From a bacterium (GTDB taxonomy: Bacteria > RBG-13-66-14): DNA of 42,649 nucleotides. Location: assembly GCA_035528375.1 (NCBI GenBank), contig DATKYS010000079.1, positions 1 through 42,649 on the forward strand, read 5' to 3'. How positions within the stretch are numbered: the stretch's first letter is position 1; each line of letters starts with the position of its first letter. A model generated the notes under the pieces. That model did no database searches. It was not told where the DNA came from and saw nothing but the letters and a program-made list of their open reading frames with translations. The translations under genes and the position numbers were made by a program. Shown piece by piece: positions 1-42,649 of the stretch.

Positions 1-1296
1 GAGCTGCTCTACCGCGTCGGGGAGGACGACCGGGCAGAGGAGTTTTTTGGCCGCTTCCTCACCGAGTACCACCCGGAGCTGGACGCCCAAGCGCGCCGCG
101 TCAGCCAGGCGTCGCTCCTGGCGCGGCTGGGGGACCAGACCTTCGACGCCGGTCTCTACGACAAGGCCCGGCAGATGTACCTGCGCGCCTGCGACATGGT
201 GGACCCGAAGAAGGAGCCGGAGCTGGCCGAACGGTGGTCCTCCAACTCCAAGGTTGCGCAGTACCACCGGGTTCTGGCCTTGGAGGGCGAGGTGCCGCAG
301 ATCCCCGCCGTTTTCCTCGACACCGTGTCGCGGGAAAAGCTGGACCGGGTGCTGGAATCCTACGCCGACCTGATCGAGAGGTATCCGGAGCACGAGGTTG
401 CAGTGGCGGCCCTCTACCGGCGGGGGCTCATCTTCCAGCTCTGGCTGAAAGACCCCGCGGCGGCCGAGGCGGAATACGCCCGGTTGGCTGCGGATTACCC
501 CGACGACGACCTGGCTCCCGCCGCCCTGTTCCGCGCCGGGCTGATGGCCGAGACGGCGGTCGGCTGGCCCCGGGCACGGGAATATTTTCGCGAGTTGGAG
601 AATCGGTACGATAACAACCCCGAGGCGGAGCTCGTCCCCCTGCGCGAGGCGATTAACGCCGACGATGCCGACGGCCTGGACCGGTTCATCGCGCGCCACA
701 CCGACGACCCGGCGTTCTACATCTGGGTCGGCGAGGCCTACGCCGCCCTGGGCCTTATGGCCGAGGGCGGGGGTGACTCCGAGGGGGCCCTCGAGCTCTA
801 CACCCGGGCCGTCCAGGAGCACTCCCGGAAGGCGGTCAACCGCTACGGCAGCCCCGTCATCGCCCACGCCTACTACGTTTATGGGGAGAACGGTTTTCAC
901 GATTACATGGGCGTGACCGTGGGCGGCGACCTGACCGAGGTCAGGGCGCAGTTGGAGCGTAAAACGGCGCTGATGGACCGGGCCGCCCGCGGCTTCTCGG
1001 GCGCGGCGTCCTTCGGTGAGCCGGCCCTGGTGGCCGAGGCCCAGCTCAAGGCCGCCCGGGTTTTCGAGGAATTCGGAGAAATGCTCCAGGACGTCGTCAT
1101 CACCGGCGGCGCGTCCGACGAGGAGATAAAACAGGCCTACTTCGCCATCAACGACCGGACCTACTTCTACCTCGTCGCGGCGCGGGAGGCCTATAAAACC
1201 GCCCTCGCCAGCGCCAGCCTGGAGCCCGAGAGTGAAACCTTCCGCCTCGCGGGCGAGGGTTACCGGCGGCTGGTGGAGATAACCGGCGAGGAATGA
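1..1296 (+). CDS. TPR-repeat protein, 5' end outside window
   Basis: The frame is open from the first base of the window to TGA at 1294-1296, so this is the C-terminal 431 residues of a longer protein. It is rich in Ala, Glu, Arg and Tyr and shows helix-pair repeats typical of tetratricopeptide folds. Examples are the segments around residues 120-200, with spaced A-x-Y, Y-P-D/E and A-L-F/Y-R patterns resembling YbgF-like TPRs. Such proteins are scaffolds and often sit in the periplasm of Gram-negative cells; no catalytic motif is visible. The N terminus is missing, so a signal peptide cannot be judged. Family assignment as TPR is fairly secure; the specific role is unknown. Confidence 0.75.
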   Translation, partial: ELLYRVGEDDRAEEFFGRFLTEYHPELDAQARRVSQASLLARLGDQTFDAGLYDKARQMYLRACDMVDPKKEPELAERWSSNSKVAQYHRVLALEGEVPQIPAVFLDTVSREKLDRVLESYADLIERYPEHEVAVAALYRRGLIFQLWLKDPAAAEAEYARLAADYPDDDLAPAALFRAGLMAETAVGWPRAREYFRELENRYDNNPEAELVPLREAINADDADGLDRFIARHTDDPAFYIWVGEAYAALGLMAEGGGDSEGALELYTRAVQEHSRKAVNRYGSPVIAHAYYVYGENGFHDYMGVTVGGDLTEVRAQLERKTALMDRAARGFSGAASFGEPALVAEAQLKAARVFEEFGEMLQDVVITGGASDEEIKQAYFAINDRTYFYLVAAREAYKTALASASLEPESETFRLAGEGYRRLVEITGEE

Positions 1297-1305
1297 CGGC
1301 GGGGT

Positions 1306-1444
1306 GCCGACGGCCGCGAAGAGGGCTGGTGAGGTCCCTAACCGCGGACTGAACCGACACGAGAGCGCCGACGGCCGCGAAGAGGGCTGGTGATTCCTTA
1401 ACCGCAGACTGAACCGACACGAGAGCGCCGACGGCCGCGAGGGG
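1306..1444. repeat. Tandem 60-61 bp repeat, about 2.3 copies
   Basis: Unit 1 is 1306-1366 (61 bp), unit 2 is 1367-1426 (60 bp), and a partial third unit starts at 1427 and diverges after about 15 bp. Units 1 and 2 differ by a few substitutions and one indel. Each starts GCCGACGGCCGCGAAGAGGG. The array fills most of the gap between the TPR gene and pyrR. No PyrR-type RNA-binding loop was recognised in it. Confidence 0.85.
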
Positions 1445-1489
1445 GCAGCGAGGTATTATCCGCGTACCGACTCGCCACGAAGGGTGTAC

Positions 1490-2053
1490 ATGGCCGAGAA
1501 GAGCCAGGAACTGATTCAGACCGCGGTCGTCGCCGACGGCGCCCGGTTGGAAAAACTCCTCGACGACCTGGTGGAGCGGGTGGCGCGGGAGTTCGCTAAA
1601 GAGCCGGACCTCGCCGTGGTAGGGGTGCGCGCCGGCGGCGAGAGGATCGCCCACCTCCTGGCCGAAAGGCTCACCGAGCTGAAGGGGGCACCGGTCCCCC
1701 TCGGGTTCGTGGACATCACACTCTACCGGGACGACATCCACCGGTTGGGCTACCTGCCAGAGGTCGGCGCCACGGAGATTGACTTCCCCCTCGACGACGT
1801 TGTGGTGCTCCTGGCCGACGACGTCCTCTACACGGGCCGGACCGTCCGGGCCGCCATTGACGAGCTCATAGACTTCGGCCGTCCCAAGGCGATACGCCTC
1901 GTCGTCGTCGCCGAGCGGCCGGGGAGGGAGCTTCCCCTCCAGCCGGACTACGTGGGCCTCCGCGTGACGCCCGCCCCGGGAGAGCTGGTCCTGGTGCGGC
2001 TGGACGACCCCGAGCCGGGCGTATTCCTCTACCGGCGCAGACGGGTGACGTAA
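1490..2053 (+). CDS. pyrR: PyrR-like pyrimidine regulator / uracil phosphoribosyltransferase
   Basis: This 187-residue type I phosphoribosyltransferase has the family's usual length. The PRPP-binding loop lies at about residues 104-121 (core LADDVLYTGRTVRAA), and the upstream DITLYRDD motif at about 75-82 is typical of PyrR. PyrR proteins bind pyr mRNA to control attenuation and can convert uracil plus PRPP to UMP. The C-terminal stretch lacks the K-N-x-P-T-S signature usual in PyrR, so some divergence is present. ATG at 1490 follows an AGGG at 1481-1484; GTG at 1484 is an alternative start two codons earlier. One base separates the stop from pyrB, so the genes form an operon. The gene order pyrR-pyrB-pyrC' is that of Pseudomonas. 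Confidence 0.88.
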   Translation: MAEKSQELIQTAVVADGARLEKLLDDLVERVAREFAKEPDLAVVGVRAGGERIAHLLAERLTELKGAPVPLGFVDITLYRDDIHRLGYLPEVGATEIDFPLDDVVVLLADDVLYTGRTVRAAIDELIDFGRPKAIRLVVVAERPGRELPLQPDYVGLRVTPAPGELVLVRLDDPEPGVFLYRRRRVT

Positions 2054-2054
2054 A

Positions 2055-2975
2055 ATGCTCAAGAGCAAAGACCTGTTGGGTATCCGCGAGCTCGATGTCG
2101 GCGAGATCGAGCTGATTCTCGACCAGACGGCCAAGCTGGAGGAGGTCTCCACCCGGGCGGTGAAGAAGCTGCCCGCCCTGCGGGGCAAGATAGTCGCTAA
2201 CCTCTTCTACACCCCCTCCACCCGGACGCGCATATCCTTCGAGAGGGCCTGCAAAGCCCTTTCCGCCGATTTGATCAACATCGGCCAGCTCCCCAGCGCC
2301 CTGGGCGAGACCTTGACCGACACCGCCCTGACCCTCCAGGCCATGGGGGTGGACATCATCGTGGTGCGGCACCATCTGGCCGGTGCGCCGGTGCAGCTCG
2401 CGCGCAACGTCGAGGCCAGCGTCATCAACGCCGGCGACGGGGCCCACGAGCACCCGACCCAGGCCCTGGTGGACGCCTACACCATCCGCCGGGCCCGGGG
2501 GCGGATCGAGGGGCTGAAGGTCGCCCTGCTGGGTGACATCCGCCACGCCTCGGCCATCAAGAGCGACCTTTTTTGCCTGGTCAAGCTGGGGGCCCAGGTC
2601 GCCGTGGGCGCCCCCAGCACCATGATTCCCGAGGGGCTCTCCGAGTTCGGCTGCCAGGTCTTCCACACCGTCGAGGAGGCGGTGGACGCGGCCGACGTCA
2701 TCATCACCACCCGCGTCAGCCTGGACTACGGAAACGACAAGCTCCTGCCCAGCCTCCGGGAGTACTCCCGCTTCTACAGCCTGAACACCGAGCGGCTCGC
2801 GCTGGCCAAGCCCGACGTGATGATCCTGCACTCCGGGGCCATCAACCGCGGGGTGGAGGTCACCGCCACCGTGGCCGAGCGTGCCCGTCCCCACCTCCAG
2901 CGGCAGATAGCCGCCGGGGTCACCGTCCGCATGGCGGTGCTCTACCTCCTTGCGATGGGGAAGGGGGTGGCGTGA
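2055..2975 (+). CDS. pyrB: Aspartate carbamoyltransferase catalytic-chain homologue with altered active site
   Basis: The 306 residues align end to end with PyrB, which joins carbamoyl phosphate and aspartate in pyrimidine synthesis. Retained are the carbamoyl-phosphate motif STRTR (55-59), Arg105, HPTQ (133-136) and Arg220, the equivalent of Arg229. Several residues normally invariant are changed. The 80s loop S-x-x-x-K-G-E-T reads LPSALGET, so Lys84 is Leu83 and Ser80 is Leu79. Arg167 is Ser166 (in GDIRHASAIKS), Gln231 is Ser222, and the HPGP motif is HSGA (259-262). The fold is secure, but ordinary ATCase activity is doubtful. The ATG is one base after the pyrR stop, and the 3' end overlaps the next gene by four bases (GTGA). 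It may be a diverged carbamoyltransferase or a structural subunit. Confidence 0.85.
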   Translation: MLKSKDLLGIRELDVGEIELILDQTAKLEEVSTRAVKKLPALRGKIVANLFYTPSTRTRISFERACKALSADLINIGQLPSALGETLTDTALTLQAMGVDIIVVRHHLAGAPVQLARNVEASVINAGDGAHEHPTQALVDAYTIRRARGRIEGLKVALLGDIRHASAIKSDLFCLVKLGAQVAVGAPSTMIPEGLSEFGCQVFHTVEEAVDAADVIITTRVSLDYGNDKLLPSLREYSRFYSLNTERLALAKPDVMILHSGAINRGVEVTATVAERARPHLQRQIAAGVTVRMAVLYLLAMGKGVA

Positions 2976-4264
2976 AGGCGCTGCTCTTGAAAGGCGGGCG
3001 GGTTCTGGACCCGGCCAACGACCTGGACTCACCTGCCGACATCTTGATCGAGAAGGGCCTCGTCGCCCTGGTGGGGCGGGACGTCGCCGCCGAGGGCGCG
3101 GAGGTCCTCGACTGCTCGGGTCTTCTGGTTACGCCGGGGCTCCTGGATACCAAGGTCCACTTGAACGAGCCCGGCCGCGAGGACCGGGAGACCATCGCCA
3201 CCGGCACCCGGGCCGCCGCCCTGGGGGGCTACACCGCCGTCGCCTGCCGCAGCACGCGGGAAATGGTGATGGACAACCAGACGGTGGTGCAGTTCATCCG
3301 CCGTCGGGCCGCCCGGGACGGCGTGGTGCGGGTCTTTCCCATCGGCGCGGTGACCAAGGGCATGGCGGGGAAGGAACTGGCCGAGCTGGGCGAGCTGGCC
3401 GTCGCCGGAGCCCTGGCCGTTTCCGACGATGACCACCCCGTGGCCGACGCCGCCGTCATGCGCCGCGCGCTCATCTACGCGCGGATGTTCGAGCTCCCCG
3501 TTCTCAGCTTCCCCCTGGACCCGGAACTCGCCGCCGACGGGGTGATGCACGAGGGGCGGACGAGCACCGAGCTCGGTCTGCCCGGCGTCCCCTCGGTGGC
3601 CGAGGAGGTGATCGCCGCCCGCGAGGTCATCTTAGCCGATTCCCTGGGATGCCCCGTCCACCTGAGCCCCGTATCCAGCGCCGACACCGTGGACATCATC
3701 CGGTACGCCCGCGAGCGCGGCGTTCCCCTGAGCGCCGAGGTGACGCCCCACAACCTGCTCCTGACCGGCGCCGCCTGCGAGGGATACGACACGAACGCCA
3801 AGGTCTCCCCTCCCCTGAGAACCGACGCCGACCGGAGGGTCCTGGTTGGCGCGGTGGCGGACGGGACCATTTCCGTCATCGCCAGCGACCACTCACCCTG
3901 CACCGTGGCCGAGAAGCAGACCGAGTTCGCCCGGGCCGCCGACGGCATCGCCGGCCTCGAGACGGCCTTCGCCGCCCTCTACACCGGATTGGTCCTCACC
4001 GGCGAGCTCCCCCTGGAACGCCTCGTCCGGGCCATGACCACCGCGCCGGCCAAGGTCCTGGGGCTCGCCCTCGGCTCCCTGACCCCGGGCTACCCCGCCG
4101 ACGTGACCGTCTGGGATCTGGCGCGTGAGTGGACGGTGGACGTGGAGGCTTTCGCCAGCAAGGGGCGCAACAACCCCTTCCACGGAGCGCGGCTGAAAGG
4201 CAGACCCGCGGCGGTCCTAGTGGGCGGTCGCTTCGTCGTACGGGAAGGTAAACTGGTCGGTTGA
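2972..4264 (+). CDS. Dihydroorotase-like protein lacking zinc ligands (PyrC'/PyrX-like)
   Basis: This 430-residue type I dihydroorotase homologue starts at GTG 2972, inside the pyrB stop (GTGA overlap), so translation is probably coupled. It matches the family throughout, but the metal site is broken. The H-x-H motif reads K61-V-H63, the HCED histidine is Phe180, and the HVST histidine is Pro233. Only His63, Asp153 and Asp306 remain. The substrate Arg of HLREPG is Asn65, the PNT motif is replaced by RSTR near 93-96, and APH is SPC (308-310). This matches the non-catalytic PyrC' of Pseudomonas, which supports ATCase assembly from the same gene position. A structural role is inferred; a working dihydroorotase should then be encoded elsewhere. 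Confidence 0.87.
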   Translation: MKALLLKGGRVLDPANDLDSPADILIEKGLVALVGRDVAAEGAEVLDCSGLLVTPGLLDTKVHLNEPGREDRETIATGTRAAALGGYTAVACRSTREMVMDNQTVVQFIRRRAARDGVVRVFPIGAVTKGMAGKELAELGELAVAGALAVSDDDHPVADAAVMRRALIYARMFELPVLSFPLDPELAADGVMHEGRTSTELGLPGVPSVAEEVIAAREVILADSLGCPVHLSPVSSADTVDIIRYARERGVPLSAEVTPHNLLLTGAACEGYDTNAKVSPPLRTDADRRVLVGAVADGTISVIASDHSPCTVAEKQTEFARAADGIAGLETAFAALYTGLVLTGELPLERLVRAMTTAPAKVLGLALGSLTPGYPADVTVWDLAREWTVDVEAFASKGRNNPFHGARLKGRPAAVLVGGRFVVREGKLVG

Positions 4265-4280
4265 CGGTCGGGCATCCCCC

Positions 4281-4315
4281 CGCCCCACCCCATCCCTTGC
4301 GGCGGGGCGTTTTTT
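4281..4315 (+). terminator. Probable intrinsic terminator after the pyr-like operon
   Basis: CGCCCC at 4281-4286 can pair with GGGGCG at 4304-4309, followed by six T (4310-4315). The loop is long at 17 nt, so the call is moderate. It lies 17 bp after the stop of the dihydroorotase-like gene. Confidence 0.55.
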
Positions 4316-4365
4316 ATGCGAACATGGGTATGTAGAAGTGCGGCAGTTAAAAATCGGAGTTCACG

Positions 4366-6600
4366 ATGCGCATTTTCCTGATGGTCTTCGTTCTCTCGGC
4401 CTTCGGGGTTTCGGCCCACGTTCCACCGACGCTGGACCCCTATTTCGATGCCGCGGCCCTGGAGGCGGCGGCCAAGGCCACCGCCGCGGCGAAGGCCGTC
4501 CAGCGCGGCGAACCGGAACGGGCGGGCGCGGATTTCGACCAGGAAAACCTGGACCTGAGCCTGACCCTGAAGTATTTCGGCGACATCGAGCCCGTGTGGT
4601 GCACCCTGGACGGCACCGCCGCCTGGACCCTGAAATCCACCGAAAACGGCCTCCACTTCGTCGAGATGGAGCTGGCCGAGGAGCTCACCGTCGGTGCAGT
4701 CCTCCGCGACCAGTTGTACCTCGATTTTGAGCGCTCCGGGGACATCCTCACCATAACCCTCGACCGGACCTTCGACATCGGGGATAGGTTCACGATCGTC
4801 ATCGAGTACTCCGGCATCCCCCCCTACGGCATGTACGCCGACACGGCCAACGGCGGCATCATCCACACCTTCACCGAGCCCTACGACTCGAGCGGCTGGT
4901 TCCCCTGCTACGACTCACCCGACGACCGGTTCTCCTGCAACCAGAGCTACACCGTCCGCGACGACTGGCTGGTGGCCTCCAACGGCGAGCTGATGTCCAC
5001 CGTGGATAACGGCGACGGCACGAAGACCTTCAACTGGGAGGCCGACTTCGACATGCCGACCTACCTGGTGGCCATGGCCGCCAGCGACTACTACTTCTTC
5101 TACGATACCTTCGACATCGGTCAGGGTCCCCAGCACGTGGACAACTGGGTCTATTGGGAACACGCACCCGAGGCCGAGGAGGACCTCTCCATCGCCCCGG
5201 AGATGGTCGAGTTCAACTCGGGGCTTTTCACCGACTACAAGTACCCCCGCTTCGGTCACATGATAACCGAGATCGGCGGGGCAATGGAGCACACCACCAC
5301 GACCACCTACTCCTCCGGTTTCATCATCGGCGACCATACCTGGGATTGGGTGGTCGTCCACGAGCTGGGGCACCAGTGGTTCGGCGACTGGATCACCTGC
5401 GAAACCTGGGCGAACATCTGGCTCAACGAGGGGTTCGCCAGCTACGTGGAGGCGTTCTGGGCCGAGCACATCGGTGGAGCGGAGGGGCTTCGCAACTACA
5501 TGGCGGGGTTCAAGGTCCAGTACTTCAACGAGGATTCCTATTACCGCTACCCGGTCTACGACCCCGACTTCCTCTTCGGCACCACCGTCTACAAGAAGGG
5601 GGCGTGGGTGCTGCACATGCTCCGGCACCGGGGCGACGACAATACTTTTCTGAACATGCTCCGGGAGTACGTCTCCGACGACGACTCGGGCACCGTCACC
5701 ACCGAGGAGCTCATCGCCGTGGCCGAGGACTACTACGGCGGTCCCGGCTCCCTGGATACTTTCTTCGACCAGTGGGTCTACAAGGCCGGTTACCCCGAGT
5801 ACGACGTTGTCGTCTGGAGCGAACAGACCCCGAACGGCTGGATGTGCCATATCCGGCTCTCCCAGATGCAGGACTCCTCCGACGGAATAACCCCCGAAGT
5901 CTTCGTCACCCCGGTGGACCTCCAGCTCGTCACCGTGGATGGCACGGTGGACGTGGTTTTCGACGATGACCAGCGGGTGGACGAACAGGCCTTCTCCGTG
6001 CCCGCCGCCATCTCACGGGTCGTCTTCGACCCGAACGGCTGGCTCCTGTACAAGCTCGGGAACTCCGACGCGCCGGTGGTCGAGCTCACCGCCGTTCCCG
6101 ACGGGGACGGGGTGCTCGTCACCTGGTCCGTCGAGGGCGACGTGCTGGGTATCGAGCTCTACCGCGATGACGGTCTCGGCGAGGTGAAGCTGCACTCGAA
6201 CGAGCTCGAACCCCGGGGACGGTTCCTCGACCGGCCCGCCTCCCCCGGCAGCTACCGCTACCGCATGGAGACCCTTTCCTCCGACGGTTCCAGGCAGAGC
6301 TACCTCTCGTCCTGGGTGGACTGGCGGGAGAGCGCCGCCCCCCTGGCCCTGTCCGCGCCCTGGCCCTGCCCGGCGACGGGAGGGTTCAGCGTGGCCTTTA
6401 GTTTGCCCCGGACCGCTCAAGTGGCTCTGAATCTTTACGATCTCGCCGGCCGTCGGGTGGCCGTTGCGGCCGGGGGCGAGTACACCGCGGGGCGCCACGA
6501 GGTCGCTTTCGATTCGACCGGGCTGCCGAGCGGCGTGTACCTCTTGAAGTTGGATACCGACTGCGGCGTCCGGACGAGCCGGATCGTCATCGCCCGCTAG
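4366..6600 (+). CDS. Secreted M1 family metallopeptidase with C-terminal sorting-type domain
   Basis: The 744-residue protein begins with a signal peptide (about residues 1-18). Its M1 aminopeptidase-like core has the zinc motif HELGH (332-336) followed by the third ligand Glu355 in NEGFASY, the expected 18-residue spacing. The exopeptidase motif reads GAMEH (305-309) instead of GAMEN, as also seen in other secreted bacterial M1 enzymes. After the catalytic part come a beta-rich region and a C-terminal domain of about 80 residues. That domain carries the L-Y-D-L-A-G-R-R-V and L-P-S-G-V-Y-L-L-K pattern of T9SS type A / FlgD-like modules, which suggests export and surface attachment. GGAG at 4356-4359 sits 6 nt before the ATG. 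It likely trims peptides outside the cytoplasm; the substrate is unknown. Confidence 0.9.
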   Translation: MRIFLMVFVLSAFGVSAHVPPTLDPYFDAAALEAAAKATAAAKAVQRGEPERAGADFDQENLDLSLTLKYFGDIEPVWCTLDGTAAWTLKSTENGLHFVEMELAEELTVGAVLRDQLYLDFERSGDILTITLDRTFDIGDRFTIVIEYSGIPPYGMYADTANGGIIHTFTEPYDSSGWFPCYDSPDDRFSCNQSYTVRDDWLVASNGELMSTVDNGDGTKTFNWEADFDMPTYLVAMAASDYYFFYDTFDIGQGPQHVDNWVYWEHAPEAEEDLSIAPEMVEFNSGLFTDYKYPRFGHMITEIGGAMEHTTTTTYSSGFIIGDHTWDWVVVHELGHQWFGDWITCETWANIWLNEGFASYVEAFWAEHIGGAEGLRNYMAGFKVQYFNEDSYYRYPVYDPDFLFGTTVYKKGAWVLHMLRHRGDDNTFLNMLREYVSDDDSGTVTTEELIAVAEDYYGGPGSLDTFFDQWVYKAGYPEYDVVVWSEQTPNGWMCHIRLSQMQDSSDGITPEVFVTPVDLQLVTVDGTVDVVFDDDQRVDEQAFSVPAAISRVVFDPNGWLLYKLGNSDAPVVELTAVPDGDGVLVTWSVEGDVLGIELYRDDGLGEVKLHSNELEPRGRFLDRPASPGSYRYRMETLSSDGSRQSYLSSWVDWRESAAPLALSAPWPCPATGGFSVAFSLPRTAQVALNLYDLAGRRVAVAAGGEYTAGRHEVAFDSTGLPSGVYLLKLDTDCGVRTSRIVIAR

Positions 6601-6859
6601 GCCGCCGGACAAGTTCCCTGGTTCAGACGTTTAGAGCCGGTGGAAGGCGCATGCGAACCGGGCGGGCTGCTCGAAGAGCACGTCGGGGGACGGTCGGGTG
6701 GGCCGTTCCCGCCGGTCCCACGTAACCCCGTCCGCGGCACCCTTCGCCGGTGACGGTCCGCCGATTCGCCCAACCGAGGCGATTCCGGTCAGTCAGGAAA
6801 CGACGATCCCGTGAGACAAGGGCGTGGGTCCATCCCCCGCCCTTTCCAGAAAGGCGCCC

Positions 6860-9451
6860 TTGCTCAAGGACGAGGATTTTTCCCGGATGCTCCTGTCGGT
6901 GGAGCGGCCGGCACGCTACGTCGGCGGCGAGTGGGGCGCCTACCGCAAGAACCCCGCCGGCCTCGTCAACGTTTGCTGGTGCTTTCCCGACACCTACGAG
7001 ATCGGGATGAGCAATCTGGCGGGGCGGATAATCTACGACCGGCTCAACCGGAATCCCGACGCCGCCTGCGACCGCTGTTTCCTGCCCTGGACGGACATGC
7101 AGGAGGCCCTCGTCCGCCGCGGCCTCCCTCTCTTCTCCCTGGAGCAGAGACGACCCCTCCACGCCTTCGACGTCGTGGCCGTGACCCTCGGCTACGAGCT
7201 ATCCTACACGAATTTTCTGAAAATGCTGGAGCTGGGGGGGATACCCCTCACCGCCGCAGAGCGCGGGGACGGCCCGCCGCTGGTGATCGTCGGCGGCCCC
7301 TGCACGACCAACCCCGAGCCGCTGGCGGACTTCGTGGACGCCGGCTTCGTGGGGGAGACGGAGGATTTCCTCCCCGAGCTGGTTCGGGCGGTGGCGGGTG
7401 CCCGAGGCGATGCCGGTTTCGACAAGCGTGCCGCCCTCGAGGAACTCGGCCGCTGCGCCGGGGTTTACCTGCCGAACCGGATTCGCATCGGCACCGAGGA
7501 CGCCACCGGTCAGCTCGTTCCCGACCCGGGCTCCGCGGCGGTGGATCGGCGACTGGCCGGCCTCGATCCCCACATCGAAAGCCCCCTGGTCCCCGGGACC
7601 GACATCGTCCACGACCGGGTCACCCTGGAGGTGATGCGCGGCTGCACGGGCGGCTGCCGCTTCTGCCAGGCGGGGATGATCTACCGTCCCGTCCGCTCCC
7701 TGGAGGCCGACGAGGTCTTCGACGAGCTGGTGCGCCAGCTCCGGCTCACCGGCTACGACGAGGCCAACGTGTCCAGCCTCTCGTCAACGGACTGGCGGGG
7801 GCTCGCCCGTCTGGTGGAGCGGGTGCTGACCGAGTTCGGACACCGCGGGCCCTCGATCAGCTTCCCCAGCCTGCGGGTGGGCGAGGCGGTCATCCGGCTC
7901 GAGTGGCTCCTGTCGGGCCGGAGGCTGGGCTCGTTGACCATCGCCCCCGAGGCCGGGAGCGAGCGACTCCGGGAGGTCATCAACAAGCCCCATTTCACCA
8001 ACGACGAGGTGGTGCAACTGGCCCGGCGGATATTCGAGACGGGCTTCACCACGCTCAAGCTCTACTTCATGTTCGGGCTGCCCACGGAGACCGGGGAGGA
8101 CCTGGCGGCCCTAATCGCCCTGTCGCGGCGCTGCGCGGAGGTTTCCGGCAAAAAGCAGATGGTCAACGTCGCCCTCTCCCCCTTCATCCCGAAGCCGCAC
8201 ACCCCCTTCCAGTGGGCCGCCCAAACGTCCCTCGCGGAGCTGGAGGAGAAGCTGGCCCGCCTGCAGGGCGACCTGCGGCACCGGAAGATAAATATCAAAT
8301 GGAACAGCCCACGGATGGCCCTGGTCGAGGCCGCCCTGACCCGGGGCGACCGGCGGGTGAGCCGGGCGATTCTGGAGGCGCACAGGCGCGGGGCGGTTTT
8401 CGACGCCTGGGACGAATTCTTCGACCTCGGACGCTGGCGTGAGTCCTTCGCCGCGGCCGGTCTGAGCCTGGAGGAGTACGCCAACCGGGAGCTCCCCCTC
8501 GACGCCCGCCTGCCCTGGGATTGCGTGAACAACCTGGTCCATAAAACCTACCTCCTGGAGGAGCGCGCCCGGGCGATGGAGGGAAAAATTTCCCTGGACT
8601 GCCGCCGGTCCGGGTGCAACGTGTGCGGGGTGGAGCCCGAGCTGTGCGAGCCCGGCACCCTCGGCGCGCTGGAGGGGGAGCTCGAGCGCCTGATGCTCTA
8701 CCCGCCGGAGCCCAACCTCCCCGAGCCGCCCCTCAAGGTCCGGGTGAGGTTCGAGTTCGAGAAAATCTGGCCCGCCTCGCTCCTGGGACACCTGGAATTG
8801 AAGAACCTCCTGGCGCGGTCCATCCGCCGGGCCGGGTACACCCTGCGGATGTCCTCGGGGTTCAACCCCCAGCCGCGGCTGGTCGTGGCCCTGCCCCTCC
8901 CCCTGGGCGTGGAGAGCAGGGCCGAGGTGGCCGAGGTGGAGCTGGCCACCTGGTTCTCCGAAAAGGTGTTCGTCGAGAGCCTGAACCGCAGCCTGCCGCC
9001 GGGGGTTTCGGTCAAGCGGGCGGTGGAGTTGCGCCCCGGGGCGCCGAAGCTCTCCGAGTGCGTCCGTGTGGCCGAGTACCTGGCCGGCTTCAAGAGGCCC
9101 CCGGAGGGTTTCTCCGAAAAAATAGCGCAGGTTCTGACCCAGAAAAAGCTCCTCGTCACCCGGGTCAAGGACGGCGAATCGAAGGAGTTCGAGGTCAGGG
9201 CTTCGCTACTCGATTTGCAGATCCGCGGGGGACTTTTAAAATTTTCCCTCTGGTTCGAGCCCTCCGTACCCTCCCTACGCGTGGACGAGCTCTGGTCGGT
9301 GCTCGGTATCCCACCGGACCGACAACCGGAGACGGTCCGGACGGGGATGCGGGGGGTGGACCACCGGGGCGCCTTCCACGATCTATTCTCCGACCCCATG
9401 GTGCTGCCCTGGTGGGAGGGGGGAGGGGTCAGGCCCAAATCGAAGGGATAG
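6860..9451 (+). CDS. Radical SAM protein (TIGR03960-like) fused to a DUF2344 domain
   Basis: This 863-residue protein has two parts. The first, to about residue 610, is a radical SAM protein with a B12-binding-type N-terminal region and the iron-sulphur motif C262-x3-C266-x2-C269 (RGCTGGCRFCQAG). The rest is a DUF2344/TIGR03936-type radical-SAM-associated domain, beginning near KVRVRFEFEKIWPASLLGHL. These two modules occur together or adjacent in many bacteria, often next to an RNase E/G gene, and the reaction they carry out is not established. No RNase E/G gene is visible here. TTG at 6860 follows AGAAAGG with a 5-nt spacer and gives the usual short N terminus before VERPARYVGGE. GTG 6824 and ATG 6890 are alternatives. 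The preceding 260 bp show no clear signal. Confidence 0.85.
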   Translation: MLKDEDFSRMLLSVERPARYVGGEWGAYRKNPAGLVNVCWCFPDTYEIGMSNLAGRIIYDRLNRNPDAACDRCFLPWTDMQEALVRRGLPLFSLEQRRPLHAFDVVAVTLGYELSYTNFLKMLELGGIPLTAAERGDGPPLVIVGGPCTTNPEPLADFVDAGFVGETEDFLPELVRAVAGARGDAGFDKRAALEELGRCAGVYLPNRIRIGTEDATGQLVPDPGSAAVDRRLAGLDPHIESPLVPGTDIVHDRVTLEVMRGCTGGCRFCQAGMIYRPVRSLEADEVFDELVRQLRLTGYDEANVSSLSSTDWRGLARLVERVLTEFGHRGPSISFPSLRVGEAVIRLEWLLSGRRLGSLTIAPEAGSERLREVINKPHFTNDEVVQLARRIFETGFTTLKLYFMFGLPTETGEDLAALIALSRRCAEVSGKKQMVNVALSPFIPKPHTPFQWAAQTSLAELEEKLARLQGDLRHRKINIKWNSPRMALVEAALTRGDRRVSRAILEAHRRGAVFDAWDEFFDLGRWRESFAAAGLSLEEYANRELPLDARLPWDCVNNLVHKTYLLEERARAMEGKISLDCRRSGCNVCGVEPELCEPGTLGALEGELERLMLYPPEPNLPEPPLKVRVRFEFEKIWPASLLGHLELKNLLARSIRRAGYTLRMSSGFNPQPRLVVALPLPLGVESRAEVAEVELATWFSEKVFVESLNRSLPPGVSVKRAVELRPGAPKLSECVRVAEYLAGFKRPPEGFSEKIAQVLTQKKLLVTRVKDGESKEFEVRASLLDLQIRGGLLKFSLWFEPSVPSLRVDELWSVLGIPPDRQPETVRTGMRGVDHRGAFHDLFSDPMVLPWWEGGGVRPKSKG

Positions 9452-9497
9452 ACTACTGCGAACCCTCTGACGTTGAACCCCAGCCCGAGAGGAGCCG

Positions 9498-10461
9498 ATG
9501 ATAACCGCCGAGCTGAAGAAGGCCGCCGAAATCGCCGTCCTCAGGTGTATGGGCGTGAAGGCGGGCGAGTCGGTGCTGATCGTGGTGGACACACCCCAGC
9601 GCGACTTCGGTCCCCTCTTCTCCTCCCCCTGCCTCGCGGCGGGGGCCGAGCCGCTCATTCTGGAGATGACGCCCCGGGGGAGCCACGGCGAGGAGCCGCC
9701 GGAGGCCGTGGCCCGGGCGATGCTGGGGGCCGACGTGATTCTCATGCCCACCAGCAAAAGTCTCAGCCACACCGCAGCGCGGCTGGCCGCCACCCGAGCG
9801 GGGGCGAGAATCGCCAGCCTGCCCACCATAACTCCCGAGGTTATGGGCCGCACCCTCGTCGCGGATTATGACGAGATAGAGCGGCGCAACGAGCGTCTGC
9901 TCGGCGTACTCGGCGGGAAGAGCCGGGTCAGGCTCGGCACCCCCGCCGGGACGGACCTCACTTTCTCCATCGAGGGGCGGACCTTTCACGCCGACGGCGG
10001 CATCAATCACCGGCCGGGAGATTTCGCCAACCTGCCCGCGGGTGAGGTTTACGTGGCGCCCGTGGAAGGCACAGCGGTGGGCCTTCTGGTCGTGGACGGC
10101 TCCATGGCCGGCGTGGGACTCCTGACCGACCACATCGAGCTGGTGGTGACCGACGGGTCGGTGGTTGAAATCCGGGGGGGGCGAGGAGGCCGAGGAACTG
10201 GAGAGGCTCATCACGCCCTACGGGTGGGACGCCCGCAACGTGGCCGAGCTGGGAATCGGTACCAACGAGACGGCGACGGTTTCCGGGAATGTCCTGGAGG
10301 ACGAGAAGGTTTTGGGCACCTGCCACGTGGCCCTCGGCGACAACTCGACCTTCGGGGGTAGGGTGAGCGTGGCGAGCCACCTGGACGGAATCGTCCGCGG
10401 ACCCACCCTGGAGGTGGACGGCGAAGTGATTCTGGACGGAGGGGAGCCGGTGGGCTGGTAG
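9498..10461 (+). CDS. M29-type aminopeptidase interrupted by a +1 frameshift
   Basis: The first frame (9498 to about 10173) encodes an AmpS/M29-like N-terminal part starting MITAELKKAAEIAVLRC. The reading then jumps to the frame ending at TAG 10461, which carries the conserved family C terminus: GIGTNETATVSGNVLEDEKV, TCHVALGDNSTFGG. The switch falls at a run of eight G (10174-10181); removing one G restores one continuous frame of about 320 codons. This is either a homopolymer sequencing error, a real inactivating mutation or a slippage site. M29 enzymes are metal-dependent exopeptidases acting in the cytoplasm. GAGAGGAG precedes the ATG by 3-4 nt. The intact-protein length matches the shorter members of the family. 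Confidence 0.8.
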
Positions 10462-10588
10462 TGCTCGGGCCCGCGGAGGGTGGCCGATGTGGCGAGGGCT
10501 GCCCTATTCCCCCTTCCCACTCTGAGGGAGTCTGCGAGGCACGGGCCGGGGAGGGGGGCGGCGGGGATGGGTATCTGCGACCGAAGGT

Positions 10589-10642
10589 AATCCCCGCCCT
10601 TTTCGGCGGCCCGTGGAAGGGCCGCCATACACCTTTTACATT
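10589..10642. repeat. Dispersed palindromic repeat, family 2, copy 1
   Basis: It contains GGCGGCCC and GGGCCGCC arms around GTGGAA and is followed by a CATACACC tail. Bases 10593-10642 are identical to 42600-42649 at the end of the window, and a diverged copy lies at 22187-22229. It sits in the otherwise featureless gap between the aminopeptidase and the minus-strand secreted-protein gene. Confidence 0.85.
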
Positions 10643-10728
10643 CAGCATCTCTTCTTTTAAAAGTGTGCTGACAGATCGTTAGCGGTCGTCTCAACATCGT
10701 GCTGGTCCGAATTGAAGTGGTGATCCCT

Positions 10729-10757
10729 AAAAAAAACGGCGGACCGCGGTCCGCCGT
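10729..10757 (-). terminator. Strong intrinsic terminator of the minus-strand secreted-protein gene
   Basis: A perfect 22-nt palindrome (10736-10757, core GGCGGACCGCGGTCCGCC) is followed on the minus strand by eight T (A-run 10729-10736 on the plus strand). It lies 15 bp beyond the stop of the gene at 10772-11722. Confidence 0.9.
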
Positions 10758-10771
10758 GTTACGTGAGAAGT

Positions 10772-11722
10772 CTAGAACTGCGCCTTAATGGACCCCCAGC
10801 TCGTTTCGGTGACGCTATCTTCTTCAATCCACTGACCACCGAGGACGAGGGTGGTCGGGCTGTCGGGGTAGCCGGGCGGATTGGAGAAAATCTTCGTGTA
10901 GTACTCTTCGTCGTAGTCAACGATTTTGTTGAAGTTGTGGGGGTTGATCACCATTCCCAGCAGTTCGTACGTGGCGTACCACCAGGCTGGGTTGTTGATG
11001 TTCTTGGCGATGGGATGCGAGGGGTCCTCGGCGGGGAGAAGGAATTCGAAGACGCTGAACCGCTTGATCCAGATGGTGTTTTTCGGGAGGAACGCGAGCT
11101 GCATGCCGGAGGGATCGGGCACATCGTTCCAGGTCCCCGCGAGGATCAGCTTGCCGCCGAGGCCGACGTAGGTCGAGTACTCGCTGCGGGTGTGGAGCCG
11201 GTTTTCTACCCACTCATCGCCGATCATGACGATGTCGTAGAGGGGTTGCCCGGCGTCCACCAGCGGGTCGTTGCCGGTGATGTGGACCAGATCGAAGGTG
11301 CAGCCCACGCCGGAGAGGTTGTCCTCCAGATACTGCATAAAATCAATGTCCCAGGGCGGGAAGGGGGGATACCCTTCCTGGAGCCCGTTGGGTATACCGA
11401 ACTCGCCCATGCAGCCAATGGTCCCCGAGGTAACGCTCTGGGCATCGGGGTCGAGGAGGTAGGTCATGCAGTTGTACACCAGCCGCAGCGCCTGGTCGTT
11501 GGCGTAGAAATCATACCCCCACAGATCCGTGTGGGAGTACTGGGCCGCGGCGAGGAACATGCGGGCCCCGCAGAAGATAACCTCGGGGACGTAGACCCAA
11601 CCCGCCGGACGGGACTCGGATTGGGCGGCCAGGGGGTTTTGTGTGTCGGAGAAAACGCTGATGTTGGCTAACGCCGGAGAGAAGGTCAGTACGACCAGTA
11701 ATGTTAACAGCATCCTTCGCAT
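10772..11722 (-). CDS. Hypothetical secreted protein
   Basis: This 316-residue protein has a clear signal peptide (MRRMLLTLLVVLTFSPALA). The mature part is rich in Tyr, Trp, Asn and Pro. A middle segment (YDIVMIGDEWVE, then GLGGKLILAG) resembles the alpha/beta alternation of class I glutamine-amidotransferase-like or ThuA-like folds, but I see no catalytic triad and do not assign a function. The start at 11722 follows GGGGG with a 6-nt spacer. The frame stays open to 11911, but the best promoter lies at 11810-11837, which would put that longer start upstream of transcription. It is a single-gene unit with its own terminator. G+C is visibly lower here and upstream than in the neighbours. Confidence 0.7.
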   Translation of the reverse strand: MRRMLLTLLVVLTFSPALANISVFSDTQNPLAAQSESRPAGWVYVPEVIFCGARMFLAAAQYSHTDLWGYDFYANDQALRLVYNCMTYLLDPDAQSVTSGTIGCMGEFGIPNGLQEGYPPFPPWDIDFMQYLEDNLSGVGCTFDLVHITGNDPLVDAGQPLYDIVMIGDEWVENRLHTRSEYSTYVGLGGKLILAGTWNDVPDPSGMQLAFLPKNTIWIKRFSVFEFLLPAEDPSHPIAKNINNPAWWYATYELLGMVINPHNFNKIVDYDEEYYTKIFSNPPGYPDSPTTLVLGGQWIEEDSVTETSWGSIKAQF

Positions 11723-11809
11723 TTCAAGCCCCCGTAGCACTTGTGACCTCATCTCGGTAAACGCCGAGGGGTCGTTCGATTTCCGGTGGGTTGGTTTGTT
11801 TTCGAAGTA

Positions 11810-11837
11810 ATTATAGCCCGAATTTCGAGTGTGTTCA
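11810..11837 (-). promoter_or_regulatory. Predicted sigma-70 promoter for the secreted-protein gene
   Basis: On the minus strand, TGAACA (11837-11832) is followed by a 16-nt spacer and a perfect TATAAT (11815-11810). The predicted start near 11803 gives a leader of about 80 nt before the ATG at 11722. Confidence 0.65.
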
Positions 11838-11966
11838 GACGGCGGGTGCGTATTTATAAAATTGATGCGCTCGCCGGGCGTTTCAAAATTAGCGTATATA
11901 CTACCCACCACGTTTAAAAATACCCTAAAAAACCGTTATCGTCAAGAGTGGATTTTACTGTGCCGC

Positions 11967-11995
11967 TTGCTTTTTTTCCGCGCCGACCTTAGAAT
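11967..11995 (+). promoter_or_regulatory. Predicted promoter for the zinc-ribbon gene
   Basis: TTGCTT (11967-11972), a 17-nt spacer and TAGAAT (11990-11995) lie about 30 bp before the TTG start at 12025. Apart from this and the divergent minus-strand promoter, the AT-rich gap 11723-12024 shows no other feature. Confidence 0.55.
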
Positions 11996-12024
11996 CAAAC
12001 CGCTCTTAAGGGTAAGGGGGTGTC

Positions 12025-12432
12025 TTGAGAGAGCAGCTGCGTCTGGTGGCTAAGCTGCAAGAAATGGATCACCTGCTACACCGCCTGGGCCACGCCCTGG
12101 AGGATCTACGCAACGAGGGTCTGTCCGACGACGAGATCCGCGCGATCAGCATGGAGCTGGAACAGATCGCCACGGGCAAGGACGAAATGAAGGACAAGAT
12201 CAAACGCGATCTTCTTGTCCACTACCAGCGCTTCTACCAGCGTCACAACCTGAACGCCGTGTCCAAGATGCTGGGCGGAGTGTGCCAATCCTGCCACGTC
12301 ACCGTTCCCAGCGGTAGAGCCCTGTTGGTGCGTCGTGGAGAAACCCTCGAGTTCTGCGAGAACTGCGGCGCCATCCTCATCTACGAGGAGGAGAAGCAGG
12401 CCCCGCCCGCGGGTCGGGGCGGATCGGCTTGA
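12025..12432 (+). CDS. C4-type zinc-ribbon protein
   Basis: The 135-residue protein has an N-terminal helical, probably coiled-coil half and a C-terminal zinc ribbon with CQSC and CENC pairs (about residues 90-93 and 112-115). This is the layout of zf-RING_7/COG1579-like proteins, but shorter than the usual 240 residues. Members are thought to bind nucleic acid or act as scaffolds; the role is not established. TTG at 12025 follows AAGGGGG with a 4-nt gap. The last bases, including the TGA, are shared with the -35 box of the next promoter (12429-12434), so the leuS transcription unit starts inside this gene's end. Being just upstream of leuS may be incidental. Confidence 0.75.
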   Translation: MREQLRLVAKLQEMDHLLHRLGHALEDLRNEGLSDDEIRAISMELEQIATGKDEMKDKIKRDLLVHYQRFYQRHNLNAVSKMLGGVCQSCHVTVPSGRALLVRRGETLEFCENCGAILIYEEEKQAPPAGRGGSA

Positions 12433-12457
12433 CAAACGCCGGACCGTGACCTATATT
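12429..12457 (+). promoter_or_regulatory. Strong sigma-70 promoter of the leuS leader
   Basis: A perfect -35 TTGACA (12429-12434), a 17-nt spacer and -10 TATATT (12452-12457) predict a start near 12464. The same combination, TTGACA-17-TATATT, occurs upstream of thrS at 31375-31403. The -35 overlaps the zinc-ribbon stop codon. Confidence 0.8.
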
Positions 12458-12524
12458 TTACCGGGGCATAACTCGCTTCGCTTCGTTTCACCGGCCGTTT
12501 GCCGGAGGTTTTCGGGAGTTACCG

Positions 12525-12632
12525 ATGATGATGGAGAACCGTTTCCAGATGTACCGCGAGCGTCGTCACGGAGCGCACCATTCGTCTTCGGTGAGCCCGC
12601 TTACTCTCGCCTTGGAAAGGCGGCAAGGGTAG
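12525..12632 (+). CDS. Putative leuS leader peptide, 35 aa
   Basis: An ORF of 35 codons starts with three consecutive ATG codons (12525, 12528, 12531) after a GGGAG at 12514-12518 and ends at TAG 12630-12632. Near its end it has three Leu codons in five: CTT ACT CTC GCC TTG (12600-12614), giving P-L-T-L-A-L-E. CTT and TTG are uncommon Leu codons in this GC-rich genome, which favours stalling when charged tRNA-Leu is scarce. The Leu codons and the stop codon fall inside a hairpin (12597-12635) that competes with downstream structures. The ORF lies between a strong promoter and an intrinsic terminator just before leuS. Translation is inferred from layout; no homologue is known to me. Confidence 0.55.
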   Translation: MMMENRFQMYRERRHGAHHSSSVSPLTLALERRQG

Positions 12633-12680
12633 CGGGATAACGTTCTACACGAGACCCGCGCCACTGGACGCGGGTTTTTT
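12597..12680 (+). promoter_or_regulatory. Attenuator before leuS: hairpin, antiterminator and terminator
   Basis: Segment 1 (CCGCTTAC 12597-12604, CGCCTT 12608-12613) pairs with segment 2 (AAGGCG 12617-12622, GTAGCGG 12629-12635). Part of segment 2, GCGGG 12632-12636, can instead pair with CCCGC 12655-12659 (segment 3). Segment 3 also forms the terminator ACCCGCG (12654-12660) with CGCGGGT (12669-12675), followed by T to 12680. A ribosome stalled on the Leu codons would cover segment 1 and favour the 2:3 antiterminator. A ribosome reaching TAG would cover segment 2 and favour termination. No T-box UGGN core is present. Confidence 0.6.
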
Positions 12681-12731
12681 ACTACCGCTGTAGATTACTG
12701 CTTCGCCGTCGCAGACTTGAGGAGTTTTTCT

Positions 12732-15215
12732 ATGACCGAGCCGTACAGGCCCAAAGACGTGGAAGCTAAGTGGCTGGACCGTTGGGACACGGGTTTCTGC
12801 CGCTTCGCGCGCCCCGATCGCCCCCTCATCGGCCAAAGGCCCAAATACTACGTCCTGGACATGTTCCCCTACCCCTCGGGGACGCTCCACATGGGCCACG
12901 CCCGTAACTACTCCATCGGGGACGTCATCGCCCGTTACCGCCACCGCCGTGGGTACGAGGTGCTGCACCCCATGGGCTGGGACGCCTTCGGGCTGCCCGC
13001 GGAGAACGCCGCCATCAAACACGGCACCGACCCCGACGAGTGGACGCGGGCGAACATCGCCTCCTTCAAGCAGGCCATGCGGCGGATCGGCATCCCCTAC
13101 AACTGGGACCGCGAGGTGGACACCTCGAAGCCGGACTACTACCGCTGGACCCAGTGGCTGTTCCTGAAATTGTTCGAGATGGGGCTGGTGGAGCGCAAGG
13201 AGAGCTCCGCCAACTGGTGCCCGAGCTGCCGGACGGTGCTGGCCAACGAGCAGGTCGTGGGCGGCCGCTGCGAGCGGTGTAAGGACGAGGTGACGCAGAA
13301 GGTCCTGGAACAGTGGTTCTTCAAAATCACCGACTACGCCCAGGAGCTCCTGGACGATCTGGACATCCTGGAGGACTGGCCCGCCGAGGTGAGGACCATG
13401 CAGCGGAACTGGATCGGCCGCTCCGAGGGGGTCGAGTTCGACCTGCGCGTCGAAGGCTTCGGCGAGCCCTTCGGAGTTTTCACCACCCGGGTGGACACCG
13501 TTTACGGGATGACCTACGTGGTGCTGGCCCCTGAGCACCCGCTGGTGCGGCGCCTGGTCGCGGGGACGGAGCGGGAGGCCGAGGTCGGCGCCTTCGTGGA
13601 CCGGGTTTTGAACCAGGACCGCTTCCTGCGCGCCGCCGACGAGACGGAAAAAGAAGGTGTCTTCACCGGGCGCCACGCGGTCAATCCCGTCAACGGGAAA
13701 CGGGTGCCCGTCTGGGTGGCCAACTACGTCCTGTTGGAGTACGGCACCGGCATCGTCATGGCCGTGCCGGCCCACGACACCCGCGACTTCGCCTTCGCCA
13801 GGAAGTACGGCCTGGAAATTCTGCCGGTCGTCATGCCCCCCGGGGAGATCCTGACGGCCGACACGATGACGGACGCCTATGTCCTGCCTGGGATTTTGGC
13901 CGACTCGGGCCCCTTCGACGGCCGGACGTCCGCCGAGGCGGTGGACGGCATCGCCGACATGATGGAGGCCGGGGGCTACGGCCGCCGGCGGGTGAACTAC
14001 CGCCTGCGCGACTGGTGCATCTCGCGCCAGCGTTACTGGGGCACGCCCATCCCCCTTATCCACTGCGAGAAGTGCGGCGTGGTTCCCGTGCCCTACGACG
14101 ACCTGCCGGTGCTCCTGCCCCGCATCGTGAACTTCCGGCCCAAGGGCCACCCGCCGCTGGCCGAGGCGGAGGACTGGGTCCGCGTGAAGTGCCCGAAGTG
14201 CGGCGGCCCGGGGCGGCGCGAGGTCGAGACAATGGACACCTTCGTGGACAGCTCCTGGTACTTCCTGCGCTACGCCAGCCAACCGACGGACCGGCCCTTC
14301 GACAAAAAAACCGTGGACCGCTGGCTGCCCGTGGACACCTACATCGGCGGCATCACGCACGCCATCATGCACCTGATGTACGCCCGTTTCTTCGCCAAGG
14401 CGCTGCGCGACGCGGGGTTGCTATCCTTCTCCGAGCCGTTCACCCGCCTCTTTACCCAGGGCATGGTGACCCTGGGCGGAAAGGCCATGAGCAAGAGCCG
14501 GGGCAACACGGTGGGCATCGAGGACATCACCGGGCGCTACGGCGCCGACACGGGGCGGATGTTCACCCTCTTCGCCACGCCGCCCGACAAGGAGATGGAG
14601 TGGACCGAGGAGGGAGTGGAGGGGGTGTACCGCTTCCTGGGCCGCGTCTGGCGGCTCTTCGACGGCCGGTGGCGGTTGACGAGCTTCGATTACGCCCCCG
14701 CGTCGCTCTCCGGGGCGCTCCGTGAGTTGCACCGCAAACGCCACGCCACGGTGAAGAAGTTCACCGAGGACATCGAGCGCATCCACTTCAACACGGCCAT
14801 CGCGGCGGCCATGGAGCTGGTCAACGACATATACGCCCTGGAAACAGCTGGGGGCATCCCCGACGGGGCGCACACGGTGGTCGCCGCCTGCCTGCGCGAC
14901 CTAGTGGACGTCCTGGCACCCATCGCCCCCTTCATCTGCGAGGAACTGAACGGGCGCTTCGGCGAAAAAGAGTCGGTCCACGACCGCCCCTGGCCCGAGT
15001 GGGATTCCAGCGCCCTGGAGGTGGAGTCGGTGATGCTGGCGGTGCAGATAAACGGAAAAATCCGCGGGCAGATAACAGTCTCCGCAGAGGCCGGTGATGA
15101 CGAGATTCGCAATGCCGTCTTCGGGATGGAAAACATTGCACGCTACACCGACGGCAAAGTTCTCAAGAAATTCATCGTCGTACCCGGGCGGCTGGTGTCC
15201 ATCGTGGTCCAGTGA
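12732..15215 (+). CDS. leuS: Leucyl-tRNA synthetase
   Basis: This full-length class I synthetase (827 residues) charges tRNA-Leu. The ATP-site motif HMGH is at 53-56. The second signature reads AMSKS (585-589), with Ala in place of the first Lys of KMSKS. Zinc-type Cys pairs occur near 160-185 (CPSC, CERC) and near 440-490 (CEKC, CPKC). The editing domain lies between, and the C terminus has the usual [11 protein letters not shown] segment. ATG 12732 follows a GAGGAG about 7 nt upstream. It is the first full-size gene after a strong promoter, leader peptide and attenuator, so its expression is probably tied to leucyl-tRNA supply. A 139-bp gap without clear signals separates it from the next gene. 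Confidence 0.97.
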
Positions 15216-15354
15216 GCCGAGACCCCGACTCCTGGAGGCGGCACGCCGTTTGAGCAGACCATTGCCCGACAATTTTCCAGCGGCCTCCGTGGGCAACCGA
15301 CGCACCGCTGTTCTCGTCAATCGGAAAACCGCAGCTCTCCGCATGGAGGAGCCG

Positions 15355-16128
15355 ATGAACGAAGGGGAGAGACGCTTCTGGTGGGGACGGACGGCCCTGG
15401 TGGTCGTCGTCTACCTGACCAGTTGGGGGCTGCTGCAGTGGCTGGGTCGGGCGCTGGAGGGATGGGCCGAAGCCCTGAGCCTGGCCCTGTTCATGATGCT
15501 CTACGTCGCGGCGTCGGGTATCCTCCTGCCCCTGAACGTTGGAAGCAAAGCGGGCCTGCGACTCCGCGAACCCAGCCGGGGTTGGAGACCGTGGGTCGGC
15601 GCTCTGCTGCTGATAGTCGCCCTGGGCGCGGGTTTGCTGGGTTCCGGCGTGCTGACGGAACTGCTCGCAACTCCCCCGGGCTGGACGGTAATCCTGAAAT
15701 ACATGTTGCTGTTCCTGCCGATGAGCCTGGCCGTGGCCCTGGTCAGCTTCTGGTTGGTGCCTTTAACGGTACTTAAAAGGTTCGGGTCGGGTCTCGGGGG
15801 GACACTGACCGCAGTCGCCGCCGGTGGGGTGGTAAGCTTCCTCGGCTTCTGGGTGGACGGCCTGTTCGGTGACCCGGCGACGGCCCTGATCATGGGCTTT
15901 TTGGGTTTACTCTTAACGGCCGCCGTGGTTTTTCTACGTTCCATCTGGCTGGTCTACCCGGTCTTCGCCCTGCTGATGCTGACCAATACTCTGGTCGAGG
16001 GGAAATACCACGGTGTGAGTTGGTGGGCTCTGGGCGTAGGGTTTGCGGTGGCGTTGGCGGCGCTCATCGTCGGTTTGCGGGGCGGGCGGAAGGGATTAGA
16101 GGCGCGGCGGGTTGAACCAACCGGGTGA
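15355..16128 (+). CDS. Hypothetical polytopic membrane protein
   Basis: The 257-residue protein has about seven or eight hydrophobic segments, roughly at residues 12-32, 40-60, 80-102, 110-140, 150-168, 180-225 and 230-247. The loops are short and the C terminus is basic. I do not recognise a family; length and layout do not match a common transporter class. ATG at 15355 has GGAGGAG just upstream (15345-15351); an in-frame ATG at 15343 is an alternative. It follows leuS in the same direction after 139 bp and is followed by a perfect inverted repeat at 16146-16172. No operon partner is evident. Confidence 0.7.
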   Translation: MNEGERRFWWGRTALVVVVYLTSWGLLQWLGRALEGWAEALSLALFMMLYVAASGILLPLNVGSKAGLRLREPSRGWRPWVGALLLIVALGAGLLGSGVLTELLATPPGWTVILKYMLLFLPMSLAVALVSFWLVPLTVLKRFGSGLGGTLTAVAAGGVVSFLGFWVDGLFGDPATALIMGFLGLLLTAAVVFLRSIWLVYPVFALLMLTNTLVEGKYHGVSWWALGVGFAVALAALIVGLRGGRKGLEARRVEPTG

Positions 16129-16145
16129 ACCGCGAGGGGCGTGGT

Positions 16146-16172
16146 GAATATCATGGTCGTCGCATGATATTC
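16146..16172. promoter_or_regulatory. Perfect 10-bp inverted repeat upstream of the flavodoxin gene
   Basis: GAATATCATG (16146-16155) and CATGATATTC (16163-16172) are exact complements separated by GTCGTCG. The AT-rich arms contrast with the GC-rich surroundings, and no T-run follows. It lies 50 bp before the flavodoxin start. It may be an operator for a dimeric regulator or an mRNA hairpin; which is not decidable from sequence. Confidence 0.6.
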
Positions 16173-16221
16173 GCGCGGAGTTCGGACGGTTCGCTGATCA
16201 GCGCGAGCTTAAGGAGGACTG

Positions 16222-16737
16222 ATGAAGGTTCTGGTCGGCTACGCCAGTGGCTACGGCTCGACTAAGTCCTACGCCGAGGTAATCGTCGAGGAGCTGAGTC
16301 GGGCCGGGCACGAGACCGACGTTTTTCCGGCCCAGAAGGTCAGAGACCTCGCGTTCTACGATTTCGTCGTCATCGGGGGGAGCATCCGGGCGGGGACGTG
16401 GCTCGGACCGGCCGTAAGACTGACCAAGAGGGCGGTGAAGGCGGGAAAGAGACACGCCGTCTTCTTCTGTTGCCTGGCCGCCCAGACCGAGGAGGGGAAG
16501 CAGAAGGTTTTCGGGGAGTATTTCGATAAAGTCAAGGAGAAGGTTCCCGGCCTCGCCCCCCTCGCAATCGGCGCCTTCCCCGGTGTGGCGAACTATGCGG
16601 AGTACCGCTTCCCCGTCAAGGGGATCATGACCGGGATAGCCAAAAAGGAGGGGGTTGATATCTCGGTGAACCAGGATTACCGGGAGCTGGAGACGGCCCG
16701 GGACTGGGCCCGGGAACTGGTCCAGAAGATGGGATAG
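16222..16737 (+). CDS. Flavodoxin-domain protein, HemG-like
   Basis: This 171-residue single-domain flavodoxin has the FMN phosphate loop at about residues 8-16 (ASGYGSTKS) and a conserved GGSIRAGTW segment at about 53-61. The nearest known type by length and pattern is the HemG-like protoporphyrinogen oxidase / flavodoxin group, soluble or membrane-associated FMN proteins that carry electrons. No other haem-synthesis gene is in the window, so the haem role is only a possibility. GGAGG precedes ATG 16222 at good spacing. The gene follows a striking inverted repeat and precedes a dispersed repeat. The nearest regulators encoded are the Fur-family and XRE proteins downstream on the opposite strand. 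Confidence 0.8.
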   Translation: MKVLVGYASGYGSTKSYAEVIVEELSRAGHETDVFPAQKVRDLAFYDFVVIGGSIRAGTWLGPAVRLTKRAVKAGKRHAVFFCCLAAQTEEGKQKVFGEYFDKVKEKVPGLAPLAIGAFPGVANYAEYRFPVKGIMTGIAKKEGVDISVNQDYRELETARDWARELVQKMG

Positions 16738-16807
16738 GTGGACGGTCGCCCCTGCGGGTGAGATTTGCGGGGTATGAACGTAGGGGCGGGTGTCCACACC
16801 CGCCCGT
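16738..16807. repeat. Dispersed 70-bp palindromic repeat, family 1, copy A
   Basis: Conserved ends flank a variable 30-bp centre: GTGGACGGTCGCCCCT on the left and GTAGGGGCGGGTG, then TCCACACCCGCCCGT, on the right. The right end holds a perfect 10-bp inverted repeat (16784-16793 with 16796-16805), and the left and right ends are themselves nearly complementary. Copy B, also 70 bp, is at 22246-22315. It begins at the flavodoxin stop codon. Confidence 0.85.
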
Positions 16808-16873
16808 TTGAGCCCGTGCATCGAAAGAAACGGAGTTGTCTAACCTCGCCAAGATCCCACATCGCGTAACTGG

Positions 16874-16899
16874 AAAAAAGGCGCCCGGAGCGCCTTTTT
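16874..16899. terminator. Bidirectional intrinsic terminator
   Basis: AAAAAGGCGC (16875-16884) pairs with GCGCCTTTTT (16890-16899) around a CCGGA loop, with T-runs on both strands. It lies between the convergent flavodoxin and Fur-family genes and can serve both; it is 19 bp past the Fur-family stop. Confidence 0.88.
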
Positions 16900-16917
16900 C
16901 AATGCCTCAGGAATCCG

Positions 16918-17367
16918 CTAGTGCCTGCTTCCGTTGCGGCAATGCGAGCAGTAGCCGATTATCTCCAGGGAGTGGGAGACGTTCTCGAAGTCGTTCTCCA
17001 TGCAAATCCTGTCCTGCAGCTTTTCCATTTCGGAGCTGCGAATTTCGATGACCCGCCCGCAGGAGCGGCAGATCAGGTGGTCGTGATGCTCGGCGCCAAT
17101 CTCGTAGTGCCGGTGTCCCTCACCGAGGCTGGAGCAGGTCAAGAGGCCGGTCTCCACCAGGAGGTCCAGGGTTCGGTACACGGTGGCCCGACTGACGTAC
17201 AGAGGTCCCCTTGACAGTTCCCGGGCTATCTCCTCGGCGCTCGGGTGACCCTGGTGCTCCCAGGCGGTTTTGAGAATGGCGAGGCGCTCGACGGTGCAGC
17301 GGAGACCGCGCAGGGCGAGGTACTTCCTCAAGGAGTGCTCGGCCTCTTCGTAGGTGGGGATGGCCAT
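16918..17367 (-). CDS. Fur family transcriptional repressor
   Basis: This 149-residue protein has an N-terminal winged helix (with S-R-A-T-V-Y-R-T-L-D-L-L as recognition region, about residues 57-68) and a C-terminal metal-binding dimerisation domain. The regulatory metal motif HHDHLICRSCG is at about 93-103, and a second Cys pair CSHC near 139-142 completes a structural zinc site. Fur-family proteins repress genes in response to iron, zinc, manganese or peroxide; the sensed signal cannot be read from the sequence. The start has a GGGAGGTC ribosome site. A well-formed promoter (17404-17432) and a 15-bp palindrome over the predicted transcription start (17383-17397) suggest autoregulation. Confidence 0.92.
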   Translation of the reverse strand: MAIPTYEEAEHSLRKYLALRGLRCTVERLAILKTAWEHQGHPSAEEIARELSRGPLYVSRATVYRTLDLLVETGLLTCSSLGEGHRHYEIGAEHHDHLICRSCGRVIEIRSSEMEKLQDRICMENDFENVSHSLEIIGYCSHCRNGSRH

Positions 17368-17382
17368 GGCGGACCTCCCAAA

Positions 17383-17397
17383 TGAGAATACATCTCA
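17383..17397. promoter_or_regulatory. Candidate Fur-family operator
   Basis: TGAGAATACATCTCA is an inverted repeat with 5-bp arms and a 5-bp spacer. It covers about +1 to +15 of the predicted Fur-family gene transcript and lies just upstream of its ribosome site, the position expected for autorepression. Confidence 0.55.
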
Positions 17398-17403
17398 CCC
17401 ACC

Positions 17404-17432
17404 ATTCTAGCGGCTTGTTGCGAATTAATCAA
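17404..17432 (-). promoter_or_regulatory. Predicted promoter of the Fur-family gene
   Basis: On the minus strand, TTGATT (17432-17427), a 17-nt spacer and TAGAAT (17409-17404) match sigma-70 elements at ideal spacing. The predicted start is near 17397. Confidence 0.65.
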
Positions 17433-17532
17433 GCCTGACCGGGCTTTTTTTCATCTGGGTTGCGTTCGGTCCGCGGGGCCGTTCTGCCGAACACCAGATT
17501 CGTGTCCGCGTCGCGGTGCTGCACTTTCCGTC

Positions 17533-17802
17533 CTACCGGCTCAGGCCCGCCAAAGTCGAGGAGATGTGCCGGTCCGTTCTGTCTTTTTGCGCCAGCATAT
17601 CCTCACAGAGCTTGACGATGTCCATCTCCAATCCCTGGGCCAGCCGTAAGATGTTCACCAGGGTGATGTTGCGCTCGCCGCGCTCGATGCTGCCGATGTA
17701 GGTCCGGTGCAGGCCGGCCCTTTTCGCCAACTGCTCCTGGGAGAGGCCGAGCCTCTGACGGTGACGGCGGACGGTCACGCCCAAAGCCAGTTTGTGGTTC
17801 AC
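17533..17802 (-). CDS. Small XRE-family helix-turn-helix regulator
   Basis: The 89-residue protein is essentially one Cro/C1-type HTH domain (about residues 8-65). It has the motif LGLSQEQLAKRAGLHRTYIG, then SIERGERNITLVNILRLAQ, and a short tail. The pattern resembles controller proteins of restriction-modification systems and other small XRE regulators, but no restriction or methylase gene is near. The start at 17802 has GAGGAGG upstream. The gene is divergent from comM with a 175-bp gap that holds palindromes (for example TGACATAAACTGTCA), so it may control itself, comM or both. Confidence 0.88.
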   Translation of the reverse strand: MNHKLALGVTVRRHRQRLGLSQEQLAKRAGLHRTYIGSIERGERNITLVNILRLAQGLEMDIVKLCEDMLAQKDRTDRHISSTLAGLSR

Positions 17803-17875
17803 ATGGCCTCCTCGGTTTAGTTATCCGTATGTCTGCGGTCAACGTCATGACATAATTAACGTTACCGAGGGCCGC

Positions 17876-17890
17876 TGACATAAACTGTCA
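17876..17890. promoter_or_regulatory. Candidate operator between the XRE gene and comM
   Basis: TGACATAAACTGTCA has perfect 5-bp arms and a 5-bp spacer. Its left half TGACATAA recurs as a direct repeat at 17848-17855, within the same 175-bp divergent gap. It lies 26 bp before the predicted comM -35 box. Two related half-sites suggest binding by a dimeric regulator, perhaps the adjacent XRE protein. Confidence 0.4.
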
Positions 17891-17915
17891 TCCGTGTCAG
17901 AGTTTTTACGTTGCC

Positions 17916-17944
17916 TTGCCCCGAGCCCAGGGCTCTGGTAAAAT
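17916..17944 (+). promoter_or_regulatory. Predicted comM promoter
   Basis: TTGCCC (17916-17921), a 17-nt spacer and TAAAAT (17939-17944) lie 33 bp before the comM start codon. Confidence 0.5.
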
Positions 17945-17977
17945 TGCTCCAATTCGTTATTTGCGGGGTTTAATCCG

Positions 17978-19510
17978 ATGCTGGCCAAAGTCTTCTCGGC
18001 GGCGGTGCGAGGTGTCGAGGGCTACCTGGTGGAGGTGGAGGCCGACGTATCGCCGGGCCTTTCCACCTTCTTCACCGTTGGGCTGCCCGACGTGGCGGTG
18101 AAAGAATCCAAGGACCGCGTCCGGGCGGCGGTGCGCAATTCCGGCTACGACTTCGCCCCGGGCTCCTACACCGTCAACCTCGCCCCCGCCGACACGAAGA
18201 AGGAAGGCCCGTCCTTCGATCTGCCCATCGCCCTGGCCGTTTTGATCGCCACCCGGCAGATGGTGGCCGTCCGTCGCGACCGGATTGCCGTGGTCGGCGA
18301 GCTTTCCCTGGACGGCACACTGCGCGGGGTGCACGGCATCCTCCCCATCGCGGTGGCGCTGCGGGATGAGGGGTTCAAGGCGCTCATCGTGCCGAAGGAT
18401 AACGCCAAGGAGGCCGCCCTGGTGGACGGTCTCGACATTTTCTCCCTGGAAACCCTGGCCCAGGCGGCGGAGCTCCTCGAGGGCCGTTTGACCCCCGAGC
18501 CCTTCAAGGTGGACCTGCAGGAGGAGTTCACCCAGGCCGCCCACTACGCCCTGGACCTGCAGGACGTGAAGGGGCAGGAGCACGCCAAGCGCGCCCTGGA
18601 GGTCGCCGCGGCCGGCGGGCACAACCTGTTGATGATGGGCCCCCCCGGCGCCGGGAAGACCATGCTCGCCCGCAGGCTGCCCACCATCCTGCCGAAAATG
18701 TCCCTGGACGAGGCCCTTGAGACGACCAAGGTCCATTCCGTGGCGGGGATGCTGCCGCCGAACCAGGCCCTGGTCGCCACGCGCCCCTTCCGCTCGCCCC
18801 ACCACACCATCTCGTCGGCGGGGCTCATCGGCGGGGGGAGCTACCCCCGGCCGGGCGAGGTGTCCCTGGCCCACCACGGGGTCCTCTTCCTCGACGAGCT
18901 GCCCGAGTTCGAGCGCCACGTCCTCGAGGTGCTGCGCCAGCCCCTGGAGGACCGCCGGGTGACCATCGCCCGGGCCCAGATCAGCCTCACCTTCCCCGCC
19001 AGCTTCACCCTGGTCGCCTCGATGAACCCCTGTCCCTGCGGCTACTACGGCGACCCGAACCACAGTTGCACCTGTTCCCCGGCTTCCATTCGGCGCTACC
19101 GCTCGAAAATCTCCGGCCCCCTCCTGGACCGTATTGACATCCACCTCGAGGTCCCGGCGGTGCCCTACCGGGAGCTTTCCGCCGAGCGCAGCGGTGAACC
19201 GAGCGCCCAGGTTTGCGAGCGGGTCAACGCCGCCCGGGAGCGCCAGCAGAAACGCTACGCCGGCACCGGCATCCACTCCAACGCCGGGCTCACCAGCAAG
19301 ATGATACGCACCTTCTGCCAGCCCGAGCCGGAGGCGCAGCAGCTCCTGCATCAGGCGGTGGACCGGCTGGGGTTCTCCGCGCGGGCCTACGACCGGGTGC
19401 TCAAGCTGGCCCGGACCATCGCCGACCTGGAGGGCGCGGACGCGATAACGGCGGCCCACGTCTCCGAGGGCATCGCCTACCGGAGCCTGGACCGCAAGTT
19501 CAAGGTCTAG
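17978..19510 (+). CDS. comM: YifB/ComM family Mg-chelatase-like AAA+ ATPase
   Basis: This 510-residue protein has the family's usual length. The N-terminal ChlI/Lon-protease-like domain spans about 20-170. The AAA+ module follows, with Walker A GPPGAGKT at 221-228 and Walker B in the VLFLDELPEF segment near 304-313. A Cys-rich insert lies near 350-365 (CPCGYYGD, CTC), and the C-terminal Mg-chelatase-type domain follows. ComM homologues are helicases that promote branch migration during integration of incoming DNA in natural transformation, though many non-competent bacteria carry one. No other competence gene is in the window. ATG 17978 has GCGGGG upstream and its own predicted promoter. Confidence 0.95.
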   Translation: MLAKVFSAAVRGVEGYLVEVEADVSPGLSTFFTVGLPDVAVKESKDRVRAAVRNSGYDFAPGSYTVNLAPADTKKEGPSFDLPIALAVLIATRQMVAVRRDRIAVVGELSLDGTLRGVHGILPIAVALRDEGFKALIVPKDNAKEAALVDGLDIFSLETLAQAAELLEGRLTPEPFKVDLQEEFTQAAHYALDLQDVKGQEHAKRALEVAAAGGHNLLMMGPPGAGKTMLARRLPTILPKMSLDEALETTKVHSVAGMLPPNQALVATRPFRSPHHTISSAGLIGGGSYPRPGEVSLAHHGVLFLDELPEFERHVLEVLRQPLEDRRVTIARAQISLTFPASFTLVASMNPCPCGYYGDPNHSCTCSPASIRRYRSKISGPLLDRIDIHLEVPAVPYRELSAERSGEPSAQVCERVNAARERQQKRYAGTGIHSNAGLTSKMIRTFCQPEPEAQQLLHQAVDRLGFSARAYDRVLKLARTIADLEGADAITAAHVSEGIAYRSLDRKFKV

Positions 19511-19543
19511 ATTTCCGCCGGTCGCAGGTGAAGGGGGGATATT

Positions 19544-20578
19544 TTGGGAAAATCGGTGGCTCTCATCTGCTGCCTGCTCGGCGCGGCGGCTATGGCCGGG
19601 ACCGGGCCGACCGACGCGGGTTGGGTCGAGGCAGAAGGGTTGGTGAGTCTGACGCTGCCGGGTCCCGACGGCCTGGAGTATCTGGTGGAGCCGCTAGAAT
19701 CGCGGCCGGTGTGGGGAGAGTCTGACGACACGGAGCCGCTGCATCGGGTGGTCACCCTGCGCCTTTCCGTCGGCGATGGAACGGAGACGGTGGTCGAGGT
19801 GGACCTTTCGCGGGGCTGTGTGCTGACGCTGGACCGCGTCGCACCCGACGGCTGCCTCTACCTGCTCCTGGGCGGCAACTCCCGCTACGACCTCCTGAGC
19901 TGGCGGCCCGGAAACGACGCCGAGCTCCTGCTGGAGGGCGGCGATTTCATCGCCCGCACCGCCGACGAGCGGCTCATCCTCACCCGCGACCTGCCATGCG
20001 ACGCCGAAGCCTATGGATTCGGCTGGGGTTTCGCCATGCCGATGCGCAGCGACTGCTCACCGCCCGGTGGAATCAGCCAGAGTCTCTACCAGCAGTACCT
20101 GCTCTTGGATATCGAGCTGGAGAAGATTCTCGAACCCCTGTGGCTCGTCAGCGCCAGCAGCTACCTGGCCGACGACCCCGCCGACTGCTCACCCGCTCGC
20201 GCCATTGACGGCGACATCGGCACCGCCTGGGTCGAGGGTGTGGAGGGCGACGGCGTCGGGGAGTCGCTCACACTCGAACTGGGGATTCCAACGGAGGTGT
20301 GGAGCGTGGCCCTCCTGCCGGGGTACTGCGCCTCGCCGGAGCTCTGGCGCGCCAACGGCCGGCCGCGGGAGGTGCGGCTGGTGCTCTCCGACGGCACTTG
20401 CCTTGAGTGGGAGCTGGAGGATGACCCCTACCCCAAGGTTATCTATTTGGGTCTTCCTTTTGCCGAGACGCACATGGTGAGTTGGCTGCGGCTGACTATT
20501 TTGAGCGTTTATCCCGGAGAGAGGTGGGCTGACACCGCCGTCAGCGAGCTGACGATCAACTTCATGGAAGGCTATTAG
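19544..20578 (+). CDS. Secreted protein with C-terminal discoidin-like (NADase-type glycan-binding) domain
   Basis: The 344-residue protein starts at TTG 19544 after a GGGGGG run and has a short signal peptide (MGKSVALICCLLGAAAMAG). The middle part (20-190) is a beta-rich region I do not recognise. The last 140 residues match the F5/8-type or NADase-translocation-type domain: A-I-D-G-D-I-G-T-A-W-V-E, then L-T-L-E-L-G, then R-E-V-R-L-V-L-S-D-G, then W-L-R-L-T-I-L-S-V-Y-P-G. Such domains bind glycans or act as secreted appendages. It follows comM closely (33 bp) but no functional link is implied. Domain call moderately sure, function unknown. Confidence 0.7.
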   Translation: MGKSVALICCLLGAAAMAGTGPTDAGWVEAEGLVSLTLPGPDGLEYLVEPLESRPVWGESDDTEPLHRVVTLRLSVGDGTETVVEVDLSRGCVLTLDRVAPDGCLYLLLGGNSRYDLLSWRPGNDAELLLEGGDFIARTADERLILTRDLPCDAEAYGFGWGFAMPMRSDCSPPGGISQSLYQQYLLLDIELEKILEPLWLVSASSYLADDPADCSPARAIDGDIGTAWVEGVEGDGVGESLTLELGIPTEVWSVALLPGYCASPELWRANGRPREVRLVLSDGTCLEWELEDDPYPKVIYLGLPFAETHMVSWLRLTILSVYPGERWADTAVSELTINFMEGY

Positions 20579-20617
20579 AGATACGGTGATACTTTTTAAT
20601 CCCCAAGGACGATGCCG

Positions 20618-20941
20618 ATGAGAATCACCAACCACCCCATTCTGCAGTTCAAGCTGGGCCGGCGGGTGCGGTTCACCCTGGACGGCGAGGAAATTTGGGG
20701 CTACGAGGGCGAGCCCATCTCCGCCGCGCTCCACGACTCCGGCGTCCGCATCCTGCGCTACTCGATAAAGGAAAAGCGACCCCGGGGCTTCTTCTGCGCC
20801 ATCGGCAACTGCTCGAGCTGCCTGATGGTGGTGGACGGCGTGCCCAACACCCGCGTCTGCGTCACCCCCCTGCGAGAGGGCATGGCCGTCCGGCGCCAGC
20901 ACGACAAGGGACACCTCCTGGTGGAAGGGGGTGCCCGGTGA
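20618..20941 (+). CDS. [2Fe-2S]-binding subunit of an FAD oxidoreductase (HcnA/SoxA N-terminal-like)
   Basis: This 107-residue protein has the plant-type ferredoxin fold seen as a separate gamma subunit of amine or imino-acid dehydrogenases. The cluster ligands form C-x4-C-x2-C-x12-C (CAIGNCSSC, then a Cys in TRVC), at about residues 63-84. ATG 20618 has AGGA 8 nt upstream; ATG 20612 is too close to it. The stop overlaps the GTG of the next gene (GTGA), so the two are translated together. The subunit would pass electrons from the FAD protein. Known systems (hydrogen cyanide synthase, sarcosine oxidase-like, D-hydroxyproline dehydrogenase) need a third, substrate-oxidising subunit, which is absent nearby. 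Confidence 0.85.
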   Translation: MRITNHPILQFKLGRRVRFTLDGEEIWGYEGEPISAALHDSGVRILRYSIKEKRPRGFFCAIGNCSSCLMVVDGVPNTRVCVTPLREGMAVRRQHDKGHLLVEGGAR

Positions 20942-22050
20942 GCGCCTTTTCCATGGAGCCCGTCCATCGTCCGCAACCGGTGGACCTGCTGATCGTCGGC
21001 GGCGGCCCCGCAGGGCTCTGCGCGGCGGTCGAGGCGGCCCCGTTCGACCTGAAAATCCTCGTCGTGGACGACGGGCCCGCACCAGGCGGCCAGCTCGTCA
21101 AGCAGACACACAAATTCTTCGGCAGCAAGCTCCAGCTCGCCGGGACCCGCGGCCTGCGCATCGGCGAGATGCTCTACCAGGAGCTCGCCGAGTACCCCAA
21201 CGTCGTGCTCTGGAACGACTCGCGCGTCCTGGGCATCTACCCCGACGGCGTGGTGACCGTGGACCGGGCGGGGACGTACCACAAGTTCGAGCCCGGAAAA
21301 ACCGTCATCGCCACCGGAGCGGCGGAGAAGTTCCTCGCCTTCCCAGGCAACGACCTGCCCGGGGTTTACGGCGCCGGCGCCGTGCAGACCCTGATGAACG
21401 TCCACGGCGTCCTCCCCGCGGAGCGCCTGCTCATGGTCGGGGCGGGCAACATCGGCCTGATAGTCAGCTACCAGCTCATCCAGGCGGGGTGCGAGGTGGC
21501 GGCGGTGGTCGAGGGGCTGCCCACCTACGGCGGCTACCAGGTCCACGCCAGCAAGCTTCGTCGCGCCGGGGTGCCGATTCTGGTCAACCACACGATAAAG
21601 CGGGCGATGGGGGAGGACCGGGTCACCGGCGCGGAGATAGTCAAACACAAGGATTGGGTGCCGATTCCCGGCACGGAGCGGGAAATCGCCTGCGACGCAA
21701 TCTGCCTGGCCGTGGGGCTCTCGCCCCAGAACACGCTGGCGCGCATGGCCGGGGCCGAGCACGCCTACGTGGGCGAGCTGGGGGGCTGGGTGCCGAAGAG
21801 GAAGAAAACCGGCGAGACGACCGTCCAGGGGCTCTACGTGGCGGGGGACTGCGCGGGGGTCGAGGAGGCCACCAGCGCCATGATCGAGGGTCGCATCGCC
21901 GGCATGGACGCGGCGCGCGGGCTGGGAAAAATGCCGCTGACTGAGTACACGGCACGGATGGTGGACCTGGAGCGCCAACTCGTCGAACTGCGCTCCGGTC
22001 CCATTTCGAAGCACATCCGCGCCGGGCTGGAGGATGTTTTATTCCTGTAA
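20938..22050 (+). CDS. FAD/NAD(P)-dependent oxidoreductase (HcnB / SoxA alpha-like)
   Basis: The 370-residue flavoprotein has two dinucleotide-binding motifs: GGGPAG near residues 21-26 and VGAGNIG near 165-171. Between them is the GAAEKFLAFPGNDLPGVYGA segment typical of HcnB and sarcosine-oxidase alpha-type disulphide reductase-fold proteins. The C terminus stops at the GDCAG...EGRIAG region plus a helix, and the Cys-rich BFD-like [2Fe-2S] domain found in many relatives is absent. GTG 20938 overlaps the preceding stop and has GAAGGGGG at 6 nt; ATG 20953 is an alternative. With the upstream ferredoxin-like subunit it probably forms an electron-transfer pair; its substrate-oxidising partner is not in view. 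Confidence 0.87.
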   Translation: MSAFSMEPVHRPQPVDLLIVGGGPAGLCAAVEAAPFDLKILVVDDGPAPGGQLVKQTHKFFGSKLQLAGTRGLRIGEMLYQELAEYPNVVLWNDSRVLGIYPDGVVTVDRAGTYHKFEPGKTVIATGAAEKFLAFPGNDLPGVYGAGAVQTLMNVHGVLPAERLLMVGAGNIGLIVSYQLIQAGCEVAAVVEGLPTYGGYQVHASKLRRAGVPILVNHTIKRAMGEDRVTGAEIVKHKDWVPIPGTEREIACDAICLAVGLSPQNTLARMAGAEHAYVGELGGWVPKRKKTGETTVQGLYVAGDCAGVEEATSAMIEGRIAGMDAARGLGKMPLTEYTARMVDLERQLVELRSGPISKHIRAGLEDVLFL

Positions 22051-22170
22051 AATGCCATTCGTTGGGCGTAGGGCGGGGGCTCTGTACCCCGCCTGTTCTC
22101 GCAACCGACCTTCACCCCGTAAATTACGATGACGTATCGGCCGACCTTTAGGTCGAACCGTTCCGTAAAT

Positions 22171-22229
22171 GTAGGGCGGGGATTTTAATCCCCGCCGCGG
22201 CGGCCCGCAGAGGGGCCGCCCTACACCGT
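22171..22229. repeat. Dispersed palindromic repeat, family 2, copy 2
   Basis: A perfect inverted repeat GGCGGGGATT (22175-22184) with AATCCCCGCC (22187-22196) is followed directly by GGCGGCCC...GGGGCCGCC and CTACACC. The second part matches the copies at 10589-10642 and 42600-42649 with a few differences. Confidence 0.8.
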
Positions 22230-22245
22230 TCCACCGCGGGTGACC

Positions 22246-22315
22246 GTGGACGGTCGCCCCTACGAGTCGGATACGCGGATTGCAGACGTAGGGGCGGGTG
22301 TCCACACCCGCCCGT
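22246..22315. repeat. Dispersed 70-bp palindromic repeat, family 1, copy B
   Basis: It has the same length and conserved ends as copy A at 16738-16807; the central 30 bp differ. The right end holds the perfect palindrome GGGCGGGTGTCCACACCCGC plus CC. A degenerate fragment of this end is visible near 26952-26972. Confidence 0.85.
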
Positions 22316-22475
22316 AATATTTAAATTTAGGGCGGCATACGGAGCCGCCGCCCCGCCACATCAATCATGCACGGCCATCGGGACGGTTATATACCCGCAC
22401 GCTTACCCTCACCCCGGACCGTCACCAGCAGGTCTCACCTGAGGGGACAGGTGGAAGGTTGGGGGGTTTCGCGCA

Positions 22476-23390
22476 TCAGGCGGCGGGTTGCCTGATTACG
22501 CCCCGCTTCCGGCCGCCCAGTTGGGCGATGGTAACGCCGGTGAGGGTTATCACCCCGCCGATGACGAACCAGAGTGTAATCTGCTCCCCGACGAAAAGGG
22601 CGGCGAGAATCGTGGTGGCCACGGGCTGACCGTTGGCCATGACCGCCACCTGGCTCGCTTCCAGGCGCCCCAGGGCGTAATTCCAGCAGAAGTAGCCCAC
22701 CACGACGGTCATGACGACGAGGTACGCCAGGCCGAGCCAGGCCAGCCAGCTCACCGAGGAGAGGTCGGCGGTGAGCGTCGCCGTGAGGCCGACGGGGGTG
22801 AAGAGGACCATCCCGGCGCAGACGGCCAGGGTCAGCGCCGCCAGCGTCCCGCGTCTCTCGACGAGGGGTTTCGAGAACGTCGTGTACAGCGCCCAGCTCG
22901 CCACGGCTCCCAGGACCAACAGGTCGCCGAAGAGGTGTTCGGTCTGATAATTCAAGCCTTTCTGCGTCAGGAACAGGCTCACCCCGGCGAGGGAGAGGAC
23001 CACGCCGAGCCAGCGCATCCGGCCGGGCCTCTCCAGGCCGCGCAGGCCGGCGAAGATGAGCACGAAAACGGGAGTCAGGGGATACAGGAGGCTTATCTGG
23101 GCCGGGGTGGAGAGCCGCAGACCGTAGAGGAAAAGGAGCGGATCGGCCATCACCACCAGGACACCGAGGCCGATCAGCCGGGGCAGCTCCTCCTTTTTGA
23201 CGCGCAGGTCCACGCCCTTCAGCCCGCAGATGACGAGGAGAATGATCGCCGCGCCGCCGAAACGCAGAAAACAGAGGCTGAGCGGCTCCAACTCCGCCAC
23301 GGCGTACTTGCCCAAAATGTACGTTCCGGCGGAGATGAGCGTCTGGGCGATGAGAGCCAGGTAGGCGAGGGCTTTTCCCGGTTTAGCCAT
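22476..23390 (-). CDS. DMT superfamily (EamA) transporter
   Basis: This 304-residue membrane protein has two EamA repeats and about ten transmembrane helices. The first repeat ends near residue 140; the second begins near LFGDLLVLGAVASWALYTTF. EamA proteins export metabolites or amino acids, and the substrate cannot be told from sequence. The ribosome site is weak. It is divergent from a second EamA gene with a gap of only 44 bp. The two proteins are related but clearly different in sequence, so they are an old pair rather than a recent duplication. Confidence 0.9.
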   Translation of the reverse strand: MAKPGKALAYLALIAQTLISAGTYILGKYAVAELEPLSLCFLRFGGAAIILLVICGLKGVDLRVKKEELPRLIGLGVLVVMADPLLFLYGLRLSTPAQISLLYPLTPVFVLIFAGLRGLERPGRMRWLGVVLSLAGVSLFLTQKGLNYQTEHLFGDLLVLGAVASWALYTTFSKPLVERRGTLAALTLAVCAGMVLFTPVGLTATLTADLSSVSWLAWLGLAYLVVMTVVVGYFCWNYALGRLEASQVAVMANGQPVATTILAALFVGEQITLWFVIGGVITLTGVTIAQLGGRKRGVIRQPAA

Positions 23391-23434
23391 TTGGAAAAAT
23401 TCACCCGTGGTTGGGGATGACCTTTTCTGGTAGC

Positions 23435-24367
23435 ATGGCGGCCATGTCGAAGGACCGCGGTCCGGCGCTTCTGGTGATGTTCGGTGTGGTGCTGGTCTGG
23501 AGCGGGGCCTTCGCCGCGCTGAAGTTCGGCCTCTCGACCCTCTCGCCCGGCGCGGCGGTCCTGCTGCGCTTTCTCCCGGTGTGGCTCGTCTGCGGCGTGT
23601 ACCTCGTCCACCGTCGGCGGGAGTTCGCGAAACTTTTAAAGGGACACCCGTGGAAAATAGCGGGTGCCGGCCTCCTGGGAGTCGCCGGTTATCACCTCTT
23701 CCTGACCTTCGGGCTCGCCGGGGTCACCTCGGCGGCGTCGTCCTTGATCGTCGCCTGCGGTTCCCTCTTCACCTATCTTTTCAGCGTGCTGGCCCGGACG
23801 GAGCGTCCGCGTCTCGTCCGGTTCGCCGGCATCGCCGTGGCCCTGGGCGGCCTCTTCGTCGTTCTGCGGTACGGGTCGGGGGCGGGATTTAAACTGGAGT
23901 ACCTGTGGTACGCCCTCGTCGTCTTCGGCGCGCCGCTCGCTTGGTCCGGCTACACCGTGGTCTCCAAGAAAATTATGAACGCGGGCTGCGACATCCGGCT
24001 CCTGACCGCGGCCACTTTTTTCCTGGGCGGCCTGCCGGCGTTCTTTTTCATTGACCGGACCTTCTTCGAGGCCTTCGCCTCACCCGGGACGCTCCTTTTA
24101 ATCGGCGGCTACCTCGGGCTGGTCGCCTCCCTGGCGGGGTATTTCGCGTGGAACTGGGCGCTCTCGCGTTCCGACCCGAGCCAGGTCGCGGCGTTCATCG
24201 TCCTCATCCCCGTCCTGGCCCACCTGTGGGGGTACGTCTTCCTCGGCGAACTGTTGACGTGGCTGGCGGCGGTGGGGGGCGTCCTGGTGCTGGCCGGGGT
24301 TTTAATCGTAAACGTGGCAGGCAGGAATAAACTGTCGGAGCCCGGCCTTACGGGGCGCTCTCCGTGA
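23435..24367 (+). CDS. DMT superfamily (EamA) transporter
   Basis: The 310-residue protein has ten predicted membrane helices in two EamA repeats. The second repeat starts near LEYLWYALVVFGAPLAWSGY, and the conserved S-R-S/D-P-S-Q-V-A-A-F segment precedes the last two helices. It is probably an inner-membrane metabolite exporter, substrate unknown. The start is uncertain: ATG 23435 and ATG 23444 are both in frame, and neither has a clear Shine-Dalgarno site. It diverges from the other EamA gene by 44 bp, so their control regions must overlap. Its 3' end overlaps the convergent downstream gene by 20 bp. Confidence 0.9.
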   Translation: MAAMSKDRGPALLVMFGVVLVWSGAFAALKFGLSTLSPGAAVLLRFLPVWLVCGVYLVHRRREFAKLLKGHPWKIAGAGLLGVAGYHLFLTFGLAGVTSAASSLIVACGSLFTYLFSVLARTERPRLVRFAGIAVALGGLFVVLRYGSGAGFKLEYLWYALVVFGAPLAWSGYTVVSKKIMNAGCDIRLLTAATFFLGGLPAFFFIDRTFFEAFASPGTLLLIGGYLGLVASLAGYFAWNWALSRSDPSQVAAFIVLIPVLAHLWGYVFLGELLTWLAAVGGVLVLAGVLIVNVAGRNKLSEPGLTGRSP

Positions 24368-25493
24368 ATGGGATGGAAATGCCCCGGCGGTCGAGCTCTT
24401 CGAGGAGCTCGGCGGCGGGGACGGCCCGCTCCGGGGGCAGGGCGCCGCGCTCCGTAATCCGGCCGTCGGCCAGCATCCGCGCCGTGACCGACACCGGAAA
24501 ACCGGTGCAGCGCATCATCGCCGTGAGCCCCGTATCCTCGTCGGCGTAGTCCAAGAGGCGGCAGGAGATTGTCAGCGGTTTACCATCCCTCTCGCCGGTG
24601 AACTCGCCGTGGAGGACCACCAGGTCCCGCCCCTCACCCGCCAGGTTTTCGAAGAGTTTTTCCAGGAGACGGCGCGGCCTAACCCTCCTCCCGTCCACCT
24701 CCACCTCGTCCTCACCGTCCAGGCCCAGCTCGAAGAGCGCGCGCACCAGCCGGGCGTGCCCCGGGTAGCGCAGCGTCTTGTACTCCAGGGAGCGGACCTT
24801 TCCGGTGAAGGTTTGTGGCAGGGTGCTGGAGCCGCCCGAGGTGTGGAAGGCTTCCAACTCGCCCAGCTCGGGGTCGTGGACCGTCTCGACCTCGGTCAGG
24901 GGCGCCACGGTGACGACCTTCCCCTCACGCAGGACCCGGCAGGGCTCCCGGTACTCGTTTACCAGCCCCTCGGCGGAGAAGACCAGCTCGTAGTTCCACT
25001 CGCCGCGCTTGGTTTGCGGCAGGCCGCCCACGCGGAGGCGGACGGTATCCAGGCGGTCGGTGAGTTCCGCGGCGCGCCGCGCGAGGACGTTGACCAGACC
25101 CGGCGCGAGACCCATGTCGGGGATGATCGTCACTCCTCGCTTTTTCGCCTCGCCGTCCAGCTCTAGTTGCCGGGCGACGACGTCCGAGTTGCCTCCCATG
25201 TCCACGAAGTGGGTGCACGCGGAGATGGCCGCCAGCGACAGGCCGAGGTTCAGCCGGTAGCTCGAGGCCGAGACCAGCGCGTCGCAGCCGTCAATCCAGC
25301 GCGCGACGGCCCTCTCGTCGGTCGCGTCCAGGCGACTGGTCCGCACCCGGTCATTGTCGAGCCGTCCGGCAAGGGCGTCGAGGCGCTTCTCGTCGGCGTC
25401 GGCCAGGCGCAGCTCCTCGAGCTCGGAGCTCCGCAGAAGGTCGTGGGCCACGGCCCGACCCATGAGGCCGGCTCCTAAAAGGGCGATTCGCAT
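24348..25493 (-). CDS. Saccharopine dehydrogenase family protein
   Basis: This 381-residue NAD(P)-dependent protein has an N-terminal Rossmann motif GAGLMG (residues 7-12) and an Asp at the end of strand 2. A central dimerisation/catalytic domain includes DMGGNSDV and DMGLAPGLVNVLA. This pattern is that of the saccharopine/carboxynorspermidine/lysine-type dehydrogenases. Members act in lysine and polyamine metabolism or on unknown imino acids; I cannot pick a substrate. GGGAGAG precedes the ATG. It converges on the EamA gene with a 20-bp overlap and has no obvious operon partner. Confidence 0.88.
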   Translation of the reverse strand: MRIALLGAGLMGRAVAHDLLRSSELEELRLADADEKRLDALAGRLDNDRVRTSRLDATDERAVARWIDGCDALVSASSYRLNLGLSLAAISACTHFVDMGGNSDVVARQLELDGEAKKRGVTIIPDMGLAPGLVNVLARRAAELTDRLDTVRLRVGGLPQTKRGEWNYELVFSAEGLVNEYREPCRVLREGKVVTVAPLTEVETVHDPELGELEAFHTSGGSSTLPQTFTGKVRSLEYKTLRYPGHARLVRALFELGLDGEDEVEVDGRRVRPRRLLEKLFENLAGEGRDLVVLHGEFTGERDGKPLTISCRLLDYADEDTGLTAMMRCTGFPVSVTARMLADGRITERGALPPERAVPAAELLEELDRRGISIPFTESAP

Positions 25494-25570
25494 GGGCTCT
25501 CCCAGGCGGCACAGCCGCTTCTGCTATGAGTTGCGTCGGAGCCGCTATTCTACCATCGGTGGCGAATTAC

Positions 25571-25591
25571 AAAAAGGGGCCCGCGGGCCCC
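25571..25591 (-). terminator. Intrinsic terminator of the small secreted-protein gene
   Basis: A 16-bp perfect palindrome GGGGCCCGCGGGCCCC (25576-25591) is followed on the minus strand by five T. It lies 16 bp after the stop of the gene at 25608-26057. Confidence 0.75.
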
Positions 25592-25607
25592 TCGTCGCGC
25601 ATGTAAA

Positions 25608-26057
25608 CTAGTAGTCGAACCCGCCCGCGTCGCCGTATGGCTTGTCGCCAGCCGAGCCGTTCATCTCGGCGATGGCGCGCCGTATTTCTCCCGAATCCAG
25701 CCGCATCATCTCCAGCGTCGCCTCGTAGGAATTGGGGTCCGACTCCCCTCCACCGAAATCGTCGGAACCGCCCGTCTCGACCACCACCCCGCTCACGTCC
25801 ACGTACCCGACCTCGCAGAGCCGGTCGGCGGCCTGGTCGTAGATGTAGTAAATCCCCATGTTCGGCTCGTAGGCCCAGACCGCGTCCGCGTTCGGGTCGT
25901 AGATGAAGAAGACCCGGTGGGCATCGTCCCAGGAGATGTAGAGCCCCAGCGCGGCGTCCCAATACCAGTTGGTCGTGTCAACCCCGGCCAGGGCGCCCGA
26001 GAACCCCAGGGCTAGAATCAGTGCGCCGCAAAGCGCCACGAAGAAGGCCCGGCTCAT
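25608..26057 (-). CDS. Small hypothetical secreted protein, Tyr/Trp/Asp-rich
   Basis: The 149-residue protein has a signal peptide ending near residue 24 (GFSGALA). The mature part has about three aromatic repeats of one pattern: YWDAALGLYISWDDAHRVFF, IYDPNADAVWAYEPNMGIYY, IYDQAADRLCEV. The C terminus is acidic and Gly-rich. The repeats suggest short beta-hairpins, as in small surface or envelope proteins, but I do not recognise a family. GAGGTGG precedes the start. It lies 39 bp downstream of the ABC ATPase gene on the same strand and could share its transcript. It has its own terminator. Confidence 0.65.
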   Translation of the reverse strand: MSRAFFVALCGALILALGFSGALAGVDTTNWYWDAALGLYISWDDAHRVFFIYDPNADAVWAYEPNMGIYYIYDQAADRLCEVGYVDVSGVVVETGGSDDFGGGESDPNSYEATLEMMRLDSGEIRRAIAEMNGSAGDKPYGDAGGFDY

Positions 26058-26096
26058 CGTCCACCTCTGCGTCTGTCGGCGGTTTTCGGTGTTCGT

Positions 26097-26882
26097 TCAC
26101 AGTAGTATCTGCGGTTTCCCATCCACGGGGTGCCGGACGACGGTCAGCTCCGCGCCGTACACCTCGCGCAGGAGTTTTGGCCGGACCACCTCTTCCGGCC
26201 TCCCCTCGGCGATGATCCCCCCGCCGGAGAGAATCGCCATCCGGTCGGCGTACCGGGCAGCCAGGTTCAGGTCGTGGGTCACCATGAGGATCCCCCGGCC
26301 CTCGGCGGTGAGCTCCTTCAAGAGTTTTAAGAGATAGGCCAGCGACGATGGGTCCAGGTGGTTAGTCGGCTCGTCGAGGAGCATGAGCCGGGCGCCCTGG
26401 GCCAGGGCCTGGGCCAGAAAGACCCTCTGACGCTCCCCGCCCGAGAGCTCGCCGGCCGACCGCTCGGCCAACCGCCCGATGTCGCAGCGGCGCAGCGCGT
26501 CGTCGGCGGCGGACTCATCACCGGGAGAGTAAGTCCCGAAGCCCGTGAGGTTACCGTACCGCCCCAGAAGGACCACCTGACGGACCGTGTACCCCGGCGC
26601 ATTCGGGAGTTCCTGGGGCAGCCAGGCCACGGTCCTCGCCCTCTCGACCGCGCTCAGGGAATTCAAGCGGCGGCCGGCCAGGGTCACTTCCCCGGCCTGC
26701 GCCGGTAAATAACCGGTGGCGACCGCCAGAAGGGTGGACTTGCCGGAGCCGTTGGGGCCGACCAGCGCCGCGAATTCGCCCGCGCCCACCGAGAGGTTCA
26801 CCCCGCAAAGAACGGGTTGCGAGGCCGAGTACCCGGCAATGACCCCGCTGAGGCGAAGAAGGTTTTTGTCATCGTTGGTCAT
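26097..26882 (-). CDS. ABC transporter ATP-binding protein, FecE/BtuD-like
   Basis: The 261-residue ATPase has Walker A GPNGSGKS (about 43-50), Q-loop WLPQE, signature LSGGE (about 144-148), Walker B LMLLDEP and switch His in VTHDLN. The pattern matches the ATPase subunits of iron-siderophore, haem or cobalamin importers. No permease or binding-protein gene is adjacent, so its partners are elsewhere. Upstream, 26883-27007 holds only a degenerate piece of the family 1 repeat. Downstream lies the small secreted-protein gene on the same strand. Confidence 0.92.
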   Translation of the reverse strand: MTNDDKNLLRLSGVIAGYSASQPVLCGVNLSVGAGEFAALVGPNGSGKSTLLAVATGYLPAQAGEVTLAGRRLNSLSAVERARTVAWLPQELPNAPGYTVRQVVLLGRYGNLTGFGTYSPGDESAADDALRRCDIGRLAERSAGELSGGERQRVFLAQALAQGARLMLLDEPTNHLDPSSLAYLLKLLKELTAEGRGILMVTHDLNLAARYADRMAILSGGGIIAEGRPEEVVRPKLLREVYGAELTVVRHPVDGKPQILL

Positions 26883-27007
26883 CGTCGTCCGGAGTGTTTC
26901 GGAAATTCATTTGAACCGAGGCGTGATTCGTTGCGTTCAACCGCAGGGGGCTGGTGTCCACACCCACCCGCGCACCGGGCTGCCGCGGGTACGCGACGCC
27001 GCATACT

Positions 27008-28834
27008 TTAGAAAATGTGCCCGATGGCCAGGTGGAGCTCCCAGTTGTCGGAGGTGTCCTTATAATCCTGCGGCGCGAGAGGCGAGATGATGCTGTTATT
27101 CCCCGGAGCCACGACGAAGCCCACGTCCAGCCGGACGGGGCCGATGGGGGTGACGTAGCGCACCCCGGCGCCGACCCCCACGGCGAGGTCGGCCGGGTCC
27201 ATATCGGAAATTTTCCACCACACCATTCCCGTGTCCGCGAAGAAGCCGAGGGAGAAAGCGCTGTCCGGGATGTCCACCCGCAGCTCCGCGTTGCCCACCA
27301 GTGAGGCGACGCCGCCCAGGCTCACGCCCCGGGCGTTGCGGGGGCCCAGGCTGCGTTCGGGGAACCCACGGACGGAGTAGGCGCCACCGGCGTAGAACCG
27401 CTCGTAAACGGGCAGCGTCCGCGTGTCGTGGTGGAGGGCGGCCAGGCCGATGTAGCCGCGCAGGGCGAGGCTGACATGGTCGCCGAGGGGGATGTGGCCG
27501 GACAGGTCCGCGGTGAGCTTGTAGAAGTCGTTGTCGCCGCCCAGGGGGCCGCCGGCGTACTCGCCGTAGGGGAGGAGGTACACGCCGGAGCGGGGGTTGA
27601 AGGGGTTGTCGCGGGTGTCTATCCCGACGCGGGCGAAGAGGGCGCTGGTGTTCGAGTAGCCCTCCTCCTGGGGCAGGTCCGGGATGTCGTACTCCCAGAG
27701 GTTGACCCGTTCGAAGCGCAGCCCCAGGGCGCCGGTGAGCCAGTCGTAGAAACGCTGCTCCAGGGACAGGTCGCCGCCGAAGGAGTCCGCGCTGAAGCCG
27801 GTCCTCTGCTCGCGCCCGAAGTACACCCGCATCCTCCCCGAAAGCCCCCGCACCGACATGAGCCACGGCTCGCGGTAGACGGCCTGGTACAGCTCCTCCT
27901 CGAATTTACTGGTCTTGAAGGCGTAAACGAAGTCGGCCCCCACCTCCAGGTGCTGGAGGTTGCCCCAGAGGTTGTCGTCGCCCCAGGACACCTTGAAGCG
28001 CAGCCCGGACCCCGTGCTCTCCGAGTAGGTGTACCCGAGCTCGAAACCGACCCAGTTAGTCTTGTCGGGCTCCAATTCGAAGAGGATGCGGACCTCTGGT
28101 GACCGTTCGCTCTCGCCGACGATGGCGTAGCCGACGTTGGTAAAAATGCCGGTCGAATAGATGTTACGCTGGCTGGCGAAGACTTCCGAGGCCTTGAAGT
28201 ATTCCCCCTCGCGGATGACTATCTCGCGCCGGATGACCCGCTCGATGATCGGCTCGTAGCCCTCGATGTCCACCCCGACCACCCTCACACGGGGCCCTTC
28301 GTCCACGGTCACCGTCAACCGGGCCCGGCGCTCCCCCCGCTCCTGCTCGACCTCGATGTTCGCGTAGAGGTAGCCGTGCTCGGCGAAGAGGCGTATCAGG
28401 TTCAGGCGGACGGCGTCGGAGTAGGTCAGGGTCCACACGTCGCCCGGCTCGAACCCAATCGCGGCCGAGATTTCCGCCTCGTCCACCAGCCCGGCGTGGA
28501 GGACGTCCACCGACTCAACCAACGTGGGCGGCCCCTCGTCTATGTCAACGTAGACCACGGTTCCGCCGCGCAGGCCGTACCGGCGGACGATTTGGGTTTC
28601 GATGTGGATTCCGGTGAAACCGTTTTCGCGGTACAGGTCCAGCAGGCTCTGCCGTCCGCGTTCCACCCGGCGCTCCGAGACGTACTGCTCCTCGCGCACG
28701 CCGAAAACCATTCCGAGGGTCTCCTGGGAGAGGTAGGCGTTCCCCCGGAAGGCGACCCGTACTATCTCGTCGTCCTCCGCCGCCCGGACGAGGGCGCTCG
28801 CGGCCAATAAGATAAGTGCTGCGCGTCGGAGCAT
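27008..28834 (-). CDS. Omp85-family outer-membrane protein, TamA-like (three POTRA domains)
   Basis: The 608-residue protein has a signal peptide (1-18), three POTRA domains (about 22-105, 106-180, 181-255) and a C-terminal 16-strand-type barrel. The barrel carries the lid motif VRGF (in YSVRGFPERSLG) and ends in Phe, as outer-membrane proteins do. Omp85 proteins insert or translocate proteins at the outer membrane. The three POTRAs and length fit TamA or a BamA paralogue better than five-POTRA BamA. The ATG lies 3 bp after the stop of the upstream gene, with little ribosome site of its own, so it is probably translated by coupling. The pair forms an operon. Confidence 0.92.
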   Translation of the reverse strand: MLRRAALILLAASALVRAAEDDEIVRVAFRGNAYLSQETLGMVFGVREEQYVSERRVERGRQSLLDLYRENGFTGIHIETQIVRRYGLRGGTVVYVDIDEGPPTLVESVDVLHAGLVDEAEISAAIGFEPGDVWTLTYSDAVRLNLIRLFAEHGYLYANIEVEQERGERRARLTVTVDEGPRVRVVGVDIEGYEPIIERVIRREIVIREGEYFKASEVFASQRNIYSTGIFTNVGYAIVGESERSPEVRILFELEPDKTNWVGFELGYTYSESTGSGLRFKVSWGDDNLWGNLQHLEVGADFVYAFKTSKFEEELYQAVYREPWLMSVRGLSGRMRVYFGREQRTGFSADSFGGDLSLEQRFYDWLTGALGLRFERVNLWEYDIPDLPQEEGYSNTSALFARVGIDTRDNPFNPRSGVYLLPYGEYAGGPLGGDNDFYKLTADLSGHIPLGDHVSLALRGYIGLAALHHDTRTLPVYERFYAGGAYSVRGFPERSLGPRNARGVSLGGVASLVGNAELRVDIPDSAFSLGFFADTGMVWWKISDMDPADLAVGVGAGVRYVTPIGPVRLDVGFVVAPGNNSIISPLAPQDYKDTSDNWELHLAIGHIF

Positions 28835-28837
28835 TTT

Positions 28838-31390
28838 CTAAAACCCGATGCGGGCGTCGAAGTCCCAACGAAAGGCCCAGGGCGGACCGCCCGGCTCGGC
28901 CTCGTCTGTATAGGGCGCGCTCACCCAGAGCGGGAAGTTGAACTCCACGTAGATTGCGTCGCCCACGCGGAAACGGAGCATCGGACCGAAGGACGACCGC
29001 CAGAGCGTCTGTTCATCGAAGAGTGTCCGCAGTCCGTCGGCCACGGCCCCGCGGTCGAAGAAAACGCCGAATTCTATCCCGAGGATGACCGGCGTGTAGA
29101 GCTCGGCGCCCACGACGGCCATGTCGTCCGTGAAGAGGTCCAGGTCGTTGTAGCCCCGAATTTCGCCCGTATGGGGCAGCCGGATGAGGTCGTACTCGAA
29201 GGAGACGTCGTCCTCGGTGAGCTCGAACCGGCGCTGGTCCGGCGCGCGACCCTCGATGTGCCCGAACGCGCCCCGGAAGGCCGTCCACAGACAGGGGGCC
29301 ATGCGCAGGTCCTCCTGCGCCCGGAGATAAAAGCGGCCGTAATCGAAGGGAGGATGTTCGGGGTTCAGGCGGGGCAGGGGGTCCAGGGCGTACTCGACGC
29401 CGAGGTGAAGCTGCGGCCCGCCCAGGGCGCCGCGGTCGTTCAGATTGAAAGAGGCGTAGACGGAGAGCTGTCGCCCGTCCTCGCCCTTTAAACGCAAGGC
29501 CCGGTCGCCGTGGTCCCAGCTACGCAGGCGGCAGTAATTCACCCCCAGGATGAACTCGAGCTCGGGAACGTGGGACAGGCGCGGCCGAATCGGTATGGTG
29601 AACTGCAGCGAGCCGCCCTGCTCGTCCTTGCGGGAGTAACCCGCCGTTCCGAGGCGCAATCCCGGGTACCAGTCGTCCAGGCGCGTGGTGAACTGGGCCA
29701 AGAGGTTCCAGTCACCATGCTCGAGGTTGCAGGTGGCGGAGAGGAGCAGGTCGTCGTCCCCCCAGATTTCCATGGGCAGGAGGTGGACCCCCTCGCGACC
29801 CCAGAGCGCGGCCCCCAGCCGCCAGGTGTCGTCGTAATCGGGCCAGGGGAAGGGCACGAGGAAGAGGGTCCAGGCCTCGGGATCCAGGGCGTCGGGCAGG
29901 ATGCGAAATTCGAAGGCCGGCTCCTCGATCTCCCGCGGGGTGAGGGTGGTTTCAAATGAGCCGGTCGGCGCTTCGAGGCCGAGCTTCCCCGCCAGCTCCA
30001 CGGCCGGGGCGTGACCGGCGACTTCGGCGAGGGATTCCAGAAGGAGGTCCTGTGTCGCCCGCCCCGTTTCGGCTTTTTCGAGGTAAGCCGCGACCGCCTC
30101 GCGCAGGACTCCGGTGTCCCAGCGTCGGGACCAGCGGATGAGTGCCTGCGCGGTCTTCTGCCGGACGGCGGCGTCGTAGGTCTCCGGCTGGTCGAAGGCG
30201 TCCGCCGCGGCTGATGGAGAACGGTCGCGCCCCGATTGCTTCAAATCCTCGATAAACGTGCGCGACAGCCACTCCTGCTCGACGCCGAGCACCGCCGCGG
30301 GCAACAGGTCCCGCCCCTCGCCGAAGACGCTCGTCAACGCCTCGCGGGCCGCCCAGTGGGCCAGGCCGTCCACCAGGAAGGGGTCGTCGTAGCCGTCCAC
30401 CTCCCGACCGGTCCGGAACCACCGTCCGGCCATCTGCCGGGCGTAGGCCAGCTCGGGGAGGCGCACGAGTGGGTAGCTCGGTACGTCGCCAAGAAGGACC
30501 AGGCCGTCGTAGAACTCGTCGCCGGATAGGGGTACGTCGGCCGCGACGACGACGAGTCCCCCCTCGGGGGGACCGAACCAGTCGGAAAAACGGTCGAAAA
30601 CCTCACGGGCGAAGTGGAGGTGCGCCTCCCCGCTCTCGTCCTCAGCCGTATCCGCCAGCTCCACGGCCAGGCCGCCCCAGACCTCCTCGATGACCGCGCC
30701 CCCTTTGACGAGAACGATGTCCGCCCCTCGGCAGCCCTTCCTCTCTATCGAATAAACGCCGTCCTCGTCAATGACGGCCGGACCGAGCAGAACCCACCCC
30801 GGACCGACGGCAAGGCTGACCGCGTAGTCCGCCGCCCGGGCGGGGAAGACGCCCCAGGGCAGCTCCCGCGCGTCCAGGTATTTACCGTCCCCGTCCACGG
30901 GCCAGGGCTGGGGGTGCCAGCCGGAGAGGACGACGAGATTATCCGCCGCGCCCCAGAGGTGGCGGAAGGTGGGGACGTGCGTGGTAAAGTCGAGGGAGAC
31001 TTCCAGCGGGCCATCCGGCACGGGGCCGACGGTCAGCCGGACGCCCTCGACGCGGAAATCGTCCGCTTCCTCTCCATTGATGGAGAGCCGCGTGACATCC
31101 ATCCACCCGTCGAAGGAATAGGCGCCGCGGTTATTGTCGGAAAAAAGGCCCATTTCCTCCACCGGGCCGGTGAAGGACGGGTCGCGGTCGCGGTCGGCGG
31201 GAAGGTAGAGCAAAAGTTCGTCCCCGACCGCCTCTTCGAGGGCCATCGTCAGCGTGCCGTTTATCGAATCGCCCTCGATCGCGGCGTCAATCACGACCGT
31301 CGGCCCCGCGGCGGCGCCGGAAGCGAAAAAAAGCGCGATGGGGACGGCGAGCCGCACTGAAAACTCCCAAAACCTTGACAGATGCGCCAA
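28838..31390 (-). CDS. Degenerate M1-peptidase-like domain fused to an Omp85-like barrel
   Basis: The 850-residue protein has a signal peptide (to about 28). Residues 30-480 follow the M1 aminopeptidase plan: a beta-rich N domain (VLSGWHPQPW, as in G-W-Y-P), DEFYDGLVLLGD at the substrate-motif position, then the helix where HExxH belongs. That helix reads LAYARQMAGRWF (314-325), so HExxH is LAYAR, and the third ligand Glu is Asp341 in LVDGLAHWAA. Zinc catalysis is therefore unlikely. Residues from about 495 form a beta-barrel with the Omp85 lid-type motif IRGY (744-747), FFDRG, and a C-terminal Phe. The M1-like part should lie in the periplasm. It is the first gene of an operon with the TamA-like gene. 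Function unknown. Confidence 0.75.
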   Translation of the reverse strand: MAHLSRFWEFSVRLAVPIALFFASGAAAGPTVVIDAAIEGDSINGTLTMALEEAVGDELLLYLPADRDRDPSFTGPVEEMGLFSDNNRGAYSFDGWMDVTRLSINGEEADDFRVEGVRLTVGPVPDGPLEVSLDFTTHVPTFRHLWGAADNLVVLSGWHPQPWPVDGDGKYLDARELPWGVFPARAADYAVSLAVGPGWVLLGPAVIDEDGVYSIERKGCRGADIVLVKGGAVIEEVWGGLAVELADTAEDESGEAHLHFAREVFDRFSDWFGPPEGGLVVVAADVPLSGDEFYDGLVLLGDVPSYPLVRLPELAYARQMAGRWFRTGREVDGYDDPFLVDGLAHWAAREALTSVFGEGRDLLPAAVLGVEQEWLSRTFIEDLKQSGRDRSPSAAADAFDQPETYDAAVRQKTAQALIRWSRRWDTGVLREAVAAYLEKAETGRATQDLLLESLAEVAGHAPAVELAGKLGLEAPTGSFETTLTPREIEEPAFEFRILPDALDPEAWTLFLVPFPWPDYDDTWRLGAALWGREGVHLLPMEIWGDDDLLLSATCNLEHGDWNLLAQFTTRLDDWYPGLRLGTAGYSRKDEQGGSLQFTIPIRPRLSHVPELEFILGVNYCRLRSWDHGDRALRLKGEDGRQLSVYASFNLNDRGALGGPQLHLGVEYALDPLPRLNPEHPPFDYGRFYLRAQEDLRMAPCLWTAFRGAFGHIEGRAPDQRRFELTEDDVSFEYDLIRLPHTGEIRGYNDLDLFTDDMAVVGAELYTPVILGIEFGVFFDRGAVADGLRTLFDEQTLWRSSFGPMLRFRVGDAIYVEFNFPLWVSAPYTDEAEPGGPPWAFRWDFDARIGF

Positions 31391-31403
31391 AATCGCCTAT
31401 ATT
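31375..31403 (+). promoter_or_regulatory. Strong sigma-70 promoter upstream of the small membrane protein and thrS
   Basis: TTGACA (31375-31380), a 17-nt spacer and TATATT (31398-31403) predict a start near 31410. It is the same pair of boxes as in the leuS promoter. The -35 overlaps the first codons of the divergent minus-strand gene. Confidence 0.8.
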
Positions 31404-31445
31404 CTACCACACTTGCTTGCGGAAGGCGTCCGCAGGAGGTTCGAG

Positions 31446-31628
31446 GTGGCCTGGGGATTCCTGGGAGTGGCGGTTCTTGGCCTGGCCCTGCTGGTCGGCG
31501 GTTTCTGGCGCGCTCAAGTTACCGAGCGTCGCTGGGTGCGCGTCGTCGGCCCGCCCGTTGCCGTGTTGGGCCTGATCGTCTTCTTCCTGGGTGTCCTCGT
31601 AACCACCGTGCCGGGCTTCTTCGGCTAG
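31446..31628 (+). CDS. Small two-helix membrane protein upstream of thrS
   Basis: The 60-residue protein starts at GTG 31446 with an excellent AGGAGG at 31434-31439. It consists of two hydrophobic segments (about 3-20 and 34-55) joined by a basic loop (RAQVTERRWVR). It ends V-T-T-V-P-G-F-F-G, with adjacent Thr codons ACC ACC at 31602-31607, 18 bases before the stop. It is alone between a strong promoter and an intrinsic terminator 81 bp beyond its stop, followed by thrS. It may be an ordinary small membrane protein, or its translation may feed into control of thrS; the evidence for the latter is weak. No family is recognised. Confidence 0.6.
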   Translation: MAWGFLGVAVLGLALLVGGFWRAQVTERRWVRVVGPPVAVLGLIVFFLGVLVTTVPGFFG

Positions 31629-31708
31629 GTGGGCCGGCTGGGAGGTTAGTTTGGTTGGGGCCTGAGGGTATCTCGACTGTGAAACAAGCTTCCGATTGAA
31701 CCGGCCCG

Positions 31709-31739
31709 CCGCGAAACTTCCTCTCGTCGCGGTTTTTTT
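31709..31739 (+). terminator. Intrinsic terminator just before thrS
   Basis: CCGCGA (31709-31714) pairs with TCGCGG (31727-31732), followed by seven T (31733-31739). It ends 18 bp before the thrS start codon, so it may act as an attenuator. GGTGGGCCGG at about 31629-31638 could pair with CCGGCCCGCC (31701-31710) and take away the first two bases of the stem. Confidence 0.7.
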
Positions 31740-31757
31740 AAGGCTTAAGGAGTTGAC

Positions 31758-33713
31758 GTGCCTTCTGACAAAAACGCAGTCCGCCTCCGTTTTCCCGACG
31801 GCTCGGTCAAGGGCTACCCCGAGGGCGTCCGTCCACTGGACATCGCCCTGGAGATTAGCCCGGGCCTTGCCCGCGCGGCGGTGGGCTCTCTCATTGGTGA
31901 TTTACTCTGGGACCTGAACCGTCCGCTCCCCGCCGGGGAGCACGACTTCCGGCTGGTGACCTTTGACGACCCCGAGGGCCGGGAATTTTACCGGCACACG
32001 GCGGCGCACGTCCTGGCCACGGCGGTGCAGGCGCTCTACCCGGAGGCCCGCTTCGGCATCGGCCCCGCCATCGAAAACGGCTTCTACTACGATTTTCTGG
32101 TGGAAAAGCCTTTCACCGATGACGACCTGGCCGCCATCGAGGACAAGATGCGGGAGATCATCAAGGCCGACCTGCCCCTCGTGCGTCGGGTCGTCTCCCG
32201 GGAAGAGGCGCGGGCCGAGATGGAGCGCCGGGGCGAGTTGCTGAAAGTCGAGCTCATAGACGAACTGCCCCCCGAGGCAGAGGTGACCTTCTATTCAGAC
32301 GGTGACTTCGTGGACCTGTGCAAGGGGCCGCACCTGCCCTCCACGGGGCGGCTCGGCGTGGTCAAGCTCCTGTCGGTGGCCGGCGCGTACTGGCGCGGCG
32401 ACGAGCGGAGACCCATGCTCTCGCGCATCTACGGCGCGGCCTTTCCGAAAAAGAAGCAGCTCGACGAGTTCCTGGAGGGCATCGAGGAAGCCAAGCGGCG
32501 CGACCACCGCAAGCTGGGCGCCGAGATGGAACTATTCTCCATCGCCGAAAACTACGGCCCGGGGTTGATCCTCTACCACCCCGCCGGGGCGACGCTGCAC
32601 TACGAGATAGAAAAGCTGGCGCACGAGATGCACCGCGAGCGCGGCTACGATCTGGTCCACACGCCCCACGTCTTCCGTACCGAACTTTGGAAAATGTCGG
32701 GTCACTACGACCACTACAAGGACAACATGTTCTTCGCCCGACTGGGAAGCGGCGAGGCGGAATACGCCGTCAAGCCGATGAACTGCCCGGGGCACGTGCT
32801 CATCTACTCCCACGGCCTGCACTCCTACCGGGAGCTGCCCGTCCGCTATTACGAGTTCGGTCACGTGTACCGCAACGAGATGTCGGGCGTGCTGCACGGC
32901 CTGATGCGCGTGCGGGGCTTCACCATTGACGACGCCCACATCTTCTGCACGCCGGAGCAGCTCGAGGACGAAATCGTCGGGGTCATCCGTTTCGCCCAGG
33001 ACTTCATGGGCGTCTTCGGCCTGCCGATGAGCTACGCCCTGGCGACGAGGCCGCCGGACGCCATGGGGTCCGCGGAAATTTGGGACCAGGCCACGGTCGC
33101 CCTGGAGCACGCCCTGGCACGGCTCGGGGTGCCCTACGTCGTGGATTCGGGCGGCGGCGCCTTCTACGGCCCGAAGATAGACATCAACGTCACCGACGCC
33201 CTGGGCCGCAAGTGGCAGACGACGACCTGCCAGGTGGACTTCAACTTCCCCGAGCGGTTCGATCTGGACTACGTGGGGGAGGACGGCGCCCGGCACCGGG
33301 TGGTCATGGTGCACCGGGCGGTCCTGGGGAGCTTCGAGCGGTTCATCGGCGTGCTCATCGAGCACTTCGCGGGGAATTTCCCGCTCTGGCTCGCCCCGGA
33401 ACAAGTTCGAGTATTGCCGATTACCTCGGACGTAAACGACTACGCCCACGAGGTGTTGGACAAATTCACCAGAGCGGGGTTTAGGGCGAAGATAGATGAC
33501 AGCAACCAAAAGCTGAGCATTAAGATAGCTAAAGCAACTGAAGCCAGGGTAAACTACATGGCTATCTGTGGTCGTGTGGAAAAACAGGAAAAAGGCGTTT
33601 CATTGCGGAGACACGACGGAAAAAACACGCGCTCTAGCGTGGAGGTCGCCATCGAGTTCCTCCAGCGTGAAATTGACGCCTACCGAAGCGGAGGATGGGC
33701 TGTTACTGCGTAA
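31758..33713 (+). CDS. thrS: Threonyl-tRNA synthetase with a replaced C-terminal domain
   Basis: This 651-residue class II synthetase has full length and order: TGS domain (1-65), editing domain with H80-x3-H84 (HTAAH) and the CKGPHLPSTG motif, catalytic core, and anticodon-binding domain from about residue 550. GTG 31758 has AAGGAG at 5 nt. From about 33403 to the stop, composition changes sharply. I counted 42% and 45% G+C in the lines 33481-33540 and 33541-33600, against 70% in 33241-33300, and AT-ending codons become common. A second, host-like (65% G+C) anticodon-binding domain lies downstream at 33763-34074. So the last 100 codons appear to have been swapped for foreign sequence; the enzyme is still complete. 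Confidence 0.95.
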   Translation: MPSDKNAVRLRFPDGSVKGYPEGVRPLDIALEISPGLARAAVGSLIGDLLWDLNRPLPAGEHDFRLVTFDDPEGREFYRHTAAHVLATAVQALYPEARFGIGPAIENGFYYDFLVEKPFTDDDLAAIEDKMREIIKADLPLVRRVVSREEARAEMERRGELLKVELIDELPPEAEVTFYSDGDFVDLCKGPHLPSTGRLGVVKLLSVAGAYWRGDERRPMLSRIYGAAFPKKKQLDEFLEGIEEAKRRDHRKLGAEMELFSIAENYGPGLILYHPAGATLHYEIEKLAHEMHRERGYDLVHTPHVFRTELWKMSGHYDHYKDNMFFARLGSGEAEYAVKPMNCPGHVLIYSHGLHSYRELPVRYYEFGHVYRNEMSGVLHGLMRVRGFTIDDAHIFCTPEQLEDEIVGVIRFAQDFMGVFGLPMSYALATRPPDAMGSAEIWDQATVALEHALARLGVPYVVDSGGGAFYGPKIDINVTDALGRKWQTTTCQVDFNFPERFDLDYVGEDGARHRVVMVHRAVLGSFERFIGVLIEHFAGNFPLWLAPEQVRVLPITSDVNDYAHEVLDKFTRAGFRAKIDDSNQKLSIKIAKATEARVNYMAICGRVEKQEKGVSLRRHDGKNTRSSVEVAIEFLQREIDAYRSGGWAVTA

Positions 33714-33725
33714 TCCTCGAAATTT

Positions 33726-33762
33726 CGGCCGAAGGCCGGCTTGCCCTCCCTAGAAGGGAGGG
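33726..33762. repeat. Two adjacent hairpins at the thrS 3' junction
   Basis: CGGCC-GAA-GGCCG (33726-33738) and CCCTCCCT-AGA-AGGGAGGG (33744-33762, perfect 8-bp arms) fill the gap between the foreign thrS end and the displaced domain ORF. The second hairpin's right arm is the only ribosome-site-like sequence before ATG 33763. Confidence 0.7.
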
Positions 33763-34074
33763 ATGGGAGGGTTGAAGCGCGTGCTGCCGGTGGCGGAGGA
33801 GTTTCTCGAATACGCGGAAAAAGTGGCGAACGAGTTCAGGGAAAAGGGGTTGCGCGTCCGCGTGGACGCGAAGGATTCGAAGCTCGGGGCGAAGATCGCC
33901 GTGGCGGAGACGGCCAAGGTCAAGTACATCGTCGTCGTCGGGAAGGCCGAGGCGGAGGCCGGGGACATAAACCTGCGGCCGCACGGCAAAAAGGCGTTCA
34001 ACATGAGCCTTTCCGAGGCGGTAGACGAGCTGGTGAAGGAAAACGACGGGCGTCTGCTGGCCGGTCGGTGGTGA
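33763..34074 (+). CDS. Displaced ThrRS anticodon-binding domain (remnant or free domain)
   Basis: This 103-residue ORF aligns over its whole length with the C-terminal domain of ThrRS just upstream. KRVLPVAEEFLEYAEKVANE corresponds to VRVLPITSDVNDYAHEVLDK, and KLGAKIAVAETAKVKYIVVV to KLSIKIAKATEARVNYMAIC. The alignment begins exactly at the R-V-L-P of the domain boundary. Its base composition (65% G+C in 33841-33900) is that of the host, unlike the domain now attached to thrS. The simplest reading is that it is the original thrS 3' end, cut off when a foreign 3' segment was inserted. ATG 33763 has an AGGGAGGG immediately upstream, inside a hairpin, so expression is uncertain. It may be a pseudogene fragment. 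Confidence 0.75.
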   Translation: MGGLKRVLPVAEEFLEYAEKVANEFREKGLRVRVDAKDSKLGAKIAVAETAKVKYIVVVGKAEAEAGDINLRPHGKKAFNMSLSEAVDELVKENDGRLLAGRW

Positions 34075-34168
34075 CCGACCGGCGTCCGGAGCGGACGCAC
34101 GGCCGCACTGTGCATTTTTACCCGAGGGGATCGGGCTCGACCCCGGTCGGGCGGCCGGTTTATTTCAT

Positions 34169-34198
34169 TTGACTTGCCGCGTGTATTCATGCTATAAA
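34169..34198 (+). promoter_or_regulatory. Predicted promoter of the infC operon
   Basis: TTGACT (34169-34174), an 18-nt spacer and TATAAA (34193-34198) predict a start near 34205, giving a leader of about 30 nt before infC. Confidence 0.7.
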
Positions 34199-34233
34199 AG
34201 CGCGGCTCCGCTTGAGGTTGCCGGAGGTGTTCC

Positions 34234-34770
34234 ATAGCTAAAGACCAATCTCGCGTCAATGAGCGGATACGCGTCCGCGAAGTGCGGGTGGTGGATGAGG
34301 AGGGCACACAGGTCGGCGTAATGCGCACCCTGGACGCCCTCGACCTGGCCCGGAGCAAGGGGCTGGACTTGGTGGAGGTGGCCCCCAACGGCCGACCGCC
34401 TGTCTGCCGGATAATGAACTATGGGAAGTACCTCTACCAGCAGTCGAAGCGGGAACACGCGGCACGGAAGAAACAGCGGAACTTTTCGGTCAAAGAGATA
34501 AAGCTGAGGCCCAAGACCGGCGAGCACGACTTCACCTTCAAGCTCCGCCACATCGAGGAATTCCTGGCGAAGCTCAACAAGGTGAAGGTCACCATCCTCT
34601 TCCGCGGTCGTGAGCGGACGCACCCCGAGATAGGGGAGAGGATTCTCGCCCGGATAGCGGAATATTTCGGCGAGCGGGTGGTGGTCGAGCAACCGGCCCG
34701 GTTCGAGGGTCGCAATATGACGATGGTCCTGCTCCCCGGAGAAATGTTCAAAGAAGCGGCCAAGACCTAA
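34234..34770 (+). CDS. infC: Translation initiation factor IF-3 with an ATA start codon
   Basis: This 178-residue protein is full-length IF-3. The N domain begins with the standard AKDQSRVNERIR segment and contains GLDLVEVAPNGRPPVCRIMN. A basic linker and the C domain follow (KLRHIEEFLAKLNKVKVTIL, FRGRE). IF-3 binds the 30S subunit and checks start codons. No ATG, GTG or TTG lies in frame between the stop at 34213 and codon 34234, and the conserved sequence begins at ATA 34234, which has GGAGGTG 4 nt upstream. E. coli infC uses the rare ATT start for autoregulation, and ATA here would serve the same purpose. The next usual start (GTG 34282) would remove conserved residues. rpmI and rplT follow. 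Confidence 0.9.
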   Translation: MAKDQSRVNERIRVREVRVVDEEGTQVGVMRTLDALDLARSKGLDLVEVAPNGRPPVCRIMNYGKYLYQQSKREHAARKKQRNFSVKEIKLRPKTGEHDFTFKLRHIEEFLAKLNKVKVTILFRGRERTHPEIGERILARIAEYFGERVVVEQPARFEGRNMTMVLLPGEMFKEAAKT

Positions 34771-34848
34771 CCGACGAGGTTTCAACTCCGAGAGTCGTAC
34801 CCGTTCAGCCACTCATCATGCCAAGTCCTAATCTGCGAGGTTTCAACG

Positions 34849-35046
34849 TTGCCGAAGATGAAAACGATAAAGGGCGCGGCCAAGCGTTTCAAGCCCACGG
34901 CCACGGGCAAGCTCAAACGCCACAAGGCGCTCTTCAACCACATCCTGACCAAGAAATCCGCCAACCGCAAACGGCGTCTGAGCCAGAGCACCCTGGTGAC
35001 CACCCGGGGGGACGTCAAGCGGATCAAACGGATGCTCGGTATATAG
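34849..35046 (+). CDS. rpmI: Ribosomal protein bL35
   Basis: The 65-residue basic protein matches bL35 in full ([20 protein letters not shown] at the start). It belongs to the large ribosomal subunit. It starts at TTG 34849 with GAGG about 8 nt upstream; the internal ATG would drop conserved residues. The stretch around its ribosome site, CGAGGTTTCAAC (34836-34847), also occurs at 34775-34786 just after infC, suggesting a small duplication. The order infC-rpmI-rplT is conserved in bacteria. Confidence 0.96.
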
Positions 35047-35056
35047 AGGTGCCGGT

Positions 35057-35404
35057 ATGCCCCGAGTGAAAAACAACGTCGCCTCCCGCCGCCGTCGGAA
35101 GAAGGTCCTGGCGCAGGCCAAGGGCTATCAGCACGGCCGGAGCCGGCTGATTACCACCGCACAGGACGCCGTCCGGAGGGCGCTGCAGTACGCCTACCGT
35201 GACCGCCGGAAGAAGAAGGGGCATTTCCGCCGCCTGTGGATAGCCCGCATCAACGCCGGCGTCCGGGAGCACGGCATGAGTTACTCGCGATTTATCAACG
35301 GTCTGGCCAAGGCGGACGTCCACCTCGACCGGAAAATCTTGGCAGACCTGGCCGCCACCGATCCGAAGGCGCTGGAGCATCTGGTCAAGGTAGCCAAGGG
35401 TTAA
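35057..35404 (+). CDS. rplT: Ribosomal protein bL20
   Basis: This 115-residue basic protein is standard bL20 ([20 protein letters not shown] at the start), an assembly protein of the 50S subunit. In several bacteria bL20 also represses its own operon by binding the leader RNA. No such structure is evident in the short leader here. ATG 35057 lies 10 bp after the rpmI stop with a GAGGTG site. The terminator at 35449 follows its stop by 45 bp and separates it from pheS. Confidence 0.97.
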
Positions 35405-35448
35405 GATATCGTCGGTGGACGCCCGGCTGTGGCCTGAAAAGCACGGCC

Positions 35449-35479
35449 CGGGCCCGCGGTTGCCGTGGGCCCGTTTTTT
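35449..35479 (+). terminator. Strong intrinsic terminator or attenuator between rplT and pheS
   Basis: CGGGCCCGCGG (35449-35459) pairs with CCGTGGGCCCG (35463-35473) over 11 bp with one G-T pair and a 3-nt loop, followed by six T. It ends 15 bp before the pheS start. GCCCGG at 35421-35426 can pair with CCGGGC at 35448-35453 as an alternative structure, but no Phe-rich leader peptide fits in the 45 bp available. Confidence 0.85.
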
Positions 35480-35494
35480 CAACCGGACGTGTAT

Positions 35495-36505
35495 GTGCTG
35501 AAGAATCTGGAATACATCGAGGTGGACGCGAAGCGGCGGATTGCGGCCGCTTCGGACCCCAAGAGCATCGAGGACCTGCGCGTCGAGTTCCTCGGCCGCA
35601 AGGGTAAGCTCACCGAGCTCCTGCGCCGCCTGGGCAATCTCAGCCCCGAGGAGAGGCCCCGGGCCGGGGCCCGGGCCAACGAGGTGAAGACCGCCATCCA
35701 GCAGGCCCTGACCGCCCGCACCGCCGAGCTCGCCGCCGGGGAGAAACGGGAGCCCCTTCTCGACTACACCCTCCCCGGGCGGAAGGTGGAGGTTTACCGG
35801 CGACACCCCGTGAACCAGGTCATCGAGGAACTTGTCTTCATCTTCTGCGACCTGGGGTTCAGCGTGGCCGAGGGACCGCTCATCGAGACGGAGCATTACA
35901 ACTTCGACGCCTTGAACACCCCGCCGGACCACCCGGCGCGCGACGAGAAGGACACCCTCTTCCTGCGCGACTTCCCGCTGCTGCTACGGACCGAGACCAG
36001 CCCGGTCCAGGTGCGAACGCTGGAGAGAACGAGGCCGCCCGTGCGCATCATCGCTCCGGGGCGCTGCTACCGCAACGACACCGCCGACGCCCGCCACCAC
36101 CCCGTCTTCCACCAGATAGAGGGTCTGTGGGTGGACGAGGGCGTTTCCTTCGCGCACCTGAAGGGAATCCTGCTGGAGTTCGCAAAAAGCCTGTTCGGCC
36201 CCGGGGCGCAGGTGCGCTTCCGGCCTCACTTCTTCCCCTTCACCGAGCCCTCGGCGGAGATAGAGGCCACCTGCCCCGCGTGCGCCGGCAACGGCTGCAA
36301 GACCTGCTCCGGCACGGGCTGGATCGAGCTGGGCGGGGCGGGGATGGTGGACCCCGCGGTGATCGCGCCCCTGGGGATAGACCCGGAAATTTACACCGGC
36401 TTCGCCTTCGGCATCGGCCCCGAGAGAATAGCCATGGTGCGCTACGGCGTCAGCGACATCCGGCTGTTCTACGAGAACGACCTGCGCTTCCTGCGGCAGT
36501 TTTAA
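35495..36505 (+). CDS. pheS: Phenylalanyl-tRNA synthetase alpha subunit
   Basis: The 336-residue class II catalytic subunit has the expected length and order. An N-terminal coiled coil (about 1-85) is followed by the core with GRCYRNDTADARHHPVFHQI (motif 2 region), FRPHFFPFTEPSAEI, a Cys-rich loop CPACAGNGCKTC near 260-275, and the motif 3 segment GFAFGIGPERIAM. It pairs with PheT to charge tRNA-Phe. GTG 35495 gives the standard M-L-K-N-L start; GTG 35489 is two codons earlier. The start follows a strong terminator by 15 bp, so expression depends on read-through or an unseen antitermination event. pheT begins 10 bp after its stop. Confidence 0.96.
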   Translation: MLKNLEYIEVDAKRRIAAASDPKSIEDLRVEFLGRKGKLTELLRRLGNLSPEERPRAGARANEVKTAIQQALTARTAELAAGEKREPLLDYTLPGRKVEVYRRHPVNQVIEELVFIFCDLGFSVAEGPLIETEHYNFDALNTPPDHPARDEKDTLFLRDFPLLLRTETSPVQVRTLERTRPPVRIIAPGRCYRNDTADARHHPVFHQIEGLWVDEGVSFAHLKGILLEFAKSLFGPGAQVRFRPHFFPFTEPSAEIEATCPACAGNGCKTCSGTGWIELGGAGMVDPAVIAPLGIDPEIYTGFAFGIGPERIAMVRYGVSDIRLFYENDLRFLRQF

Positions 36506-36515
36506 AGGTTTTCCC

Positions 36516-38888
36516 GTGAAGCTGAACACCGAGTGGCTCACCGACTACGTCGAGCTGGACGCGCCGCCCGAGAAAATCGCCCGGGCGCTGACCGAGTCCT
36601 GCGCCGTGGCCGAGGCGGTCTACGACCCCTACGCCCACCTGGGTAAAGTGGTCGTCGCCCGCCTGGTCTCCGCCGAACCGCTGGCCGGGTCGGACAAGCT
36701 CTACCGCTGCGACGTTGATTACGGGGAGGGGACGGCGACCGTAATTGCCGGTGCGCCGAACACGAAAGCCTGCGTCGGCAAACTGACGGCCTACGTCCCG
36801 CCGGATACCGTCCTCCCCTTCGGGACCGTGACCGAGCGGGAGCTCTTCGGCGTGACGAGCGCCGGGATGCTGGCCAGCGGCCTCGAACTGGGTCTTTCCG
36901 CCGACCACACCGGCCTTCTCGTTTTGGAAAAAGGTAAGGTCGGTCAGCCTTTAGTGGACCTCTTCGACGTCCCGGCGACCGCGATTATTGACCTGGAAAC
37001 GACGCCGAACCGGCCGGACACCCTGAGCCACCTGGGCCTGGCGCGGCAGCTCGCGGCCGTTATAGGCGGCAGATTTCTCTTCCCCGAACCGGAAATAAAA
37101 CCCGCGGTCGTAGACGACGGTTCGCTGGTCCGCATCGAATGCCCCGAGCTGTGCCGCCGGTACGTGGGACTCGTCGTTCGCGGGGTGAAGGTCGGCCCCA
37201 GCCCCGACTGGCTGACCCGCCGGCTCATCTCCATCGGCCACCGGCCCATCTCCAACATCGTGGATGTGACGAACTACGTCCTGCACGGTCTGGGCCAGCC
37301 GTTGCACACCTTCGATTTGACGAAGCTCGCCGGGGGGCGGATCATCGTCCGCCGCGCAAGCCATGGGGAGGTTATCGTCTCCCTGGACGGCGACGAATGT
37401 CGCCTCACGCCGGAGATGATGGTCATCGCCGACGCCGAGCGCCCGGTGGCCGTGGCCGGTGTGATGGGCGGCCTGGAATCGGGCGTCGTCGCGGAGACGA
37501 CGGACATTTTAATCGAGAGCGCGTGGTTCGAGCCGTCGAGCGTCCGCGCCACGAGCCGGGAGCTGGGGCTGGAATCGTCATCGTCCCACCTCTTCGGGCG
37601 GGGGGCCGACCCGAATCTGGCGCCCGTCGCCGCCCGCTTCGCCGCCGAATTGATAGCTGAAATCGCCGGGGGGACGGTGGACGGATTGCTCCACGACTGC
37701 CACCCCGTTCCGTACAAACCGCCGGAGGTCCTGCTGCGCTGGGGCCGCGTGGGCAAACTCCTCGGCTTCGACGTCACACCGGAGGAGGGGAGGCGGATTC
37801 TCACCGCCCTGGGCTGCGCCCCGGTCACCGAGGATGAGTCCGGCGCGACCTGGACCATCCCGAGCCACCGGCCCGACCTCTCCCGGGAGGTGGACCTGAT
37901 AGAGGAACTGGCCCAGGTGGCGGGCTACGACAACGTGCCGGTGGAGCTTCCGCGCCTGACCGCGGCCCACCTGAACCGGCCCGACCCGCTGATGCCGATG
38001 CACACGGCCCTGGCCGCCGCCGGCTGCCAGGAGGTCCTTACCACCGACTTCGTATCACTGGAAGAGGCGGAGGGGCTCGGATTTTCCGAGAAGGACCTCG
38101 TGGCCGTGAAGAACCCCCTGGACAAGGGGCACCCCTACCTGCGCCCCTCGGGCTTCATCGGCCTGTTGAACGCGGCCCGGCACAACGCCTCCCGCGGCGC
38201 CGAGGATTTGCGCTTCTACGAAATAGCCACCGCCTTCACCGTTTCCGGGAAAGCCCCCGTCGAAGTGAAGCGTCTCTGCGTTCTTCTGGTCGGTGAGCGG
38301 CCCGCCGACGGCTGGCTCACCCGGGCGCGAAACCTCGACTTCTACGACCTGAAGGGCGTGTGCACGGCTCTCCTGGATGCCGTGAAAATCGGCCCCACGG
38401 AGCTCGTCCCGCGAGAGGCGACGGAGGGGACTCCCCTCGAACTGGCGGTCGGTCTGGATGGGACGACCGTGGGCCGACTCCTGCGTTTCGGTGAAAAACT
38501 GCTCGCCGCCTATGACCTGGAGGAACGGGCCGCCTGGGGCCTGGAACTGGACCTCGAACCGCTGCTGCGCCGCGCGGGGGACGTGAAAATCGAGCCGCTA
38601 CCCCTCTACCCACCCGGAACCCGGGATCTGGCGCTCGTCTTTGACGAGGGCGTCCGGCACGCCGATATAGTGGAGGTCATTCGCTCCGCGGGCGGCGGGC
38701 TTTTGGAGGACGTCCGCCTCTTCGACGTCTACGTGGGCAGGCAGGTGGGCGCCGGTAAACGCTCCCTGGCCTACTCCCTCATCTACCGCGCCCCGGACCG
38801 CACGCTGACCGACGAGGAGATTGACGCGGCGCACGAGAGAATCGTAAAAACACTCCGGGAGCGCTTCAGCGCGGAGCTACGGTCTTAG
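36516..38888 (+). CDS. pheT: Phenylalanyl-tRNA synthetase beta subunit
   Basis: This 790-residue protein is full-length PheT. It has the N-terminal EMAP-type tRNA-binding domain (about 40-150), the B3/B4 editing domain, B5, the core-like domain, and the C-terminal ferredoxin-fold anticodon-binding domain (YPPGTRDLALVFDEGVRHAD onward). It forms the alpha2-beta2 enzyme with PheS and removes mischarged Tyr. GTG 36516 lies 10 bp after pheS, with an AAAGG upstream. The C-terminal end reads YRAPDRTLTDEEIDAAHERI, as usual. It closes the thrS-to-pheT translation cluster; the next 169 bp hold only a weak promoter. Confidence 0.97.
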   Translation: MKLNTEWLTDYVELDAPPEKIARALTESCAVAEAVYDPYAHLGKVVVARLVSAEPLAGSDKLYRCDVDYGEGTATVIAGAPNTKACVGKLTAYVPPDTVLPFGTVTERELFGVTSAGMLASGLELGLSADHTGLLVLEKGKVGQPLVDLFDVPATAIIDLETTPNRPDTLSHLGLARQLAAVIGGRFLFPEPEIKPAVVDDGSLVRIECPELCRRYVGLVVRGVKVGPSPDWLTRRLISIGHRPISNIVDVTNYVLHGLGQPLHTFDLTKLAGGRIIVRRASHGEVIVSLDGDECRLTPEMMVIADAERPVAVAGVMGGLESGVVAETTDILIESAWFEPSSVRATSRELGLESSSSHLFGRGADPNLAPVAARFAAELIAEIAGGTVDGLLHDCHPVPYKPPEVLLRWGRVGKLLGFDVTPEEGRRILTALGCAPVTEDESGATWTIPSHRPDLSREVDLIEELAQVAGYDNVPVELPRLTAAHLNRPDPLMPMHTALAAAGCQEVLTTDFVSLEEAEGLGFSEKDLVAVKNPLDKGHPYLRPSGFIGLLNAARHNASRGAEDLRFYEIATAFTVSGKAPVEVKRLCVLLVGERPADGWLTRARNLDFYDLKGVCTALLDAVKIGPTELVPREATEGTPLELAVGLDGTTVGRLLRFGEKLLAAYDLEERAAWGLELDLEPLLRRAGDVKIEPLPLYPPGTRDLALVFDEGVRHADIVEVIRSAGGGLLEDVRLFDVYVGRQVGAGKRSLAYSLIYRAPDRTLTDEEIDAAHERIVKTLRERFSAELRS

Positions 38889-38988
38889 CGGCAACCGTTG
38901 GCGGGGTCGTTATGGCCGCCGAAGCCCGTAAACGACCCCTCGATTCAGCACGGAGAATTAAAAAAAGCGACAGTCCCGGTTCCCGCCC

Positions 38989-39018
38989 TTGCGCGGCGCC
39001 CCGGCTTTCGTTTAAGAT
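38989..39018 (+). promoter_or_regulatory. Weak predicted promoter upstream of the coiled-coil gene
   Basis: TTGCGC (38989-38994), an 18-nt spacer and TAAGAT (39013-39018) lie 40 bp before GTG 39058. The match is modest. Confidence 0.35.
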
Positions 39019-39057
39019 GGGGAAAATATCCACGCTCCGACTCCAGTGGAGGTGTTC

Positions 39058-39678
39058 GTGGAAGAGCTCCTGACGAAACTCGAAAACAAGGTCAAACAGG
39101 CACTGGAGCGGATAGAAGAGCTCGAGTCGCAGAATACTCGGCTCAAGGAGGATAACGACTCCCTGGTCGAGACCAACCTGCGCCTGCAGGAGGAGTTGGG
39201 GGAAAAGGAGGAGGAAGTCGGCGTAATAGCCGAGCTCCGCACCCGCCTGGAGGCCGCCGAGGCAAAGCAGGAGCTCGCCCGCCGGCGTATCGAGGCCATC
39301 ATCGCCGAACTGGACGAAATTCTGGCACAGAGCGCTGAGGCCCACGGGGAGCCGGTCGAAGTCGAAGCGAATCCTTCCGACGAAATGGAGAGACCCGTCC
39401 CGCCGGGCATCGCGTTCCCCGTGGAGGTCGAAGAGCCGCTGTATGCCGGTGAAGAGGAACTTGGCGAGATGTCCGAGGACACCTTCCCGCTCCTGGATTT
39501 CGAGGAAGGTGGAAAAACACCCCCGGACGAATCCGGACCCCTCCCGGAGGAAAACGACGATTTCCCAGACATCGAGGAGGAGTCGGATTCCAAGCCGCTC
39601 GGCATGGACAGCCCGACAACCGAGGAAGACAACCCGGAGAAGGACGACGACAAGGACCCCTTCGGTGGCTCCTTTTGA
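39058..39678 (+). CDS. Coiled-coil protein with acidic tail (possibly ZapB-like)
   Basis: The 206-residue protein splits in two. Residues 1-100 are heptad-rich coiled coil (MEELLTKLENKVKQALERIE, then ELESQNTRLKEDNDSLVETN). The rest is a low-complexity acidic tail rich in Glu, Asp and Pro, ending DDDKDPFGGSF. The coiled coil, and its place right after pheT, resemble ZapB-type division proteins, which often follow pheT next to zapA. No ZapA is seen here, and the tail is unusual, so the assignment is tentative. GTG 39058 follows GGAGGTG by 3-4 nt; GTG 39046 is an alternative. Its end overlaps the next gene by 14 bp. Confidence 0.7.
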   Translation: MEELLTKLENKVKQALERIEELESQNTRLKEDNDSLVETNLRLQEELGEKEEEVGVIAELRTRLEAAEAKQELARRRIEAIIAELDEILAQSAEAHGEPVEVEANPSDEMERPVPPGIAFPVEVEEPLYAGEEELGEMSEDTFPLLDFEEGGKTPPDESGPLPEENDDFPDIEEESDSKPLGMDSPTTEEDNPEKDDDKDPFGGSF

Positions 39679-41698
39679 CAGACCCTCCTTCCGGTTAGCC
39701 CTGGTCTGGCTTCTCGTGCTGACCGCCTCGGCAGTCTCCCAGGACACCGGGTCCATTCCCGAATCACCCACCCGTGAGCCCACCGCCGAGGAGATGGAAC
39801 GAGAACGTCTCCTCGAAACCGCTTCCCGAGAGGCCTACCTGGATTCGGATTCCGATTCGCTCCTCGTCGCCACCGGCGCCGAGCGGCGAGCCGAGTCCAC
39901 CCCCTTCGCCGTCACCGTCGTCACCGGCGCCCGCCTGCGAGAACTGGCCTATACCACCCTGGCCGACGCCGTCGTGGGACTGGCCGGTATGTACCCAGAC
40001 TGGCGCTACCGCATGGGCCAGTACGCCGGGGTGGGCATACGCTGCTCGCCGACCCAACGGGTTCAGATTCTCATGGACGGGATGCCGCTCGACCACGGCC
40101 TGACCTGGTTCGAGGCCCTGTCCACCGTACCGCTCGACGTTGTCCGGCGGGTGGAAATTCTTCGGGGACCCGGGGGTGGGTTGTACTCCGCCGGTCTGGG
40201 CGGGGTGATCAACATCGTAACACGCAATCCCCAGAGGCTGACCCTGGCCCTGGCCGAGGTCGCCGGCGGCAGCGGTTCCTTCAGCAACCAGCGGTACTGG
40301 GGCAGCTTCTCCAATACCGCCTGGATCGTGCAGTACAAGGTCGGGGGCTACAAGTGGAGCCACATCGGCGGGATGGACGAACTCGAGCGCGACGGGGGCT
40401 CGCTGGACGTCGAGGTACGCTTCGATTTGGACCGCCCCGAGCCTGGTGAATACGTGAACGGCGCACAGATCGGCCTCTACGCGAACACATTCTACTCCCG
40501 AGCCGGGGACCGCTGGTCGCTGAATGTACCCATGTGGCGGGACGACTTCAACCTCTACCACTACGGAGCTTACGCCCGGGCGCCCCTCGGCGCTTGGGGC
40601 GACTGGCGCCTGGACCTCCGCTACGCGGAGACGGAGCGATCCCGATACCCCCTGGGCTGGGACTACCGTTTCCAGCGCCAGGACCTGCGCGAATTGGAAG
40701 CGTCGTACTACACGGAGAAGACGGTGGACGCCGTCACCCGGCTGGACGCGCTGCCCTGGGAGGGCGGCCGCCTCGGGCTGGTCCTGGACGGTTTCTGGGA
40801 AGAGGCGGAGGGGCTCGACCGCGTGGGCCTCTACGACGCCGGGGCCGCGGTGGACCTGGAGCAGGGACTCTTCGGCGGGACGACGCAGCTCGCGGGAGGT
40901 GCGCGACTGGACTACTACGCCCTCTACGGTTGGACGCCCACCTTCCGTTGCGGCATCCTCCAGGGCCTGCCCCACAACCGGGGGACCGATTCGCTCTTCT
41001 TGAACTTCGCCGACGGCTTCCGGACGCCCACGGAGGACGAGCTGGACCGGGCCGGCGAGCTGGAACCCGAACGGGGCTGGGAGTTAGAAAGCGGGGTAAG
41101 GCTTAACCGCCTGGCCCCACTCACATGCGAGCTGACAGCTTTCTACCGCGAGATTACCGATGCCATCCTGCCCGGCGACACGGTTTGTAACCAGCCGGGA
41201 ATCACCGCGGCCTACGGAGGCGAAGTCGAGCTGGCCCTGGGCCCCTTCTCCGAGCCGTACATACACGGGACACGGACGAGGAGCGAGCCTTTGGCCTTCG
41301 TCTGGGACTTTCCCATAAACCTGCGCGCAGACGGCTCCCTCGTCTGGGAAAAGGGGCCGGAACAGGTAACGGAGCCATACTTCATGGTTCGGGGTACCCT
41401 GGGATACGTGGACGATTTTTTTCAGAACGACCTCGTCGTCACGGGCGAGGCCGTGCTCACCTATTTCAACCGACGACCCGATCTGGGCTACCCCGGGGAA
41501 CCCTCCGTAGAACCGGAAACCGATGATACCCTTGAACAGCTCACCCTGGACCTCTTCCTCCGTGCGCGTGTGATTGATTTCGACGTTTCCTTCCGCCTGA
41601 ACAACCTTATCGGGGCGGCGAAGAGCTACTCCACGGCCGGTCGGCTGACCGAGCCCATCGGCTTTTCCCTCACCCTGAGCTGGGTCTTATACGACTGA
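39665..41698 (+). CDS. TonB-dependent outer-membrane receptor
   Basis: This 677-residue receptor has a signal peptide (about 1-25), then a plug domain with the conserved run VQILMDGMPLDHGLT, RVEILRGPGGGLYSAGLGGV and INIVTR (to about residue 185), and a barrel. Such receptors import metal chelates, vitamins or sugars across the outer membrane. The start is taken as GTG 39665, which overlaps the preceding gene, has AAGGAC 8 nt upstream and gives a proper signal peptide. The barrel ends L-S-W-V-L-Y-D, without a terminal Phe. thiE follows 14 bp later and is probably co-transcribed, which makes a thiamine-related substrate worth considering. Confidence 0.9.
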   Translation: MAPFDRPSFRLALVWLLVLTASAVSQDTGSIPESPTREPTAEEMERERLLETASREAYLDSDSDSLLVATGAERRAESTPFAVTVVTGARLRELAYTTLADAVVGLAGMYPDWRYRMGQYAGVGIRCSPTQRVQILMDGMPLDHGLTWFEALSTVPLDVVRRVEILRGPGGGLYSAGLGGVINIVTRNPQRLTLALAEVAGGSGSFSNQRYWGSFSNTAWIVQYKVGGYKWSHIGGMDELERDGGSLDVEVRFDLDRPEPGEYVNGAQIGLYANTFYSRAGDRWSLNVPMWRDDFNLYHYGAYARAPLGAWGDWRLDLRYAETERSRYPLGWDYRFQRQDLRELEASYYTEKTVDAVTRLDALPWEGGRLGLVLDGFWEEAEGLDRVGLYDAGAAVDLEQGLFGGTTQLAGGARLDYYALYGWTPTFRCGILQGLPHNRGTDSLFLNFADGFRTPTEDELDRAGELEPERGWELESGVRLNRLAPLTCELTAFYREITDAILPGDTVCNQPGITAAYGGEVELALGPFSEPYIHGTRTRSEPLAFVWDFPINLRADGSLVWEKGPEQVTEPYFMVRGTLGYVDDFFQNDLVVTGEAVLTYFNRRPDLGYPGEPSVEPETDDTLEQLTLDLFLRARVIDFDVSFRLNNLIGAAKSYSTAGRLTEPIGFSLTLSWVLYD

Positions 41699-41712
41699 CC
41701 CCGGGGGCATAA

Positions 41713-42342
41713 TTGGCCAAACTTTACCTGATAAGCGACGCCGAGCTCGATCCGGAAGGGATGCTCGCCCTTTACGACGCCGCGATGCTCGAAGGGACGG
41801 GCGCGTTCCAGCTCCGGGTCAAGGACCAGGACGACGCGGCTTTCTTACGTCTGGCGGAGGAGTTCGTCGAGCGGTGCCGGAAGGCCGGCGTGCCATTCAT
41901 CGTCAATGACCGACCCGACGTCGCCCTGCTGGTCGGCGCCGCCGGGGTGCACCTGGGCCAACGCGACCTGCCCGTGGGGCGGGTTCGAAGGCTGGTCGGT
42001 CACGGGATGCTCGTCGGCAGGACGGTACGCAACCCGACACAAGCCGGCTCCGCGGTGCAGGCCGGGGCGAGCTACGTCGCCCTGGGACCCTGTTTCGCCA
42101 CACCGATAAAACCGGACCAGAGGCCGGTTGGCATCAGAATACTCCGTCAGACGGTGCAGACGACCGATGCGCCGGTCTGCGCCATCGGGGGGATAACGCC
42201 GGTCAACCTCAGAGAGGTTCTGGACGCGGGGCCGGCTTACGTGGCAATAGTGTCGGCGATTTCACGCTCGGACACCCCGTTACAGGTGAAGAATTTCCTC
42301 CTGGAAACGATGAAGCGGGACGAGAAACGTCAACAGAGATAA
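41713..42342 (+). CDS. thiE: Thiamine-phosphate synthase family protein (ThiE/TenI)
   Basis: The 209-residue TIM barrel has the ThiE/TenI signature segments: FQLRVKD (about 35-41), FIVNDRPDVALLVGAAGVHL then GQRDLP (about 62-87), ASYVALGPCFATPIKPD (about 118-134), and AIGGI near 157. ThiE joins the thiazole and pyrimidine phosphates to make thiamine phosphate; TenI relatives instead aromatise the thiazole. The G-x-S-x-H segment reads VGRTVRNP, so the TenI alternative is open. TTG 41713 has CGGGGGC upstream. It lies 14 bp after the TonB-dependent receptor; no other thi gene is in the window. Confidence 0.85.
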   Translation: MAKLYLISDAELDPEGMLALYDAAMLEGTGAFQLRVKDQDDAAFLRLAEEFVERCRKAGVPFIVNDRPDVALLVGAAGVHLGQRDLPVGRVRRLVGHGMLVGRTVRNPTQAGSAVQAGASYVALGPCFATPIKPDQRPVGIRILRQTVQTTDAPVCAIGGITPVNLREVLDAGPAYVAIVSAISRSDTPLQVKNFLLETMKRDEKRQQR

Positions 42343-42649
42343 AACGATCGCCTCAGACGGCCGTAGAGCGACGATCTGGTTTTCAATAGGGGTTGGACAC
42401 CCCGAAAACACCTGAAAAGTAGTCCCGAAAAGCCGGACCTTTTATTTAAGGAATCACATTTCCTAACCGGACCACGCCAATCGGAAGAAGGCTTTAACAA
42501 ACGGCATCACAAGGTTTATGACCCTGCCACAAAAGAACAGGAGGAATGTGGCAAAGAGGAAGGACACGCCTGTCGAGTTTATATCAACCTCTTGAATGAC
42601 CCGCCCTTTTCGGCGGCCCGTGGAAGGGCCGCCATACACCTTTTACATT
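42343..42649. other. Non-coding end of window
   Basis: No gene was recognised. The stretch is less GC-rich than the rest, with short A/T-rich segments and a small inverted repeat (GGAA...TTCC near 42450-42465). It ends with the family 2 repeat at 42600-42649. Confidence 0.7.
42600..42649. repeat. Dispersed palindromic repeat, family 2, copy 3 (cut by window end)
   Basis: All 50 bases are identical to 10593-10642, and the copy runs into the window edge, so the match may continue. It contains the GGCGGCCC/GGGCCGCC hairpin and the TACACCTTTTACATT tail. Confidence 0.95.

Follow-up and report, generated by a model that had tools for sequence, protein, structure and literature searches.

Here we describe a candidate leader-peptide attenuator upstream of the leucyl-tRNA synthetase gene leuS in an uncultured bacterium (genome G000), found in the window, that is, the whole 42,649-nucleotide stretch analysed (GenBank assembly GCA_035528375.1, contig DATKYS010000079.1). 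Judged from sequence comparison, the element is very probably (roughly 0.87) a classical ribosome-mediated transcription attenuator responding to charged tRNA-Leu, because an open reading frame (ORF), its Leu codons and a terminator recur before leuS in related genomes, and because the alternative pairings of the switch segments persist despite changes in their sequence. An earlier note, made from the window alone, had proposed this reading, which is now supported by the leaders at 9 of the 11 readable leuS starts in the phylum and by the 2:3 and 3:4 segment pairings that they keep. In two other families the same design appears to control ileS, with runs of Ile codons, and valS, with runs of Val codons.

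Leader anatomy and the proposed switch

The leader lies between a zinc-ribbon gene, which ends at 12432, and leuS, and the -35 hexamer of its promoter overlaps the final codons of that upstream gene. Its features are as follows.

12429-12457, + strand: sigma-70 type promoter, TTGACA (12429-12434), 17-nt spacer, TATATT (12452-12457); 11/12 consensus bases, 0.1 expected in shuffles
12459-12494, + strand: one copy of a dispersed, genus-specific repeat, separating the promoter from the leader ORF; G000 has >50 similar places
12514-12518, + strand: Shine-Dalgarno sequence GGGAG of the leader ORF, 6 nt before the ATG
12525-12632, + strand: leader peptide ORF, MMMENRFQMYRERRHGAHHSSSVSPLTLALERRQG and stop, 35 codons; frame and Leu core kept in relatives
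12596-12601, + strand: segment 1, CCCGCT, predicted to pair with segment 2 in the ribosome's absence (protector hairpin)
12600-12614, + strand: control codons CTT-ACT-CTC-GCC-TTG (Leu-Thr-Leu-Ala-Leu)
12631-12636, + strand: segment 2, AGCGGG, overlapping the leader stop codon, predicted partner of 1 or 3
12655-12660, + strand: segment 3, CCCGCG, predicted partner of 2 (antiterminator) or 4 (terminator)
12669-12680, + strand: segment 4, CGCGGG (12669-12674), and T-run of the intrinsic terminator; hairpin -17.2 kcal/mol
12732-15215, + strand: leuS, leucyl-tRNA synthetase, the controlled gene, ATG at 12732; PF13603 Leu editing domain (5e-67), PF00133 and PF08264

The Shine-Dalgarno sequence, the 35-codon ORF with three Leu codons in five, the hairpin enclosing those codons and the stop, and the terminator followed by leuS were all correctly recognised in the earlier note; the promoter is present as well, but calling it perfect overstated a site with 11 of 12 consensus bases. 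Translation could start at the ATG at 12525, 12528 or 12531 and ends at the TAG at 12630-12632, giving a peptide whose C-terminus reads PLTLALERRQG. The three Leu codons, CTT (12600), CTC (12606) and TTG (12612), stand 10, 8 and 6 codons ahead of the stop, and CTT (5%) and TTG (8%) are minor Leu codons in the codon usage of this genome.

The predicted fold of 12585-12685 contains pairing 1:2 together with pairing 3:4, and only 1 of 200 dinucleotide shuffles folded equally well or better (z = -3.5). The terminator stem joins ACCCGCG (12654-12660) to CGCGGGT (12669-12675) and is followed by T. The competing pairing that the note had drawn, GCGGG (12632-12636) with CCCGC (12655-12659), is present with about five contiguous pairs, but its strength is at shuffle level (p = 0.57).

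Under the proposed mechanism, the leader would be transcribed from the promoter at 12429-12457 and a ribosome would translate the 35-codon ORF behind RNA polymerase. With ample Leu-tRNA-Leu, the ribosome would reach the stop codon at 12630 and cover segment 2, allowing the 3:4 terminator to form and transcription to stop before leuS. With Leu-tRNA-Leu scarce, it would stall on the CTT, CTC and TTG codons at 12600-12614, covering segment 1 and leaving segment 2 free to pair with segment 3, in which case no terminator would form and leuS would be transcribed. Were translation absent, 1:2 and 3:4 would both form and transcription would again stop. We infer that this stalling and termination, the translation of the ORF and the response to leucine actually take place.

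The repeat copy at 12459-12494 is an insertion in the leuS leader of G000 that is absent from the leader of its congener G001, and it is therefore not part of the switch. The repeat, about 33 nt long and roughly TTTTGCCGGGGCATAACTCGCTTCGCTTCGTTTC, occurs at more than 50 similar places in each of these two genomes and is found in G002 and G003 too (copies in L275-L284); several copies seemingly lie within genes or at gene starts, and some are in tandem.

leuS leaders in related genomes

The phylum sample comprised 14 genomes in five families, with a readable leuS start in 11. By LeuS comparison, the nearest named relatives stand at only about 55%. The window's own family, f1, is represented among these 11 by G000, G001, G003, G004 and G006, the first three forming its own genus, and a second family, f3, by G008, G010, G011 and G013. 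A leader with a promoter, Leu codons just ahead of the stop and a terminator precedes leuS in nine of the 11 genomes, eight of them recognised by an automatic rule and G006, which narrowly fails that rule, read by eye; leuS of G007 (f2) and of G012 (f5) is without such a leader. The rule called for an ORF of 8-65 codons, at least three Leu in six codons near its end and a terminator 10-60 nt past the stop. It selected 8/11 leuS upstream regions in the phylum, 2/99 taken from beyond the phylum and 2/440 dinucleotide shuffles (Fisher exact test for 8/11 against 2/99, p = 1.7e-8, with kindred species counted separately and not independent within a family).

Promoters of the form TTGAC(A/G/C), 17 nt, TATA-like stand before the other eight leaders, and those of the four f1 relatives resemble TTGACA-17-TATATT, with TACATT in G001. 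The f1 leaders are 22-39 codons long and end in PLTLALQGEQG (G001), ALTLSLTR (G003), RLSLPLLSHA (G004) and RLTLPPTLHG (G006), so that the frame and the core PLTLAL are preserved in G001 and the core reads ALTLSL, RLSLPLL and RLTLPPTL in the others. The f3 leaders have 16 codons (MYLKSSRQLVLLLREA, MYLKNSRQLALLLREA, MRNEGCRQLALLLEEA and MLKGCRQLALLLLQEA), with cores LALLL, LVLLL or LALLLL; their transcripts are probably leaderless, because the ATG of each ORF (L017, L019, L021, L025) follows the -10 hexamer by only 6-7 nt. Rare CTA codons fill 9 of the 17 control positions in f3, against a background of 1.7% (p = 2.5e-12). In all nine genomes the Leu codons fall within the last 3-10 codons of the ORF. 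Outside this core the peptide drifts, G000 and G001 differing by 11 nonsynonymous and 3 synonymous codon changes; free drift of this kind is expected for leader peptides and does not supply independent proof of translation. The ORF, its Leu codons and the alternative helices, whose lack of conservation the earlier note had named as grounds for abandoning its reading, are conserved in all eight relatives.

A plainer account would make the terminator an ordinary one between the zinc-ribbon gene and leuS, the ORF a product of chance, and the leuS promoter a site further downstream. The upstream gene, ending at 12432, does need a stop, and competing helices form easily in GC-rich spacers, as the p of 0.57 in G000 illustrates. 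Yet the only promoter-like site that a promoter search found within 12300-12800 is the one that precedes both ORF and terminator, the same order recurs in nine genomes while being so rare elsewhere and in shuffles, and Ile and Val take the place of Leu in the leaders of ileS and valS described below. We consider this account very unlikely.

The switch segments offer a further view of the attenuator. They are unrelated in sequence between the window's own genus (GCGGG/CCCGC/GCGGG), the pair G004 and G006 (GACGGC/GCCGTC/GACGGC) and f3 (GCGTCCGCC/GGCGGGCGC/GCCCGCC), and pairings 2:3 and 3:4 are retained throughout. Folding was computed with the ribosomal A site on a control codon and some 12 nt of mRNA downstream of it covered, positions taken from what is generally known of the bacterial ribosome. 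With the ribosome on a Leu control codon, the RNA up to the 5' arm of the terminator folds as an antiterminator in 9/9 genomes, usually with 5-10 terminator-arm bases paired upstream; in G003 and G006 fewer of these bases are paired when the ribosome sits on the final Leu codon, the antiterminator being already partly hidden. With the ribosome on the leader stop codon, the antiterminator is gone or only weak folds remain in the nine leaders. All nine have the terminator, that of G006 with only TTT before GG.

Pairing between the exposed stretch and the terminator arm was also compared with shuffles. Within the own genus it is unexceptional (p = 0.57 in G000, 0.19 in G001, 0.32 in G003), and it is stronger than expected in G004 (p = 0.009), G006 (p = 0.013) and three f3 genomes (p = 0.001-0.003; 0.12 in G013). 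Combined by Fisher's method, the group medians give p = 0.001 when leuS is taken alone (three lineage groups) and p = 5e-8 over seven lineage-gene groups of leuS, ileS and valS; a blunter shuffle test over the whole spacer was mostly non-significant. The geometry by which the antiterminator excludes the terminator is correct in 9/9 genomes, and the pairing is shuffle-significant in G004, G006 and 3/4 f3 genomes, not in the own genus alone. Given the own-genus values of 0.19-0.57, the predicted antiterminator of the window's leader stands on homology of position and logic and not on its own strength.

Self-regulation by aminoacyl-tRNA synthetases and T-boxes are established modes of control at synthetase genes, and they provide precedent for a leader RNA that would sense without translation, either by LeuRS acting on its own leader or by the RNA binding tRNA directly, the ORF being incidental. 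Against this, covariance-model searches found no T-box in the window, none among the leader's Rfam matches up to E 5 and no significant match in any of the 14 phylum genomes (0/14, with five control genomes giving the expected signal), and the segments are not conserved between genera, yet the ORF, the position of its stop and the cognate codons are. Translation-free sensing has, in our estimate, a slim chance of being correct, and the translated attenuator remains our preferred reading.

Other identities were rejected. The covariance-model result rejects the T-box riboswitch, and an Rfam scan of the whole window brought no family to its gathering score. The leader's best Rfam match was sub-threshold: Leu_leader (RF00512), at 12591-12681, with 19 bits where the cut-off is 50 (E = 0.14). 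Leucine auxotrophy is not claimed as an explanation, because ilvC is present in 11/14 phylum genomes; ilvB and leuA_bact had no match at cut-off in the phylum genomes, with one strong sub-cut-off leuA_bact match in G003 (7% contaminated).

Ile and Val leaders before ileS and valS

Families f3 and f5 have leaders of the same layout in front of ileS and of valS. The ileS leaders (L187, L189, L190, L192) end in NAIIIIIDLPRSGRLRMP (G008), SAIIIIIDLPRSGRLRMP (G010) and SIIIIIIDLPGSGRLSMP (G011) in f3, and that of G012 in f5 reads MNTFVIIIGNT; the valS leaders (L258, L259, L261) read MPEVLKVAVVVVVSGAPARPR (G010), VEIIKVAVVVVVRGAPARPW (G008) and MSHDVKKVVVDVVVKGPPVATR (G012). Runs of Ile (IIIII) thus mark ileS and runs of Val (VVVVV) mark valS, and since the leaders carry Leu, Ile and Val at leuS, ileS and valS, codon identity tracks the controlled gene. 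Each has a terminator hairpin 23-28 nt past the stop. A computed stall on the first control codon frees an antiterminator of 6-10 bp, which is lost or much weakened with the ribosome at the stop (p = 0.0015-0.02); in the valS leader of G012, stalling at the final Val codon, near the stop, no longer frees it. GTA occupies 9 of 13 valS control positions against a 17% background (p = 5e-5), and ATA shows no significant enrichment at the Ile control positions. In f1, the window's own family, ileS and valS are without such a leader.

These leaders bear on whether the signal is leucine at all. Control might be linked to translation without being leucine-specific, responding to general translation rate or to the Thr or Ser codons that lie among the Leu codons of the f1 core (L-T-L-x-L or L-S-L-P-L). 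The f3 leuS cores contain neither Thr nor Ser and are rich in rare CTA, and Ile and Val runs replace Leu at ileS and valS. We hold a signal other than leucine to be very improbable, and continue to favour an attenuator that reads Leu codons.

Elsewhere the search gave little. No cognate codon run with a terminator was found in the leader search at pheS in the phylum, or in those thrS, proS, serS, tyrS, trpS and metG regions that the search covered, for some of which the choice of start was crude. At thrS of G007 (L206), a short upstream ORF, MTYTRTFFLLT, is followed by a terminator-like hairpin and is a possible, weak candidate for a Thr attenuator. In f3 and f5 a strong terminator lies about 70 nt ahead of tyrS (L238, L239, L242, L244), and the product of the gene shortly before it ends in MYYNQ, MYYDQ or MYDYQ; this could be an attenuator that uses the end of that gene, or simply the gene's own terminator. 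The window itself carries thrS and pheS (Pfam) at 31758-38888, with a 790-aa ORF downstream in the position of pheT, and no cognate leader peptide was seen for them.

Comparison with known systems

The earlier note had thought that leader-peptide control of leuS in this lineage would be new to its knowledge; such control has precedents in Streptomyces and is new only in this lineage. Attenuators were predicted at leuS of Streptomyces coelicolor and S. avermitilis (Seliverstov et al. 2005, PMC1262725), and RNA-seq of S. lividans (2021) found a leaderless leuS leader, leuL2, with the peptide MRAVRLLLSEPR (PMC8079986), leaderless leader-peptide transcripts being reported for several Streptomyces leaders. 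The leuL2 system resembles ours in controlling leuS, in a short ORF whose Leu codons lie towards its end, in a U-run terminator and in predicted alternative hairpins, and the f3 leaders, with their ATG so close to the -10 box, look leaderless as well. It differs in phylum and sequence, the f1 leaders are longer (22-39 codons), and the leader in G000 has a Shine-Dalgarno sequence and Leu codons that are spaced (LTLAL) instead of forming a run.

The enterobacterial leu operon leader (RF00512) shares the Leu-codon peptide and the alternative segments, but it controls leucine biosynthesis and not leuS, and the leader scores far under its cut-off. In E. coli, the synthetase operon pheST is under leader-peptide attenuation through the peptide PheM; this is likewise a synthetase operon controlled by attenuation, but the residue is Phe and not Leu, and pheS in this phylum had no such leader in our search. 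Leu-rich leader attenuation has also been studied at the ilv-leu operon of S. aureus (PMC5794164). The survey of Naville and Gautheret in 2010 knew leader-peptide systems only from Proteobacteria and Actinobacteria, added a His case in Firmicutes and described switching between T-box and leader peptide at hisS (PMC2965389). For ileS or valS we found no precedent of leader-peptide control in the literature, which is weak evidence of absence, as subscription journals were mostly uncovered.

Novelty lies in the phylum, in T-boxes being apparently absent and in the ileS and valS versions, and the leuS element of the window is of an already known type; the ileS and valS leaders are the more novel finding. 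The present case extends leader-peptide systems to the synthetase genes of a phylum that is unrelated and uncultured, and the tracking of synthetase by codon identity (Leu, Ile, Val) makes the prediction testable gene by gene. The T-box of leuS in Firmicutes serves the same gene and the same signal, uncharged tRNA-Leu, but there the RNA senses the tRNA directly; the apparent absence of T-boxes alongside leader peptides is what one would expect were the two sensing systems to substitute for each other. We lean towards the view that this phylum, with no detectable T-box, attenuates leuS, ileS and valS through leaders built on each enzyme's own residue, that the ileS and valS forms are described here for the first time, and that the leuS form is independent of, or very remote from, that of Streptomyces.
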